From assembly GCA_028292745.1 (NCBI GenBank), contig JAQGLT010000069.1:1-60766 (forward strand): DNA of 60,766 nt, read 5' to 3'. Position 1 is the first letter of the stretch; each line of letters opens with the position of its first letter. This DNA comes from Polaromonas sp. Lineage in GTDB: Bacteria > Pseudomonadota > Gammaproteobacteria > Burkholderiales > Burkholderiaceae_C. Positions 1 through 60,766 of the stretch are shown one piece after another. The translations under genes were made by a program, and so were the position numbers. The notes under the pieces were generated by a model. The model was not told the origin of the DNA, did no database searches, and saw nothing but the letters and a program-made list of their open reading frames with translations.

Positions 1-328
1 AATCGCTGATTATTTGAATGATCGCGCGGCAGCCGATGTGTCGCAGGTGATCGTCAACCTGGCCAGCGAGGAGTATTTCAAGTCGGTGGACCGCAAGGCG
101 CTCAAGGCCCGCGTCGTGACCTGCGTGTTTGAGGAATTCAGGGAGGGGCGGTACAAGATCATCAGCTTCATGGCCAAGCGCGCGCGCGGCCTGATGGTGC
201 GCCACGCGATTCAAGGCAAACTGGCAACGGTTGACCGGCTGAAGGGCTTTGACGCCGAAGGCTACTGTTTCGATGCCGGCGCGTCGGGGCTGGACCGGTT
301 GGTGTTCAGGCGCGGGCAAGCCGTTTAA
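1..328 (+). CDS. yaaA: YaaA/UPF0246 family peroxide stress protein, C-terminal part (gene cut by window start)
   Basis: The reading frame is open from base 2 and continues leftward out of the window, so only the last ~109 codons are present. The visible part carries the conserved C-terminal pattern of the YaaA (DUF328) family: VNLASEEYFKSV, then YKIISFMAKRARGLMVRHAI, then a GYCFD...LVFRR ending. In E. coli YaaA limits free iron during peroxide stress and binds DNA; that role is family knowledge only. A TTG at 14 could be read as a start but would remove conserved sequence, so the gene is treated as 5'-truncated by the window edge. A palindromic repeat (336-390) follows directly and separates it from the hydrolase gene. 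Confidence 0.85.
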   Translation, partial: IADYLNDRAAADVSQVIVNLASEEYFKSVDRKALKARVVTCVFEEFREGRYKIISFMAKRARGLMVRHAIQGKLATVDRLKGFDAEGYCFDAGASGLDRLVFRRGQAV

Positions 329-335
329 TATTGGT

Positions 336-390
336 TAAATACCCCTGGGGCGCACTATACATATGCGTAAGCAGCTATGAAAATAAGAGC
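336..390 (+). repeat. 55-bp dispersed palindromic repeat, copy A
   Basis: This copy matches the repeat consensus in CAAAT-to-GTAGC orientation: AAATACC at the left end, GGCGCA, a spacer, TGCGTAAGCAGCTAT and a final AGAGC. It sits between yaaA and the hydrolase gene. Its last 14 bases contain the ATG and first codons of that hydrolase, so the repeat appears to supply the translation start. Confidence 0.7.
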
Positions 391-1303
391 AAATGGAATT
401 GACATCGAAGTCGAGGACAGCGGCGCCGGACCGGATGCGCAGGGCCGTCCCCGCCCGGTCGTGCTGCTGATCATGGGCCTGGGCATGCAGCTCACCGCCT
501 GGCCGCCTGCGATGGTGCAGGCGCTTGGCGATGCCGGCTTGCGGGTGGTGCGTTTCGACAACCGCGATGCGGGGCTGAGCCAGCGCTTTGATGCGCTCGG
601 CAAGCCCAGGGTACTGTGGGCCGGGCTCAAATACCGGCTCGGCTGGCGCATCAGGCCGCCTTACAGCCTGCAGGACATGGCGCTGGACGCGCTGGGCGTG
701 CTCGATGCGCTGCAAATTGACAAAGCGCATGTGGTCGGCGCCAGCATGGGCGGCATGATTGCCCAGCGCCTGGCCCTGCTGGCTCCCGGGCGGGTGCTGA
801 GCCTGACCAGCATCATGAGTTCAAGCGGCGCACGCGGCCTGCCCGAGGCCCGGCCTGATGTCGCCCGCATGCTGCTGACGCCTCCCGCGGACAAAAGCCT
901 TGACGCCGCCATCGACCGCTCGGTGCGGCTGTTCAAGGCCATCGGCAGCCCGGCCTATCCGATGCGCGATGATGAGTTGCGCGCAATCGTGGGCGCCGCA
1001 GCCCGGCGCAGCCTTTATCCGCATGGCATCTTGCGGCAATTGATTGCCGTGGCCGCCGACAGCGCGCGCGCCGACGCGCTGGCCGGCGTGACCGTGCCGA
1101 CGCTGGTGGTGCATGGCCGGGCCGACCCGCTGGTGCCGTTTGCCTGCGGCGAGGACACAGCCCGCCGCATTCCGGGCGCCCGGCTGGTCGGCATTGACGG
1201 CATGGGCCATGACCTGCCGCCCGGCGTTGTCGAGCGCCTGCTGCCCGTGCTGCTTGCGCACTTCGAGGCCACCAATCCCAACATGAAATTGGATGAAAAA
1301 TGA
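377..1303 (+). CDS. alpha/beta-fold hydrolase
   Basis: A 308-residue alpha/beta hydrolase, probably an esterase or lipase-like enzyme of unknown substrate. The nucleophile elbow GASMGG places the catalytic Ser near residue 123. The FDNRDAG stretch after strand 4 and the late [11 protein letters not shown] (acid) and GMGHDLP (His) motifs complete a plausible Ser-Asp-His triad. The layout resembles the RdmC/aclacinomycin-methylesterase-like subgroup, but family assignment does not fix the substrate. The N terminus MKIRANGID is normal for the family, so the ATG at 377 is likely right although no good Shine-Dalgarno precedes it; the upstream sequence is repeat copy A. It overlaps queF by 4 bp (ATGA), implying co-translation. 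Confidence 0.85.
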
Positions 1304-2145
1304 ACCACCCTGAACAGTCCCAACTGGGCAAAACGTCGGCCTATGTGGACCAGTACGATGCTTCGCTGCTGTTTCCGATTCCCCGCCTGGCCAAGCGGCT
1401 GGAGATGGGTATTGGCGCCACGCCGATCTTTTTTGGCGCCGACCTGTGGACCGCGTTCGAGCTCAGCTGGCTCAACCTGCGCGGCAAGCCGCAGGTGGCG
1501 CTGGCGCATTTCACCGTGCCCTGCGAAAGCCCCAACCTGGTCGAGAGCAAGTCCTTCAAGCTCTACCTGAACAGTTTCAACAACACCCGCTTTGCCGACG
1601 CTGGCGAAGTGCAGGCGCGGCTTCGGGCCGATATCAGCGAGGCCGCCTGGCGCGGCGCGGCCAACGCCTCAACGGTGGGCGTCAAGCTGCTGCTGCCCGA
1701 GCTGTTCGACCGCCAGGACGTGGCTGAACTTGACGGCCTGAGCCTGGACCGGCTCGACGTGGAATGCACGCGGTTCGCGCCCGCGCCCGAGTTGCTCACC
1801 GCGATTTTTGACGAGCAGCCGGTCACTGAAGTGCTGACCAGCAACCTGCTCAAGAGCAATTGCCTGGTCACAGGCCAGCCCGACTGGGGCAGCGTGCGCA
1901 TCAGCTACAGCGGCCCCGAGATCAACCAGGAGGGGCTGCTGCAATACATCGTGAGTTTTCGCAACCACAACGAGTTCCATGAGCAGTGCGTCGAGCGCAT
2001 CTTCATGGACATCTGGACGCGCTGCAAACCCGTCAAGCTGACGGTCTATGCCCGCTACACGCGCCGCGGCGGGCTTGACATCAACCCGTTTCGCACCAGC
2101 CATCCACAGGCTATTCCCCCCAACGTGCGCACGGCGCGGCAGTGA
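1300..2145 (+). CDS. queF: NADPH-dependent 7-cyano-7-deazaguanine reductase (preQ0 reductase)
   Basis: QueF reduces the nitrile of preQ0 to the amine preQ1 in the queuosine tRNA-modification pathway. The 281-residue length matches the long, two-domain QueF form of E. coli (about 282 residues), in which two tunnelling folds are fused. Seen here are the substrate-binding [15 protein letters not shown] stretch, the catalytic-cysteine region [15 protein letters not shown] (Cys188, which forms the thioimide) and the FHE...RIF region. The start codon overlaps the hydrolase stop. No other queuosine gene is in the window. Repeat copy B begins immediately after the stop codon. Confidence 0.95.
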
Positions 2146-2768
2146 ATGCTATTTGGTTAGCAGCTATTCGCGCTTGCCTGATTGGGCTGCGGCATCTTTT
2201 TATTTACAAAATCGCATCGGGCGGCTGGTGGCGGGATAGCCGTCCGTTCAGACGCATGCAACGCAGTTCGCAAGTTTGAAGGACATGATGCCGACCCGGG
2301 CTTTCCGGTCATTGCGCTGCCGATGCCGGTGCCCCGCTGACCTGATGCGTCCTGAAAAGCTGACGCTTTGGCACGCCCCGCAAGTTGCTGCTTTTGTTTG
2401 CGACCTTTTATTCTTCAATGGGGGCGAACTTCATGTTTGCATCCTTTTCGGCACTGCCTCTCTTCCTCGAAGTGGTCGGGTTGTGCCGAACCAGGTGTTG
2501 GCATAACACGCACATTCCGCCCGGAATTTCTCCTACATGTTTGCGTTTACATGTGCTTAACAATAACTGCACGGTTCCTGTAGTTTGTCAGAGAAATGCA
2601 AGTGGTTTAAGACGGTTCTATCGCCTGGTAACACTTGTTAAGACGGGTTTTCCCGCCTGACTGCCTGAGCGCAAAGCCAGACAAATTTGGGTCAGTTTTC
2701 AAGTTGAAATCCCCCATTGAGCAAGTTCGACCCTAGAGACGTTATTCATCACGCAGCAGCAGGTTTAC
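2146..2768. other. intergenic region without a convincing gene, upstream of the carbohydrate locus
   Basis: About 620 bp. The first 55 bp are repeat copy B, whose far end runs into a T-rich stretch (CTTTTTATTT near 2193-2202) that could help terminate queF transcription. The short frames here lack ribosome binding sites and protein-like composition and overlap each other. Two near-identical TTAAGACGG words occur near 2607 and 2638. The rest is probably leader and promoter for the locus starting at 2769, but I cannot assign a promoter. Confidence 0.5.
2147..2201 (-). repeat. 55-bp dispersed palindromic repeat, copy B
   Basis: In reverse orientation to copy A: TGCTAT, a spacer, TAGCAGCTATTCGCGCTTGC, then a GCGGCATC...ATTT end. 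It begins 2 bp after the queF stop codon, a typical position for this family in the window. Confidence 0.6.
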
Positions 2769-4007
2769 ATGTCAGATCCCACTTTGTTCAGCGCTGGTTT
2801 CAACGGCAGACCAACCGGCTCGGACGCCCTGTTTCGCTCTTTCTGGATGGCGGGCTACGAAGGCGCGGACCATGTCAACAGCGCAGGCGTGCAGCTGTCC
2901 ATGAACGAGGCCAACCACCATTGGCAGCGGCTGGAATCCGACTATGCGCTGCTGGCCCAGTTCGGCATTCGCACCGTGCGTGAAAGCATTGGCTGGCGCG
3001 TGACCGAGCAGATGGGCGATGCGGGATTTGCGCGCTTGCGGGCGCATGCCGAACTGGCTGAAAAACAAGGCATCGAGGTGATCTGGACCCTGATGCACTA
3101 CGGCTGGCCTGCCGACATCGACCTGCTCTCGCCCGCATTTGTCCAGCGCTTCGCAGCCTTTGCCGAAAAGGTCGCGATGACGCTGCGCGGCGTTTCGGAC
3201 AGCCAACGGTTTTACCAGCCGGTCAATGAAATTTCTTTTCTGTCTTGGGCGCTTTCGGCCACCGGCCTGATGCAGCATGCCATGCGCGATCCGTCCTGGG
3301 CCAACGGGCCTGCGGTCAAGCTTCAGCTGGTGCGCGCCGCGCTGCGCGCCTGCGAGGTGATCGAGCAGCGCGATCCGGCCGCCCGTTTCATGCACAGCGA
3401 CCCGCTTATCCATGTGGTGCCGCCGCCCGATGCGCCGTTCGAACTGGTGCAAGCGGCGCGCAGCCACAGCGATGCGGTGTTCGAGGCCTGGGACATGCTG
3501 TCAGGCCGCGCCGAGCCGCAATTGGGCGGCTCGGCGCGCCATCTTGGCATTGTCGGAATCAATTACTACCACGACAACCAGTGGATGCTGCAAGGCGACG
3601 GGCCGCTGCACTGGCATCTGGGTGACCCGCGCCGCAAGCCGCTGCATCACCTGATCGAGGCGATTCGGCAGCGTTACCAGGCCCCGATGCTGCTGGCCGA
3701 AACCAGCCATGTCGGAGAAGGCCGGGGCCAGTGGCTCGATGACGTGGCGCGTGAAGTCATGCTGTGCAGAAAGAGCGGCATGCCTCTTGAAGGCATTTGT
3801 CTGTATCCCATCGTTGACCGCCACGGCTGGGACGATGTCTCGCACTGGCACAACAGTGGGCTGTGGGAGGTCGAGGTGCCATGCGCCGGCGCCGGGCAAA
3901 GCCCCTACGAGCGCATTCTGTGCCGGCCCTATGCCGAGCAGCTGTGGCGCTGGCAAGAACATTTACCTGGCGGTCCGCGGCCCACAGCGGAAGTTTCCAG
4001 CCTTTAA
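2769..4007 (+). CDS. family 1 glycoside hydrolase-like (clan GH-A TIM barrel) protein
   Basis: A 412-residue protein with the two catalytic glutamates expected of a retaining GH-A hydrolase. The acid/base Glu154 is in QPVNEISF after strand 4, and the nucleophile candidate Glu311 is in LLAETSHVGEG after strand 7. RTVRESIGW near the N terminus fits strand 2. There is no signal peptide, so the enzyme should act in the cytoplasm. It is only distantly like beta-glucosidases and the substrate cannot be read from sequence. It lies 26 bp upstream of the glycosyltransferase/mutase fusion gene, so both probably act on the same saccharide, perhaps an exopolysaccharide or glycolipid (inference). Confidence 0.75.
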   Translation: MSDPTLFSAGFNGRPTGSDALFRSFWMAGYEGADHVNSAGVQLSMNEANHHWQRLESDYALLAQFGIRTVRESIGWRVTEQMGDAGFARLRAHAELAEKQGIEVIWTLMHYGWPADIDLLSPAFVQRFAAFAEKVAMTLRGVSDSQRFYQPVNEISFLSWALSATGLMQHAMRDPSWANGPAVKLQLVRAALRACEVIEQRDPAARFMHSDPLIHVVPPPDAPFELVQAARSHSDAVFEAWDMLSGRAEPQLGGSARHLGIVGINYYHDNQWMLQGDGPLHWHLGDPRRKPLHHLIEAIRQRYQAPMLLAETSHVGEGRGQWLDDVAREVMLCRKSGMPLEGICLYPIVDRHGWDDVSHWHNSGLWEVEVPCAGAGQSPYERILCRPYAEQLWRWQEHLPGGPRPTAEVSSL

Positions 4008-4033
4008 AACCACTCCATTTCAGAGGACTTGTT

Positions 4034-6694
4034 ATGCCTACCATCATTGTTTTTTCACATCTGCGCTGGAACTTTGTGTATCAACGGCCCCAGCATCTGC
4101 TTTCGCGTCTGGCAAAGCATTACCAAATAGTTTTCATGGAGGAGCCGGTTCCCAACGGCAAGGATTTCCTGGAGCACCTGCAGCCCGCGCCCAATGTCGA
4201 AGTGCTGCGGCCCCATGTGACGAGCAACCTGCCCGGCTTTCATGACGACCACCTGCCCGTGCTGCAAAAGCAGCTGGCCGAGTTCATCCAGGAACGCGGC
4301 ATCGAGGACTACCTGATCTGGTTCTACACGCCCATGGCCCTGCCGCTGGCCAGCGGCCTGCAGCCGCGCGCCATCATCTATGACTGCATGGATGAGCTGT
4401 CGGCCTTCATGCATGCGCCGCGCCAGCTGATCCAGCGGGAAAATGCCCTGTACCAGCAGGCCGACCTGGTGCTGACCGGCGGGCCCAGCCTGTACCGCTC
4501 CAAACGCGAGCGCCACGGCAATGTGCATTGCTTCTCCAGCAGCGTGGATGCCGGCCACTTCGAGTCGGCCGTCAAAAACAACCTGCCCGATCATCCGGCG
4601 CAGGCCGCGCTGGCGCATCCGCGCCTGGGTTACTGCGGCGTGATCGACGAGCGCGTCGACCTCGAACTGGTCGCCGCCGTGGCCGATGTGCATCCCGAAT
4701 GGCAGATCGTCATGGTCGGCCCGGTGGTGAAGATCGGCCAGGACAAGCTGCCCCAGCGCAGCAATATCCACTGGCTCGGGCAGCAAGGCTATGACGACCT
4801 GCCGCAGCTCATCGCCGGCTGGGACGTGTGCCTGCTGCCGTTCGCCCTGAATGACGCCACCCGCTTCATCAGTCCCACCAAGACGCTCGAATACATGGCT
4901 GCCGGCCGGCCGTCGGTCAGCACCCGCATCCGGGACGTGGCCGAACCGTATGGCCATGTGGTGAAGATTGCCGACACCCCGCTCGAATTCATCGATGCCT
5001 GCGCCGCTTTGCTCAAAGAGTCGGTACTGGAAAAGGCGGCCCGCGCCGAGCAGATGCGCAGCATCGTGGCGGGCACGTCCTGGGATGCGACGGCCAAGGC
5101 CATTCACGGCCTGATCGAAGGGCTGCCGCCCCATCGCGCCGCTGCCATGGACGCGGCCAATGCCGACTTCGCGGCGGCCGGGCAGGTGGTTGCCCACGCG
5201 CGCCAGGCGCCCAAGCGGGCCAGTGCCACCCACTACTCGACCGTGGTGATCGGCGCGGGCCCGACCGGCCTGGCCGCGGCCTACCATCTGGGCGAAGGCA
5301 GCCTGCTGATTGAAAAAGGCAGCACCGTGGGCGGCTGGTGCCGCTCGATCGTGGACAACGGCTTTACCTTCGACTATGCCGGCCACATCATGTTTTCAAA
5401 CGACGCGTATGTGCTGGAGCTGTACAAGACGCTGCTGGGCGACAACGTGCACTGGCAAAACCGCGAAGCCTGGATCTACAGCAAGGAGGTGTACACCCGC
5501 TATCCGTTCCAGGGCGCACTCTATGGCCTGCCGCCAGAAGTGCTCAAGGAATGCCTCATCGGCGCGATCGAAGCCCGCTTTGGCCCGGTGAAAAAAGAGC
5601 TTCCCGGCACGCCGATTTCAGCGCCTTCCACGTCCACCGCCACCATTGCGGCGGCGGCAGGCAAAAGCCCGGTGGCGGCGTTGCCCGCCAAAGCGGCTGC
5701 AGCGCCGAAGAATTTCGAGGAATTCATCTACAAGGTGTGGGGCGCGGGCGTGGCCAAGCACTTTGCCATTCCGTACAACAAAAAGCTCTGGGCCGTGCCG
5801 CTGGACCAAATGGAAACCTCCTGGCTGGGCGGCCGGGTGCCCATGCCCGATCTGGAGGAAATGATCGACGGCGCGCTGCGCCCGGTCACCAAGCCGATGG
5901 GGCCGAATGCGCGTTTCGGCTACCCGCTGCGCGGCGGTTTCCAGGCGCTGATGGACGGCTTTTTGCCGCTGCTCGAAGGCGATGTCGAGATGCAGGCCGA
6001 TGTGGCCGCCGTGTCGCCCTCGCGCCGCACGGTGACGCTCAAAGACGGCCGCACCTATCGCTATGACACCCTGATCAGTTCGCTCCCGCTGCCAAGGCTG
6101 GTCGAGGCCATGGGCGACGAAGCACCGGCGGAGGTGCAGGCCGCCGCCAAGGGCCTGCGCCATGTCTCGGTGGCCTGCGTCAACCTGGGCATCGGCCGCG
6201 AGGCACTGACCGACAAGCACTGGATCTACTACCCGGAGGAAACCGTGTTCCACCGCATTTTCGTGCAGGGCAATGCCAGCCCGCATTGCAATGCGCCGGG
6301 CGGTTTCGGCCTGACCTGCGAGATCACCTATTCGGAGTACAAGCCGCTGCCCTGCGATGGGCAGGAACTGATCGACCGCTGCATCAGCGACTGCATCAAG
6401 GTCGGCATGTTCACGGCCGAGGACGCCGTCCTGGCCGCCAACAAGATCGACATGCCTTACGCCTATGTGGTGTACGACCATGACCGCGCCGCCCACGTCG
6501 AGACGATTCGCAGCTGGGTTGCCAAGTCCAACATCATCCTGGCCGGCCGCTACAGCGAATGGGAATACTACAACTCGGACCACGCCTTCGTGGCGGGCAA
6601 AAAAGCCGCCGCGCAAGCCGAAGTCATGAACGAGCAACTGGCTGCCGAAGCCGTACCCGCCCGCAAGGCGGTGGGATTGCAGCCGTCGCTGTAA
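4034..6694 (+). CDS. bifunctional protein: glycosyltransferase fused to an FAD-dependent UDP-galactopyranose-mutase-like oxidoreductase
   Basis: One 886-residue frame with two enzymes. Residues 1 to about 380 look like a GT-B glycosyltransferase: FSHLRWNFVYQRPQHLLSRL at the start and a C-terminal donor-site region with FALNDATRFISPTKTLEYMAAG. Residues about 400-886 begin with a Rossmann motif VVIGAGPTGLAAAYHL and GGWCRS, continue with DYAGHIMFS, and end with an FAD-site pattern AGRYSEWEYYNSDHAF, as in UDP-galactopyranose mutase and protoporphyrinogen-oxidase-like flavoproteins. An Ala/Pro-rich insert (about residues 518-559) interrupts the flavin domain. The frame is open from 3863, but ATG 4034 follows AGAGGA and begins the conserved sequence. 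Both activities are inferred from fold. Confidence 0.85.
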   Translation: MPTIIVFSHLRWNFVYQRPQHLLSRLAKHYQIVFMEEPVPNGKDFLEHLQPAPNVEVLRPHVTSNLPGFHDDHLPVLQKQLAEFIQERGIEDYLIWFYTPMALPLASGLQPRAIIYDCMDELSAFMHAPRQLIQRENALYQQADLVLTGGPSLYRSKRERHGNVHCFSSSVDAGHFESAVKNNLPDHPAQAALAHPRLGYCGVIDERVDLELVAAVADVHPEWQIVMVGPVVKIGQDKLPQRSNIHWLGQQGYDDLPQLIAGWDVCLLPFALNDATRFISPTKTLEYMAAGRPSVSTRIRDVAEPYGHVVKIADTPLEFIDACAALLKESVLEKAARAEQMRSIVAGTSWDATAKAIHGLIEGLPPHRAAAMDAANADFAAAGQVVAHARQAPKRASATHYSTVVIGAGPTGLAAAYHLGEGSLLIEKGSTVGGWCRSIVDNGFTFDYAGHIMFSNDAYVLELYKTLLGDNVHWQNREAWIYSKEVYTRYPFQGALYGLPPEVLKECLIGAIEARFGPVKKELPGTPISAPSTSTATIAAAAGKSPVAALPAKAAAAPKNFEEFIYKVWGAGVAKHFAIPYNKKLWAVPLDQMETSWLGGRVPMPDLEEMIDGALRPVTKPMGPNARFGYPLRGGFQALMDGFLPLLEGDVEMQADVAAVSPSRRTVTLKDGRTYRYDTLISSLPLPRLVEAMGDEAPAEVQAAAKGLRHVSVACVNLGIGREALTDKHWIYYPEETVFHRIFVQGNASPHCNAPGGFGLTCEITYSEYKPLPCDGQELIDRCISDCIKVGMFTAEDAVLAANKIDMPYAYVVYDHDRAAHVETIRSWVAKSNIILAGRYSEWEYYNSDHAFVAGKKAAAQAEVMNEQLAAEAVPARKAVGLQPSL

Positions 6695-6788
6695 GGCCTG
6701 GAAAGCCCGCAGGCCGGGGGTGACCGGCCGCACTCGGCCCGCGGTCAATCGGTCATGCTGTCCATAACGGCGCCATGACCGGTTCTTG

Positions 6789-7097
6789 CTACAGCAGATG
6801 AAGCCAGTCGCACCTGAGGCGCCCGGCTTCATGCGATCGCAAACGCCAGTAGACATACAGGCGCGGCGCCAACACACCGAGCAGGCACAGCGGATAGACC
6901 CAGGGCATGTCAAACTCGAAGGCCGGAATCCAGCCCACCCAGCCCATCATCCAGAGGGTCAACACCGCTTCCCATGTCTGGCGCTCCAGCGGATGCGCCC
7001 CGTGCTGGGCTTCACGCCAGCGCTTGATGCGTTGCAGCTGGGCCAGCGTGACCCGGTCCCAGAGGCGGCGCCTGGGAGGTGCGCAAGGGTTTGACAT
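6789..7097 (-). CDS. small conserved membrane protein of unknown function
   Basis: A 102-residue protein with two predicted membrane segments: one around TLWMMGWVGWIPAF and one around WVYPLCLLGVLAPRLYVYW. Its N terminus is Arg-rich and cytoplasmic-looking. The start at 7097 is chosen because a GGGAGG-type ribosome binding site lies just upstream; an earlier in-frame Met at 7112 would add only five residues and has no such site. It lies downstream of the LOV histidine kinase on the same strand, separated by 142 bp. I do not recognise a named family. Confidence 0.65.
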   Translation of the reverse strand: MSNPCAPPRRRLWDRVTLAQLQRIKRWREAQHGAHPLERQTWEAVLTLWMMGWVGWIPAFEFDMPWVYPLCLLGVLAPRLYVYWRLRSHEAGRLRCDWLHLL

Positions 7098-7239
7098 AAA
7101 GGCCTCCCACACGACTCACGACCCAAGACAGTAAGTTTCGTGACAGGCGAAGTCAATGGGTGGCTGCCATTTTTTGTATCAAGAACCCAAGCCCCAGCGC
7201 AGCACGGCACCAGGCGCAGCTGGACTGCCGGATGCCGGC

Positions 7240-8400
7240 CTAGCTCGCGGGCGGCGTTTCGAGGGTGAAGTAAAAAACAGCGCCTTCACCCGGCGCGGAC
7301 TCGGCGGTGACGGCGCCGCCATGCCGCATGACGATGCGGCGCACGGTGGCCAGTCCGAGCCCGGTGCCGGGAAAGTCGCTTTCCGAATGAAAACGCTCGA
7401 ACGCGCCAAACAGCTTGGCGGCGGCTTTCATGTCAAAACCCTCGCCGTTGTCGCGCACGAAGAAACGGGCCTGGCCCGCGCTGCTGACCTCGCGCCCGAA
7501 ATGCACCGTCGCGTCAGGGGTTTTGGACGAGTATTTCAGGGCATTGCCCAGCAGGTTCTGCAGCACCGAATACAGCAGCGAAGCGTCGCCCAGCGCCGTC
7601 AGGCCCGGCTCGATATGCACTGTTGCGGCCAGTTCGGGCGAGGCCCGCTTGAACCCGTCCACGACCTCGCGCGCCATGGCCGAAAGATTGCATTCGACCA
7701 CCTGGAGGGCGCCAGTGTTCGATTGCGCCAGCTTGAGCAAGGCTTCGATGAGCTGCCCCATTCGCTCGGCATTGGACTCGATGCGCCCCAGGTAATGCGC
7801 CGAGCGGCCGCCCTGCGGCATGTCGGCCGACTTCTTCAGCGCGGCACAAAAGCCCTTGATGGAGGACAGCGGGGCGCGCAGGTCATGCGAGGCCGATGAC
7901 GAGAAGGAGCGCAGGCTTTCATTGGCCAGCGCCAGTTCTTCGGCCTGCCGGGCCAGCGACTGATTCAGGGCCCTGACGGCCTGGGCGTTGTTTTCGCGCT
8001 CGGTGACGTCGTGCTGGATGCCGACATAGTGCGTGAGAACGCCGTTGTCGCCCAGCACGGGGGAAACCGTCAGCTCGTTCCAGAACTCGGTGCCATCCTT
8101 GCGGAAATTGCGCAGCAGCACGGTGGCTTCCCTGGTCTGCGCCAGCGCAGCCCGGAGTGTCTCCAGCCCCGGCTGCCGAGTCAGGCGCCCCTGGAGAAAC
8201 CGGCAGTCGTTCCCGATCACCTCGGCGGGTCCATAGCCGGTCAGGTGATAGAAAGCGCGGTTGGCGTAGATCAGCGGGAATTGCCCGTTGCTGACCCGCC
8301 CGATCGTGATGCCGTTCTGGCTGGACGCAATCGCCCGGTGCAGCAACACGCGCTCGACGTGAGCGCTGTCTTCTTCAGCCTGTGCCTGGTCGCTCTGCAT
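7240..8400 (-). CDS. LOV-domain (blue-light-type PAS) sensor histidine kinase
   Basis: A 386-residue soluble sensor kinase with no membrane segment. The N-terminal PAS domain (about residues 20-140) has the LOV signature: GNDCRFLQG, with Cys66 as the flavin-adduct cysteine, followed by LRNFRKDGTEFWNELTVSPV and THYVGIQHDVTE. A coiled linker leads to the H-box SHDLRAPLSSIKGF (His172), N-box NLLGNALKY, DNGEGFD and GTGLGLATV. The canonical GxNCRFLQ is changed only at the Asn (Asp here). ATG 8400 follows AAGGA; the frame stays open upstream to 8514, but that part is not PAS-like. No response regulator is adjacent, so the partner is elsewhere. Confidence 0.9.
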   Translation of the reverse strand: MQSDQAQAEEDSAHVERVLLHRAIASSQNGITIGRVSNGQFPLIYANRAFYHLTGYGPAEVIGNDCRFLQGRLTRQPGLETLRAALAQTREATVLLRNFRKDGTEFWNELTVSPVLGDNGVLTHYVGIQHDVTERENNAQAVRALNQSLARQAEELALANESLRSFSSSASHDLRAPLSSIKGFCAALKKSADMPQGGRSAHYLGRIESNAERMGQLIEALLKLAQSNTGALQVVECNLSAMAREVVDGFKRASPELAATVHIEPGLTALGDASLLYSVLQNLLGNALKYSSKTPDATVHFGREVSSAGQARFFVRDNGEGFDMKAAAKLFGAFERFHSESDFPGTGLGLATVRRIVMRHGGAVTAESAPGEGAVFYFTLETPPAS

Positions 8401-8753
8401 AATTGTTCCTTGATCGGGTGGCACTCTACAGCACCATGCCGAAAAGCGAGCCCTGCGCGGCGATGTCCCTACGCCGGGGCACGCATAAAGACTGCCGAGC
8501 TTTTTTCTTATCAAATAAGCCTTTTGCGCAGGTACAGCCTGCGTCTTCAGCTATTGATAACGTAGCATTCGCAATCCATTCGGCCCTGCCAGCGACTTGA
8601 CCTGCTTTTTGCAGATGGGTTGCCTCTCGCCGCCGCTGTATCGGAACCTGGGCGCCGGGCTGTTTCTCACGCCCGCAGTCGGACATGGCCGACACGCATC
8701 GGCGTCATGGCCGCCTAAATTGAAACTTTTTAGCCTGTTCGCCAGGGGATGCC
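8401..8753. other. divergent intergenic region between the LOV kinase and the ThDP enzyme
   Basis: About 350 bp with no supportable gene. It should hold promoters for both flanking genes. Repeat copy C occupies 8512-8566. No clean -35/-10 pair was found by eye. Confidence 0.5.
8512..8566 (+). repeat. 55-bp dispersed palindromic repeat, copy C
   Basis: A good full-length copy: CAAATAAGCCTTTTGCGCA, then a short loop, TGCG, and AGCTATTGATAACGTAGC. Both internal hairpins are visible: GCGCAGG...CCTGCG, and GCTA...TAGC at the right end. Confidence 0.75.
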
Positions 8754-10553
8754 ATGTCCGCGACCGTTGCCGATTTCATGCTCGAACGCCTGAGCCAGTG
8801 GGGCGTCAAGCGGCTGTACGGCTACCCCGGCGACGGCATCAACGGCATTTTGGGCGCGCTGGGCCGGGCCGAAGGCAAGATGGCGTTTGTCCAGGCGCGG
8901 CATGAAGAACTGGCCGCTTTCATGGCCTGCGCGCACGCAAAATTCACCGGCGAGGTGGGCGTCTGCCTGGCCACGTCGGGGCCGGGCGCGATTCATCTGC
9001 TCAATGGCCTGTATGACGCCAAGCTTGACCACCAGCCGGTGGTTGCCATCGTCGGCCAGCAAAAGCGCAGCGCACTGGGCGGCGACTACCAGCAAGAGGT
9101 GGATCTGGTGTCGCTTTTCAAGGATGTGGCCCATGAGTTCGTGCAGATGGCCACCGCGCCCGAGCAGATGCGCCACCTGGTGGACCGCGCCATGCAGATC
9201 GCCAGAGACCGCCGCGCGGTGACCTGCATCATCGTGCCCAACGACGTGCAGGATCTGCCAGCCGTGCCGGTGCCCCCGCGTGAACATGGCACGGTCCACA
9301 GCGGCGTGGGAACGAATTTCATCGCCACCGTGCCGCCCATCGCCGGCCTGCGCGCTGCGGCGGCGGTGCTCAACGCGGGCAGCAAGGTGGCCCTGCTGGT
9401 GGGGGCCGGCGCGCTGCATGCCACCGACGAGATCATCGCGGTCGCCGACGTGCTGGGCGCCGGCGTGGCCAAGGCGCTGCTGGGCAAGGCGGCGGTCCCC
9501 GACAGCCTGCCGTACGTGACCGGCTGCATCGGGATTCTGGGCACATCGGCCAGCTCGCAGATGATGGAGGAGTGCGACACGCTGCTCATGGTCGGCTCGT
9601 CGTTTCCCTATGCCGAATTCCTGCCGCCCGAGGGCCAGGCGCGCGGCGTGCAGATCGACATCGACCCGCGCTTTCTCAACCTGCGCTATCCGATGGAAGT
9701 CGGGCTGGTGGGCGACAGCCGGGCCACGCTGGCGGCGCTGCTGCCGCTGCTTGAGCGCAAGACCAGCCGTGCCTGGCAGGCGGGCATTGAAGAGAACGTG
9801 GCGCACTGGTGGCAGACGCTGCAGGCGCGCGCGATGGTCGATGCCAGTCCGCTCAATCCGCAGCGCCCGTTCTGGGAGTTGTCCAAACGCCTGCCCGACA
9901 ACGCCATCGTGACGGTGGACAGCGGCACGTCGGCTGTCTGGTATGCACGGGACATCCAGCTGCGCCGGGGCATGCTGGCCTCGCTGTCGGGCGGCCTGGC
10001 CAGCATGGGCGCGGCCGTGCCCTATGCCATCGCCGCCAAGCAGGCGTATCCGGAGCGTCCGGTGATCGCCCTGGTGGGCGACGGCGCGATGCAGATGAAC
10101 GGGCTGAACGGCCTCATCACCATCGCCCGGCTGTGGCCCGGCTGGGCCGACAAGCGGCTGCTGGTGATGGTGCTCAACAACCGCGACCTGAACATGGTGA
10201 CCTGGGAGCAGCGGGTGCAGGGCGGCGACCCGAAGTACGAACCCTCGCAGGTGCTGCCCGACTTTGCGTACGCCGATTACGCCCGCATGCTCGGCCTGGA
10301 GGGGCTGCGTGTGATGCGCCCCGACGCCATTGCCCCGGCGCTGGAGGCGGCGCTGTCGGCGGGCAAGCCGATGGTGCTGGAGATGATGGTCGACCCCGAG
10401 GTCGGTGCACTGCCGCCGGCGTTTGAGCGCAAGCAATTGCAGGCCTATTTGTCGGCCCTGGTGCATGGCGACAGCGGGGCGCTGCAGAGCGTCAAGGCGA
10501 CCATGAAACAGTGGTGGGCGGGCAAATTCGCAGGCTCGGATGACAAGCATTGA
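8754..10553 (+). CDS. thiamine-diphosphate-dependent enzyme, pyruvate oxidase/dehydrogenase (PoxB)-like
   Basis: A 599-residue three-domain ThDP enzyme. The PYR domain contains YGYPGDGING and RHEELAAFMA, with Glu51 as the cofactor-activating residue. The central domain contains LLVGAGA. The PP domain contains the ThDP/Mg motif VGDGAMQMNGLNGLITIARLW ending in NN. The length and family pattern suit PoxB-like pyruvate:quinone oxidoreductases or acetolactate-synthase relatives; the substrate is not certain. ATG 8754 follows AGGGGATGCC. The gene stands alone, with the light-sensor kinase divergent upstream. A long open frame on the opposite strand across the gene is a high-GC coding shadow. Confidence 0.85.
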   Translation: MSATVADFMLERLSQWGVKRLYGYPGDGINGILGALGRAEGKMAFVQARHEELAAFMACAHAKFTGEVGVCLATSGPGAIHLLNGLYDAKLDHQPVVAIVGQQKRSALGGDYQQEVDLVSLFKDVAHEFVQMATAPEQMRHLVDRAMQIARDRRAVTCIIVPNDVQDLPAVPVPPREHGTVHSGVGTNFIATVPPIAGLRAAAAVLNAGSKVALLVGAGALHATDEIIAVADVLGAGVAKALLGKAAVPDSLPYVTGCIGILGTSASSQMMEECDTLLMVGSSFPYAEFLPPEGQARGVQIDIDPRFLNLRYPMEVGLVGDSRATLAALLPLLERKTSRAWQAGIEENVAHWWQTLQARAMVDASPLNPQRPFWELSKRLPDNAIVTVDSGTSAVWYARDIQLRRGMLASLSGGLASMGAAVPYAIAAKQAYPERPVIALVGDGAMQMNGLNGLITIARLWPGWADKRLLVMVLNNRDLNMVTWEQRVQGGDPKYEPSQVLPDFAYADYARMLGLEGLRVMRPDAIAPALEAALSAGKPMVLEMMVDPEVGALPPAFERKQLQAYLSALVHGDSGALQSVKATMKQWWAGKFAGSDDKH

Positions 10554-10694
10554 GGCGAAACGAGCAGCCCTGCCGATGCATTTTGTGACCTTTGTTGTCC
10601 TACATATGGTTCAGCCCGCTACCGACCCTGTGACCGATTGCGGCGCGTAAATTGACTGCAGCTGGCAATCGTGCTGGCCATGTCATTAATCTTG

Positions 10695-10712
10695 CAGCCC
10701 TGCCTAGGGCTG
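10695..10712 (+). promoter_or_regulatory. stem-loop in the leader of the Gly/Thr-rich secreted protein gene
   Basis: A perfect 7-bp stem (CAGCCCT / AGGGCTG) with a GCCT loop ends 4 bp before the AAAGGAG ribosome binding site of the gene at 10730. It could affect mRNA stability or translation; its role is inferred. Confidence 0.4.
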
Positions 10713-10729
10713 AATAAAGGAGTCATCTC

Positions 10730-11095
10730 ATGAAAACACTCAAAACCCTGACCTCCGCCGTTCTCGCGGCAGCACTGGCGGGCGGCTTCGGAATGGCCTA
10801 TGCGCAAACCGGCACCAGCGGGGCTGCGGGCACCACGGGCGCCACAGGTGGCACCACCGGCAGCACGACCGACACCTCCCAGAGCCCATCCACCGCAGGC
10901 ACCACCGGGGCAACGACGGGTACTGGCACAGGCACCGCAACTGGATCCGGCACCGACAGCAGCGCCGGCATGACATCGGGCTCATCGGGTTCGGGCATGG
11001 GCACCAGCGCGGGCACCGGCAGCGGCACGGGAATGACCGGTAGCAGCACCATGCGCACGCCAACAGAGCGTCCCGCACAGGCCGACCGCAACTAG
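10730..11095 (+). CDS. secreted low-complexity Gly/Thr/Ser-rich protein
   Basis: A 121-residue protein with a clear signal peptide (MKTLKTLTSAVLAAALAGG...AYA, cleavage before Gln26). The mature part is almost entirely Gly, Thr, Ser and Ala in short GTTG/GTGT-type repeats, ending in a more polar PTERPAQADRN tail. AAAGGAG lies 7 bp before the ATG. No catalytic motif is present; it is presumably periplasmic or surface exposed and may be disordered. Similar low-complexity small proteins are common in Burkholderiales. The repeats make the gene prone to length variation. No specific function can be assigned. Confidence 0.75.
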   Translation: MKTLKTLTSAVLAAALAGGFGMAYAQTGTSGAAGTTGATGGTTGSTTDTSQSPSTAGTTGATTGTGTGTATGSGTDSSAGMTSGSSGSGMGTSAGTGSGTGMTGSSTMRTPTERPAQADRN

Positions 11096-11218
11096 CATCA
11101 CATCGACAGCGGCCAGAAGCTTTCTGGTCAGCCCCGATCTGTCTGTGCAAAAGCATTGACGACCGGGGCTTGTCCTTGTCCGAGGGACAACAGACTCAGT
11201 TTGGATGGAGCATTGACG

Positions 11219-12079
11219 ATGGAAACGGATACGCGCGCCTGCGGTGAGCAGCATGGCCAGCCCGGCGGGCCAGCGGCAGGCAGGACCTTGCACGGTGAAC
11301 AGGCTTCAGGCGTCAGGCCAGGGCTTCTGATCGCGCTTGCCGCGCTGGCCATTGGCTTGCCGGCAGCGTATTTTTTTTACTTTCATCCAGTGCCCGGGAC
11401 GCCCGCCGCAGTGCAGACGGGTCCATTGGGCGCGGCCGTACCGCGGTTGCCGCGCTATGCCGATTTCTCGGCCGAACCCGCATCGCCCGATGCCCGGTTC
11501 ATTGCCAACTGGGTGGCCGATTCCGGGGACAACCGTTCGCTGCCTTTTGTCATCATCGACAAAAAAAATACGCGCGTCTATGTCTTCAACGCATCCGGCA
11601 AGCTTCTGGGGGCCACCCCGGTGCTGCTGGGCGCGGCCGTGGGGGACGATTCGGTCCCCGACATCGGCAAGCGGCCCCTTTCCGAGGTATCGCCCGAAGA
11701 GCGCACCACGCCGGCGGGCCGGTTCATCGGCGAGCCGGGCCGCAACCTGACAGGCGAGGATGTGGTGTGGGTCGATTACGACGCTGCCGTGTCAATGCAC
11801 CGGGTGCGCACCGGCAATGCCAAGGAGCATCGCCTGGAACGCCTGGCGTCGCCGACCATCGATGACAACCGGATCTCTTTTGGCTGCGTCAACATGCCAG
11901 TCGCTTTTTATGAAAATGTCCTGAGCCCCGTGTTCAAGGTCAGCTACGGCGTGGTCTATGTCCTACCCGAGGTCAAGCCGGTTGGGGAAGTCTTTGCCGC
12001 TGCCTATGATCCTGCGGTACGGCACCGGATTTCAGGGCGCCTGCGCCGGGCCGATGCGCCCGGGGGTGGCGGTGCCTGA
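11219..12079 (+). CDS. L,D-transpeptidase (YkuD)-like protein, membrane anchored, paralogue 1
   Basis: A 286-residue protein: a short cytoplasmic N terminus, one membrane segment (GLLIALAALAIGLPAAYFF) and a periplasmic domain. The domain carries IIDKKNTRVYVFNASGKLL, ERTTPAGRF, VWVDYDAAVSMHRVR and a cysteine motif SFGCVNMP. These correspond to the YkuD/L,D-transpeptidase order, but the usual SHGC is SFGC here and the following Arg is Asn. If active it would crosslink peptidoglycan or attach proteins to it. ATG 11219 has GGAG 8 bp upstream; a TTG at 11156 is an alternative without one. A close paralogue lies at 14447-15085. Confidence 0.75.
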   Translation: METDTRACGEQHGQPGGPAAGRTLHGEQASGVRPGLLIALAALAIGLPAAYFFYFHPVPGTPAAVQTGPLGAAVPRLPRYADFSAEPASPDARFIANWVADSGDNRSLPFVIIDKKNTRVYVFNASGKLLGATPVLLGAAVGDDSVPDIGKRPLSEVSPEERTTPAGRFIGEPGRNLTGEDVVWVDYDAAVSMHRVRTGNAKEHRLERLASPTIDDNRISFGCVNMPVAFYENVLSPVFKVSYGVVYVLPEVKPVGEVFAAAYDPAVRHRISGRLRRADAPGGGGA

Positions 12080-12186
12080 CGCGGCACCGGCTGGTTGGGG
12101 CTGGCTTTGCCTTGCTGCCGGCCCGACACGGTCGCTGAACTGAAGCGAATGCCTGCGGGTCGTTGCTTGTGCCCCCTCAAAGCACA

Positions 12187-12211
12187 AGGCCGGCCGAAAA
12201 CCGGCCGGCCT
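12187..12211. terminator. bidirectional terminator-like hairpin between convergent genes
   Basis: A 10-bp GC-rich inverted repeat (AGGCCGGCCG / CGGCCGGCCT) with a 5-nt loop lies between the L,D-transpeptidase-like gene (plus) and the crystallin-domain gene (minus). The flanks are only weakly T-rich, so termination strength is uncertain. Confidence 0.6.
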
Positions 12212-12262
12212 GTAATTTCAAGTCAAGTCAAACCACTGCAATCAGGCTGCAGCGTTCCTGGC

Positions 12263-13393
12263 TCAGACCCTGGGCTCGCCCTGGCCGTTCACGGTAATGG
12301 TTCTTCCTGGCTGTGTCGTTGTCTGGATGGTGTGCTCCTGGCCCCTGAAGGTGTAGGTGACATTCCAGAATTCGGTTTTGGCCTGGCTCGGCACCGTGTC
12401 GCATTTCTGCACATCCTGAGCGGCCACCTGCTGGCCGCCTCCGGTGATGCGGCCGATGTTGGCGCCGGCCGCGGCACCCGCCACGGCGCCACCAACCGTC
12501 GCGATTTGCTTGCCGCTTCCTCCGCCCACCTGATGGCCAAGGACGCCGCCAATCAAGGCGCCGGCAAGGGCGCCGCCAATGTTGAGGTTGTTGTTCGCAG
12601 GCTGCGAGGCCACCGGCTCGCGTTCCATCCAGCATCGCTTTTCAGGCGCCGCCACCACGGCCCGCACGGAGGTCACATTGGCTTCGTACAGGCGCTCTTC
12701 ATTGCGGCGGCGGTTGTCGTAGACCGGTGCCGGCGCCGGTGCGTAACGGTCATCGCTGACCCGCGTGCTGGTGGGCACCCCCCGGACCGAGGACACCCGG
12801 TCTTCCATTCCCATTGCCGCCAGCGATGCGTAGCGGCCAGGCCGCAGCACGACGCAGCGCCCGCTGAAGCGGACGTTTTCGCAGGCTTCCCACTGGTCGC
12901 CCAGGACCACAACCGAAGAAGCCCGGTCGTTGAACCCAAAACGGGTGAAATCGTCAACCTGGCTCTGCGCGGTAAACGCCTGGCCCTGGAAATTTTCATT
13001 CGCGTAAAAAACGACCTGCGCATTCGAGGGCACGGCAGCGGCCACTGGCGCATAGCGGCTTTCATCGATCCGTTCGTTGCGGCCCATCGCCCGCACAGAC
13101 GCCACGCGCTGCTCCAGGCCCAGCGCTGCCAGGGAAGGGTACTGGCCGGGGCGCAGCACGGTGCAGCGACCGGCGAAGCGGGGGCGATCGCAGACTTCCC
13201 ACAGCTTGCCCGCCACAATCACCGAGGAGGCTTTTTCATTGAAGCCGAACTGCCGAAAATTCTCGACCGGCCGATCCGTTGTGAAGGTCGGCCCCTTGTA
13301 GTTGTCGTTTTGGTAAAACGTGACTTGCGCCATGGACTGGCTGGCAGCAATCAAGGCGGCAATCGCCAGCGTGGCTTTGAAGAATGATTTCAT
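12263..13393 (-). CDS. secreted protein with two beta/gamma-crystallin domains and a glycine-zipper (17-kDa antigen-like) C terminus
   Basis: A 376-residue exported protein with signal peptide MKSFFKATLAIAALIAASQSMA. Two crystallin-type domains follow (about residues 23-103 and 126-208), each with a V(T/V)FY...N(Y/F)xG opening and a Greek-key Ca-binding candidate: NEKASS at 52-57 and NDRASS at 155-160; the second fits the (N/D)(N/D)xx(S/T)S rule exactly. Residues ~265-320 form a Gly/Ala-rich double zipper (GGALAGALIGGVLGHQVGG...GGAVAGAAAGANIG) typical of outer-membrane 17-kDa surface-antigen proteins. The combination suggests a surface or periplasmic stress protein; the biochemical role is unknown. 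Transcription runs toward the hairpin at 12187. Confidence 0.85.
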   Translation of the reverse strand: MKSFFKATLAIAALIAASQSMAQVTFYQNDNYKGPTFTTDRPVENFRQFGFNEKASSVIVAGKLWEVCDRPRFAGRCTVLRPGQYPSLAALGLEQRVASVRAMGRNERIDESRYAPVAAAVPSNAQVVFYANENFQGQAFTAQSQVDDFTRFGFNDRASSVVVLGDQWEACENVRFSGRCVVLRPGRYASLAAMGMEDRVSSVRGVPTSTRVSDDRYAPAPAPVYDNRRRNEERLYEANVTSVRAVVAAPEKRCWMEREPVASQPANNNLNIGGALAGALIGGVLGHQVGGGSGKQIATVGGAVAGAAAGANIGRITGGGQQVAAQDVQKCDTVPSQAKTEFWNVTYTFRGQEHTIQTTTQPGRTITVNGQGEPRV

Positions 13394-13486
13394 AGGTGTA
13401 TCCGGTAAAAATGAGGGTCAGCAGTCAGGGTTGCAGTTGAGGTTGGGGTTGTTCGCTGCGTGCGACAGGCTTCAGCCGTTTTTCAT

Positions 13487-14017
13487 TCAACCCATCAGGC
13501 CGACGATGATGTCCACGATCAGGTTGTTTTGTTGCTGCACCAGCACAATGTCGCCGCCAATACGCGCATACCGGTAGCCGTAGGGCGCGGGCGGCAACTG
13601 ACGCAGTACCGGCGGCGCGACGGTGTACACCGTCACTCCCCGAGGCACGGGCTGACCGACTGACCAATGCCTGGCCTGGCCAGGAGGCATGCAGCCGTTG
13701 TTCTTCCGGGTCAGGCCGGGCGGGCAATTCTTGCCGTTTCCGTAATGCTGGGTGTAGTAGTGACGCGCATGGCTGCGGTGCTGGTCATTGAAGTGAGCGC
13801 CATGCCGCACCTGTTCGCGGTGGCGTTTGGCCATCTTTTTCTCGGCCTTGTGCGATTTGTCGTGATGCACTTCGGCATGCTTGCCGTGGCCTTTGTCCTT
13901 GTGCTTGTTTTTGCCATGATGATCATCGGAATGGTCTTTCGCAATGCCGGACCCGGCAATGAACAGGGAGGCCAGCGTCAGGACGGCGAGTCGGTAAGCC
14001 TTGGGGAAATGAACCAT
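13487..14017 (-). CDS. RcnB/CigR-family periplasmic protein, His/Lys-rich
   Basis: A 176-residue exported protein (signal peptide ending around AGSGIA). The first half is strongly His/Lys-rich (HSDDHHGKNKHKDKGHGKHAEVHH), suggesting metal or polyanion binding. The second half has CPPGLTRKNNGCMPPGQA and ends in YARIGGDIVLVQQQNNLIVDIIVGL, the usual C-terminal pattern of RcnB-like proteins. E. coli RcnB modulates nickel/cobalt export, but many RcnB-domain proteins have unknown roles. GGAG lies 8 bp before the start. It is upstream of the crystallin gene on the same strand with a 93-bp gap, so a shared transcript is possible. Confidence 0.75.
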   Translation of the reverse strand: MVHFPKAYRLAVLTLASLFIAGSGIAKDHSDDHHGKNKHKDKGHGKHAEVHHDKSHKAEKKMAKRHREQVRHGAHFNDQHRSHARHYYTQHYGNGKNCPPGLTRKNNGCMPPGQARHWSVGQPVPRGVTVYTVAPPVLRQLPPAPYGYRYARIGGDIVLVQQQNNLIVDIIVGLMG

Positions 14018-14446
14018 GGAATGCTCCAGCTAAGTAACAAACATGCTCAACGGTTACCAAAGCATGTGCGTTGACCAAGGTTTTTGGGGAAAACCCTTGG
14101 ACAGCTGCAATTCATGTGGGCCGCAGTGCGCTCAGCGGCATCGATGGAGGGTTGCCTGCCGCAACCGGCCAGCCGGATTCTGTCCGGCCAGAGCATGTGT
14201 TGCATGGTCTCTACACCTCTGAAGCGCCAGTAAAAATTTTTCCCAGAACCAGGTGCGCGGCGCATCACTATTCTTAGCTATAAAAGAAATAGCAGGCCGT
14301 TCTAGCTGGCGTATTCACGTCTTGTAATTAGTTGTTTAATAAGTAACATCGACGGTTTGCTGTCGGGCTGCTGCTGTTTCGCGTGCGATTTCATGGCATT
14401 TTTCCCGGCGTTTTGTGGTGTGCATGCCCGCACGGGAGTCCAGGCT
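14018..14446. other. divergent intergenic region between the RcnB-like and L,D-transpeptidase-like genes
   Basis: About 430 bp. Repeat copy D is at 14249-14293. The part from 14300 is AT-richer and probably carries the promoter for the plus-strand gene. The reading frame of that gene is open from 14357, but the peptide before 14447 is Cys-rich and unlike a leader. Confidence 0.5.
14249..14293 (+). repeat. dispersed palindromic repeat, copy D (left end diverged)
   Basis: The right half is clear: GGTGCGCGGCGCA, spacer, TTAGCTATAAAAGAAATAGC. The CAAAT end is not recognisable with confidence. Confidence 0.6.
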
Positions 14447-15085
14447 TTGAAAAGCAATTCATTTTTTGCCGCAATTGTCTTGTTTGCGGCCCTTCGCAGT
14501 GCCTGCGCAGCAGAGGCCCTTGCGCCGCCCGCCATCGATTTTTTGGGGCATCCCGCTTCTGCGGACGCGCGCTATGCGGCGGACTGGATCGCCGGCAATG
14601 CCGACAACCAGAACATGCCCTTTGTGATTGTCGACAAGAAACACGCACGCATGTTTGTGTTCGAGGCCGATGGCCAATTGCGCGGTACGACGGCGGTTTT
14701 GCTTGGCGCCGGCCCGGGCGATGCGTCCATTCCCGGCATTGCCGGCCGCGCGCCGGCCAGCCTGCAACTGCATGAGCGCACCACGCCAGCCGGGCGGTTT
14801 GTATCGGAGCCGGGCCGCAACCTGACGGGCGAGGACATCATCTGGGTGGACTATGCGGCCAAGATCGCCATTCACCGGCTCCGCCCCGACGCTGCGCGCC
14901 AGCAGCGCGCCGACCGTCTGGCATCGTCTTTGGCAGACGTCAAGCGGGTCACGCTGGGGTGCATCGTGGTGCCTGTGGGCTTTTACGAAAACGTCGTCAG
15001 GCCGGCGCTGGGCAAGCGCTACGGCGTGGTCTATGTGCTGCCCGAAGACGGGGCCGCGCACCGCATGTTCGACGACTTCAGCTGA
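14447..15085 (+). CDS. L,D-transpeptidase (YkuD)-like protein, secreted, paralogue 2
   Basis: A 212-residue exported protein closely related to the one at 11219: it shares ERTTPAGRF, EPGRNLTGED, WVDYAAKIAIHRLR and GVVYVLPE. The cysteine motif is TLGCIVVP, so the family's SHGC(V/I)R has lost the His (Leu) and the Arg (Val), more than paralogue 1. I chose the TTG start at 14447 because GGGAG lies 8 bp upstream and it creates a good signal peptide (MKSNSFFAAIVLFAALRSACA); ATG 14393 is an alternative. Unlike paralogue 1 it has no membrane anchor. Activity is uncertain. Confidence 0.75.
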   Translation: MKSNSFFAAIVLFAALRSACAAEALAPPAIDFLGHPASADARYAADWIAGNADNQNMPFVIVDKKHARMFVFEADGQLRGTTAVLLGAGPGDASIPGIAGRAPASLQLHERTTPAGRFVSEPGRNLTGEDIIWVDYAAKIAIHRLRPDAARQQRADRLASSLADVKRVTLGCIVVPVGFYENVVRPALGKRYGVVYVLPEDGAAHRMFDDFS

Positions 15086-15100
15086 GCCATAGGCCAGCGC

Positions 15101-16018
15101 TCATCCCAGCGCCGTGTCCAGCAGCATCATGATGACAAAGCCCACGATCAGGCCGCCGGTCGCAAAAGCCTCATGGCCCTTGCGGTGGGACTCGGGAATG
15201 ATTTCATGGCTGATGACATACAGCATGGCGCCAGCGGCCGCAGCCAGGCCCCAGGGCAAAAAGCTGGCCGAGATGCTGATGACCGCAACGCCGAATACCG
15301 CCGCCACCGGCTCGACCAGGCCTGACAGAATGCCCAGCCCCGACGAGGCGATGCGGCTGTAGCCCACACTGCGCAGCGCCAGCGCCACCACCATGCCTTC
15401 GGGCACGTCCTGAATCGAGATGCCGGTGGCCAGCGCCAGCGCCGCGATCGGGTCGGTCCCGGCATACGCCACGCCGATGGCCAGGCCTTCGGGCAGGTTG
15501 TGCAGCGAAATGGCGAACACGAACAGCCAGACGCGTTTCATGGCCAGGGCTTTGGGCCCTTCCAGGCCTTTGACGAAATGCTCGTGCGGCACGATGCGGT
15601 CAATCAGCAGCAGCAGCAGGGCGCCAGCCAGGATGCCGGCGCCGACGATGCCGCCCGCGCCCCAGGGACCGGCACCCTGTGCCTTGGCGCTTGCCAGGGC
15701 GGGAATGATGAGCGAAAACGAGCTCGCCGCCAGCATGACACCCGCGCCAAAGCCGAGCATGGTGTCATAGGTGCGCTGCGAAAACTGGTGCGAGAGCAGC
15801 ACCGGCAGCGTGCCCAGCGCCGTCGCCAGGGCCGCAACGCTGCCGCCCGTCAAGGCGCCGATCATGCGCGGATCGTCCAGCCGGATGCTTTGCATCACCT
15901 GGCCCAGGAGCACCCCCGCGCCGGCAAGGACAATTGCAAAACCCAGCAGGCGACGCCACCGGATGCCCGAACGCCCAGCCGCCACCGACGGTGCAGGTTC
16001 CAAAATCGAATCTTCCAT
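15101..16018 (-). CDS. ZIP-family divalent metal transporter
   Basis: A 305-residue inner-membrane protein with about eight hydrophobic segments. Transmembrane 4 carries the metal-site motif HNLPEG and transmembrane 5 the related QDVPEG, hallmarks of ZIP transporters; ISHEIIPESHRKGHE near the end adds further His/Glu ligands. ZIP proteins import Zn, Fe or other divalent ions, and the metal here is not determined. ATG 16018 follows AGGA at 7 bp; a GTG two codons earlier is possible. It ends 15 bp from the convergent L,D-transpeptidase-like gene. dinB lies upstream on the same strand. Confidence 0.9.
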   Translation of the reverse strand: MEDSILEPAPSVAAGRSGIRWRRLLGFAIVLAGAGVLLGQVMQSIRLDDPRMIGALTGGSVAALATALGTLPVLLSHQFSQRTYDTMLGFGAGVMLAASSFSLIIPALASAKAQGAGPWGAGGIVGAGILAGALLLLLIDRIVPHEHFVKGLEGPKALAMKRVWLFVFAISLHNLPEGLAIGVAYAGTDPIAALALATGISIQDVPEGMVVALALRSVGYSRIASSGLGILSGLVEPVAAVFGVAVISISASFLPWGLAAAAGAMLYVISHEIIPESHRKGHEAFATGGLIVGFVIMMLLDTALG

Positions 16019-16385
16019 GTTCACATCCTGATGCTTGGGGCGGGCTTGCGCCGCAGCCCTTTTGTCACTTGTTGCCTTTGTCCTGACTTGCCTTCAAGGA
16101 ACCGGGCCCGGCGGTGGTTTGCAAGCGCCTGGTCTGCACGATGTCGGATTTGCCCGCAATCTGCGAAAAAAAGCAGCCCACCGGGCTTGTCTGGCATGGT
16201 CTGCTCGGCCGCACGGCACTGGCTTGAGACAGTATTCATGATTCCTGTAAGACAAAACCGCTTCGTCAATGGGCAGGGCCCCAGCGGGTTGCATCTGCGC
16301 AAGGGCCGCCTCAACCGCATCGCAGGCAACGCCTCAAGCGTATGGCCGTATAGAAACGGGCGGTGGCGGGCCGGGCAGGGCTGAA
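16019..16385. other. intergenic region between dinB and the ZIP transporter gene
   Basis: About 370 bp with no supportable gene; a frame at 16021-16329 on the minus strand has unnatural composition. It presumably contains the ZIP promoter. No metal-regulator operator was recognised. Confidence 0.45.
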
Positions 16386-17633
16386 TTAGAAAAGCTGCGG
16401 TGTTGCTATCAATTCAGTAGCTGGAGGCGCACGTCCTCTATGCGCTGAAGCCGGATTTGATTCATAAACAGGCACTTCGCCGACCTTGGCCAGCGCGCCG
16501 GCGCGCACGCCCAGCAAGCGCAGCCGTTTGTCCAGCGGCACGCGCTTCAGGCACAGCCCGGCAATTTTGCGAATTGCCTGGGCATCGGCGGTGTAGGTCG
16601 GTGCCGTCTGATCGCGTGTGGCGATCTTGAAATCGTCATAGCGCAGCTTGATGCCGATGGTCTTGGCCACGTAGCCCTTGCGCTGCAGGTCGGCCGCGAC
16701 CTGCGCGCACAGCCGGGTGAAGATCGCGCCCAGCTCGGCCTTGTCGCGCACCGCATGCAGGTCGCGCTCAAAAGTGGTTTCGCGGCTCATGCTGACCGGC
16801 TCGCTTTGCGTGACCACCGGGCTCTCGTCCCGGCCCCAGGCGACCGCATGCATCCAGGCGCCGGTGGCCTTGCCAAAGTGCTGCATCAGGAAGGCCGGCG
16901 CCCGCGTCGCCAGCTCGCCGATGGTCTGGATGCCCAGCCCGGCCAGCTTTTCGCCCGCCTTGGGACCGATGCCGTTGATCTTGCGCACATGGAGCGGCCA
17001 GATGCGGGACGGCAGGTCGGCCTCGTGAATGATCGAAATGCCGTTGGGCTTGTTGAATTCGCTCGCCATTTTGGCCAGCAGCTTGTTGGGCGCCACGCCA
17101 ATCGAGCAGGTCAGGCGGGTTTTTTCAAAAATCGCCTTCTGGATCAGCCGGGCCAGCACCTTGCCGCCTTCGCGCTGGCCGCCCGGCACGTCGGTGAAGT
17201 CGATGTACACCTCATCGATGCCACGGTCCTGAATGATCGGCGCAATCTCGGCAATCGTGCTCTTGAACAGCCGCGAAAACCTGCGTATCTCGTCAAAGTC
17301 GGCCGGCAGCACCAGCGCCTGGGGGCAGAGCCTGGCCGCCTTCATCATGCCCATGGCCGAACCGACGCCAAACTGCCGTGCTTCATAGGTCGCCGTGGTG
17401 ATGACGCCCCGGCCCACGTAGTCCTTGAGCAGCGGGAATGCCTCCACCGGGATAAGGCGCAGTTCGCGCTCGCCGTGCCGGGCCAGCAGGTCGTCATCGA
17501 CCTTGCGGCGTCCGCCGCCGATCACCACCGGCAGGCCCCTGAGCTGCGGATAGCGCAGCAGCTCGACCGAGGCGAAAAACGCGTCCATGTCGAGGTGGGC
17601 GATGCGGCGGATCGGTGGCGGCGAAGAAGTCAC
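16386..17633 (-). CDS. dinB: DNA polymerase IV (Y-family translesion polymerase)
   Basis: About 415 residues. The catalytic motifs of Y-family polymerases are present: HLDMDAFFASVELL (first Mg ligand), YEARQFGV, and DRGIDEVYIDFTD, equivalent to SIDEAYLD. The helix-hairpin-helix of the thumb (RKINGIGPKAGEKLAGLGI) and the little-finger region follow. Pol IV makes short error-prone synthesis past lesions. The GTG at 17633 is a probable start, 16 codons before DMDAFF; the frame is open to 17732 and no clear ribosome binding site decides. The last ~24 residues (from about 392) are encoded by repeat copy E and include SNPASAH...APPATELIA. The usual C-terminal clamp-binding motif would lie here; the final PQLF may serve (inference). 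Confidence 0.9.
   Translation of the reverse strand: MTSSPPPIRRIAHLDMDAFFASVELLRYPQLRGLPVVIGGGRRKVDDDLLARHGERELRLIPVEAFPLLKDYVGRGVITTATYEARQFGVGSAMGMMKAARLCPQALVLPADFDEIRRFSRLFKSTIAEIAPIIQDRGIDEVYIDFTDVPGGQREGGKVLARLIQKAIFEKTRLTCSIGVAPNKLLAKMASEFNKPNGISIIHEADLPSRIWPLHVRKINGIGPKAGEKLAGLGIQTIGELATRAPAFLMQHFGKATGAWMHAVAWGRDESPVVTQSEPVSMSRETTFERDLHAVRDKAELGAIFTRLCAQVAADLQRKGYVAKTIGIKLRYDDFKIATRDQTAPTYTADAQAIRKIAGLCLKRVPLDKRLRLLGVRAGALAKVGEVPVYESNPASAHRGRAPPATELIATPQLF
16404..16459 (-). repeat. dispersed palindromic repeat, copy E, inside the 3' end of dinB
   Basis: On the dinB sense strand it reads CAAATCCGGCTTCAGCGCA, spacer, GTGCGCCTCC, AGCTACTGAATTGATAGCA. It is 56 bp long and stays in frame. 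It encodes NPASAH...ELIA, matching the peptides made by copies K (hemD) and L (rne). Confidence 0.8.
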
Positions 17634-17919
17634 GCCGCAAGCATAGCGCTGCTTGTGCGCTGCCTGCCGGCGCCAGGGTTGCAGGGCTTGGCTTTGACCT
17701 GTGCCTGCGTGCAGGTGAAGGGACTGACCCACAGAAGACGCGCCGTGCGCCGACCGTAATTTGAAATCCGTGCGTCCGCACGGACAACAGTCGTGTCACT
17801 TTGTAATTGGCGGCTGACATCCGGCAGCGTCAGGTTCAGAATGTTTCGCAGTTCCGGCGGCCCTGCAGCGGCGCCTGCTGCCGGCGCCTGGGACCGCAGT
17901 TGCCGCAGGAGAAGCGAAC

Positions 17920-18837
17920 ATGAAACGCTGGGTCAAGTGGACATTGGGCGTCCTTGGCACGCTGGTCGTCGTGGCGACGGCTGCGGCCGTGGTGGGGACG
18001 GAACTGGCCGAACGCAAGAGCCAGCGCGAAGTTGGCGTGCAACGCCAGCCGGTCGGCTGGGCCGGCGCGCTGGCCTCGGCCGATGCGTCCACCCTGGCGC
18101 GCGGCAAGTACCTGTTCAATTCGCGCGGCTGCACCGACTGCCATGGCGCCAACGGCGCGGGGCGCGAGTTCATCAACGACGGCAAGGGCCTGCGCGTGGC
18201 CGGCCCCAACATCACGTCGGGCGAAGGCGGCGTGGTGGCGCGCTACACCCCCGAAGACTGGGACCGAACGGTGCGCCATGGCGTCAAGCCCGACGGCCGG
18301 CCCCTGCTCATCATGCCCAGCGAAGACTACAACCGGTTCACCGATGCGGACATGGGCGCCCTGGTGGCCTTTGTCAACAGCCTGCCGCCGGCCAAGGGGC
18401 GCGCCGCCATCCTCGAACTGTCGCTTCCGGTCAAGCTGATGTATGGCTTTGGGGCGATTCAGGATGCCGCGCAGAAGATCGACCATTCGCTGGCGCCGTC
18501 GCAACCCATTGCCGAAGGCGTGACAGCCGGGCACGGCGCCTACGTTGCCAACATGTGCATCAGCTGCCACGGCCCGGGCTTGTCGGGTGGCAAGATCCCC
18601 GGCACGCCGCCCGACTGGCCGCCTGCGGCCAACCTGACGCCGGGCGAGGGCAGCGCGCTGACGCGCTACCCGGATGCCGACCGCTTCGTCGCGATGCTGC
18701 GCAGCGGCAAGCGGCCCGATGGCACGGCGGTTGCCGTGATGCCGTTCGACTCGCTGCGCGAGCTCAGCGATGTGGATGCGCGGGCGCTTTATGCCTACCT
18801 GACAACCGTCCCCGCCAAACCCTTCGGGCAGCGTTGA
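17920..18837 (+). CDS. diheme cytochrome c, membrane anchored
   Basis: A 305-residue protein with an N-terminal membrane segment (about residues 8-28) and two class I cytochrome c domains. Heme motifs are CTDCH at 71-75 and CISCH at 213-217. Probable Met axial ligands are in IMPSEDY (after heme 1) and VMPFDSL (after heme 2). The arrangement resembles cytochrome subunits serving periplasmic dehydrogenases or cytochrome oxidases. GGAGAAGCGAAC precedes the ATG. No partner dehydrogenase is adjacent, so its electron donor is unknown. Confidence 0.88.
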   Translation: MKRWVKWTLGVLGTLVVVATAAAVVGTELAERKSQREVGVQRQPVGWAGALASADASTLARGKYLFNSRGCTDCHGANGAGREFINDGKGLRVAGPNITSGEGGVVARYTPEDWDRTVRHGVKPDGRPLLIMPSEDYNRFTDADMGALVAFVNSLPPAKGRAAILELSLPVKLMYGFGAIQDAAQKIDHSLAPSQPIAEGVTAGHGAYVANMCISCHGPGLSGGKIPGTPPDWPPAANLTPGEGSALTRYPDADRFVAMLRSGKRPDGTAVAVMPFDSLRELSDVDARALYAYLTTVPAKPFGQR

Positions 18838-18945
18838 TGCGGCCTTGCCCAGCGCCACTGCTGACAGCTTGCCGCCCCGTTGGATGACAGCGCTGCCGGG
18901 CGCCGCTGCCAAGATTGACGTTTTAACCTTTGCAAGGACTGCTGC

Positions 18946-19767
18946 ATGACCTGCATCACCACACCCGACAAGACCGAGCTTTACGTCAAGGACTGGGGCA
19001 GCGGCCGACCCGTGATCATGCTGCACGGCTGGCCCCTGTCCGCCGACAGCTGGGATGACCAGGCGATGGCGATTGCCGACGCCGGCTACCGCGCCATTGC
19101 CTATGACCGGCGCGGTTTCGGCCGGTCGTCGCAGCCCTGGGGCGGCTACGACTACGACACGCTGGCCGATGACCTGGCCGCCGTGATCGCGCAGACCGGC
19201 GCCGAGGATGCGGTGCTCATCGGCTTTTCAATGGGCGGCGGCGAAGTGGCGCGCTACCTGTCGCGCCACGGCGGAAAATCCGTCGCCAAGGCGGTGCTCA
19301 TCGCCTCGGTGGTGCCTTTCATGCTGAAGACGGACAACAACCCCAAGGGCACCGAGCAGGCCGTGTTCGACAAGATGGCCAAAGGCCTCAAGGAAGACCG
19401 GGCCAAGTTTTTCGCCGATTTTTTTGACGATTTCTATGGCGTCGGCGTGCTGACCAGCCCGGTCAGCGACGAGTTGGTCGAAAATTCTTGCCACATCGCG
19501 ATGCAGGCCAGCCTGAAGGCGACGCTGGCCTGCGCCCAGTCCTTCGCAACCACCGATTTTCGTCCCGACCTGCCCTTCTTCAAGGTGCCCACCCTGATCA
19601 TTCACGGCACCAGCGACAAGACCGTTCCCATCGATGCGTCGGGCCGGGCGGCTGCCAAAGGCATCGCGGCATCGACCCTGATCGAGTACGACGGCGCGCC
19701 GCACGGCCTGTTCGCGACGCACAAGGCGCGGCTGACGCAGGACCTGCTGGCCTTCCTCGGCTCCTAG
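18946..19767 (+). CDS. alpha/beta hydrolase, cofactor-free haloperoxidase/perhydrolase-like
   Basis: A 273-residue protein very close in layout to bacterial non-heme chloroperoxidases and arylesterases. It has LHGWPLSADSWDDQ (oxyanion loop), AYDRRGFGRSS, the nucleophile elbow GFSMGGGE (Ser95), a late acid region IHGTSDKTVPI and the His in YDGAPHGLFATHK. Such enzymes hydrolyse esters and can form peracids with acetate and peroxide; the physiological role is usually unknown. AAGGA precedes the ATG. A DUF1428 gene follows 63 bp downstream with its own strong ribosome binding site; co-transcription is plausible. Confidence 0.9.
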   Translation: MTCITTPDKTELYVKDWGSGRPVIMLHGWPLSADSWDDQAMAIADAGYRAIAYDRRGFGRSSQPWGGYDYDTLADDLAAVIAQTGAEDAVLIGFSMGGGEVARYLSRHGGKSVAKAVLIASVVPFMLKTDNNPKGTEQAVFDKMAKGLKEDRAKFFADFFDDFYGVGVLTSPVSDELVENSCHIAMQASLKATLACAQSFATTDFRPDLPFFKVPTLIIHGTSDKTVPIDASGRAAAKGIAASTLIEYDGAPHGLFATHKARLTQDLLAFLGS

Positions 19768-19830
19768 CCGCCGACGCATGCCATCGATGCCACCAGATCG
19801 CCCGGCCTCCATTTTCAAAGGAGAAAAACC

Positions 19831-20184
19831 ATGAGCTATATCGACGGATTTGTCATTCCCGTGCCTGCGGGAAAAAAGGAGGCGTATCGCGCGCTGGCTA
19901 CCCAGGCCGTGGCGGTTTTCAAGGAATTCGGGGCGACGCGGGTCGTGGAATGCTGGGGCGATGACCTGCCCGAACCCAAGGTCACCGGCTTCAAGCTGGC
20001 CGTGAAAGCCGAGGGCGACGAGAACGTCGTCTTCTCGTGGATTGAATGGCCCTCCAAGGCCGTGCGGGACGAGGGCAATGCGAAGGTCATGAAAGACCCG
20101 CGAATGCAGCAGTTCAAGGACATGCCTTTCGACGGCAAGCGGATGTTTTTCGGCGGCTTTGAAGTGCTGCTGGACAGCCAATAG
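19831..20184 (+). CDS. DUF1428 (YbaA-like) family protein
   Basis: A 117-residue cytoplasmic protein beginning MSYIDGFVIPVPAGKKEAYR and containing ECWGDDLPEPKVTGF, FSWIEWPSK and KDPRMQQFKDMPFDGKRMFFGGFE, the diagnostic sequence of DUF1428. The fold is a ferredoxin-like dimeric alpha/beta barrel; the function is not established. AAAGGAG lies 8 bp before the start. It is downstream of the perhydrolase-like gene and convergent with the FMN dehydrogenase gene, with 15 bp between stops. Confidence 0.9.
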   Translation: MSYIDGFVIPVPAGKKEAYRALATQAVAVFKEFGATRVVECWGDDLPEPKVTGFKLAVKAEGDENVVFSWIEWPSKAVRDEGNAKVMKDPRMQQFKDMPFDGKRMFFGGFEVLLDSQ

Positions 20185-20199
20185 CCGCTGGCGCATGCG

Positions 20200-21348
20200 T
20201 CATGGATTTCTTGCCAGCAAGATGCTTTTGTCAACCGTGTTGATATCGGTATGCCCGCAAAATGCCATGGTGACGTCGAGTTCATGGCGAATGATGTCCA
20301 GTGCCTTCGTCACGCCGGCTTCGCCCATGGCGCCCAGGCCGTATAAAAATGCGCGCCCGATCATCGTGCCCCTGGCCCCCAGCGCCACAGCCTTCAGCAC
20401 GTCCTGCCCCGAGCGGATGCCGCTGTCCATCCAGACCTCGATGCGCTGGCCCACTGCGTCCACGATGGCTGGCAGCGCTTCGATTGCCGACGGTGCGCCG
20501 TCGAGTTGACGGCCGCCGTGGTTGCTGACGACCAGCGCGTCAGCGCCGCTTTCGGTGGCGAGCCTGGCGTCTTCCTCGACCATCATGCCCTTGAGGATCA
20601 GCTTGCCGCCCCAGCGGTTTTTAATCCATTCCACGTCGTTCCAGTCCAGTTGGGGGTCGAACTGCTCCCGGGTCCAGCTGCTGAGCGAGGACATGTCGCT
20701 CACCCCCTTGGCGTGGCCGACCAGGTTGCCGAACGTGCGGCGGCGCGTGCCCGCCATGCCCAGGCACCAGCGCGGCTTGGTCATCAGGTTGATGATGTTG
20801 GCCAGGGTCGGCTTGGGCGGCGCGGTCATGCCGTTTTTCAGGTCCTTGTGGCGCTGGCCCAGCACCTGCAGGTCCAGCGTCAAAACCAGTGCGCTGCAGT
20901 TGGCCGCCTTGGCGCGGTCCATCAGGCGTTCCATGAAGTCGCGGTCGCGCATCCAGTACAGCTGGAACCAGAACGGGTGCCCGCCGGTGGCCTGCGACAC
21001 GTCCTCGATGGAGCAGATGCTCATGGTCGAGAGCGTGAACGGAATGCCGAACTTCTTGGCCGCCCGCGCCCCCAGGATTTCGCCGTCGGCATGCTGCATG
21101 CCGGTCAGGCCCGTGGGCGCGATGGCCACCGGCATGGCGACCTTCTGGCCGACCATGGTGGTGGCCAGGCTGCGGTTTTCCATGTTGACCGCCACGCGCT
21201 GGCGCAGCTTGATCTTCTGGAAATCCGCTTCGTTGGCGCGGTAGGTGCTTTCGGTCCAGGAACCGGAATCGGCATAGTCGTAGAACATGCGCGGCACGCG
21301 TTTTTGCGCCAGAACGCGCAGGTCTTCGATGGTGGTGATGACGCTCAT
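20200..21348 (-). CDS. FMN-dependent alpha-hydroxy-acid dehydrogenase (LldD/glycolate oxidase family)
   Basis: A 382-residue TIM-barrel flavoenzyme. PRMFYDYADSGSWTE at the N terminus, APTGLTGMQHADGE, FQLYWMRDRDF, the active-site region SNHGGRQLDGAPS with the catalytic His, and the FMN-phosphate site DSGIRSGQDVLKAVALGARGTMIGR are all present. The family oxidises L-lactate, mandelate or glycolate; the sequence is closest to L-lactate-dehydrogenase-type members, but the substrate is inferred. ATG 21348 is preceded by GGAG. The gene stands alone on the minus strand, divergent from the SPFH lipoprotein. Confidence 0.9.
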   Translation of the reverse strand: MSVITTIEDLRVLAQKRVPRMFYDYADSGSWTESTYRANEADFQKIKLRQRVAVNMENRSLATTMVGQKVAMPVAIAPTGLTGMQHADGEILGARAAKKFGIPFTLSTMSICSIEDVSQATGGHPFWFQLYWMRDRDFMERLMDRAKAANCSALVLTLDLQVLGQRHKDLKNGMTAPPKPTLANIINLMTKPRWCLGMAGTRRRTFGNLVGHAKGVSDMSSLSSWTREQFDPQLDWNDVEWIKNRWGGKLILKGMMVEEDARLATESGADALVVSNHGGRQLDGAPSAIEALPAIVDAVGQRIEVWMDSGIRSGQDVLKAVALGARGTMIGRAFLYGLGAMGEAGVTKALDIIRHELDVTMAFCGHTDINTVDKSILLARNP

Positions 21349-21528
21349 TTTGTCTCCAGGCAACGATGGGTGTGGACGCTGCCGTCATCGTAGCGGGCGT
21401 GTGCGGGCGCGTGCGTGAATTCTGGCGCGGCGGCTTTGAAATTATTGATGCCACTTGTACGGTCCTGCTTAAACTCGACAGTAAGCTGTTCGCAGCGCCC
21501 CCAATCCACACGAAAGCCTGTTTCGCCC

Positions 21529-22353
21529 ATGCTGCACCTGAAAAATAACCATGGCTCACGGCGTTTCGCCCTGCTGGCTTCGGCCGCCCTGGCCCTGCTG
21601 GCGGCGGGCTGCACCCGTATCGAAACCGGCGAGGTCGGCCTGCGCATCAATTTTGACAAAACGACCGATTCAACCGAACGCTTGCCGGGCTCCTTCAACC
21701 AGACGCTCATCGGCGACATCATCACCTTCAAGATCCAGGATGTGGCCGTGAACGTGGACAACATGACGCCGCTGGCATCGGACAATTCGACCATCAAGGA
21801 CTTTGACATGATGGTGGTCTATAACGTCAACCCGACCGCCGTATCCGAGTTGTGGACGACCAAGAACAGGGCGTTTCACGGCCTGTCCGACCGCGGCAGT
21901 GACATCTTGCTGATGCAGAACTATGTGGCCCTGAGCGCGCGCAACGCCGCCTACAAGGTGGCGCGCGAATACGAGTCCCTGAAGATGGCCGACAACCGGC
22001 CTGCCATCGAGCAAAAAATCCGTGAAAACGTCATCCAGACGCTGGCCGGGGAAAAGCTGGCCGAGAAGATCATCGTCTCCCAGCTCCAGGTGCGCGCCAT
22101 CACGCCGGCCGATGTGATTGTCAACAGCGCCAATGAACTGGTGCGGGCGCAAAACGAGCTCAAGACCAAGGAGGTCGAGGTGCAGACCGCCAAGAAAGAG
22201 GCCGAGCGCATTGCCGCCCTGAACGCCAATGCCGGCGCGATCGGCTACATGAACGCCATGGCCAACCTGAAAATCGCCGAGGGCGTTGCCCTGGGCAAGG
22301 TGCACACCATCGTCGTGCCCTACGACTTCAAGGGCATTGTGAATGCCAAGTAA
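21529..22353 (+). CDS. SPFH/Band-7 (prohibitin-like) domain lipoprotein
   Basis: A 274-residue protein with a lipoprotein signal peptide (LLASAALALLAAGC, lipobox LAAGC), so it should be lipid-anchored and face the periplasm. The body is an SPFH domain (VGLRINFDK...DNMTPLASDNSTIKDFDMMVVYNV) followed by a long charged helix (NELVRAQNELKTKEVEVQTAKKEAERI) typical of prohibitin-like assemblies. SPFH proteins form membrane-associated rings that organise proteases or lipid domains; the role here is unknown. The frame is open from 21415, but the ATG at 21529 begins the signal peptide. Confidence 0.8.
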   Translation: MLHLKNNHGSRRFALLASAALALLAAGCTRIETGEVGLRINFDKTTDSTERLPGSFNQTLIGDIITFKIQDVAVNVDNMTPLASDNSTIKDFDMMVVYNVNPTAVSELWTTKNRAFHGLSDRGSDILLMQNYVALSARNAAYKVAREYESLKMADNRPAIEQKIRENVIQTLAGEKLAEKIIVSQLQVRAITPADVIVNSANELVRAQNELKTKEVEVQTAKKEAERIAALNANAGAIGYMNAMANLKIAEGVALGKVHTIVVPYDFKGIVNAK

Positions 22354-22409
22354 GCCGTGACATTCGCTTAGCGCGCAGTCGTGTTAACCAGTCAACAGAT
22401 TTCCAGCAT

Positions 22410-22464
22410 CAAATAGGCTTGTAGCGCACGCCTGGTCTGTGCAAGCAGCTATAAATTCAGTAGC
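22410..22464 (+). repeat. 55-bp dispersed palindromic repeat, copy F
   Basis: A full copy: CAAATAGGCTTGTAGCGCA, spacer, TGTGCAAGCAGCTATAAATTCAGTAGC. It lies 57 bp after the SPFH lipoprotein stop codon. Confidence 0.8.
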
Positions 22465-22599
22465 AAAAAGCTGTTCGGCGCCTTGAGCGCCGTGATGCAA
22501 GGTCAGGGTGATTTTTCTCTGGGCCATGCACGCCCCGGCCCGCACTGCACGGCTGGCGTCGCGGGCAGGCCGGCTGGGCGTGGCGATTTTCAGGAATTT

Positions 22600-22659
22600 C
22601 AAGCCTTTTGTGCCTGTAGCGCTTTACCCGCCTGCGTTGTTAGCTATCGAATAAATAGC
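22600..22659 (+). repeat. dispersed palindromic repeat, copy G
   Basis: The same orientation as copy F, about 60 bp: CAAGCCTTTTGTGCC, a longer spacer with CCCGCCTGCG, TTAGCTATCGAATAAATAGC. It differs mainly in the central loop. Confidence 0.7.
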
Positions 22660-22716
22660 AAATAAATCTCTGGCTGGAAAGAGGCCATGCCGGCGCCTTC
22701 CAGGCGCTTTCAATCT

Positions 22717-22744
22717 GACCGCAGACCGCAGACCGCAGACCGCC
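22717..22744. repeat. four tandem copies of a 7-bp unit
   Basis: GACCGCA repeats three times, followed by GACCGCC, in the region beyond the gspB 3' end. Likely a slippage tract with no coding role. Confidence 0.8.
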
Positions 22745-22777
22745 GGGCAGGCGGGCTGTCAGGTCAGGTCAAGGCGC

Positions 22778-23644
22778 CTAGTGCGCCACCCGAAACCGGG
22801 TTCCCCGAAAAACAAACACAGAGCCCTTGGCCTGGATTTGCTCCAGCGTCAGTTCGGGCGCCGCCAGGCCGCCCTGCGCGAGCACCTGGTTGTTCACCAG
22901 CAGCAGCCGCTGCCCCGGGTTTTGCGAGTAAACGCTGCCGGTGATGGCCAGCGGCGGAACCTGGCGGCGGATGTTCTCGGGCAGTTCGCTGAGCAGTGGA
23001 ATCGCGGCCGGGAAAGGTGGCGCAGGCGCGCCCGCGTCGGGCGGTGACGGCGTTGCCGTTGCCGTTGGCGCGCTTGCAGCCGCCGGCGCAGTGGTCTTCG
23101 CCGCCGAGGGGGATGAAGGCGCAGGGGCGGGTAGCGACTCCAGGGCCGCTGTTGAGGGAGCCGGCTTGGCGGCAGGTTTGGCAACGACAGGCGGCACCGT
23201 TGGCGACGAGGCCCGCGCCCGTGGGGTCGCCACCGCAGGCTGCCGTGCTGGCGCGGGCACTGGCGCTGGCGCAGCCGCTACCGGGGCCGGCCTGGACGCT
23301 GTTGCCGGCGCAGTTGCAGGCGGCGGCACGGGCGTTTGCGCCGGCAACTGCGGTGGCGTCGGCGCGACCGGTCCTGGCGCGGCTGCCACGGGCGGCTTTG
23401 CCACGGCGGCGGGCTCCACGGCGGCCACGCGCACCGTGCTGCCGGAGGGTTGCCAGAGCCACAGGGCGGCTGCCGCAACGCCCCCCAGCACCAGGGCGGC
23501 GGCGCCTGCCAGCCGGATGCGGTTGCGTCCGCTGTACGCGGGCGGGAAAGCGGCCGCAGTGGCCTGGCGGGCGTGCAGACCGGGCACGGTGCCGCGCTCG
23601 CGTTCGGCATCGGCACGTTTGAGGGCGTCGAGGATGTAGGACAT
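22778..23644 (-). CDS. gspB: type II secretion accessory protein GspB
   Basis: A 288-residue inner-membrane protein. The N terminus MSYILDALKRADAERERGTVPGLH is characteristic of GspB/PulB-like proteins. One membrane segment (about residues 45-65) is followed by a long Pro/Ala-rich periplasmic linker and a C-terminal T2SSB domain (LPENIRRQVPPLAITGSVYSQ...FRGTRFRVAH) with the usual secretin-binding-type pattern. GspA-GspB pairs help place the secretin in the outer membrane and may interact with peptidoglycan. It starts 3 bp after the gspA stop. No other general secretion gene is in this window. Confidence 0.9.
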   Translation of the reverse strand: MSYILDALKRADAERERGTVPGLHARQATAAAFPPAYSGRNRIRLAGAAALVLGGVAAAALWLWQPSGSTVRVAAVEPAAVAKPPVAAAPGPVAPTPPQLPAQTPVPPPATAPATASRPAPVAAAPAPVPAPARQPAVATPRARASSPTVPPVVAKPAAKPAPSTAALESLPAPAPSSPSAAKTTAPAAASAPTATATPSPPDAGAPAPPFPAAIPLLSELPENIRRQVPPLAITGSVYSQNPGQRLLLVNNQVLAQGGLAAPELTLEQIQAKGSVFVFRGTRFRVAH

Positions 23645-23647
23645 GGC

Positions 23648-25378
23648 TTATCGCGGGTTGGTTTGCAGGCGCGGCACGTCGGCACGGGTGGCGCTGTCGA
23701 GCTGCATGAAGGTCATGGGGCCGGGCTGCCCGTCGGGCACCAGTCCCTGGGCGCGCTGGAAAGTCCGAACGCGCGCCCGCAGGGCCGCGTCCAGTGGCTG
23801 CGGTTGCGCGGCGGGCGGTGGTGGCGGCTCGCCGTCCAGCTGGCTGAGCTGGCTGGCAAGCCGGTGGACCACCGGCCCGGCGCTGCCGCCCTCCAGGTAT
23901 TCGGCGTAACCCGGCGGCAAGCGCCAGTAGGTGGCGAAGTCGCCTCGCCACAGCCGGCCCAGCGCCACCAGCCTGACGGCATGCCGGCTGCCCGCCACCT
24001 GCAGCGTGGCCGTCTGGTCGGTCAGTCCCACCAGCACGGCGTACACCGGCGCGCCGCTGCCCACCTGCAGCGTCAGGATGCCGGGGCGATTGAGCTGGCG
24101 CAGCAGCGGCACGGTAAACCTGGCGGCGCGGTAGCACTGGAACTGCTGCGCGCTGGCGGCCTGGCAGGGGTCGCCGTCGGCAGCCGGCAGTTGCCAGACG
24201 GGAGCGAGTTCGCGCCACGCCGTGTCGATGTCGCTCGGCAGCGACGGCAGCAGTGTGTCGATCTCTTCGACCGGGCTCAGGCCCAGCCACGCCATGCGCT
24301 CCGGCGCCGATGCCGCTGCCTGAGGGGTTGACGCTGCAGGCTGCGGGGCTGACGCGGCCAGCTTGGCCGCTGGCAGGCCGGGCGCCTTGGCCAGCGGCGG
24401 CGATGCGGCCTGCCGAGAGTTGTCCAGCATGAGGAAGCCCGCCAGCGCCGCCCCGGCCGCCAAGGCCAGCGCGCCCAGCGCATAAGCGGCGGGCAGTGGC
24501 CGGGCGCCCGGCGCCTTTTGTCCGGTTTCGGTGCCGAAGACCTCTGTGGCCGCCTTGTCCACCACGGCCCGGCCGACCTGGTGCAGGCCATTGGCCCACG
24601 CCCCCAGCAGCGCGCGCCCGCACAGCAGGTTGATGCGCCGCGGCACGCCGCGCGCCAGGCGGTGGATGCGCTGCAGCGCCGGCCGGTCGAACGGCAGCGG
24701 GCCGGTGTGGCCGGCCACGTCCAGGCGGTGCTGGATGTACTGCGTGCTTTCGGCCTCGGTGAGCGCGTCGAGGTGAAAACGCGCAATCACCCGCTGGGCC
24801 AGCTGCTCCAGCTCGGGGCGGGCCAGCATGGCGCGCAACTCGGGCTGGCCGATCAGCACGATCTGCAGCAGCTTGCGCTCATTGGTTTCCAGGTTGGTCA
24901 GCAGGCGCAGCTGCTCCAGCACGTCCGCGCTGAGGTTCTGCGCCTCGTCGATGATGAGCACGCTGCTTTGCCCGGCGGCATGGCTCTGCAGCAAGAAGGC
25001 ATTGAGCGCGTCGATGTAGTCCTTGAGCGTTGGCGCCTCCGACCCGCCCGATACGCCGGCCGCCGTGATGTGGAATTCCTCGCAGATCGACTGCATCAGC
25101 TCGGTGACGGTGAGCTTGGGGTTGAAAATGTAGGCGACATGGCAGCCGGCGGGAATCTGTTCCAGAAAGCACCGGCAGATGGTGGTCTTACCGGTGCCGA
25201 TGTCGCCGGTGAGCAGCACGAAGCCGCCGCCCGTGCCGCCTGCCGCGCCCTGCGGGCCGGCCACGCCGTACAGCAGGTGCGCCAGCGCTTCCCGGTGGCG
25301 CTCGCTCATGAAGAGAAAACGCGGGTCGGGCGCGATGGAGAACGGGTCCTGGTTCAAGCCGAAATGGTGAGAATACAT
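23648..25378 (-). CDS. gspA: ExeA/GspA-type AAA ATPase with peptidoglycan-binding C terminus
   Basis: A 576-residue protein. The N-terminal motif MYSHHFGLNQDPFSIAPDPRFLF and the AAA domain with Walker A GDIGTGKTT (residues 58-66) and Walker B LIIDEAQ (about 141-147) identify ExeA. A membrane segment near residue 300 (ALGALALAAGAALAGFLML) separates the cytoplasmic ATPase from a periplasmic part. The periplasmic part ends in a peptidoglycan-binding domain (RARVRTFQRAQGLVPDGQPGPMT). ExeA/ExeB assemble the type II secretin through the cell wall. The frame is open from 25498, but the Met at 25378 starts the conserved sequence. gspB follows directly. Confidence 0.92.
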   Translation of the reverse strand: MYSHHFGLNQDPFSIAPDPRFLFMSERHREALAHLLYGVAGPQGAAGGTGGGFVLLTGDIGTGKTTICRCFLEQIPAGCHVAYIFNPKLTVTELMQSICEEFHITAAGVSGGSEAPTLKDYIDALNAFLLQSHAAGQSSVLIIDEAQNLSADVLEQLRLLTNLETNERKLLQIVLIGQPELRAMLARPELEQLAQRVIARFHLDALTEAESTQYIQHRLDVAGHTGPLPFDRPALQRIHRLARGVPRRINLLCGRALLGAWANGLHQVGRAVVDKAATEVFGTETGQKAPGARPLPAAYALGALALAAGAALAGFLMLDNSRQAASPPLAKAPGLPAAKLAASAPQPAASTPQAAASAPERMAWLGLSPVEEIDTLLPSLPSDIDTAWRELAPVWQLPAADGDPCQAASAQQFQCYRAARFTVPLLRQLNRPGILTLQVGSGAPVYAVLVGLTDQTATLQVAGSRHAVRLVALGRLWRGDFATYWRLPPGYAEYLEGGSAGPVVHRLASQLSQLDGEPPPPPAAQPQPLDAALRARVRTFQRAQGLVPDGQPGPMTFMQLDSATRADVPRLQTNPR

Positions 25379-25624
25379 AGGCTGCAAGCATAGCGGCACG
25401 GCTAAAACCCAGGCCCCATCAGGGCGTGATCCATGCGCAGGACGAACTTCATGCAAACGAAAGGTGGGGTAGAGCCTCCTGATTTCGGCCGCATACACGG
25501 GTAAGCCAGTACGCCTTTAAGCATTTTGTATGCAAATATTCAACTAAGCGGTTTGCCCGCTTTCTCCATTGGCGCAGGCCAAGTCGCATGCCTGCGCTGA
25601 TTTCCATCAACTCAAGGAGCCTTC

Positions 25625-27040
25625 ATGTGGTATTCCCTTTTGCAGAAACCCGCTTGCGGGTGGACTGGGCCGGCCGCGAGCAGGCAGGCCGCGACGTGGT
25701 TTGCATTGGCGCTAAACGCTGCGGCCCTTGCAGGCTGTGCCGGGGGCTCCATGGGGCAGGGCATGAAAAAGGACTATCTGCTGGCCAGCGGCCGCTGGGA
25801 CAACACGGTGATCGTCATTGATGTGGCCAAGGCCATCAATCCGGCCAACGACGGCACACCCAACGCCGTGGTGAACCGCCTGCGCGTCACGCCCGACATC
25901 GATGCCAACGGCACCGGCAAGCTCGATACCGTGGCAAGCGGCCAGCCCATCACCGTTGCGATATCGGCCGATCACCGCCGTGCCTATGTGGGCAATCATT
26001 CCGGCAAGTCCACGCCGGCCCAGGCGGCGAGCTTTCAGCATGGCTGGCCCGGCACCTACACGGTGGTCAACCTTTCAAAGGCGCTGGACCCGGCCAATAA
26101 CGGCACCCTGAACGCCGTGGAAGGCTACATCGACGGCAAGAACTTCGGCGCCACGGGGTTTGCCATCAGCCCCGACCAGAAGTACGGCGTGGCCGCCGCT
26201 GCCGAGTCGCCGGACAGCGAAGACGGCGGCAGGCACATCGGCATCGTCAACCTGGCCACGAACACCGTGATCCGGCAGGTCGAGCAGGCCTATGGCAGCC
26301 CCGACTTTCCCTGCCCGGTGTCGCCGATTCCGCATGCCTCGCCAAACCCCAAGATCGGCTGCTTTGCCGGCACCAATGGCGTCACGGTCAGCCCCCTGGG
26401 CGGCGGAACCATCTTTACCGCCAATGGGGGGACCAACGATGTCTCGGTCATCAGCTTGCAAAAAGCCATCAACGGCCATCCGGGAGCCGAGCTGGCCCGC
26501 ATTCCCACGCAGACCGGCGGCTTCGGCATAGCGACCAGTCCCGACGGCAAACTGGTCGCGGTCGCTGCGCGTGAAGACCTGGCGCTGGACAAGCCCGGCA
26601 ACACGATTTCCATCATCGATGTGGAAAAAGCCCTGACCAACCCGGCGAAGGCTGAAGTTGCCCGGCTGCTGCTGGGCACGGACGACCCGACGGTTGGCAC
26701 GCGGCCGTTCGTCGCTGCTTTCACGCCGGACGGCAAACGGATTGTGGTGACGAACTTCCGCACGAACAACATTTCGGTGGTCGATGTGGCCAAGGCCCTT
26801 TCCGGTCAGCCGGCCGAGATCAAGCGCATCACCCTGGAGACGCCCAACGGCCAGCCTTCCCGGCCGCGCGGCGTTGCATTCACCGCGGATGGAAAATATG
26901 CGGCGATCACGGGTGCGCCCAAGGGCGGGCCCAATACCGGCGTGGTCTGGCTGGTCGATCTGGACACTTACGCAGTGGCCGGGCGCGTGACCCAGGTTGG
27001 CAACGAATCCTATTTGATCGGCGCATTTCAGGGCCGCTAA
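25625..27040 (+). CDS. YncE-like seven-bladed beta-propeller lipoprotein
   Basis: A 471-residue protein. Its signal region ends in LAAGC-like ALAGCAG, indicating a lipoprotein after an unusually long N terminus. The body is a series of propeller blades with (Y/V)VxN...xxxVxxIDVxKAL repeats: VIVIDVAKAI, YTVVNLSKAL, ISIIDVEKAL, ISVVDVAKAL, VVWLVDLDT. Such proteins act as periplasmic binding or scaffold proteins; no catalytic residues are visible. AAGGAG precedes the ATG at 25625. The neighbouring gene at 27100 is convergent. Confidence 0.8.
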   Translation: MWYSLLQKPACGWTGPAASRQAATWFALALNAAALAGCAGGSMGQGMKKDYLLASGRWDNTVIVIDVAKAINPANDGTPNAVVNRLRVTPDIDANGTGKLDTVASGQPITVAISADHRRAYVGNHSGKSTPAQAASFQHGWPGTYTVVNLSKALDPANNGTLNAVEGYIDGKNFGATGFAISPDQKYGVAAAAESPDSEDGGRHIGIVNLATNTVIRQVEQAYGSPDFPCPVSPIPHASPNPKIGCFAGTNGVTVSPLGGGTIFTANGGTNDVSVISLQKAINGHPGAELARIPTQTGGFGIATSPDGKLVAVAAREDLALDKPGNTISIIDVEKALTNPAKAEVARLLLGTDDPTVGTRPFVAAFTPDGKRIVVTNFRTNNISVVDVAKALSGQPAEIKRITLETPNGQPSRPRGVAFTADGKYAAITGAPKGGPNTGVVWLVDLDTYAVAGRVTQVGNESYLIGAFQGR

Positions 27041-27099
27041 GCCAATTGGATAAAGGTCAAGCCTGCGTGTAAAGGTGCGGTTTCGCCGGAAGGCCTGGA

Positions 27100-27582
27100 T
27101 CAAGGCAGGATTTCGGGCGCCACGCGCTGGTACTGAATCCGGTTCCGATGGACGTGATCAATGCCTGTGAATTCGTTTTTGGAGTCAAACCTGATCTGGA
27201 AAGTGGCAAACGGCAGGTTCAGGCGCGAAGGGGGCTTGCCATTCATGCTGGTGTATTTCCGCTTCAGGTTCGTACCGTCATAAAGCCAGAACCCCGCATG
27301 GACTTGTTCGCTGACCTGTCCGGTTGCATCGGTGATGCGCACAGTCTCCAGGAAAGCGCCGTCAGGCGAGAGCACGAGGATGCGCCGCGCCTGGATGCCC
27401 TTTTCGCTGTACTCCCGCAGCCAGGTGCCCGCCAGATGCTCCTGCACCTCCTCCTGGCTGTAGCGTGACATGTTTGTGTCGGCGGCAATCGGCGCTGTGT
27501 CGCCGCAAGCCGACAGAGCCAGGCAGAGCATGACCGGGGCGACGGCAAGAGGCGGCATAGGCATAAGCATGGGCATGGGCAT
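27100..27582 (-). CDS. small lipoprotein of unknown function
   Basis: A 160-residue lipoprotein with lipobox LALSAC. The mature part contains HLAGTWLREYSEKGIQARRILVLSPDGAFLETVRITD and GFWLYDGTNLKRKYTSMNG, a beta-rich pattern like lipocalin-type small periplasmic proteins, but no named family is recognised. Its start is ambiguous: the coding sequence opens with five Met-Pro-type hexamers (MPMPMLMPMP) made by ATGCCC tandem repeats, so any of several ATGs could be used. It is convergent with the propeller lipoprotein gene and downstream of the degP-like terminator. Confidence 0.6.
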   Translation of the reverse strand: MPMPMLMPMPPLAVAPVMLCLALSACGDTAPIAADTNMSRYSQEEVQEHLAGTWLREYSEKGIQARRILVLSPDGAFLETVRITDATGQVSEQVHAGFWLYDGTNLKRKYTSMNGKPPSRLNLPFATFQIRFDSKNEFTGIDHVHRNRIQYQRVAPEILP

Positions 27583-27701
27583 GGCGTTGGCGCTTGGTTA
27601 TCTCCGTCTTCAACATACGATCTCAATGCGTGCAAGGGTAGCCGATTGGCGTGCCAAAGCATGTCAAAACCAGTGCCGGCGCGGCGAGAGCGGCCATAAA
27701 A

Positions 27702-27723
27702 AAGGCGGACCGCAGCCCGCCTT
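27702..27723 (-). terminator. Rho-independent terminator of the degP-like gene
   Basis: Read on the minus strand, a 7-bp stem AAGGCGG / CCGCCTT with an 8-nt loop is followed by a T-run (six A's at 27698-27703 on the plus strand). It lies 25 bp after the protease stop codon. Confidence 0.8.
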
Positions 27724-27748
27724 CATGGTTCGTTTTCCAGCGCCCAGG

Positions 27749-29269
27749 TCAGCCCAGATTGACCGGCAAGAAAATCTTGTTGTCGCCCCGCAGGATCAGC
27801 AGCGCCACCGATTTCTGCGATTTGGCCACGGTCTCCTTCACCTGTTCGATGTTCTTCACCGGCACGCCGTTGACCGACAGCAGCACGTCGCCCGCCTGCA
27901 CGCCGGCCAGGGCGGCCGGGCCGGTGGCCTGCTGCACCAGCAGGCCGCTGTCGGTGCCGGCTTCCTGCTGCTCGCCGGGCTGCAGCGGCCGCAGCGCCAG
28001 GCCCAGCTTGCCCTGGCCAGGCGCTTCCTTCCTGTCGGCGACCTGCGCGGCCTTCTCGTCGGCATTGGCCAGCTTGGCGCTGATCTCTTTCGACGCGCCC
28101 TGGCGCCAGATGCCGAGCTTGACGGTATCGCCCGGCGACGCCAGCCCGATCACCGCCGGCAGGTCGCCCGACGACACGATGGGCTGGCCGTTGACCTCCC
28201 GGATCACGTCGCCCGACTGCAGGCCCGCCTTGTCGGCCGGGCTGCCTTTTTCAACCGTCGAGACCAGTGCGCCCTCAGGTTTGTCGAGCTTGAAGGAATC
28301 GGCGAAGGCCTGGTTCACTTCCTGCACCGCCACGCCCAGACGCGCATGCTCGACCTTGCCGGTGGCCACGATCTGGTTCTTGATCTTGGTGGCGATATCG
28401 ATGGGAATGGCAAACGACACGCCTTGGTAGCCGCCGCTGCGCGAATAAATCTGCGAGTTGATGCCGACCACCTCACCGCGCGCATTGAACAGCGGCCCAC
28501 CAGAATTGCCGGGGTTAATGGCCACGTCGGTCTGGATAAAGGGCACTGCGCTGTCGTCAGGCAGCGAACGGCCCTTGGCGCTGACGACGCCGGCGGTCAC
28601 GGTGTTTTCAAAACCGAAGGGCGAGCCGATCGCCAGCACCCATTCGCCGACTTTCAGCTCGCTGGTCTTGCCCAGGGTTGCGACCGGCAGGTTGGAGGCG
28701 TCGATTTTCAGCACGGCAATGTCGGTCCTGGCATCGGCGCCCAGCACCTTGGCGCGAAACTCGCGCCGGTCGGTCAGCTTGACATTGACTTCCCTGGCCC
28801 CCTTGACCACATGGGCATTGGTCAAAATGATGCCGTCGGCGCTGACGATGAAACCCGAACCCTGGCCGCGCGTGGGCATTTCCTGCGGCACACCGGGTCG
28901 GCCCCGGCCGGGGCGCTGGCCCTGGCCGTCCTGGAACCGGCGGAAAAATTCGGACAGCGGCCCGTTGGCGAACGGATCTTCCTCAGCGCTGTCGCCGCCT
29001 TGCGCGAAAGGCGAACCGTTCGACACCTTGGTGCTGCCGGTCACGCTGATGTTGACCACGGACGGTCCGTAGCGTTCAGTGATCTGCGAAAAATCAGGCA
29101 GAGCCACGGGTGTCGTTGCCGGCGCGCTGCCGGCGACGATGGCCGGTGGCGAGAGGGCGGCGGCAGTCGAATGCATCGCGCTGAATGCGCCCACGCTGGC
29201 GCCGCCCACGGCGCCAGCGGCCAGCAGGGCGGCGACCAGCCGGGTAGTGTTCAAAGCTGCAAATTTCAT
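27749..29269 (-). CDS. degP: DegP/MucD-type periplasmic serine protease (Do family)
   Basis: A 506-residue HtrA protease that degrades misfolded envelope proteins. The N-terminal segment MKFAALNTTRLVAALLAAGAV is a signal peptide or anchor. The trypsin-like triad is His153 (TNAHVVKGA), Asp183 (DIAVLKID) and Ser256 (NPGNSGGPLF). Two PDZ domains follow, each with GLQSGDVI/GVQAGDVLLSVN-type motifs. ATG 29269 has AGGAACCC upstream; the frame is open further up, but that part is not a leader. A box matching the one at the two-component operon lies 65 bp upstream (29334-29350), suggesting control by that system. Whether it is the DegP, DegQ or MucD orthologue is not decided. Confidence 0.92.
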   Translation of the reverse strand: MKFAALNTTRLVAALLAAGAVGGASVGAFSAMHSTAAALSPPAIVAGSAPATTPVALPDFSQITERYGPSVVNISVTGSTKVSNGSPFAQGGDSAEEDPFANGPLSEFFRRFQDGQGQRPGRGRPGVPQEMPTRGQGSGFIVSADGIILTNAHVVKGAREVNVKLTDRREFRAKVLGADARTDIAVLKIDASNLPVATLGKTSELKVGEWVLAIGSPFGFENTVTAGVVSAKGRSLPDDSAVPFIQTDVAINPGNSGGPLFNARGEVVGINSQIYSRSGGYQGVSFAIPIDIATKIKNQIVATGKVEHARLGVAVQEVNQAFADSFKLDKPEGALVSTVEKGSPADKAGLQSGDVIREVNGQPIVSSGDLPAVIGLASPGDTVKLGIWRQGASKEISAKLANADEKAAQVADRKEAPGQGKLGLALRPLQPGEQQEAGTDSGLLVQQATGPAALAGVQAGDVLLSVNGVPVKNIEQVKETVAKSQKSVALLILRGDNKIFLPVNLG

Positions 29270-29333
29270 GAAAGGGTTCCTTGCATAGACAAGGCACACG
29301 CTGGTGCCGATGCAGCAAGTATGAAAACGCAGG

Positions 29334-29350
29334 CTTAGGCGAAACTTAAA
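29334..29350 (-). promoter_or_regulatory. candidate response-regulator box at the degP-like promoter
   Basis: CTTAGG, 5 nt, CTTAAA on the plus strand (TTTAAG-N5-CCTAAG on the gene's strand). It resembles the PmrA/QseB-type direct repeat and matches the box at 31731-31747 in 11 of 12 fixed positions. It ends about 65 bp before the protease start codon. Confidence 0.5.
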
Positions 29351-29575
29351 TTCCGGTGCCGCGCCACGCGCAAACCGCTGGCACTGCCGTTGGCCCGGCG
29401 GGCTCGGGCGGGCCTTGAGAAAAGGCCGCATTCCCTGTGCAATCGCCTTTGAATTGAGAGCAAAAAGCGAACTGCCCAGCGTCCCAGGCAGGCCTGTCGG
29501 CGTGTCCGAATGGCTTCTTTCCCAGCAGGGGAAGGAAAAAACCGAGGCCGGCGTGAACGGTGCCAGTTCAGGTGT

Positions 29576-29630
29576 CAAAAGTGTCCGCAACGCACGCAGC
29601 CCTTGCGCAAGCAGCTATTCATTCAGTAGC
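29576..29630 (+). repeat. 55-bp dispersed palindromic repeat, copy H
   Basis: CAAAAGTGTCC at the left, then CTTGCGCAAGCAGCTATTCATTCAGTAGC at the right. It lies just downstream of the sensor kinase gene. Confidence 0.75.
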
Positions 29631-29677
29631 AGACAGGCTGCCGCGTCGCAGCTGTGGCAGGTCACGGCGATCTCGCT

Positions 29678-31036
29678 CTAAGCAGCTTGCGCCGCACTAA
29701 AGCGCACGTCCACCTTCAGCCCGCCCAGCCGTGCGGAGCGGTCCAGCGCCAGCGCGGCGCCATGCCGGTCGGCAATGGCCTTGACGATCGCCAGCCCCAG
29801 GCCATTGCCCGTTTCCAGCGCCGCCTCGCTGGCGCGAAAAAAACGGTCGAACACGCGGGCGCGGTCTTGCTGCGCAATACCGGGTCCGCTGTCCTCCACC
29901 GTCAGCACCGGCCGGCCTTCTTGGCGGCCCAGCGACACATCCACCTGGCCGCCCGCAGGCGTGTACTTGATGGCGTTCTCCAGCAGGTTGCGCAGCAATA
30001 CCCGCAAGGCTTCGGGCTGGCCGCTGATGACGAGGCCATTCTGCGCCGGCAGCCCGGCCTGTTCTGGCGTGTCCGCCAGCCCCAGGTCAATCTGCTTGTG
30101 CCGGGCCAGCGGCAGAACATCTGCGACGGCCAGCTGCACCAGCGCCGGCAAATCCACGCGCTTGGTGCCGGTGGCCTGTGCGCTGCCGGCTTCTTCGCGT
30201 GCCAGCAGCAGCAACTGCTCGACCAGCCGGATCGCCCGGTCGATGCCCTGGTTCAGACGCGCGATGCCGGCTTCGCGCGTTGCCGGGTCCGCATCCGTGC
30301 GGCGCAGGGCTTGCGCCTGCAGCTTGAGCGCTGTCAGCGGGGAGCGCAGTTCATGGGCGGCATCGGCGACAAAATGCTTCTGGGCTTCAAAAGCTTGGCG
30401 CACCCGGCCGAACAAGAGGTTGAGTTCGTCCACCAGCGGCCGCACCTCGTCGGGCAGGCCGGTGCCGGCCAGCGGCGAAAAATCGTCTGCCGCGCGGGTG
30501 GCCACGGCGCGGCGCGTGCGCTCTATCGGCGCCAGCGACCGATTGATGATCCACCAGACCGCCAGCATCAAGAGCGGCGTCAGCCAGGCAAACGGCAGCA
30601 CCGCCCGCAGTGCCAGCGCGCGGGCGCGGGCGGTGCGGGTGTCCAGGTTCTGGGCGATCTGCACGGTCTGCGAAGGCGTTTGCAAGGTGTAGACCCGGTA
30701 GCGGTTGCCGTGGGCTTCGACGTCTGAAAACCCGAGGACGGCGCGCGGCAAGGCAGAGCGGGTCGAGCGGAAAATCTGCGTGCCATCCTGCCCCCATATC
30801 TGCACGAACAGGTCGTAGCCCGCATCGCGCTCATCGTCGGCCTGCGGCAGCCCCAGCGGAACACCACCGCGCAGCGAACGCGCCATCTGCAGCAGGTGGT
30901 CGTCGAACATCGCATCGGCCTGCCGCAGCGCGCCGCGGTACGCCGTGGCCGCCTGCAGCACGGCCGCCAGCAGGATGGCCACCAGCACGAACACCAGCAG
31001 TCGCCGGCGCAGGGAGTGCGAAGCCGTGGCGTTCAT
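29678..31036 (-). CDS. sensor histidine kinase, QseC/TctE type
   Basis: A 452-residue membrane kinase. The first segment (LLVFVLVAILLAAVLQAAT) starts a 2CSK_N-type periplasmic domain, and a second membrane segment occurs near VLPFAWLTPLLMLAVWWI. HAMP and kinase domains follow: H-box HELRSPLTALKLQAQAL, N-box LLRNLLENAIKYTP, DSGPGI and GNGLGLAI. It overlaps its response regulator by 4 bp, so the two form an operon. Homologues sense metals, tricarboxylates, quorum signals or antimicrobial peptides; the stimulus here is unknown. The degP-like gene downstream suggests an envelope signal (inference). Confidence 0.93.
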   Translation of the reverse strand: MNATASHSLRRRLLVFVLVAILLAAVLQAATAYRGALRQADAMFDDHLLQMARSLRGGVPLGLPQADDERDAGYDLFVQIWGQDGTQIFRSTRSALPRAVLGFSDVEAHGNRYRVYTLQTPSQTVQIAQNLDTRTARARALALRAVLPFAWLTPLLMLAVWWIINRSLAPIERTRRAVATRAADDFSPLAGTGLPDEVRPLVDELNLLFGRVRQAFEAQKHFVADAAHELRSPLTALKLQAQALRRTDADPATREAGIARLNQGIDRAIRLVEQLLLLAREEAGSAQATGTKRVDLPALVQLAVADVLPLARHKQIDLGLADTPEQAGLPAQNGLVISGQPEALRVLLRNLLENAIKYTPAGGQVDVSLGRQEGRPVLTVEDSGPGIAQQDRARVFDRFFRASEAALETGNGLGLAIVKAIADRHGAALALDRSARLGGLKVDVRFSAAQAA

Positions 31037-31692
31037 TCTTTAGGAACCACGTAGCCCAGGCCGCGCACCGTCTGGATCAGCTCGTTGCCGAGCTTTTTGC
31101 GCACGCCATGGATGTAGACCTCCACCGCATTGCTGCTGACATCGTCTTTCCAGCTGAACAGCTTTTCTTCCAGCTGGCTTCGCGACAGCAGCGCGCCGGG
31201 CCGGGCGATTAGCGCTTCGAGCACCGCCCATTCCCGCGCCGACAGCGCGACCGGCTGGCCGTGCAGCATCGCCTCGCGGGTTGCCGGGTTCAGGCTCACG
31301 CCCTTGTGCTCGAACACCGGCTCGCCCCGGCCGGCGCTGCGCCGCAGCAGGGCGCGGATGCGGGCCAGCAACTCGTCGATGTCATAAGGTTTGACCACAT
31401 AGTCGTCGGCCCCCGCATCGAGCCCGGCAATGCGGTCGCTGACAGCGTCGCGGGCCGTGGCGACCAGCACCGGAACCGCATCGCGCCGCCTGCGCAGGGC
31501 GCGCAGCACGTCCAGGCCATCGCGTTTGGGCAGGCCCAGGTCGAGCAGCACCAGGTCGTAATGCTCGCTTTTGAGCGCTTCGTCGGCCATGGGGCCATCC
31601 CGCACCCAGTCCACGGCGTAGTGCTCGGCGCGCAGCACCTGCAGCACGGCTTCGCCGATCATGGTGTCATCTTCAACCAGCAGCAGGCGCAT
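31033..31692 (-). CDS. OmpR-family response regulator, PmrA/QseB-like
   Basis: A 219-residue regulator. The receiver domain has the acidic pocket VEDD, the phospho-acceptor Asp in LVLLDLGLPKRDG and the Lys in DYVVKPYD. The winged-helix DNA-binding domain ends SSNAVEVYIHGVRKKLG...IQTVRGLGYVVPKE. AAGGAAC precedes the ATG. A PmrA/QseB-like direct repeat lies 38 bp upstream (31731-31747), so self-regulation is likely. The kinase start codon overlaps its stop. Confidence 0.93.
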   Translation of the reverse strand: MRLLLVEDDTMIGEAVLQVLRAEHYAVDWVRDGPMADEALKSEHYDLVLLDLGLPKRDGLDVLRALRRRRDAVPVLVATARDAVSDRIAGLDAGADDYVVKPYDIDELLARIRALLRRSAGRGEPVFEHKGVSLNPATREAMLHGQPVALSAREWAVLEALIARPGALLSRSQLEEKLFSWKDDVSSNAVEVYIHGVRKKLGNELIQTVRGLGYVVPKE

Positions 31693-31730
31693 GGAAAGTT
31701 CCTTGAAGTCGCACAGTCTGACAGGGACAG

Positions 31731-31747
31731 CTTAGATCGGGCTTAAA
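31731..31747 (-). promoter_or_regulatory. candidate autoregulatory box of the two-component operon
   Basis: CTTAGA, 5 nt, CTTAAA on the plus strand (TTTAAG-N5-TCTAAG on the gene's strand). One half fits the PmrA/QseB consensus YTTAAK exactly and the other has one mismatch. It lies 38 bp before the regulator's start codon. Confidence 0.5.
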
Positions 31748-31955
31748 GCGGCTGCCTGCTGCACCCGATACTTGGCCCCTCGCCTGAGTATCAAATGACG
31801 GCGCAGGCTGGGCAGCGACCCTGCAGGGGCAGGATTGGCTGTGCGGTCCAGGCTGGGCGCCAGCACCCTGATTTAATTGAAAAAGAACAATGTGCCGCGC
31901 CGCCCGGAGGGGCCGACCCTGTGGCGCCGCTGCGCTCCTGGTTCAAACGCTTCGT

Positions 31956-33365
31956 TCAGCCCAGGCGCGCCCGGTGCCGCACGATCTGCGAACGTACCTG
32001 GTCAGGTGCGGTGCCCCCCAGAATATTGCGCGCATTCAGCGAGCCGCGCAGGCTCAGCACGTCGTACACATCCTTCTCAATCGACGCATTGAACCCCTGC
32101 AGCACCGCCAGCGGCAGCTCCGACAGATCGACCTGGTGCGTCGTGGCGGCCTTGACCGCGTGGGCCACGGTTTCATGCGCGTCGCGAAACGGCAGGCCCT
32201 TTTTCGTCAGGTAGTCGGCCAGGTCGGTCGCGGTGGCGTAGCCGCGCAGGGCGGCGCGCTCCATGGCTTCGGGCTTGACGGTGATGCCGCCGACCATCTC
32301 GGCGAAGATGCGCAGCGTGTCCTTGAGCGTGTCCACCGTGTCGAACAGCGGCTCCTTGTCCTCCTGGTTGTCCTTGTTGTAGGCCAGCGGCTGGCCCTTC
32401 ATCAGGGTGATCAGGCCCATCAGGTGGCCGACGACGCGGCCGGTCTTGCCCCGCGCCAGCTCGGGCACGTCGGGGTTTTTCTTCTGCGGCATGATCGACG
32501 AGCCGGTGGTGAAGCGATCGGCGATGTGGATGAAGCTGAAGTTCTGGCTCATCCACAAAATCAGCTCCTCGCTGAAGCGGCTGATGTGCACCATGGCAAG
32601 GGTTGCAGCGGCGGTGAATTCAATCGCGAAGTCGCGGTCGCTCACCGCGTCCAGGCTGTTCTGGCAGACCTGCGGCCGGCCCTGCTCATCGACCATGCCC
32701 AGCGTCGTGGCGACGCGCTCGCGGTCCAGCGGGTAGCTGGTGCCGGCCAGCGCGGCGGCGCCCAGCGGCAGGCGGTTGACGCGGCGGCGCACCTCCTGCA
32801 TGCGTTCGGCGTCGCGGCTGAACATCTCGACATAGGCCAGCATGTGGTGGCCAAAGCTCACCGGCTGGGCCACCTGCAGGTGGGTGAAGCCGGGCAGGAT
32901 GACCTCGGCGTTCTTCTCGGCGATTTCGACCAGCGCTTTTTGCAGGTCGATCAGCAGGCCGCCGATCAGGTCGATCTCGCCGCGCAGCCACAGCCGCACG
33001 TCGGTGGCGACCTGGTCGTTTCTGGAGCGGCCGGTGTGCAGGCGCTTGCCGGGGTCGCCGACCAGCTGGGTCAGCCGCGCCTCGATGTTCAGGTGCACAT
33101 CTTCGAGGTCGAGCTTCCATTCGAAGCCGCCGGCCTCGATCTCGGCCGTGATCTGCGCCATGCCGGTCTGGATGGCCGCATGGTCGTCCGCGGCGATGAT
33201 GCCCTGCGCGGCCAGCATCTCGGCATGGGCCAGCGAGCCGGCGATGTCGGCCTGCCACAGCCGCTTGTCGAAGAACACGCTGGAGGTGTAGCGCTTGACC
33301 AGGTCGCTCATCGGCTCGGAAAACAGGGCAGACCAGGCCTGGGATTTTTTGTCGAATTGATTCAC
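31956..33365 (-). CDS. argH: argininosuccinate lyase
   Basis: A 469-residue enzyme of the fumarase/aspartase superfamily that splits argininosuccinate into arginine and fumarate, the last step of arginine synthesis. The superfamily signature [12 protein letters not shown] is present, with the catalytic Ser in this loop, along with [17 protein letters not shown] and [19 protein letters not shown]. The length matches family members (~460). The start [18 protein letters not shown] is conserved. It is divergent from the LytS-like kinase gene. No other arginine gene is adjacent; the position next to algZ/algR-type genes matches pseudomonads. Confidence 0.97.
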
Positions 33366-33583
33366 GTCGGGCTTTCGTTTTTGAAGCCGTGCTGCCCCGG
33401 GGTAGGAGGCGCTGCACGGCGGTGGGCAGAGGCGGCGCGATGCGCTGAGGAAGGCGGAAATAGTCGTTCACCCCCTGGCATGAAAGCCGCAAGCGGTGCA
33501 ATACTCATCCATGCAATTTTATCTGTGCTGCTTTGCGCGCTGGCCCCGGCCGGAACGAAAGCGGCGCCTCTGCTGCGTTTTCA

Positions 33584-34648
33584 ATGAAACCGACCACCGC
33601 TTCCCCCCCTTTTAACGACTCCACCCTGCATGGCGCCTTGCTGCCGACAGAAGGGGTGCCCGCGTCGCTTGCCCTGTACCGCGCCACGCTGTTCGATGTC
33701 TGCCATGTGGGCGTGGTGCTGCGCGTGGTGCTGTTTGTGCAGGCGGTGGCGGGCGTGGGCGCCATGTTCGGCGCCGCCGAACCGCTGGACTGGCTGCTGC
33801 GGTTTTCGCTGCTGACCGGCGGCGTGCTGCCGGCCACGCTGGTCTGGCTGATCACGGTGTGCGCCTTCAAGGCCCGGCTGAACCGGTTTCAGGCGTCCTG
33901 GCAGTGGGGCATCGGCACCGTGCTGGGCGTGGTGGCCGGGCTGTATGGCTGCGGCTTGCTGGCGTTGATGGGGCTGCTGCAGCCGGTGCAGTGGTGGGCC
34001 AGCGGCGCGGCGGGTGCGCTGCTCTCGGCCACGGTGCTGTCCGGGTTGTTCTGGCGGGCCAAGGCGCGCACGCCCGCTGCCACCGCCGCGCGGCTGGCCG
34101 AGCTGCAGTCGCGTATCCGGCCGCATTTCTTGTTCAACACCCTCAACAGCGCCATCGCACTGGTGCGGGCCGAGCCGTTCAAGGCCGAAGCGCTTCTGGA
34201 AGACCTGAGCGAGCTGTTCCGCAGTGCGCTGGCCGACCCGGCCGAGTCGGTCACGCTGGGGCAGGAAATCGCCCTGGCGCACCGCTATCTTGAGATCGAG
34301 CAGATCCGCTTCGGCGAGCGGCTGCGGGTGCAGTGGAGCCTGGACCCGGCGGCGGCCTCGGCCCGGCTGCCGCCGCTGCTGCTGCAGCCGCTGGTTGAAA
34401 ATGCAGTCCGGCACGGGGTGGAGCCGAGCGCCAGCGGCGCGCGAATCAAGATTTCCACGCTCAGGCGCGGCAGCACCGTGGTCGTCAAGGTCACCAACTC
34501 GGTGCCCGGTGGGGCGGGGCCGCCGGGCCATGGGCTAGCGCTGACCAATGTGCGTGAACGCCTGTACCTGCTGCACGATGTGCAGGCGCAGTTCAAGACG
34601 GCGTTCAAGGATGGGCTGTTTCAGGTCAGACTGGAGATACCTGCATGA
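33584..34648 (+). CDS. LytS/AlgZ-type sensor histidine kinase
   Basis: A 354-residue membrane kinase with four hydrophobic segments between residues ~40 and 160. The atypical HisKA_7TM/His_kinase domain contains SRIRPHFLFNTLNSAIALVR (phospho-His in the RPHFLFN motif) and the ATP-binding part PPLLLQPLVENAVRHGVEP and GHGLALTNVRERL. This is the LytS/AlgZ (FimS) family, lacking the standard H-box. ATG 33584 is preferred over the upstream 33533 start. It overlaps the LytTR regulator gene by 4 bp. Its position beside argH and near hemC matches AlgZ of pseudomonads, which governs alginate and type IV pili; the role here is unknown. Confidence 0.9.
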   Translation: MKPTTASPPFNDSTLHGALLPTEGVPASLALYRATLFDVCHVGVVLRVVLFVQAVAGVGAMFGAAEPLDWLLRFSLLTGGVLPATLVWLITVCAFKARLNRFQASWQWGIGTVLGVVAGLYGCGLLALMGLLQPVQWWASGAAGALLSATVLSGLFWRAKARTPAATAARLAELQSRIRPHFLFNTLNSAIALVRAEPFKAEALLEDLSELFRSALADPAESVTLGQEIALAHRYLEIEQIRFGERLRVQWSLDPAAASARLPPLLLQPLVENAVRHGVEPSASGARIKISTLRRGSTVVVKVTNSVPGGAGPPGHGLALTNVRERLYLLHDVQAQFKTAFKDGLFQVRLEIPA

Positions 34649-35391
34649 GTGCATTGAGAATACTGCTGGTGGACGACGAAAGCCTGGCCCGCGCCAGGCT
34701 GCGCACCTTGCTGGGCGACTGCACGGCGCCGGCGGCGCTGGTGACCGCCGAGGCGGCCAATGCGGTGCAGGCCATGAGCGCGCTGCAGCGCCAGCCCTTC
34801 GATGCGGTGCTGCTGGACATCCACATGCCCGGCACCGACGGTGTCGCGCTGGCCCGGTGCATCGCCGGGTTGCCCCAGCCGACCGCCGTGGTGTTTGTCA
34901 CGGCCCATGCCGAGCATGCGGTGCAGGCCTTTGAAGTGGCGGCGGTGGATTACCTGACCAAGCCGGTGCGGCTGGAGCGGTTGCAGCAGGCGCTACAAAA
35001 AGTAGAGCGTATTGTCCAGGCCCCATCTGCGCGGCAGCCTGAAAGGCCTGAAGACGTCCTGATCATCCAGGACCGGGGACGGACCGAGCGGGTACCGCTT
35101 TCAGAGGTGCTTTATTTCAAGGCCGAGCTGAAATACATCACCGTTCGCACGGCGCGGCGCAGCTACATCCTGGACGGCTCGCTGAACGAGCTGGAAACCC
35201 GGCACGCCGCGCAGTTCATGCGGGTCCACCGCAATGCGCTGATTGCCCGGCATGCCGTGCGGGCGCTGGAAAAGCATTTTGATCCGGAAGAGGGGGAGGG
35301 CTGGGCGGTGCGGCTCAACGGCATCGAGGAACTGGTGGCGGTTTCGCGCCGCCAGCTTGGCGCCGTGCGGGAGGCGATTGTCGTTGGCTGA
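34645..35391 (+). CDS. LytTR-family response regulator (AlgR-like)
   Basis: A 248-residue regulator: receiver domain (LLVDDESLARARL, phospho-acceptor in VLLDIHMPGTDG, Lys in DYLTKPVRL) and a C-terminal LytTR DNA-binding domain (EVLYFKAELKYITVRTARRSYILDGSLNELE...FMRVHRNALI). The linker between the domains (~residues 115-125) overlaps a short GCGCTAC...GTAGAGCG palindrome that may be a decayed repeat copy. It forms an operon with the kinase upstream. In Pseudomonas the next gene is hemC; here a permease gene and the opposing ppc gene lie between. Confidence 0.93.
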   Translation: MSALRILLVDDESLARARLRTLLGDCTAPAALVTAEAANAVQAMSALQRQPFDAVLLDIHMPGTDGVALARCIAGLPQPTAVVFVTAHAEHAVQAFEVAAVDYLTKPVRLERLQQALQKVERIVQAPSARQPERPEDVLIIQDRGRTERVPLSEVLYFKAELKYITVRTARRSYILDGSLNELETRHAAQFMRVHRNALIARHAVRALEKHFDPEEGEGWAVRLNGIEELVAVSRRQLGAVREAIVVG

Positions 35392-35569
35392 CGCTTCTGT
35401 CGTTGCTGCGATGCGCGTTCGGCCTGCCTGGCCTGGACGTGTCTGCTGTCCCTGGAAAAGGAAAGCGTCCTATGGTTTTGTACCCGGCTTTCTTGTTCAA
35501 TGCCTTAAGCCTCCGGTAGGTGAAGCTGATCAACGGGCTGGCGCAAACACAGGCTGACAAGGACAACAG

Positions 35570-36742
35570 ATGACTGAACAAAACGCACTGGAACCGCCGC
35601 TGGCCGAGCCGGAGGTCACGGCCTTTCCGGAGCCCGAACGGTTGTATTTGCACATGCCGGTGGACATCCGGAACGTGTCGCTGGTGGTGATGGCGATTCT
35701 GGCCAGTCTGTTCATGCTGCACTGGGCAAAAGAAGTGTTTGTTCCGTTCATGCTCAGTGTGTTGTTCAGCTATGCCCTCTCGCCGCCAATCAACTGGCTC
35801 GAAAGCCGGCACGTGCCGCGCTGGCTGAGTTCGGCTGTGCTGCTGGTGGCGATCGTTGCCGCCATCCTCTTCACCGGGTATGCGCTGCGGCACCAGGCCG
35901 CGCAGCTGCTGGTGGAATTGCCGGCGGCGGCCAGAAAGCTCGGGCAGGTGGTCAAGTCCCAGGGCGGAAAGTCCGACAGCGCGCTGGAGACGGTGCAGAA
36001 AGCCGCGGCGCAGCTGGAGCAGGTGGCGCGCGAAAGCGGCGCGCCCACGACCACGAACCGGGGCGCGACGCGCGTGGTGATTGAAACAGCGCAGTTCAAC
36101 ATCAAGAACTACCTCTGGACCGGCACCATGGGCCTGCTCGCGCTGATCGGCCAGACCACGGTGGTCCTGTTCCTGACGTATTTCCTGATGCTCTCGGGCG
36201 ATACCTTCAGGCGCAAGCTGGTCAAGCTGGCCGGGCCCAACCTCAGCAGCAAAAAAATCACGGTGCAGGCGTTGCATGAAATCGCCGAACAAATCCAGCG
36301 TTACCTGCAGGTGCAGGTGCTGACCAGCGTGCTGGTGGGCGTACTCACCGGGCTGGCGCTGGTGTTCCTGGGACTGGAAAATGCGATGGTCTGGGGCATT
36401 GTGGCTGCCGTGCTGAACCTGGTGCCGTACCTGGGTGGCCTGGTCATGGCGGCCGCGAGCGCGCTGGTGGGCTTCATGCAGTTCGGCTCGATCAACATGG
36501 CGCTGTCGGTGGGCGGCGCCTCCGTCGTCATCCACACCCTGGTGGGCAATCTGGTCACGCCGTGGCTGACCAGCCGCACGAGCCGCCTGAGCCCGGTGGC
36601 GGTGTTCCTGGGCCTGCTGGCCTGGGGCTGGCTGTGGGGGGTGTGGGGCCTGCTGCTGGGCGTTCCGATTCTCATGATCGTCAAATCGGTCTGCGACCGC
36701 ATCGAAGACCTCAAGCCGATCGGGGAATTCTTGGGCTCGTGA
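35570..36742 (+). CDS. AI-2E family (PerM-type) membrane transporter
   Basis: A 390-residue inner-membrane protein with about eight segments. A hydrophobic pair starts at VVMAILASLFMLHW; a cytoplasmic amphipathic middle region (about residues 105-170) follows; the C-terminal half holds LTSVLVGVLTGLALVFLGLENA, WGIVAAVLNLVPYLGGLV and GLLLGVPILMIVK, typical of the family. Members include the AI-2 exporter TqsA and many transporters with unknown cargo. AAGGACAAC precedes the ATG. The gene lies 178 bp downstream of the LytTR regulator on the same strand and converges on ppc. Confidence 0.88.
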   Translation: MTEQNALEPPLAEPEVTAFPEPERLYLHMPVDIRNVSLVVMAILASLFMLHWAKEVFVPFMLSVLFSYALSPPINWLESRHVPRWLSSAVLLVAIVAAILFTGYALRHQAAQLLVELPAAARKLGQVVKSQGGKSDSALETVQKAAAQLEQVARESGAPTTTNRGATRVVIETAQFNIKNYLWTGTMGLLALIGQTTVVLFLTYFLMLSGDTFRRKLVKLAGPNLSSKKITVQALHEIAEQIQRYLQVQVLTSVLVGVLTGLALVFLGLENAMVWGIVAAVLNLVPYLGGLVMAAASALVGFMQFGSINMALSVGGASVVIHTLVGNLVTPWLTSRTSRLSPVAVFLGLLAWGWLWGVWGLLLGVPILMIVKSVCDRIEDLKPIGEFLGS

Positions 36743-36811
36743 TCCCGGCGCTGGCGTCGCCGCTGGTGGCAGGCCAGCGCCGGCAGCATGCCATGCGCAA
36801 GAAAATTACAT

Positions 36812-36868
36812 GCAATTTATGCCGTTTGCGCAAGCTGGTGTTGCGCAGGTAGCTATAAAAATAGTAGC
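36812..36868 (+). repeat. dispersed palindromic repeat, copy J
   Basis: CAATTTATGCCGTTTGCGCAAGC, loop, TTGCGCAGGTAGCTATAAAAATAGTAGC. It lies between the convergent AI-2E transporter and ppc genes. Confidence 0.75.
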
Positions 36869-36890
36869 AGACCGGTGTAATTGATCATTT

Positions 36891-36938
36891 GTCAGCCCGT
36901 CAGCCCGTCAGCCCGTCAGCCCGTCAGCCCGTCAGCCG
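36891..36938. repeat. six tandem copies of an 8-bp unit at the 3' end of ppc
   Basis: GTCAGCCC occurs five times in succession, then GTCAGCCG. The last unit contains the ppc stop codon (TCA on the plus strand, TGA in sense). Because the unit is 8 bp, copy-number change would leave ppc intact but alter the 3' untranslated region. It is too short and regular to be a CRISPR array. Confidence 0.85.
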
Positions 36939-39853
36939 GTATTGCGCAATCCGGCGGCAATCCCGTTGATCGAGATGTGAATGCCGGTCTGCACCCGCTG
37001 GTCGGTCTGGCCGGCGCGGTAGCGGCGCACCAGTTCGACCTGCAAATGATGCAGCGGGTCGATGTAGGGGAAACGGTGGCGGATGGAGCGCTGCAGCGCC
37101 GCATTGCTGGCCAGCCGCTGCCGCTCGCCGGTGATCAGGCTCAGGGCGTCCGCCGTCTTGTGCCACTCGGCGTCAATCGCGCTAAAGATCTTTTTACGCA
37201 GCCTGGCATCGCCCACCAGATCGGCGTAGCGCGAGGCCAGCGCCAGATCGCTCTTGGCCAGCACCATGTCCATGTTGCTCAGCAGGGTGCGGAAAAACGG
37301 CCACTGCCGGTACATTTTTTTCAGCAGCGCCAGCGCCTCCTTGCGGCTCTCGGGCGAATTGCCCTGGTCGAGAAACTGCTCGATCGCGCTGCCGAAGCCG
37401 TACCAGCCGGGCAGCGTCAGCCGGCACTGGCCCCAGCTGAAGCCCCACGGAATGGCGCGCAGGTCCTCGATCTGCTGCGAAGGCTTGCGCGAGGCCGGGC
37501 GCGAGCCGATGTTGAGTTCGGCGATCTCGCGGATTGGCGTGGCGCTGAAAAAATACTCGGTGAAGCCCGGCGTTTCGTACACCAGCGCCCGGTAGGCGGC
37601 CATGCTGGCCACGGACAGGGCGTCGGCGGCCTGCAAAAAGGCCTGGGTCGCCGGCTTGGTCGGCTGCAGCAGCGTCGCCTCCAGCGTGGCCGCCACCAGG
37701 GTTTCCAGGTTGCGCCGGCCGATCTCGGGGTTGGCGTACTTGGAGCCGATCACCTCGCCCTGCTCGGTCAGGCGGATCTGCCCGCGCACCGTGCCCGGCG
37801 GCTGCGCCAAGATGGCCTGGTAGCTCGGGCCGCCGCCCCGGCCCACCGTGCCGCCCCGGCCATGGAACATCCGCAAAGTAATGCCGTGCGCAGTGGCGAG
37901 CTGGTCAAACAGTTCCACCAGCGCGATCTCGGCGCGGTACAGCTCCCAGTTGCTGGTGAAGATGCCGCCGTCCTTGTTGCTGTCGCTGTAGCCGAGCATG
38001 ATGTCCTGCTCGGAGCCGCTGCGCTGCATCAGCCGGGCCACGCCCGGCACCGCATAGAACTCCCGCATGATGGGCGCGGCATTGCGCAGGTCTTCGATTG
38101 TCTCGAACAGCGGCACCACGATCAGGTCGCAGCTCGACCCTGCCTTGCCTTGCGCATCTTCCAGCAGGCCGTGCATCAGGCCCACTTCCTTTTGCAGCAG
38201 CAGCACTTCGAGCAGGTCGCTTACGGTTTCGGTGTGGCTGATGATGTAGTGGCGAATCGCTTCCTTGCCAAACCGGGTGCGCGCCGTGAGCGCGGCTTCG
38301 AAAATGGCAAGCTCGGTTTGGGCCAGTGCCGAATACTCCGTGCCCAGAACCCGCAGCGGCCGGGCGTCGTTGAGCATTTTCAGGAGCAGCGCGCGCTTGG
38401 CGGCTTCGTCCAGGCTCGCATAGCCGGGCTCGATGCGCGCCACCGCCAGCAGTTCGGCCACCACTTCCTCGTGCTTGTCGGAGCTTTGGCGCAAATCGAC
38501 CGTGGCCAGGTGAAAGCCGAACACTTCGACCGCGCGTATCAGCGGGTGCAGGCGCTGGGCCGTCAGGGCTTGTCCATGGTGGCTGATGAGCGATGCCTGC
38601 AGCGTGCGCAGGTCGGCCAGGAAGTCCTCGGCCCGTGCATAGGGGTTCTGCGGCGCCACCGCATGGCGCGCCGCCTCGCCGCCGGTCAGTTCCCTGAGGG
38701 TGGCGGCCAGGCGCGCGTAAACGCCGGTCAGCGCGCGGCGGTAGGGCTCGTCCTGGCGGTGTTCGCTGGTGTCGGGCGAGCGTTCGGCCAGCGCCTGCAT
38801 GTCGGCGCTGCAGTCGACCAAAATGGCCGACATCGACAATTCGCCGCCCAGCAGGTGCACCTCGGTCAGGTAGTGGCGCAGCGCCACATCGGCCTGCCGG
38901 CGCAGCGCATGGTTCAGCGTGTCGGCGTTGACATTGGGGTTGCCGTCGCGGTCGCCGCCTATCCACTGGCCCATGCGCAAAAAGCTGTGGATCGGGTAGG
39001 TACCCAGCTCACGTTCGAGGCTGGCGTAGATCTTGGGGATCTCGCGCAGAAAGGTGGCCTCGTAATAGCTGAGCGCATTTTCAATTTCATCGGCCACGGT
39101 CAGCTTTGAAAAGCGCAGCAGGCGCGTCTGCCACAACTGCATCACGCGGGCGCGCAGCTGCGCCTCGTTGGCCGCGAGTTCGCGCGGGCTCAAGGCGTCC
39201 TTGGCGGCATTGACGGCCAGCGCCAGCGCCTTGATGCTGTCGCGCGCCGTGAGCAGCTGCGCAATGCCGCGCTCGGCGTCCAGGATGCTCTTGCGCTGCA
39301 CTTCGGTCGGGTGGGCGGTCAGCACCGGCGAGACGAAGCTGCGCGCCAGCATCGCCGAGATGGCGCCCGGCGCGATGCCGGCCCAGCGCAGGCGGGCCAG
39401 CGCCACCTCGATGCTGCCTTCCTGGGTGTCGCCCGCGCGCTCGTGCACGGCCCGGCGGCGGATGTGGTGGCGGTCTTCGGCCAGGTTGGCCAGGTGGCTG
39501 AAGTAGGTGAAGGCGCGGATCACACTGACGGTCTGGTCGCCGCTCAGGTCTTTCAGCAATGTTTTCAGCGCCTTGTCGGCTTCCTGGTCGGCATCGCGCC
39601 TGAAGGCCACCGACAGGGTGCGCACCTGCTCGATCAGCGCATAGGCGGCCACGCCTTCCTGGTCGCGGATCACATCGCCCAAAATGCGGCCCAGCAGGCG
39701 GATGTCCTCGACCAGCGGGCGCTCGTTGTTTCTGGCGCGCACTGAGGGCCGGGCGGGCTTGGCCGCCTCGGCAGACGGCTTTTGACGGTCCGCCTGGGCG
39801 GTCTGCGGGGCCTCCTGCGGGGCTTTTTTCGTGCGTGCGGAAGAAGTGGGCAT
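36932..39853 (-). CDS. ppc: phosphoenolpyruvate carboxylase
   Basis: A 973-residue enzyme forming oxaloacetate from PEP and bicarbonate. Diagnostic motifs: the catalytic-His block [24 protein letters not shown], and the glycine loop [16 protein letters not shown]. It is somewhat longer than the E. coli enzyme (883), mostly in a polar N-terminal extension (residues 1-45, Lys/Ala/Gln-rich). I take ATG 39853; the frame is open to a GTG at 39901. It is divergent from hemC with a short 77-bp gap that must hold both promoters. An octamer tandem repeat overlaps its 3' end. Confidence 0.96.
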
Positions 39854-39930
39854 CCTGGCCTTTGGTGCGAACGGGTAAAAAGCGTACATGCTAGCATTCA
39901 CCCCCTCTAAAGATTACCGACAGGTTAGCC

Positions 39931-40926
39931 GTGGCCGCAGCGTCCCAAACCCCCCTCCCAACGCTCAAGGTGGTGATTGCCACGCGTGAAAGCCGCCTGG
40001 CCATGTGGCAGGCCGGGCATGTCAAGGCGCTGCTCGAAAACCGGCTGGGCTGGCAGGTCGAGTTGCTGGGCATGACGACGCTGGGCGACCAGATCTTGGA
40101 CCGCTCGCTGAGCAAGGTGGGCGGCAAGGGCCTGTTCGTCAAGGAACTGGAAGTGGCCCTTGCCGAAGGCCGGGCCGATCTGGCCGTGCATTCGCTCAAG
40201 GATGTGCCGATGGATCTGCCCGAAGGCTTCAGCCTGGCCTGCGTGCTGGAGCGGGAAGACCCGCACGATGCCTTTGTGTCCAACCAGTTCGCCTCGCTGG
40301 CCGAGCTGCCCCCGGGCGCGGTGGTGGGCACCTCCAGCCTGCGCCGGCTGGTGCTGCTCAAAGCTTTGCGGCCCGATCTGAGCATCCAGCCCCTGCGCGG
40401 CAACCTGGACACGCGGCTTCGAAAGCTCGACGAAGGCAACTACCACGCCATCGTGCTGGCCGCTGCCGGGCTCAAGCGGCTGAATCTGGGCTCGCGCATC
40501 CGCCACACCTTCACGCCGGGCGACATGCTTCCGGCAGCCGGGCAGGGCGCGCTGGGCATCGAGGTGCGGGCCGAGCGCAGCGACTTGCGCCAGGCCCTTG
40601 CCACCCTGGCGCATGCGCCGACCTGGCTCGCCGTCACGGCAGAGCGCACGGTGTCGCGCGCCATGGGCGGGAGCTGCTCCATGCCGCTGGCCGCTTTCGT
40701 CACCGCAAGCAACGCAGGCAGCCTCGAACTCAGCGCGGCGTGGGGCGAGCCGGCCATCGGCGAGGCGTCTGCCGGCCCTTCGGAGGCGCTGCCGGCGCCG
40801 CTGGTGCGGGCGCGGCAAACCGCCGTGGTCCGCAGCTTCGGCGAGGCCGAGGCGCTGGGCGAAGCCGTCGCCGCCCAGCTCCGTGCGGGCGGCGCGGTCT
40901 GGGCCGCCAACCCTGTGGCAGCCTGA
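39931..40926 (+). CDS. hemC: porphobilinogen deaminase (hydroxymethylbilane synthase)
   Basis: A 331-residue enzyme of heme synthesis that joins four porphobilinogens. Motifs: [34 protein letters not shown] with the catalytic Asp, [20 protein letters not shown] and the cofactor-attachment cysteine [11 protein letters not shown] (Cys249). The start is GTG 39931. hemD begins 14 bp after its stop, then hemX and hemY, a hem operon shared by many beta- and gamma-proteobacteria. Confidence 0.97.
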
Positions 40927-40939
40927 GCCGCCGGCCAGC

Positions 40940-41803
40940 GTGACGACCGTGCGCGTTCTCGTGACCCGGCCCGCGCGCGACGCCGAGCCCTGGGTGCGGC
41001 AGTTGCGTCAGGCCGGCCTGGCCGCCGAGGCTTTTCCCTTGATCGACATCGCACCGGCCGCCGGTGCTGACCAGCGCCAGGCGCTCGACGAAGCCTGGCA
41101 GGCGCTGGACGGCTATGCGGCATGCTTGTTCGTCAGCGGGCATGCAGTGGACTCTTTTTTTCAACCAAATCCGGCTTTTGCGCATGCCCCGCCTGCGCAG
41201 GATGCTATTAATAAAATAGCGTTTCGCGGCGCAGCGGGGATACCGCCGCATTTGCGTTTCATGGCCCCGGGGCCGGGCACCGTGGCTGCGCTGCTGGCGG
41301 CGGGCGTTCCTGCCGCGCAGATTGATGCACCGGCGCCTGATGCCAGCCAGTTCGACTCCGAAGCGCTGTGGGACGTGATCGGCGGGCGGGACTGGCAGGG
41401 CGCCCGGGTGCTCATTGTGCGCGGGCTCAGCGAAGGTGCGCCGGGCAGTTCCTCGGGCCGCGACTGGATCGCTTCGCGGTGGCGCGCTGCCGGCGCAAGT
41501 GTCGATTTTGTCGCTGCCTACCAGCGCCGCGCGCCTTGCCTCAGCCAAGCCCAGGTGGAGCGCGCCCAGGCGGCCAGCGCCGACGGCTCGGTATGGCTCT
41601 TCAGCAGTTCGGAAGCCGTGGGCAACCTGATCCGGCAGGCAGGGCTGCAAGGGGTCGACTGGGGCCGTGCCCGTGCCGTGGCGACGCACCACCGTATCGT
41701 TGACGCGGCGCGAGCGGCGGGCTGGGGTGTTGTTGTGGCGTCACGCCCCGCGCTCAAGGATATTTTGGCTGTCCTCGCCTCGATAGAATCGCACCATCCA
41801 TGA
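40940..41803 (+). CDS. hemD: uroporphyrinogen-III synthase
   Basis: A 287-residue enzyme that closes and inverts hydroxymethylbilane into uroporphyrinogen III. The typical weakly conserved HemD pattern is present: VLVTRPARDAEPWVRQLRQAG at the start, FVSGHAVDSFF, GPGTVAALLAAGV, and WLFSSSEAVGNL and ATHHRIVDAARAAGW in the second domain. GTG 40940 starts the conserved region (the frame is open from 40598, overlapping hemC in another frame). Residues about 76-94 are encoded by repeat copy K, an in-frame insert after the FVSGHAVDSFF helix. The stop overlaps the hemX start (ATGA). Confidence 0.93.
   Translation: MTTVRVLVTRPARDAEPWVRQLRQAGLAAEAFPLIDIAPAAGADQRQALDEAWQALDGYAACLFVSGHAVDSFFQPNPAFAHAPPAQDAINKIAFRGAAGIPPHLRFMAPGPGTVAALLAAGVPAAQIDAPAPDASQFDSEALWDVIGGRDWQGARVLIVRGLSEGAPGSSSGRDWIASRWRAAGASVDFVAAYQRRAPCLSQAQVERAQAASADGSVWLFSSSEAVGNLIRQAGLQGVDWGRARAVATHHRIVDAARAAGWGVVVASRPALKDILAVLASIESHHP
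41166..41220 (+). repeat. dispersed palindromic repeat, copy K, inside hemD
   Basis: A full 55-bp copy: CAAATCCGGCTTTTGCGCA, spacer, CTGCGCAGGATGCTATTAATAAAATAGC. It is translated as NPAFAHAPPAQDAINKIA, in the same frame as copies E and L. Confidence 0.85.
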
Positions 41804-42963
41804 GCGAAAGTTCCTCGTCCCTGCCTCCATTGCTTCCGCCCGTGCCCCACGAGGCTGCGGCACCCGAGCGCATGCCGGCCCCGGCGCCCGCTCCGACAGA
41901 GGCGCATGCGACGCTGAGCGAAGCCTGGCTGGTTCCCCGCACCTGGGCCCTGGTCGTGGCGGGGCTGGCCGCAGGCGGCCTGCTCGGCAGCGCCTTGCTG
42001 TGGCAAAAGCTGGGCACCATTCAGGAAGAGCTGGCACGGCGCACCACCGATTCGAGTGCGCAGTCGATCGAGGCCCGCACCCTGGCGCGCGAGGCGCAGG
42101 ACAGCAACCGGGAGCTCTCGCTGCGGGTGGCGGCGCAGGAAACCCGCCTGAGCGAGGTCAGCCTGCAGCGCGCGCAGCTCGAAGAGCTGATGCAAAGCCT
42201 GTCGCGCTCGCGCGACGAAAACTTGGTGGTCGATGTCGAATCCGACCTGCGCCTGGCCCAGCAGCGGGCATTGCTGACCGGCAGCGCCGAGCCCTTGCTG
42301 GCAGCGCTCAACTCGGCCGAGCTGCGCCTGAGCCGCGCCGCCCAGCCCCGCCTCAATCCTCTGCAGCGTGCCATCACCCGGGATATCGACCGCATCAAGA
42401 GCGCCACCGTGACCGACGTGCCGGCGCTCATGCTCAAGCTCGATGAACTGTCCCGCCTGGTCGATGAGCTGCCCGTCCTCAACGAGATGGTGACGAACAG
42501 CGTGCCGCTGGCGGCGACCGACCAGGCGCTGGCCCCGGAGCCTGCCGCGTCGGCCACTGGCAGCGCCTGGCTGCCTGGCCTGGATACGCAGGCACTGCGG
42601 TCCTGGTCGGGGCGCATGCTGGGCAGCCTGTGGGCCGAAGCCCGGCAGTTGCTGCGCGTCAGCCGCATCGACCAGCCCGAGGCCGCGCTGCTGGCGCCCG
42701 AGCAGTCGTTTTTCCTGCGCGAAAACCTCAAGCTCCGGCTGCTCAATGCCCGCCTGGCGCTGCTTTCGCGCCAGACCGATGCCGCACGCGCCGACCTGCT
42801 CAACGCCAGCCTCTGGATGGGCAAGTATTTCGATCCTGCCGCGCGCAAGACCCAGGCGGCGATGGAACTGCTGGCGCAGGTGCAGAGCCAGCTCAAGACC
42901 ACCGAGCTGCCGCGGCTGGACGAGACCATGGCCGCGCTGGCCACGGCCGCCGCCGGCCGTTAG
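41800..42963 (+). CDS. hemX: HemX-like membrane protein (uroporphyrinogen-III C-methyltransferase-like name, no methylase domain)
   Basis: A 387-residue protein. The Pro/Ala-rich cytoplasmic N terminus is followed by one membrane segment (WALVVAGLAAGGLLGSALLW) and a long periplasmic alpha-helical region rich in heptad-like Glu/Leu/Arg patterns (SVQAEEL-type coiled coil, about residues 70-140). It has the length and position of HemX between hemD and hemY. Annotation as a methyltransferase for HemX is historical; no SAM site is seen. Its role in tetrapyrrole synthesis is unclear. Confidence 0.85.
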   Translation: MSESSSSLPPLLPPVPHEAAAPERMPAPAPAPTEAHATLSEAWLVPRTWALVVAGLAAGGLLGSALLWQKLGTIQEELARRTTDSSAQSIEARTLAREAQDSNRELSLRVAAQETRLSEVSLQRAQLEELMQSLSRSRDENLVVDVESDLRLAQQRALLTGSAEPLLAALNSAELRLSRAAQPRLNPLQRAITRDIDRIKSATVTDVPALMLKLDELSRLVDELPVLNEMVTNSVPLAATDQALAPEPAASATGSAWLPGLDTQALRSWSGRMLGSLWAEARQLLRVSRIDQPEAALLAPEQSFFLRENLKLRLLNARLALLSRQTDAARADLLNASLWMGKYFDPAARKTQAAMELLAQVQSQLKTTELPRLDETMAALATAAAGR

Positions 42964-42992
42964 CCGTTCACCACTGCACGGGTACAACGATC

Positions 42993-44285
42993 ATGCGCGC
43001 CGCCCTCTGGTTCATGGCCCTGTTCGGCATCGCCGTCGCGGTGGCGCTGTTTGCCGGCAATAACCAGGCGGTTGTCACCGTCTTCTGGCCGCCGCACCGC
43101 ATCGATATTTCTTTCAACCTGATGGTGCTGCTGCTCGCCGGCCTGTTCCTGATGCTCTACCTCGCGTCGCGGGCCATGACCGCCGTGTTTTCCCTGCCGG
43201 TCGAGGCGCGTCGCTGGCGTGCCCAGCAAAAAGAGCGCGCCATGTACGGCGCACTCATGGATGCGCTGGCGCACCTGATGGCAGGGCGTTACATCCGTTC
43301 GGCCAAGTCGGCCCAGAATGCGCTGGCGCAGGAAAAAAGCCTGGGCGTGGCCACCGATGAGTCCGGCCATCACGCCGGCGGCCACAGCGACAGCCTGGCC
43401 AGCCAGTTGCGGTCGCTGGCGCACCTGCTGGTGGCCGAGAGCGCGCAGGCGCTGCAAAACAAGGCCCAGCGGGACCAGCATCTGCAGCTGGCGCTGCAGT
43501 ATTCGGGCACCCGCCATGCGCAGGAAATGCGCGAAGGCGTTTTGTTTCGTGCGGCAAGGTGGGCGCTGGAGGAGCACGATGCCGCAGCCACCCTGGAGTG
43601 GCTGGGCCAGCTGCCCCAGGGCGCGGCCCGCCGCACGCTGGCCCTGCGCATGAAACTGCGCGCGGCCCGCTATGGACGCCATACCCTGGCAGCGCTGGAG
43701 ACGGCCCGCCTGCTGGCCAAGCACCGCGCTTTTTCACCGGTGGCGGCCCAAAGCATCGTGCGCGGCCTGGCGCTGGAGCTGCTCAATGATGCCCATGATC
43801 CCGCGCAGCTTCAGCAGGCCTGGTCGCTGCTGGACGACAGCGAGCGCGCCATGCCCGAGCTCGGGGTGCATGCGGCGGCGCGGCTGATGAGTTTGAATGG
43901 CGACGCGGCGCTGGCCCGCGCCTGGCTGCTGCCGGTCTGGGACAGCATGGTGCAGGCGCGCTCGGAGCTGGGCGACAACCTGCGCATCAAGCTGATCAGC
44001 GTGCTTGAGGACGGCATGGACTCGCTCGATGCCGAGTGGCTGGCGCGTATCGAGGCGGCGCAGTTCAACCGGCCGCGCGACGCCAACCTTTTGTACCTGG
44101 CCGGCATGGCCTGCCTGAGCCGCCAGCTCTGGGGCAAGGCGCGCCAGCTGCTGACGCAGGCCGCGCCGGCCTTGCAGGATCGGCTGCTGCACCGCAATGC
44201 CTGGCGCGCGCTGGCCGTGCTGGCCGAACAGCGCGGCGACGAAGCCGCTGCCATTGAGGCCTACAAGCGCGCCGCCCAGCTGTAG
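42993..44285 (+). CDS. hemY: HemY-family tetratricopeptide membrane protein
   Basis: A 430-residue inner-membrane protein. The conserved HemY N terminus has two membrane segments: ALWFMALFGIAVAVALFAG and FNLMVLLLAGLFLMLYLASRAM. The second is followed by a cytoplasmic, helical TPR-like region (ALMDALAHLMAGRYIRSAKSAQNA and later repeats ending EQRGDEAAAIEAYKRAAQL). It closes the hem operon 29 bp after hemX. The family name is not proof of an enzymatic step. The frame is open further upstream within hemX in another phase; ATG 42993 is the family start. Confidence 0.88.
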   Translation: MRAALWFMALFGIAVAVALFAGNNQAVVTVFWPPHRIDISFNLMVLLLAGLFLMLYLASRAMTAVFSLPVEARRWRAQQKERAMYGALMDALAHLMAGRYIRSAKSAQNALAQEKSLGVATDESGHHAGGHSDSLASQLRSLAHLLVAESAQALQNKAQRDQHLQLALQYSGTRHAQEMREGVLFRAARWALEEHDAAATLEWLGQLPQGAARRTLALRMKLRAARYGRHTLAALETARLLAKHRAFSPVAAQSIVRGLALELLNDAHDPAQLQQAWSLLDDSERAMPELGVHAAARLMSLNGDAALARAWLLPVWDSMVQARSELGDNLRIKLISVLEDGMDSLDAEWLARIEAAQFNRPRDANLLYLAGMACLSRQLWGKARQLLTQAAPALQDRLLHRNAWRALAVLAEQRGDEAAAIEAYKRAAQL

Positions 44286-44335
44286 GCGGCCCGGCCAGCA
44301 ACTGCCAACTGCATATTGCCTGGCATGAGGCAGCT

Positions 44336-44725
44336 TCATGACGAGCGATACCAGTTCCACGCCAAGGCAGCAACAACGATCCAGATAAAGATAATGGCGA
44401 TTGCCCCCGAATAGCTCTTGGGCCGATCCTGCCGGGCCTGCATCCAGCGGTCCGCTTCCAGCCGGCAGGTGGCCACGACTTCATCGGGCAGCAGGCGCAC
44501 CGCCAGCCAGATCATTGCCGGCAGCAAGAGCGCTTCGTCCAGGTAGCCCAGAACGGGAATGAAATCGGGAATCAGGTCGATCGGGCTCAAGGCATACGCC
44601 ACCGCCACAAAACACACCACCTTGGCCAGCAGCGGCGTGGCCGGATGGCGCCGGGCAAACCACAGCATGACCGCATCGCGCTTGATGCGCCTGGCCCACT
44701 GCCGAATCGGGTCGGTGATTGCCAT
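44336..44725 (-). CDS. DUF1232 (YkvA) family membrane protein
   Basis: A 129-residue protein with the DUF1232 core AYALSPIDLIPDFIPVLGYLDEALLLPAMIW and a C-terminal membrane segment (GAIAIIFIWIVVAALAWNWY). The function is unknown; such proteins are widespread small membrane proteins. ATG 44725 has AAAGG upstream; the frame is open to 44803 but without a ribosome binding site. It is downstream of rne on the same strand but separated by two hairpins, one with a T-run, so it probably has its own promoter. It converges with hemY. Confidence 0.85.
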   Translation of the reverse strand: MAITDPIRQWARRIKRDAVMLWFARRHPATPLLAKVVCFVAVAYALSPIDLIPDFIPVLGYLDEALLLPAMIWLAVRLLPDEVVATCRLEADRWMQARQDRPKSYSGAIAIIFIWIVVAALAWNWYRSS

Positions 44726-44793
44726 GGTGGCAAAGCCTTTCGTTAAAACCTCTGGATTTTGCTTTCGCCGCATTTTCAACCGGGCAAAAAAAA

Positions 44794-44815
44794 GCCGCAG
44801 CACGAGGGATGCGGC
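44794..44815 (-). terminator. Rho-independent terminator of rne
   Basis: On the minus strand, GCCGCA, a 10-nt loop, TGCGGC, followed by eight T's (plus-strand A-run 44786-44793). It lies about 65 bp after the rne stop. Confidence 0.75.
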
Positions 44816-44827
44816 CTTGGCTCAAGC

Positions 44828-44866
44828 CGGACACCGCCATCCTTTTTCAAGAATAGGCGGTGTCCG
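44828..44866. repeat. 11-bp perfect inverted repeat after rne
   Basis: CGGACACCGCC / GGCGGTGTCCG with a 17-nt A/T-rich loop, between the rne stop and its terminator. It can form a stable mRNA hairpin that may protect the 3' end or add to termination. Confidence 0.75.
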
Positions 44867-44881
44867 ACCAGCACCGGTCGT

Positions 44882-47800
44882 TCAGCCGGCCGACTTTTCG
44901 AACGGCAGCGGCATGCTGCCCAGGTCACGCTTGGTTTCCACCAGCACCAAGGGCGCCTCGTCCACCACGACGGCAGGCGGGCGCTCGCGCGGCACCTGGA
45001 TCGGCTTGACTTCGGCGGCGATGGCCGCCTTTGCTTCAGCGATCTTGGCCGCATCCGAGTTGATCCACTGCAGGCCCGAACTCTCTGCCACCTGCGCCAG
45101 GTCCTGCAAAGGCAGGTCGTACGCCTGCACCTTGGGCAGGGCGCCAGCGGTCGCGACAGGTGTTGCTGCCGCTGGCGCCACGGGCACCGGTGCCTGCACA
45201 GCGGCAGGCGCGGGTGCTTGTGCCGTCACTGGCGCTGGGCTGGCTGGCGCAGCCGATGCCACTGCTACGAATTCAGCAGCTACTGGCGCTTGCTGATCCT
45301 GCGGTTGAGCCGGATTTGTCTCAAAAACATCGGTTCTGGCCACGGCCTCGGTGCCCTCGACGGCCTGTTCGTTGCGTTCTCCGCGTTCACCCCGTTCACG
45401 CCGGTCGCGGCCATAACGGTCACGGCTGCGGCGTTCGCGTGGCTGGCGCTCCTGGCTGTCTTCCTGGCCGTCCGGGCGGGCCGCAACCTCATCGGCCGCA
45501 AGCACCGGGGCAGCCGGGCTGCCGACTTCGGCAGGAACCGGCACTGCGGCTGGACGGGCGGCATCGAAAATGTCAGCCTGGGCCGCAGCAACCGGTGCGG
45601 CGGCTGCGTCAGTCCGCTCGCCGCGGCGCTCGTTGCGGCGACCGTTGCGCTCTACGCCCCGTTCACCGCGCTCAGCCCGTTCACCACGCTCACGCGCAGC
45701 CTCGCCAGAGGCCTCTTCGCCACGCCCTTCGGCGCGGACCTCCTGCCGTCCTTCTCCGCGTCCGCCCTGTGGGCGGCGGTCGTTCTCACGCAACGGCTCC
45801 TGTGCCGGTCGTTCCTGGCGCGGCGCTGGCGCATCGCTCCCCGCCGCAGCGGCCATGGCGGCCTGGTTGGCAAGCGCCAGATCCTGTTCGGCGGCATCGC
45901 GCGGTGCGCGCTCACCGCGTTCCGAGCGCTCGGCACGCTCTGGGCGCTCCCCGCGTGGGCGGTTCCGGTCACCACGGCCCTCGCGGTTTGGTCCTTCGTT
46001 GCCACGCGGCTGGGCGTCGCCGGCATTCTCGCCGCGGCTGTCAGGCCGATTTTCAGCGCGGTGGTCACCGGCTGCCGGACGTTCCTGGCGTTCTGGACGT
46101 TCCTGACGCTCGGGGCGGCCTCCTTCGGCACGTCCTTCGGCATGACGGTCGCGGCGTTCGCCGTTACGACCCTCAGGACGGGCTTCGGACGAGGCGGTTT
46201 CGGCGCGGCCGTCACGCCCACGGCCGCGACGGCTGTCGCGCCCGCCACGCTCGGGCCGTTCGCCGCGTCCCTCGGCAGGACGGCTTTCACGCGGTGCCTC
46301 GTCCTTTTTCACTTCACGCAAGACCGGCGCAGCCGGTGTTGGCGCTGGCGCCGGGGTGTCGGCCATGCCGAACAGGTTTTTGATCCAGCTGAACAGGCCT
46401 GTTTCTGCCGGGGCAGGTGCCGGAACATGAACGGGCGCCGGAGGTGGCGCCTTGGGCGCTGCGGCAGCGACTGCCACCGGTTTTGGCGGCGCCATCGGGG
46501 CCGGGGCATCGGGCAGCACGCCCTTGATGATGGGTTCCTGCTTGTTGTGCTTTTCCTGGCTGCGGCGCGTCACCGTGGTCGGGTCTTCATGCTCCTCGGC
46601 CATCTTGTAGCTGGCTTCGATGTTGTCCAGGCGGGGATCGTCGTGCTTCAAGCGCTCTAACTTGTAGTTGGGGGTTTCCAGCGTCTTGTTGGGCACCAGC
46701 AGCACGTTGATGCGCTGCTTCATCTCGATCTTGCTGATTTCCGAGCGCTTTTCATTCAGCAGGAACGACGCCACATCGACCGGCACTTGGCATAGCACCG
46801 AGGCGGTGCTGTCTTTGAGCGACTCTTCCTGGATGATGCGCAGAATCTGCAGCGCCGAGCTTTCGGTGTCGCGGATGTGGCCGGAGCCGCCGCAGCGCGG
46901 GCAGGGAATCGACGCGCCTTCGGAGAGGGCCGGGCGCAGCCGCTGGCGGCTCATTTCCATCAGGCCGAACTTGCTGATGGTGCCGAACTGCACCCGGGCG
47001 CGGTCTTGCCGCAGCGCGTCGCGCAGGCGGTTTTCCACATCGCGGCGGTTGCGCGACTCTTCCATGTCGATGAAGTCGATGACGATCAGGCCGCCCAGGT
47101 CACGCAGGCGCATCTGGCGCGCCACCTCGTCAGCAGCCTCCAGATTGGTGCGGGTGGCGGTTTCCTCGATGTCGCCGCCCTTGATGGCGCGCGCCGAGTT
47201 GACGTCGATCGACACCAGTGCCTCGGTGTGGTCGATGACGATGGCGCCGCCCGAAGGCAACTGCACCGTGCGGGCGTAGGCCGACTCGATCTGGTGCTCG
47301 ATCTGGAAGCGCGAGAACAGCGGCGCGTCGTCGCGGTAGCGCTTGACGCGGTGCTCATGCTCGGGCATCACATGCGCCATGAACTGGCGCGCCTGCTCGT
47401 ACACGTCGTCGGTGTCGAACAGAATATCGCCGATGTCGCTGTTGAAGTAATCACGGATGGCGCGGATCACCAGGCTCGATTCCTGGTAGATCAGGAAGGC
47501 GCCCTTGCCGCCCTTGCCGGCGCCATCGATGGCTGTCCAGAGCTTGAGCAGGTAGTTCAAATCCCATTGCAGTTCAGGCGCGCTGCGGCCGATGCCCGCG
47601 GTGCGGGCAATGATGCTGGCGCCGGCCGGGTATTCCAGCTTGTCCATCGCCTCCTTCAACTCGGCGCGGTCCTCGCCCTCGATGCGGCGCGACACGCCAC
47701 CGCCACGCGGGTTGTTGGGCATCAGCACCACATAACGGCCGGCCAGCGAGACAAAGGTGGTCAGCGCCGCGCCCTTGTTGCCGCGTTCCTCTTTTTCCAC

Positions 47801-48106
47801 CTGGACCAGCAGTTCCTGGCCTTCCCGGATCACATCGCTGATGCGCGCCTGGCTGACCGACACACCTTGCGTGAAGTACTGCTTGGAGATTTCCTTGAAC
47901 GGCAAGAAGCCGTGGCGGTCCTCGCCGTAGTCGACGAAGCACGCTTCCAGCGACGGCTCGACGCGGGTGACGACGGCCTTGTAGATATTGCCCTTGCGCT
48001 GTTCGCGCCCTTCAATTTCAATTTCGTAGTCGAGGAGTTTTTGTCCGTCGACAATCGCCAGGCGGCGTTCTTCGGCCTGTGTGGCGTTGACCAACATGCG
48101 TTTCAT
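44882..48106 (-). CDS. rne: ribonuclease E
   Basis: A 1074-residue endoribonuclease, the core of the RNA degradosome. The conserved N-terminal catalytic half starts [21 protein letters not shown] and has the S1 domain ([23 protein letters not shown]), the Mg-binding Asp sites ([12 protein letters not shown] and VIDFIDMEE) and the Zn-link CPRCGGSGH. The C-terminal half (from ~residue 520) is a long disordered Arg/Glu/Gly/Pro-rich scaffold. Residues 930-948 are encoded by repeat copy L. It ends in the conserved beta-proteobacterial tail [23 protein letters not shown]. The 5' leader (48107-48690) is long, as expected for autoregulated rne. Confidence 0.97.
45263..45318 (-). repeat. dispersed palindromic repeat, copy L, inside rne
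   Basis: On the sense strand: CAAATCCGGCTCAACCGCA, spacer, GCAAGCGCC, AGTAGCTGCTGAATTCGTAGCA. It encodes [18 protein letters not shown] in the disordered tail of RNase E, in the same frame as copies E and K. Confidence 0.8.
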
Positions 48107-48217
48107 GGGTATTCCTTCATCTTCTTCGTTCTAAAACCCAAAAATGGGTGAACGACGCCATAAGCAACGCAGTGCGAACGTGGGGAATTGCCGGAGAGCT
48201 TTTGACGGGCACCGGCC

Positions 48218-48245
48218 GACTGAAATCAGTCAGCCAGTTTCAGTC
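48218..48245 (-). promoter_or_regulatory. overlapping inverted repeats in the rne leader (alternative hairpins)
   Basis: GACTGAAA at 48218-48225 can pair with TTTCAGTC at 48238-48245 (8 bp, 12-nt loop), or GACTGA can fold onto TCAGTC at 48226-48231. The two structures exclude one another. It lies about 110 bp upstream of the rne start codon. Confidence 0.4.
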
Positions 48246-48290
48246 TGGGCGTTGGCGCATGGATGGGGTGAGCAGGTATCTGACAGGATT

Positions 48291-48345
48291 TGCTACAGAA
48301 AAAGTAGCTGTTTGCGCCCGCTGTTGAAGGGCGGCAGGCTGATTT
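48291..48345 (-). repeat. dispersed palindromic repeat, copy M
   Basis: Plus strand: TGCTACAGAAAAAGTAGCTGTTTGCGC, spacer, GGGCGGCAGGCTGATTTATG, i.e. the reverse of the consensus. It lies in the rne leader/promoter region. Confidence 0.7.
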
Positions 48346-48693
48346 ATGCCGTAAAGCAGGGCCAGAAGGCGCCGCAGGCAACTAAAAATCAGACTGACCG
48401 GTGCTGTCATCAGAAGGTTACCTGTTAAAGGACTTGGTCTCACCTGGATCCGCATGCAGCCAGCAGTTTCTTCACTGGCGGCTGCACACATTGGTATTCC
48501 GTAGTTGTATTCGCAAAACGTCGGCTCGTCCGCATGGCAAAACCCGGTGGCGAGGTGCCTGGCACGCGTCGCTTGCGGGTAGCTGCCACCGGTGGCATCG
48601 ACCTTCCAGCGAGGCTGTCTGCAGGCCTTTTAAAGGCTGTGGATAGGTGTGGACTAAACTCCAGACAAATCAACTACTTACAGCTTATCGCTA

Positions 48694-49881
48694 GTGAAAC
48701 ACATTATAGGGGCAGCTTCAGGCAAAGCGAAACGCCCGGCAAAAGCGCCTGTCCGACCTGTGACTGCAGTCATTGCGCCCAGAATCGAGCCTTCACCCGC
48801 ACCTTTAACTGCACCTCGAAAGCCTGAATTAGTCGCTGTGGCGCTTCCCCAGGCGACTCTGGTCACGGTCGAGGAAGATTACGCGGGTCAGCGGCTCGAC
48901 AATTTCCTGATCCGCCAGCTCAAGGGGGTGCCCAAGACCCACGTCTACCGCATCATTCGCAGCGGTGAGGTGCGGGTGAACAAGGGCCGGGCACATGCCG
49001 ACACGCGCGTCGAGGCTGGCGACATCGTGCGCCTGCCACCTGTTCGCACATCCGAGCGTGCGGAGCAGAAAGCCCAGGCGATGGCTGAAGAAGTGGCACG
49101 CCACGGTGCCAGTTCCACCGTTGGCGGCTATGCGCCTTCACGCGAATTCCCCATTCTTTTCGAGGACGACTTTCTGCTTGCGATCGACAAGCCCGCAGGC
49201 GTGGCCGTGCACGGCGGCAGCGGCGTGAGCTTTGGCGTCATCGAGCAACTCCGGATGGCCCGGCCCGATGCCGACTTTCTGGAACTGGTGCATCGGCTAG
49301 ACCGCGAAACCAGCGGCATCTTGCTGATCGCCAAGCGTCGCATGGCGCTCAAACTGCTCCAGGAGCAATTCCGGGAGCGCGAAACCGACAAGGTGTACCT
49401 GGCATTGGTCGGCGGTAACTGGCCCGCCAGCCAGCGCGTGATCGACAAGGGGCTGCACAAATACCTGCTGCCCAATGGCGAACGGCGCGTCAAGATCGTG
49501 CCCAACGACCACCCTGACGCCATGCGCTCGGTCACGCTGGTCAAGGTGAAGGCGCAGATTGCCGCCAATCCGCTCGCATCAGGCATGCCGTTTACCTTGC
49601 TTGAAGTCACCATCAAGACCGGGCGCACCCACCAGATCCGTGTGCATCTGGCCGATGCGGGGCATCCGATTGCCGGAGATGACAAGTATGGCGATTTTGA
49701 GCTGAACAAGGCACTGCAGCGCAGCAGCGACGGCGCCACATCGCTGAAAAGAATGTTTTTGCACGCCTGGAGTTTGAAATTCAACCATCCCAAAACCCGT
49801 AAGGCAATCCAGCTCCAGGCGGCTTTGCCGCAGGAACTCCAGCAATTCCTGCCGTCACGGGGGCCGGAGCCCCTTCTGTGA
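48694..49881 (+). CDS. rluC: 23S rRNA pseudouridine synthase, RluC type
   Basis: A 395-residue enzyme. A basic N-terminal extension is followed by an S4 RNA-binding domain (AGQRLDNFLIRQLKGVPKTHVYRIIRSGEVRVNKGR) and the synthase domain with catalytic Asp in VHRLDRETSGILLIAKRR. KTGRTHQIRVHLADAGHPIAGDDKYGD is the conserved C-terminal motif. E. coli RluC modifies 23S positions 955, 2504 and 2580. The start is GTG 48694; the first ~50 residues are poorly conserved, so a later start is possible. rluC next to rne in divergent orientation is common in proteobacteria. Confidence 0.93.
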   Translation: MKHIIGAASGKAKRPAKAPVRPVTAVIAPRIEPSPAPLTAPRKPELVAVALPQATLVTVEEDYAGQRLDNFLIRQLKGVPKTHVYRIIRSGEVRVNKGRAHADTRVEAGDIVRLPPVRTSERAEQKAQAMAEEVARHGASSTVGGYAPSREFPILFEDDFLLAIDKPAGVAVHGGSGVSFGVIEQLRMARPDADFLELVHRLDRETSGILLIAKRRMALKLLQEQFRERETDKVYLALVGGNWPASQRVIDKGLHKYLLPNGERRVKIVPNDHPDAMRSVTLVKVKAQIAANPLASGMPFTLLEVTIKTGRTHQIRVHLADAGHPIAGDDKYGDFELNKALQRSSDGATSLKRMFLHAWSLKFNHPKTRKAIQLQAALPQELQQFLPSRGPEPLL

Positions 49882-49951
49882 AAGCTGTAAATTCCTGAGA
49901 AATTGCATGACCGTCTGAAGGCTTGCCTGGCATGCGGCGACAATCCGCCGC

Positions 49952-50611
49952 ATGCAATCTAGAAACTTTGACCTGATCGCCTTCGATTGGGACGGCACCC
50001 TGTTTGATTCGACCCAGATCATCGTGCGCTGTATTCAGGCAGCGGTATGCGACGTGGGCGGCAAAGAGCCCACGGCGCAAGCCGCGGCTTACGTCATTGG
50101 ATTGGGCTTGATGCAAGCCCTTGCCCATGCCGCCCCTGACGTGCCGCCTGAAAAATATCCTGAACTGGGTGCGCGCTACCGTCACCATTACGCCAGGCAC
50201 TTCAATGACCTGAGCCTGTTTGCCGGGGCGTTGCCGCTGCTCGATGCGCTCAAGGCACGCGGCCACCTGCTCGCGGTGGCGACTGGAAAATCGCGTCGTG
50301 GCCTGGATGAAGCACTGCAAAGCGTTGAACTCAAAGGTGTTTTTGACGCGTCACGCACAGCGGATGAAACGGCGGGCAAACCCGACCCGCTGATGCTGCA
50401 GGAACTGATGGCACAGTTTGACCTTCCTGCTGACAGAGTATTGATGATCGGGGACACCACCCACGACTTGCAGATGGCGCTCAACGCCGGTTGCGCCAGT
50501 GTCGGGGTCAGCTACGGCGCCCATGAACCCGAAGCCTTCACCTATTTAAGGTCACTCCATGTCGCGCATTCGGTGCAGGATCTGCACGGTTGGCTGCTTG
50601 TTCATGGCTGA
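49952..50611 (+). CDS. HAD-family hydrolase, phosphoglycolate phosphatase-like (HAD-IA)
   Basis: A 219-residue phosphatase. Motif I DWDGTLFDST supplies nucleophile Asp12 and acid/base Asp14; motif II is VATGKS; motif III Lys is in AGKPDP; motif IV is MIGDTTHDLQMA. The alpha-helical cap between motifs I and II fits subclass IA. Relatives include Gph; the substrate is not established. It lies between rluC and the Rieske gene on the same strand, 70 bp after rluC and 8 bp before the Rieske start, an arrangement I recall from Burkholderiales. Confidence 0.9.
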   Translation: MQSRNFDLIAFDWDGTLFDSTQIIVRCIQAAVCDVGGKEPTAQAAAYVIGLGLMQALAHAAPDVPPEKYPELGARYRHHYARHFNDLSLFAGALPLLDALKARGHLLAVATGKSRRGLDEALQSVELKGVFDASRTADETAGKPDPLMLQELMAQFDLPADRVLMIGDTTHDLQMALNAGCASVGVSYGAHEPEAFTYLRSLHVAHSVQDLHGWLLVHG

Positions 50612-50619
50612 GGCCCGCA

Positions 50620-50994
50620 ATGCCTGCCATGGATGAGCTGATACCGCTTTGCCGTGGTTCGGATTTGCTCGACAGTGGCCTGGCAGTGCCTTTTGATGTC
50701 AACTATGCCGGCCAGACCTGCCGCGCTTTCGCTGTCCGTTATCGAGGGACGCCACACGCTTATCTCAACCGCTGTACCCATGTGGCCATGGAACTCGATT
50801 GGCAGCCCAACCGGGTGTTTGACGAAGGCGGCCAGTGGCTGCTCTGTGCCAGCCATGGCGCTGCCTACCGGCCCGATACCGGCCAATGCGCAGCAGGGCC
50901 TTGCCGCGGCGGGCTGGTCAAGATCATGCTTACCGAGCGCGGCGGCATTGTTTATTGGCATGCTGCTTACAACCTCAAGCCGGTCTTGTTTTAA
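50620..50994 (+). CDS. Rieske [2Fe-2S] protein
   Basis: A 124-residue single-domain Rieske protein. Ligand motifs are CTH at residues 52-54 and CASH at 76-79, i.e. C-x-H and C-x2-H, with HGAAYRPDTGQCAAGPCRGG after the second pair. No membrane segment or oxygenase domain is fused, so it is a ferredoxin-type Rieske protein whose partner is unknown. ATG 50620 has GAGG 8 bp upstream; another Met lies three codons later. It sits between the HAD phosphatase and sppA, possibly in one transcript. Confidence 0.9.
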   Translation: MPAMDELIPLCRGSDLLDSGLAVPFDVNYAGQTCRAFAVRYRGTPHAYLNRCTHVAMELDWQPNRVFDEGGQWLLCASHGAAYRPDTGQCAAGPCRGGLVKIMLTERGGIVYWHAAYNLKPVLF

Positions 50995-51015
50995 TATTTC
51001 TCTAAACTAGCGCCC

Positions 51016-52098
51016 ATGAACGAATCAAACCGCCCCGGCAACACCGATCCTTTTTCCGACCCCTCCAAGGCCTCCGAGGTTCAGTCAGACCAGCCGGAAG
51101 CACTTTATCCACGGGCGAATGCTGCGCCGGAACTCAGTGCAAGAAATTCTGCTGGCATCGATCCTTCCAGCGTTCCTGGCTGGGAACGGGCGACGCTGGA
51201 AAAACTTGCTTTCGCGTCGCTGAACGAGCAAAAAGCCACACGTCGCTGGAAGACCTTTGTTCGCCTGTCCTGGCTGCTGTTTTTGGTGGTGCTGGTGTGG
51301 CTGGCGCTGCACCGTGGCAATTCGGTAACCGATGCCAGTGTCGCGCACACGGCCGTGGTTGAAATCAAGGGCGAAATCGCAGCTGGAGCGGACGCCAGTG
51401 CCGAATTTGTCAATGCCGCATTGCGTACGGCTTTTGAGGATGCCGGCTCGAAAGCTATTGTGCTGCTGATCAACTCACCCGGTGGCAGTCCTGTGCAGGC
51501 AGGCATGATGAATGATGAAATCCTGCGTCTTAAGGCCAAGCACAAGAAGCCGGTCTATGCCGTCGTGGAAGAAAGCTGTGCCTCGGCTGCCTACTATATT
51601 GCCGTGTCGGCCGACCAGATTTTTGTTGACAAGGCCAGCATCGTGGGAAGCATTGGTGTGCTGATGGACGGGTTTGGATTTACCGGTTTGATGGACAAGC
51701 TGGGCGTTGAGAGGCGTTTGCAGACTGCCGGGGAAAACAAGGGTTTCCTCGACCCGTTCAGCCCGCAAAGTGACAAGCAGCGTGCTTTTGCCCAGGGAAT
51801 GCTGAACCAGATTCACCAGCAGTTCATCGCCGTGGTCAAGGCGGGGCGAGGCGCCCGCCTGAAGGAAACACCGGAAATGTTCAGCGGACTTTTCTGGAGC
51901 GGCCAGCAGGCGGTCGAGCTGGGCCTTGCCGATCACCTGGGAAATCTGGAGTACGTGGCCCGCGAGGTTGTCAAGGTTGAAGAAGTCATCGATTACACGC
52001 GGCGGGACAACGTGGCTGAGCGTCTGGCCAAGAAGTTCGGTGCCGCCATGGGAGAGGGCGCTATACAGGCTTTCAAAGCCTTACCGGCCTTGCGTTAA
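51016..52098 (+). CDS. sppA: signal peptide peptidase SppA (S49 family, short form)
   Basis: A 360-residue membrane protease: a cytoplasmic N terminus of ~80 residues, one membrane segment (WLLFLVVLVWLAL) and a ClpP-like protease domain (VVEIKGEI...LLINSPGGSPVQAG). The Ser/Lys dyad is probably Ser190 (SCASAAYY) and Lys242 (GENKGFLDPF), 52 residues apart as in Bacillus SppA. It cleaves membrane-embedded signal peptides. The length fits the single-domain form. It ends the plus-strand block beginning with rluC and converges on the gene at 52164. Confidence 0.92.
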   Translation: MNESNRPGNTDPFSDPSKASEVQSDQPEALYPRANAAPELSARNSAGIDPSSVPGWERATLEKLAFASLNEQKATRRWKTFVRLSWLLFLVVLVWLALHRGNSVTDASVAHTAVVEIKGEIAAGADASAEFVNAALRTAFEDAGSKAIVLLINSPGGSPVQAGMMNDEILRLKAKHKKPVYAVVEESCASAAYYIAVSADQIFVDKASIVGSIGVLMDGFGFTGLMDKLGVERRLQTAGENKGFLDPFSPQSDKQRAFAQGMLNQIHQQFIAVVKAGRGARLKETPEMFSGLFWSGQQAVELGLADHLGNLEYVAREVVKVEEVIDYTRRDNVAERLAKKFGAAMGEGAIQAFKALPALR

Positions 52099-52163
52099 CC
52101 CCAAAAAAGAGTCTAGCAATTCAAAGCCCGCGACCTGCCGGCTTTTTTACGAGCCTGCCGAAC

Positions 52164-52928
52164 TCAGCGCCCAATACAGAAAACAGTGGGCATATCCAGC
52201 GGGAGTACAGGCTTGTCACGCTTCCATTGGCTGGCCTGCGCGCTGCGGGAGACGCTGTTGCCCATCGTCAAGCCGCAACTCAGCGCCAGCCGGGTATTGC
52301 CCTGCAAGGTTTGCAGCAAGGCCTGAAGCAAGGCGGCGTTGCGGTAAGGTGTTTCAATGAAAAGCTGGGTTTGACCGGTCTTCAGCGCCAGCGATTCCAG
52401 TTCCCGAATGCGCTGGGCCCGACCAGCTGGATCTTGCGGCAGGTAGCCCGAAAACGCGAAATTCTGACCATTCAGGCCACTTGACGCAAGCGCCAGCATG
52501 AGCGACATCGGTCCTGTCAACGGGACCACTTGCAGTCCCAGGTCATGCGCTGCGCGCACCACGGACGAGCCGGGGTCGGCAATGGCCGGCATGCCGGCTT
52601 CGCTGACCAACCCCATATCCTGGCCCTCCAAGGCCGCCGCCAAAAGCGGCCGGGCGTCAAAGTTGCCGCTGTGGTCGCCCTTTTTATGTACCTCACGCGG
52701 CAACTCCTGAATCTGCAGGGCCTGCACCGGCAAACGCAAGGGATGCAGTGCGCTGATGCGCTTGAGGTAGGCGCGTGTGCTTTTTGCGTTTTCGCATACC
52801 CAGCAGCCCAGCCGGGCTGCCGTCTGAAGGGTGGCTTCAGGCATCACATCCTGTAGCGAAGCCTGCTGCTCGCAACCGAAATCAAGCGGTGCGGGCACCA
52901 GGTAAAGTTTGCCTTTGGTAGCGCTCAT
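52164..52928 (-). CDS. SAM-dependent methyltransferase of the tetrapyrrole methylase/RsmI-like family
   Basis: A 254-residue protein with the family pattern KLYLVPAPLDFG, CENAKSTRAYLKRI, GLVSEAGMPAIADPGSSVVRAAH, VVPLTGPMSLMLALASSGLNG and FIETPYRN. It resembles RsmI, the 16S rRNA C1402 2'-O-methyltransferase, but is a separate shorter paralogue type often found next to maf in beta-proteobacteria. The rRNA target, if any, is not proven. It overlaps maf by 4 bp on the same strand, implying co-translation. Confidence 0.85.
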   Translation of the reverse strand: MSATKGKLYLVPAPLDFGCEQQASLQDVMPEATLQTAARLGCWVCENAKSTRAYLKRISALHPLRLPVQALQIQELPREVHKKGDHSGNFDARPLLAAALEGQDMGLVSEAGMPAIADPGSSVVRAAHDLGLQVVPLTGPMSLMLALASSGLNGQNFAFSGYLPQDPAGRAQRIRELESLALKTGQTQLFIETPYRNAALLQALLQTLQGNTRLALSCGLTMGNSVSRSAQASQWKRDKPVLPLDMPTVFCIGR

Positions 52929-53593
52929 GTAATGGCCTTGTTGCCTGTCAGCAGAGCCACGCCAGCGGCGCGGAGCAGCTGGCAGGTGCGGATCAGCGGC
53001 AAGCCAATCAAGGCGGTTGGATCGTCGCTTTCAATCGATTCAAGCAGCGCAATGCCCAGGCCTTCGCTTTTGGCGCTGCCAGCGCAGTCGTAAGGCTGCT
53101 CGGCGCGCAGATAGTTTTCGATTTCACTGTCGTCCAGGTCGCGGAATTTCACCCGGACAGCAGACAGGCTGCTTTGCTCAAATCCGCCTTCCAGGCAAAC
53201 CACGGCGACTGCGGTCTGAAAAATAACGGTCTGGCCCCGCATCTGACGCAACTGGACGACCGCTCGTTCATGGCTGCCCGGCTTGCCAAGGGGCAGGCCG
53301 TTCAGGTCAGCCACCTGATCGGAGCCGATGACGACCGCCCGAGGATTGGTTTTTGCCACGGCAAGCGCTTTGGCTAGCGCCAGGCGTTCGGCAAGCTGAC
53401 GCGGTGTTTCATCCGGCCACGCGGTTTCATCGACATGGGGCGCGATCACCTCGAAGGGAATTGACAGGCGCTGCAGCAGTTCGCGACGGTAGGATGAGGT
53501 CGAGCCGAGAATGAGCGAGCGACTGGATGGCCCGGGGGCTGTGCAGGCAAGAGGGGAGGGTGATTCAGGAATCAAAATGGCGGCTAAGTTCAT
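52925..53593 (-). CDS. maf: Maf-like nucleotide pyrophosphatase (YceF type)
   Basis: A 222-residue protein. The Maf fold is shown by LILGSTSSYRRELLQRL (pyrophosphate-binding), PHVDET, ERLALAKA, VVIGSDQVA and the late EGLGIALLESIESDDPTALIGLPL. YceF-type members prefer 7-methyl-GTP and similar modified nucleotides. About 26 residues precede the conserved core, so the start could be later. It is divergent from yceD with only 25 bp between start codons. Confidence 0.92.
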   Translation of the reverse strand: MNLAAILIPESPSPLACTAPGPSSRSLILGSTSSYRRELLQRLSIPFEVIAPHVDETAWPDETPRQLAERLALAKALAVAKTNPRAVVIGSDQVADLNGLPLGKPGSHERAVVQLRQMRGQTVIFQTAVAVVCLEGGFEQSSLSAVRVKFRDLDDSEIENYLRAEQPYDCAGSAKSEGLGIALLESIESDDPTALIGLPLIRTCQLLRAAGVALLTGNKAIT

Positions 53594-53618
53594 TGCTTGA
53601 TTCTCTTACACTGACGAT

Positions 53619-54179
53619 ATGTCCAAATCTCTTCAAGCCAGCCGGCTCAACATGCAGGCCTTTGCTCAGGAAGGCCTGCCGCTCATTGAAACCACTTTGC
53701 TACAAAATCTGGAGCGCCTTGCGCAGGAGGCGCAAGCGCTAACACCCGATTCGGCTGTTAGTTGGCAGGCACGGGCCGAGTTGAGGCCGGGCTCGGGCGC
53801 TGAAGATGATGTGTGGTTGCATCTGCTTGCCAAGACATCCGTCCCGCTGACCTGCCAACGTTGCATGGGCACTGTCGCCACGGTGCTGGAAGTCGATCAG
53901 TGGTATCGCTTTGTGGCAACCGAAGACATCGCGATGGCCGAAGATGATGAGTCCGAAGAGGACTTGCTTGTCATGGAACCCCACTTTGACCTTGTCGCTG
54001 TATTGGAGGACGAGTTGCTGATGGCGCTGCCGCTGGTGCCCATGCATGAAGAATGCCCGGTGGCCCCGGTTTTCCAGGCTGGCGATGAAGCGCTGGCGGG
54101 TCCAGACAGCGGAAAAACTGCAAAGGACGAGAAGCCCAACCCCTTTGCTGTCCTGGCACAGTTAAAAAAGAAAAACTGA
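53619..54179 (+). CDS. yceD: YceD/DUF177 family protein, 23S rRNA accumulation protein
   Basis: A 186-residue protein with the DUF177 Zn-ribbon pattern LTCQRCMGTV (Cys79, Cys82) and the acidic C-terminal motif DELLMALPLVPMHEECP. In bacteria YceD precedes rpmF and helps 23S rRNA accumulation; a plant homologue is needed for chloroplast 23S rRNA. Residues ~27-45 overlap a palindrome that may be a decayed repeat copy (53698-53752). It is the first gene of the ribosome/fatty-acid block; the promoter must lie in or near maf. Confidence 0.9.
   Translation: MSKSLQASRLNMQAFAQEGLPLIETTLLQNLERLAQEAQALTPDSAVSWQARAELRPGSGAEDDVWLHLLAKTSVPLTCQRCMGTVATVLEVDQWYRFVATEDIAMAEDDESEEDLLVMEPHFDLVAVLEDELLMALPLVPMHEECPVAPVFQAGDEALAGPDSGKTAKDEKPNPFAVLAQLKKKN
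53698..53752 (-). repeat. possible decayed palindromic repeat inside yceD (copy N)
   Basis: TGCTACAAAAT, then GCGCCTTGCGCAGGAGGCGCAAGCGC, then CCCGATT fits the repeat layout in reverse. The match is weaker than for copies E, K and L, and the coded peptide is a normal helix, so this may be chance. Confidence 0.4.
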
Positions 54180-54249
54180 ACTGCGTAAAGCAAATTCTGA
54201 AGATGAAGTCCAAGAACGATTGTTGATAGGCGACTTTTTTGTATCGGGC

Positions 54250-54255
54250 TATAAT
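54250..54255 (+). promoter_or_regulatory. candidate -10 element upstream of rpmF
   Basis: A perfect TATAAT at 54250-54255, with TTGATA at 54223-54228 but a 21-nt spacer, longer than the usual 17. It lies 125 bp before rpmF, in the yceD-rpmF gap, so rpmF may have its own promoter. Confidence 0.4.
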
Positions 54256-54379
54256 CCAAGGCTTCGCGTACCAAGGTAGTGATGCTGCCCTTTATGGACT
54301 AATAAAGGGATCCAGTTCACCAGACTTCAAAATTTGGTGCGAAATTTACCAACACTATCATCCTTCTCAGGAGCGAATC

Positions 54380-54562
54380 ATGGCTGTCCAGCAAAATAAA
54401 AAGTCCCCTTCCAAGCGCGGCATGCACCGCTCACACAATGCCCTGACCGTACCGGGCATTGCCGTGGAATCCACCACTGGCGAAATCCATTTGCGTCATC
54501 ACATCAGCCCCACTGGTTTCTACCGTGGCCGCAAGGTGCTGAAAACCAAAGCTGAAGCTTAA
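54380..54562 (+). CDS. rpmF: 50S ribosomal protein L32
   Basis: A 60-residue protein starting [22 protein letters not shown], the highly conserved L32 N terminus, followed by [15 protein letters not shown]. The zinc-binding Cys pairs of some L32 proteins are absent (C-minus form). GGAGCGAATC precedes the ATG; the frame is open from 54239 but the ribosomal protein starts at 54380. It lies between yceD and plsX. Confidence 0.97.
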
Positions 54563-54579
54563 TCTCACGCTTCAGACAG

Positions 54580-54610
54580 GGCCCGCACTTATACTGCGGG
54601 CCTTTCTTTT
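54580..54610 (+). terminator. Rho-independent terminator/attenuator between rpmF and plsX
   Basis: A perfect 8-bp stem GGCCCGCA / TGCGGGCC with a 7-nt loop, followed by TTTCTTTT. It lies 18 bp after the rpmF stop and 37 bp before plsX. It would lower plsX-fab transcription relative to rpmF. Confidence 0.85.
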
Positions 54611-54646
54611 GCCAAAAAATCCATATTTGACTGAATCGGTCCCTTT

Positions 54647-55759
54647 ATGATTAGGATCGCTGTTGATGCCATGGGGGGCGATATCGGTCCCAACGTCACA
54701 CTGGCAGCCAGTTTGGCTTTTCTGCAGGCGCATTCAGATGCCCATCTGGTGGTGGTGGGTCAACCCGAGTCGCTGGCGGCACACCCGTTGCATGCCCGGT
54801 TGCAGTCGCATGCGCGGTGTGAGATCGTCACAGCCAGTGAAATTGTCACCATGGACGATTCGATAGAAATTGCCTTGCGCCGCAAGAAAAACTCATCCAT
54901 GCGGGTAGCAATTAACCAAGTCAAGGAGGGAAGAGCCCAAGTAGCCGTGTCCGGCGGCAATACCGGGGCATTGATGGCCATTGCCCGCTATGTGCTGAAA
55001 ACCCTGGAGGGCATTGACCGGCCCGCGATCGCTTCGCAATTGCCTAATGCAGCCGGCAAAGCGACCACCATGCTGGACTTGGGCGCGAATGTTGACTGCA
55101 CCGAAGAGCATTTGCTGCAGTTTGCGGTGATGGGCTCCGCGCTGGTCGCCGCCATAGCAGACAACCCTTCTCCCACTGTCGGCCTGCTTAATATCGGTGA
55201 AGAAGCGATCAAGGGGGGCGACATGATCAAAAAGGCGGGCAAGCTCCTCAGAGCCGCGTCTGATGCCGGCGACATCAATTTTTATGGAAATGTCGAGGGC
55301 AACGACATCTTCAAGGGCACGACCGATCTGGTGGTGTGTGATGGTTTCGTCGGCAATGTTGCCCTCAAGAGCAGCGAAGGCCTCGCCCACATGATAGGCG
55401 ACTATATCAAGGCCGAGTTCTCGCGAAACCTCTTGACAAAAATGGCAGCAATGGTGGCTTACCCGGTGTTGTCCGCCTTTAAGAAAAGATTTGATCACAG
55501 GCGTTACAACGGGGCAGCATTGCTGGGGTTGCGCGGCCTGGTTTTCAAAAGCCATGGATCGGCAGATGTTTTTGCTTTCGAGCAGGCTCTGAATCGTGCA
55601 TATGATGCGGCCCGCAACAACCTGCTCGAAAGAGTCCGGGAAAGGATCGCCCACGCCGCGCCTTTGCTCATCGCCGCTAGCACTGTATTGGCTGCCGAAG
55701 ACGCACCAGCGGTTTCCCCACTGATTGTCGTTTCGAGCGACTCAACATTGGCGCATTAA
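54647..55759 (+). CDS. plsX: phosphate acyltransferase PlsX
   Basis: A 370-residue enzyme that converts acyl-ACP to acyl-phosphate for phospholipid synthesis. Motifs: [92 protein letters not shown] and [21 protein letters not shown]. The length is close to the usual ~350, with a C-terminal extension. It follows rpmF through a terminator hairpin, and fabH starts 4 bp downstream. Confidence 0.97.
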
Positions 55760-55763
55760 TTTA

Positions 55764-56741
55764 ATGACCCGTTATTCACGTATCACCGGCACTGGCAGTT
55801 ACCTCCCTCCGCGTCGTCTAACCAATGCTGCACTGGCGGCAGAACTGGCTGGCAAGGGGGTAGAAACGTCAGACGAATGGATAGTGGAGCGCACCGGCAT
55901 TAAAGCCCGACATTTTGCGGCTCCAGAAGTAGCGAGCAGTGACTTGGGGCTGGAAGCAGCCAGACGGGCCATTGAAGCGGCAGGCTTGCAGGTTACTGAC
56001 ATTGATCTCATTATCGTGGCCACTTCCACGCCCGATATGGTGTTCCCCTCGGTCGCTTGCATTTTGCAGCACAAGCTGGGTATTGCTGGCTGTCCTGCCT
56101 TTGATATCCAGGCTGTATGCAGCGGGTTTGTCTATGCTTTGACTGTGGCCGATGCGATGATCAAAAGTGGTGCGGCAAACAAGGCGCTGGTCGTTGGCGC
56201 TGAAGTGTTTTCACGCCTTCTTGATTTTTCCGACCGTACCACTTGTGTGCTTTTTGGAGATGGCGCTGGTGCCGTGGTGCTTGAAGTTTCCGAGACAGCC
56301 GGCCTATTGGCAAGCGACTTGCACGCGGACGGGAAACATACAGGCATTTTGTGTGTTCCCGGAAATGTTTCAGGCGGTCAGGTCCTGGGTAGCGCGCTTC
56401 TCGAAATGGACGGGCAGGCGGTTTTCAAGCTGGCGGTCGGCGTGCTGGAAAGTGCTGCCCGCACAACCTTGGCAAAGGCCGGCTTGCATGAGTCAGATAT
56501 TGACTGGCTGATTCCGCACCAGGCCAATCTGCGCATCATGCACAGCACGGCTAAAAAGCTGAAATTGCCCCTCGAAAAACTGATTGTCACGGTTGATCAG
56601 CATGGCAATACGTCGGCCGCATCAATTCCCTTGGCGCTGGATACAGCAGTGCGAAGCGGCAAGATTGAGAGGGGCGATATTCTCATGCTCGAGGGCGTAG
56701 GCGGCGGCTTCACCTGGGGCGCAGTGCTGCTGAAGTATTGA
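55764..56741 (+). CDS. fabH: beta-ketoacyl-ACP synthase III
   Basis: A 325-residue thiolase-fold enzyme that starts fatty-acid synthesis by condensing acetyl-CoA with malonyl-ACP. Catalytic residues are Cys119 (DIQAVCSGF), the His in WLIPHQAN and the Asn in HGNTSAAS. The Gly-rich [14 protein letters not shown] ending is typical. ATG 55764 begins the conserved [16 protein letters not shown]; the frame is open from 55725 inside plsX. In most bacteria fabD follows directly; here two extra genes lie between. Confidence 0.97.
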
Positions 56742-56811
56742 GATGCAAGGCTCTACGGCTTCCTCCCTCTTTTGGTGTCCCACTCAGCCTTTTTTCGATA
56801 GGTAGGCTGGT

Positions 56812-58209
56812 TTGAATTTCAGTGGGTTAGCGCTCAAGAGTCGAAGGGACTTTATTGCAGCTTTGCTGGTGTTGACAGCATTTGCTCTGGCGGGCTGGAA
56901 AATTGGCAGCCGATCATCAATGCCGGATTTTTTGCCTGCTGCCCAATTGTCAGTTTCAAAGCCCATCACGGGCCAGGGCGCTGCTGAAGCTGCAATTGCC
57001 GCACAGGTGCCCGTGCAGCGCTCCCCCGACGGTCTTTTTAACTTCAATGCCCGCTTTGTTTCCTCGCAGCCCGGTCAGGCGGTTCATGCCGCTTCTATGG
57101 TCGAGTTGCAGGGCGGTCGTCTGCGGGCTGTCTGGTTCTCCGGTTCACGCGAAGGGGCAGGGGATGTCACGATACAGACTTCTGTCATGAACCCTGAAAC
57201 GTTGAACTGGAGCGAGGAAACAACGCTTTTTAACCGGCGGCAACTACAGCAGGACCTATGGCGTTACGTGAAAAAACTGGGGAATCCGGTCATCGCCCGT
57301 ATGACTGATGAGTCGCTAATGATCTGTATGGTGAATGTTTCTATAGGTGGATGGGCTGGCAGTTCAATCACCTGGGCTCGTTCTACTGACGAGGGCACCA
57401 GCTGGAGCACTCCACGAAGGCTGGTGACTTCACCCTTTCTCAATATCAGCACCCTTGTCAAGGGCGCCCCGCTTTTTTACGCCAACGGTCACTTCGGATT
57501 GCCGGTTTATCACGAGTTTGTGACCAAATTTTCTGAGGTCCTTCGCATAAATGCTCAAGGGCAAGTGGTGGATAAAACCCGCATTCCAGGGAGTCAGACC
57601 AGTCTGCAACCGGTGATTCTGGTTACGGGATCCAGCAATGCACAGATGTACATGCGTTCGAGCAGCAGCACGGCCGTGATGATGTCAACGACAGGCGATG
57701 CAGGCCAAACATGGTCTTTTACACAACCCACTCGCAATGCCAATCCCGACTCGGCACTGGCTGGCGTGGTCACCGGTACGGGCCAGCAATGGCTGGCCTT
57801 AAATCCAAGCCGGAAAAACCGTGAAGTTTTGGCATTGCTGAGGGCTTCCGCTACCGGCTCATTTGATGGCGTTAGGCCCTGGATTGTGGAGGCGACTCCT
57901 GCGCCCGAAAAACTGCTATCGGTCATCGATTACGAACGTTTGCTGAGCAGGGAGCTCAGGACGCATGGTGCGAGCGAAATGCAGATACAGGCTTATGTAG
58001 GCAGCGCCAAACGCCAATTGTGCGGGACAAAAACCTGCGTGCAGGAATTCTCATACCCCTACTTGTTGCAAAGCCAAGATGGCTACCTGCATCTCATCTA
58101 TACATGGCATCGCAGTCGCATCAAGCATATCCGTCTTGATCCTTTTCAAGTTCTTTCGTTTAACGGGGCGGAGCCGCCTGGCGTCCATGTCGCTTCCTTC
58201 GCTTACTGA
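56812..58209 (+). CDS. sialidase-superfamily (BNR repeat) exo-glycosidase-like protein, signal-anchored
   Basis: A 465-residue exported or membrane-anchored protein: N-terminal hydrophobic segment DFIAALLVLTAFALAGWKIG, then a six-bladed-propeller-type sialidase fold. Two Asp-box motifs are visible: STDEGTSW and STTGDAGQTW. The C-terminal block YPYLLQSQDGYLHLIYTWHRSRIKHIRL is typical of the BNR_2 exo-alpha-sialidase-like family. Catalytic sialidase residues were not confirmed, so the substrate is unknown. The start is TTG 56812 with a GGTAGGC site. It overlaps the next gene by 23 bp. It lies between fabH and fabD. Confidence 0.75.
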   Translation: MNFSGLALKSRRDFIAALLVLTAFALAGWKIGSRSSMPDFLPAAQLSVSKPITGQGAAEAAIAAQVPVQRSPDGLFNFNARFVSSQPGQAVHAASMVELQGGRLRAVWFSGSREGAGDVTIQTSVMNPETLNWSEETTLFNRRQLQQDLWRYVKKLGNPVIARMTDESLMICMVNVSIGGWAGSSITWARSTDEGTSWSTPRRLVTSPFLNISTLVKGAPLFYANGHFGLPVYHEFVTKFSEVLRINAQGQVVDKTRIPGSQTSLQPVILVTGSSNAQMYMRSSSSTAVMMSTTGDAGQTWSFTQPTRNANPDSALAGVVTGTGQQWLALNPSRKNREVLALLRASATGSFDGVRPWIVEATPAPEKLLSVIDYERLLSRELRTHGASEMQIQAYVGSAKRQLCGTKTCVQEFSYPYLLQSQDGYLHLIYTWHRSRIKHIRLDPFQVLSFNGAEPPGVHVASFAY

Positions 58210-58822
58210 CCTGATGGCCCTACTGGGCATTGATCTTGTTTTATGCGGGGCTGTCTTGCATTTGCTGACCGGTCGTTTTGCTGCTACCTGGCAAGTGAAG
58301 TGGGCTGTAGCGATTTTCTTTGTGTTTTTATGGCTTCCGGTGGGACCATCGCATTTACCGATGTTGGCTTATGTCAGAGGTGTTACGTCGGATTTGAGTA
58401 TCACCTTGGTTGTCCTGGCTTGTTTAAACGGATGGCGCTGCATCTGTCGGCTGCCCCCCATGGCTTGGCGCGAAACTATGGGTGTTAACGCATTTGTTGT
58501 TGTGGCAGCTGTGTTTTTGTATCCGCTGGCCCTGGGATGGGGTGATTGGGATGCTTATCGGCTGGGTTGGGGCTCGTTCGGCCTGTGGATCAGTCTGTTG
58601 GCGATTTCGGGCGGGGCATGGTTCAGCGGGCTACGAGTTTTTCCTGTTTTGATTGGCCTGGCTCTGCTTGGATGGGCCGCCGGCCTGATGGAATCAAGCA
58701 ACCTTTGGGACTACCTTGTTGACCCCTGGCTGGCTATTGCTGCATTGGTTCAATGCGTAAAAGTCGGTGTGCAAGCATTGGTGCATCGGCACCGCCTTCC
58801 ACTTGGGTTGCAAAACCTCTGA
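58187..58822 (+). CDS. integral membrane protein of unknown function
   Basis: A 211-residue protein with about six hydrophobic segments, e.g. LMALLGIDLVLCGAVLHLL, WAVAIFFVFLWLPVG, LSITLVVLACLNGW, AFVVVAAVFLYPLALGW, LWISLLAISGGAWF, VFPVLIGLALLGWAAG. No transport or enzymatic motif is recognised. ATG 58187 overlaps the sialidase-like gene by 23 bp, so they are probably translated together and act together. The frame is open from 58079, which would lengthen it with non-hydrophobic sequence. It sits between fabH and fabD. Confidence 0.7.
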   Translation: MSLPSLTDLMALLGIDLVLCGAVLHLLTGRFAATWQVKWAVAIFFVFLWLPVGPSHLPMLAYVRGVTSDLSITLVVLACLNGWRCICRLPPMAWRETMGVNAFVVVAAVFLYPLALGWGDWDAYRLGWGSFGLWISLLAISGGAWFSGLRVFPVLIGLALLGWAAGLMESSNLWDYLVDPWLAIAALVQCVKVGVQALVHRHRLPLGLQNL

Positions 58823-58825
58823 TGA

Positions 58826-58831
58826 TTGACA
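58826..58831 (+). promoter_or_regulatory. candidate -35 element for a fabD promoter
   Basis: A perfect TTGACA 4 bp after the membrane-protein stop, followed 16 nt later by TGAATA and an A/T-rich stretch before fabD. The -10 is weak, so this is tentative. Confidence 0.3.
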
Positions 58832-58919
58832 AAGGATCGAACAAGTATGAATACGGTAGACCAGTGATTTCTACAATAAAGCACAATTATTTTTACAACC
58901 TATAAATCGGAGTCATCAT

Positions 58920-59870
58920 TTGAAATCATCTGCTTTTGTTTTTCCTGGACAAGGCTCCCAGTCCGTAGGAATGCTCGATGGATGGAATGATCATCCTGTC
59001 GTCCGAGACACCCTTGCCGAGGCTTCTGACGCGCTGGCTGAAGACATTGGCCGGCTCATCAAGGATGGCCCCAAGGAGGCGCTGGCCTTGACCACCAATA
59101 CCCAGCCGGTGATGCTGGTAGCCGGTGTCGCAGCCTACCGCGTATGGATCGCTGAAACCGGCGTGCCGGCAACGGTTGTTGCAGGCCATTCGTTGGGTGA
59201 GTATGCGGCGCTTGTTGCGTCAGGCGTGCTGAGCCTCGCACAGGCGGCACCGCTGGTGCGTTTTCGGGCGCAGGCGATGCAGGATGCAGTTCCGGTGGGC
59301 GTGGGCGCAATGGCTGCCATCCTAGGCATGGATGCTACTCGAGTAGTTGAGGGTTGTGCTGAAGCTGTCCAGGCATTCGGTCCTGCAACGCTTGAGGTTG
59401 TGGAAGCGGTCAATTTCAATGACCCGATGCAAACCGTGATTGCTGGGACCAAGGCTGCCGTAGACAAGGCATGTGAAATTCTCAAGGCCAATGGTGCCAA
59501 ACGAACCTTGCCTTTGCCTGTATCAGCGCCTTTTCATTCGAGCTTGATGAGGCCAGCTGCCGAGCGGCTCAAGGAACGGTTGGCCAATATCGTATTTGCC
59601 ATGCCGCGTATTCCCATGGTCAACAACGTTGATGTCATCGCTGAAACTGACGCGGAGCGCATCCGTGCAGCGCTTTATCGTCAGGCATTTTACCCGGTAC
59701 GCTGGGTTGACTGTGTGCAGGCCATTAAGGCTCGGGGCATCAATGTGATTGTCGAATGTGGGCCAGGCAAGGTGCTTGCCGGCATGGTTAAAAGAATTGA
59801 TCCGGCGCTCACGGGTGTGCCCATGTTTGATCCGGCCTCCTTGGCTGCTGTGAAGGAAATGCTGGTATGA
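58920..59870 (+). CDS. fabD: malonyl-CoA:ACP transacylase
   Basis: A 316-residue enzyme transferring malonyl from CoA to ACP. FVFPGQGSQSVGM at the start, the nucleophile motif GHSLGEYAALVASG (Ser91) and LPLPVSAPFHSSLM with the catalytic His are all present. The start is TTG 58920 with GGAG 7 bp upstream. fabG overlaps its stop by 4 bp. The fatty-acid operon continues here after the two inserted genes. Confidence 0.97.
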   Translation: MKSSAFVFPGQGSQSVGMLDGWNDHPVVRDTLAEASDALAEDIGRLIKDGPKEALALTTNTQPVMLVAGVAAYRVWIAETGVPATVVAGHSLGEYAALVASGVLSLAQAAPLVRFRAQAMQDAVPVGVGAMAAILGMDATRVVEGCAEAVQAFGPATLEVVEAVNFNDPMQTVIAGTKAAVDKACEILKANGAKRTLPLPVSAPFHSSLMRPAAERLKERLANIVFAMPRIPMVNNVDVIAETDAERIRAALYRQAFYPVRWVDCVQAIKARGINVIVECGPGKVLAGMVKRIDPALTGVPMFDPASLAAVKEMLV

Positions 59871-60613
59871 GTGAAATAAAGTTCGAAGGACAAACTGCGT
59901 TGGTAACTGGCGCTTCCCGAGGAATAGGCGCGGCCATTGCTTTGGAACTGGCTAAGAAAGGTTTATGCGTCACAGGCACGGCCACTACAGACGATGGTGC
60001 CGCAAGAATCAGCCGTACCCTGGTGGCTTATCCGGGTTGCTCAGGAAGAAAACTCGATGTCAACGATGCAACTGCTGCCGAAGCACTGGTCAACAGCATC
60101 GTTAAGGAACATGGTGGACTGCAGGTAATGGTGAACAATGCCGGCATCACGCGCGACATGCTAGCAATGCGGCTCAAGGATGAGGACTGGGATGCGGTAC
60201 TTGACACCAATTTAAAGGCCGTGTTTCGTATGAGCCGTGCCGTGATGCGATGCATGATGAAGCAGCGCTATGGCCGCATCATCAATATCACTTCCGTCGT
60301 GGGTGCCTCAGGCAATGCGGGTCAGGTCAATTACGCAGCTGCCAAAGCCGGTGTGGCTGGAATGACGCGCGCGTTGGCGCGTGAGCTTGGTTCACGAGGC
60401 ATCACGGTTAACTGCGTCGCCCCCGGTTTTATCGAAACCGACATGACCTCCCGCTTGCCAGAAGATCAGCAAAAAGCCCTGCTTGGACAGATTCCTTTGG
60501 GGCATTTGGGCAAACCGCAAGATATTGCCCATGCCGTCGCATTTTTAGCCAGTCCGCAGGCTGCCTATATTACAGGGCAGGAAATTCATGTTAACGGCGG
60601 CATGTATATGTGA
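59867..60613 (+). CDS. fabG: 3-oxoacyl-ACP reductase
   Basis: A 248-residue NADPH-dependent short-chain dehydrogenase that reduces the beta-keto group in fatty-acid elongation. It has the cofactor motif TGASRGIGAAIA, NNAGITRD, and the Ser-Tyr-Lys triad in ITSVVGASGNAGQVNYAAAKAGV; the C-terminal VNGGMYM is typical. ATGA overlaps the fabD stop. acpP is expected next but lies outside the window. Confidence 0.97.
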   Translation: MSEIKFEGQTALVTGASRGIGAAIALELAKKGLCVTGTATTDDGAARISRTLVAYPGCSGRKLDVNDATAAEALVNSIVKEHGGLQVMVNNAGITRDMLAMRLKDEDWDAVLDTNLKAVFRMSRAVMRCMMKQRYGRIINITSVVGASGNAGQVNYAAAKAGVAGMTRALARELGSRGITVNCVAPGFIETDMTSRLPEDQQKALLGQIPLGHLGKPQDIAHAVAFLASPQAAYITGQEIHVNGGMYM

Positions 60614-60766
60614 CAGGAGCTAACGATTGTGGCTCTTGCAAAATGCTATACAAACAGCAGCCTTGCAATGATAAAAATATAGGAAATCGAAGCTGGCTTT
60701 TATCCGTCCAGCCCGGTGCTTAGGAAGCGAGTCCTAACGCGGTAAAATCACGGATTAATTTACAAC
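60614..60766 (+). promoter_or_regulatory. region after fabG, probable acpP leader
   Basis: 153 bp to the window end with no gene. Besides the diverged repeat it has a small hairpin (TTAGGA / TCCTAA, 60720-60737) and TAAAAT at 60743-60748 that could be a -10 element for acpP. The promoter call is tentative. Confidence 0.35.
60644..60700 (-). repeat. possible diverged palindromic repeat after fabG (copy O)
   Basis: TGCTATACAAACAGCAGCCTTGCAA at the left and GAAGCTGGCTTTTA at the right fit the reverse consensus; the middle is degraded. It sits 30 bp after the fabG stop, a position like copies B and F. Confidence 0.45.

Follow-up and report, generated by a model that had tools for sequence, protein, structure and literature searches.

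A double-hairpin repeat of approximately 60 to 66 bp is dispersed through the genome of this Polaromonas strain, and where a copy lies within a gene it usually appears, from sequence comparison, to cover codons that copy-free homologues also have. Because this holds for the majority of gene copies compared, we tentatively propose that the repeat may well have been written block-wise over existing codons by a conversion-like copying process, and not inserted. The element was analyzed in the window (the whole stretch of DNA under study, 60,766 nucleotides), in a larger sample of the same genome, and in related genomes. The source genome measures 3.78 Mb and is 88.4% complete, and the sample of 858,290 bp consisted of the window and 40 further stretches, searched with a profile begun from 87 seeds. 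The window holds 12 copies, 5 of them in genes, and 2 of these 5 run opposite to their host gene, a pair that the first-pass annotation of the window had overlooked. The copies are the following:

16404..16461, minus strand: copy in dinB, in the C-terminal linker of DinB, preceding the final residues TPQLF
34992..35042, minus strand: weak copy (16 bits) running against its host, the response regulator gene 34645-35391 (LytTR domain)
41164..41220, plus strand: copy in hemD, in the gene's orientation and in the preferred frame, encoding residues 69-86 of HemD (279 aa)
45263..45318, minus strand: copy in rne, in the C-terminal tail of RNase E
53698..53754, minus strand: copy in the YceD family gene 53619-54179, opposite to this host gene
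334..391, plus strand: copy within which gene 377-1303 is predicted to start
8510..8567, plus strand: intergenic copy
22408..22465, plus strand: intergenic copy
22608..22660, plus strand: intergenic copy
29574..29631, plus strand: intergenic copy that touches the predicted start of gene 27749-29578 (minus strand)
36813..36869, plus strand: intergenic copy
48291..48345, minus strand: intergenic copy

The first-pass annotation had assigned one kind of 18-residue peptide to the dinB, hemD, and rne copies, and translation of the sequence gave exactly the peptides claimed: NPASAHRGRAPPATELIA in dinB (16404-16457, minus strand), NPAFAHAPPAQDAINKIA in hemD (41168-41221, plus strand), and the 18-residue peptide in rne (45263-45316, minus strand). 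The 3 copies have one orientation and one codon phase relative to their genes, and the peptide common to the 3 proteins does derive from the DNA repeat, the peptides being translations of one repeat. Pfam backing is limited to HemD (HEM4 domain) and RNase E (RNase E/G domain), and the name dinB is taken from the first-pass annotation; the QLF at the C-terminal end of this protein, after the linker copy, is presumably a clamp-binding motif. Predicted start codons lie inside several copies (334-391 in the window, and others in L045, L063, and L069) and give starts like M-K-x-I-A, some of which the gene finder may have misplaced. Right after the intergenic copy at 36813-36869, there is a tandem array of six units (the last imperfect) of the 8-base sequence GTCAGCCC (36891-36938).

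In the 858,290 bp, 165 profile matches were detected at E ≤ 0.01; the reversed sequence gave none, even at E ≤ 1. Removing overlaps left 163 copies, or about 190 per Mb of contig sampled, a density that is maybe slightly high because the sampled stretches are long contigs that already had motif matches. Raw matches of at least 12 bits numbered 180 in the genome sample versus 0 in a 400-kb control (best score 10.0) drawn from seven motif-free genomes of the same family (GC 0.69 versus 0.61 in the genome sample). This family of copies is not a product of chance. Across the taxonomic family, 57 of 150 genomes had at least 1 match to a 17-base motif.

The consensus of the element is approximately ATTTTT..ATCAAATA.GCCTCTAGCGCA.GC.G.GC.TGCGCAA.CAGCTATTAATT.AATAGCAA, and the information drops to zero beyond it, giving the element sharp ends. 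The unit measures 59 to 66 bp and comprises one GC-rich and one AT-rich palindrome. The hemD copy (52% GC, counted on 54 bases) folds into 2 hairpins (z −2.1), and five other window copies gave fold z values of −0.4 to −3.3, some of them with a different fold. The information content of 57 bits, a value inflated because the copies were collected by similarity, compares with 13.4 bits needed for the observed copy number. Scores obtained with a full-length matrix (trained on those same copies) were bimodal: 162 sites reached at least 20 bits and only 16 fell between 5 and 20. Rfam at gathering thresholds gave no match in the window, and pairing covariation among copies within one genome was not detected beyond the consensus. 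In hemD orthologues, the top covariation signals resemble clade structure, and the stem has decayed in many species.

An in-house gene finder called 728 genes in the 858-kb sample, and 55 of the 163 copies fell in predicted genes, in both orientations. The density was 0.074 copies per kb in genes versus 0.905 per kb elsewhere; intergenic regions held 2.93 copies per kb when convergent, 0.83 when tandem, and 0.29 when divergent. This preference for convergent and tandem intergenic regions is a placement shared with REPs and REPINs. The excess of one frame that the first-pass annotation had anticipated was found genome-wide: by phase, the copies in genes divide 25/3/1 when in the orientation of the gene and 20/6/0 when opposite to it, which places 45 of the 55 in the preferred frame of their strand. 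Stop-free readings of the 108 copies outside genes divide 50/51/7 and 69/7/29 in the same phase order, and the split in genes differs from this one with p values of 6e-4 and 1.3e-3, which are rough because a single copy can be open in several phases. Avoidance of stop codons is part of the frame excess, and since the 2 splits differ, it does not explain the frame bias alone. All of the 40 host ORFs tested, which were picks from the list of copy-bearing ORFs and not the whole list, contain a Pfam domain, and the host families include CoaD, MurG, AroE, DapF, MetH, RpoN, Tex, RecQ, and PutA (the gene names are our reading of the Pfam matches). At one site (L038, 3303-3355) a copy lies over an apparent lipoprotein signal peptide (SFRALALVVRAPLAIVTIAILAGC), by eye with no length change relative to G181, a closely related genome.

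The proposal that the copies are in-frame inserts adding 18 residues fails for most of those compared with G181, which is nearly free of the element (10 motif matches, and 7 profile matches of at least 12 bits in the 1.2 Mb sampled). Among the 55 gene copies, 20 had a best G181 match of at least 55% identity (one-way), and 15 of these, in 14 genes, aligned on both sides. The net length change relative to G181 was 0 at 10 of the 15 copies, and −5, −4, +4, +8 (Tex), and +25 (MetH) at the others, a change of +18 or more thus occurring at 1 copy of 15. The DinB orthologue in G181 is 4 residues shorter. At the 10 gap-free copies, protein identity was 0.52 within the element versus 0.81 in the flanks (Wilcoxon p 0.002). 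As about half of the residues beneath the element are kept, replacement by an unrelated block is not seen, and the targets would therefore need prior similarity.

Solved structures also oppose the insert reading. Ten hosts were aligned each to its best PDB match; the alignments of HemD and GluQ-RS did not span the element, and in the eight other hosts the net change within the element was at most 2 residues at 9 of ten sites. This change was 0 at CoaD, PutA-B, and the asparaginase, +1 at PutA-A and the HAD phosphatase, −1 at NIF3 and AroE, +2 at RmlD, −2 at MurG, and +7 at PutA-C. The PDB homologue of AroE has a 10-residue gap two residues ahead of the element, so that 8 of the 10 sites are within 2 residues when near flanks are counted, and the ungapped CoaD site is perhaps a chance match because its similarity to the element is weak (E 9e-5). 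Among the 11 usable intergenic regions with a copy, six were 68 to 270 bp longer than in the relative, four were 128 to 1166 bp shorter, and one differed by −9 (p 0.52); the regions next to hemD had too few copies for testing.

PutA (L060, 11321-14401) carries 3 separate copies, 2 in the orientation of the gene and 1 against it. The comparison covered 26 loci (L182-L207; the four loci L208-L211, of a longer type that is about 53% identical, were excluded). For site A, 25 loci could be matched, gapless except for one partial match and one that was two residues shorter, and site B was matched in all 26 with zero internal gaps and a repeat score that went from 41 bits to undetected, while the length of site C varied across loci. 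Site B also aligns gapless to PDB 4q72, where a Trp-Ser common to both proteins occupies the place expected for the 3′ hairpin arm.

The copy within hemD was found in 58 of 80 related loci at E ≤ 10; at a threshold of 12 bits the number was 50 of 80, and the offset was the same in almost all loci. The nearest hemD relatives of the window gene are Polaromonas records, and the copy is present also in Acidovorax, Diaphorobacter, Rhodoferax, and Comamonas records. A recent insertion into hemD was considered and dropped because the copy is shared through the genus and seen in other genera. In orthologues that carry a strong copy, the HemD loop spans 21 to 34 residues (median 27, n = 38), compared with 14 to 47 (median 23, n = 24) in those that do not. 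The idea that orthologues have the 18-residue segment only where the repeat is present was borne out in part. HemD of Polaromonas JS666 lacks 19 residues at the element site compared with its nearest relatives, making a genuine indel in hemD possible, but a few orthologues without a detectable repeat keep a similar peptide (e.g., L083). In a predicted structure of HemD (31 sequences, mean pLDDT 86), element residues 69-86 lie in the least certain stretch (residues 71-90 are near pLDDT 51), which would fit a tolerant loop.

Copies within one genome are not independent and probably spread by copying: 82 of 12,720 pairs share 75% identity or more, versus a mean of 2.4 and a maximum of 11 in 200 shuffles. 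The eight most similar pairs all lie outside genes. A subfamily of 13 members (3 in genes) that ends in TCAGGAGC instead of AATAGC includes the most similar pairs, which hints at a more recent spread. At the level of individual sites, 18 of 30 genus loci have the dinB copy at the matching position (E ≤ 0.01), and the rne copy gave 12 matches in other loci, many of which contain rne only in part. Two Acidovorax genomes have hundreds of motif matches, and the consensus stem there is GCGCTT...AAGCGC (35 copies) versus GCGCA...TGCGC in Polaromonas (156 copies). In hemD, a T-A pair in the stem is present in 10 of 17 copies from Acidovorax and other non-Polaromonas records versus 1 of 30 Polaromonas-group copies. 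However, the Polaromonas hemD copies are mostly unpaired at that stem position (A-T in 5 of 30), and the Acidovorax-like hemD copies are intermediate between the 2 consensus forms over all columns, both of which argue against a simple story.

Within the genus, the number of motif matches per genome ranges from 0 (12 of 61 genomes, some of them incomplete) to 511, near-palindromic sites possibly being counted twice, once on each strand. The strength of the PutA sites followed the number of matches per Mb (Spearman 0.63 for A, n = 24; 0.47 for B, n = 26; 0.61 for C, n = 26; kinship ignored), and slightly less so without the home genome (0.60, 0.41, and 0.56). Because copy number varies from 0 to 511 in one genus and PutA site strength follows it, a factor acting in trans is suggested, and with 0 to about 500 motif matches per genome the responsible factor should be findable by gene presence. 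No writing factor was found among the candidates considered. The single Y1-transposase gene (PF01797) has no good copy within 1.5 kb (best element match E 6.4), hence lacks the linkage seen with RAYTs, and its family occurs in 60 of the 61 genus genomes, motif-free ones included, and does not track copy number. ComEC, present in 53 of the 61 genomes including motif-free ones, does not track it either. In G163, G164, and G187, the ComEC domain match is split at a similar spot by an unaligned stretch of approximately 207 to 280 bp with an open frame.

Our tentative explanation is that a template copy would replace partly similar host sequence and that the host protein would then retain only the tolerated frames. 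Reading the repeat in its tolerated frame would simply yield the recurring N-x-x-x-A...A-Q-A-A-I-x-x-I-A peptide, and the copying process would also hold the copies near the consensus of each lineage. Length neutrality, the bimodal full-length scores, the pairs of similar copies, and the lineage-specific stem pair speak for overwriting, and the indels speak against it (MetH +25, Tex +8, PutA-C +7, and the 19 residues of hemD relative to JS666). The MetH copy, and perhaps the hemD and intergenic copies, may be true insertions. A recent gain of a copy was not caught in the genomes compared.

The main rival, unlikely in our estimate, is an analogy with DNA uptake sequences, by which the element would be a recognition motif that accrues in place via biased uptake and recombination and forms lineage dialects. 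It would agree with copies in genes that are mostly length-neutral and in both orientations, with the depletion in genes (0.074 versus 0.905 per kb) and the richness in convergent regions (2.93 per kb), and with copy numbers that differ widely in one genus and a lineage-specific stem; known uptake sequences are reported, in the available parts of the sources, as arising in pre-existing sequence (PMC1939737), often via recombination (PMC2397512). However, the element is palindromic, its length and information content (57 bits, inflated, versus 13.4) exceed what its frequency would require, half-made sites are few, the copies form subfamilies, and ComEC occurs in motif-free genomes too (53 of 61 in all).

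We consider it improbable that the repeat is a classical mobile palindromic element of the Rickettsia kind, inserted in frame and with old inserts trimmed later. The unrelated hosts, the single frame per strand, and the copying between copies could be explained in this way, as could the JS666 HemD that is 19 residues shorter, MetH +25, and the 6 of 11 intergenic regions that are longer, but the net change of 0 at 10 of 15 copies and of at most 2 residues relative to distant homologues at 9 of 10 sites are at odds with it, and the lengths of the HemD loop overlap between orthologues with a strong copy (median 27) and those without (14 to 47, median 23). Very improbable, finally, is that selection maintains each copy as a site bound by a chromosomal protein: although the copies are dispersed, in both orientations, and rarely half-decayed, 57 bits far exceeds recognition needs, within-genome pairing covariation beyond the consensus was not seen, and whole genomes of the genus are without the element.

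If repeats overwrite conserved coding sequence in a length-neutral manner, annotation that seeks inserts misses them, and if overwriting is true, a DNA-level process would dictate residues of core enzymes, among them HemD, MurG, and AroE. A broader idea, which we regard as rather doubtful, is that Comamonadaceae carry a new kind of genome-wide DNA drive, in which a 60-bp double hairpin would overwrite partly similar sequence anywhere, conserved enzymes included, with a dialect per lineage, and would vanish wholesale once its factor is lost. With the genomes of Polaromonas and Acidovorax, the process can be tested directly.

Repeats inside proteins are a known kind, and the length-neutral mode, the scale, and this family were not found described in the literature searched, which covered sources other than the JS666 genome paper. 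For such an element in Comamonadaceae, the same search turned up only BRE, a repeat of Bordetella and other Betaproteobacteria with some copies within genes; in the portions of its description available, BRE in Bordetella is 75 to 91 bp, 69% GC, and often tandem, and it is commonest in JS666, with 29 copies (PMC3110155). By that description, as opposed to an alignment, our element is set apart by its 59- to 66-bp unit, its AT-rich hairpin, and the only 10 motif matches in JS666. The element may be identical to the MITEs of Polaromonas JS666 that a review cites in its available part (Mattes 2008, in PMC10969869), though JS666 has only these 10 matches. REPs of the GTAG and CGTC families, for example in Opitutus terrae, are described in the accessible text as short high-copy palindromes, mainly in convergent and tandem intergenic regions, with some in ORFs (PMC3733652); placement is alike, but REPs are 20 to 40 bp and carry a GTAG or CGTC tag, the GTAG ones being tied to a transposase, whereas here there is no link to the sole Y1-transposase gene. 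ERIC, YPAL, NEMIS, and other bacterial MITEs are, in the sections available, small non-autonomous repeats that can form in-frame fusions (PMC2759123, PMC2229807); they measure approximately 100 to 200 bp, compared with 59 to 66 bp here, and many have terminal inverted repeats and target duplications. The uptake sequences of Neisseriaceae and Pasteurellaceae, as far as the excerpts go, arise in existing sequence without insertion, in and between genes (PMC1939737, PMC2397512), but these have non-palindromic cores of 9 to 12 bp and a tested role in uptake. The palindromic elements of Rickettsia (and Wolbachia) are, in the available text, palindromic repeats that lie in frame within numerous unrelated protein-coding genes (PMC2229807, PMC10969869), mostly about 105 to 150 bp long and described as peptide-adding insertions, with RPE-4 and RPE-6 being REP-sized (PMC3733652). 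The parallel with Rickettsia drawn in the first-pass annotation therefore stands for a palindromic repeat in frame in unrelated genes and does not extend to the addition of a module by insertion (net change 0 at 10 of 15 copies), the element described here being 59 to 66 bp and mostly length-neutral.
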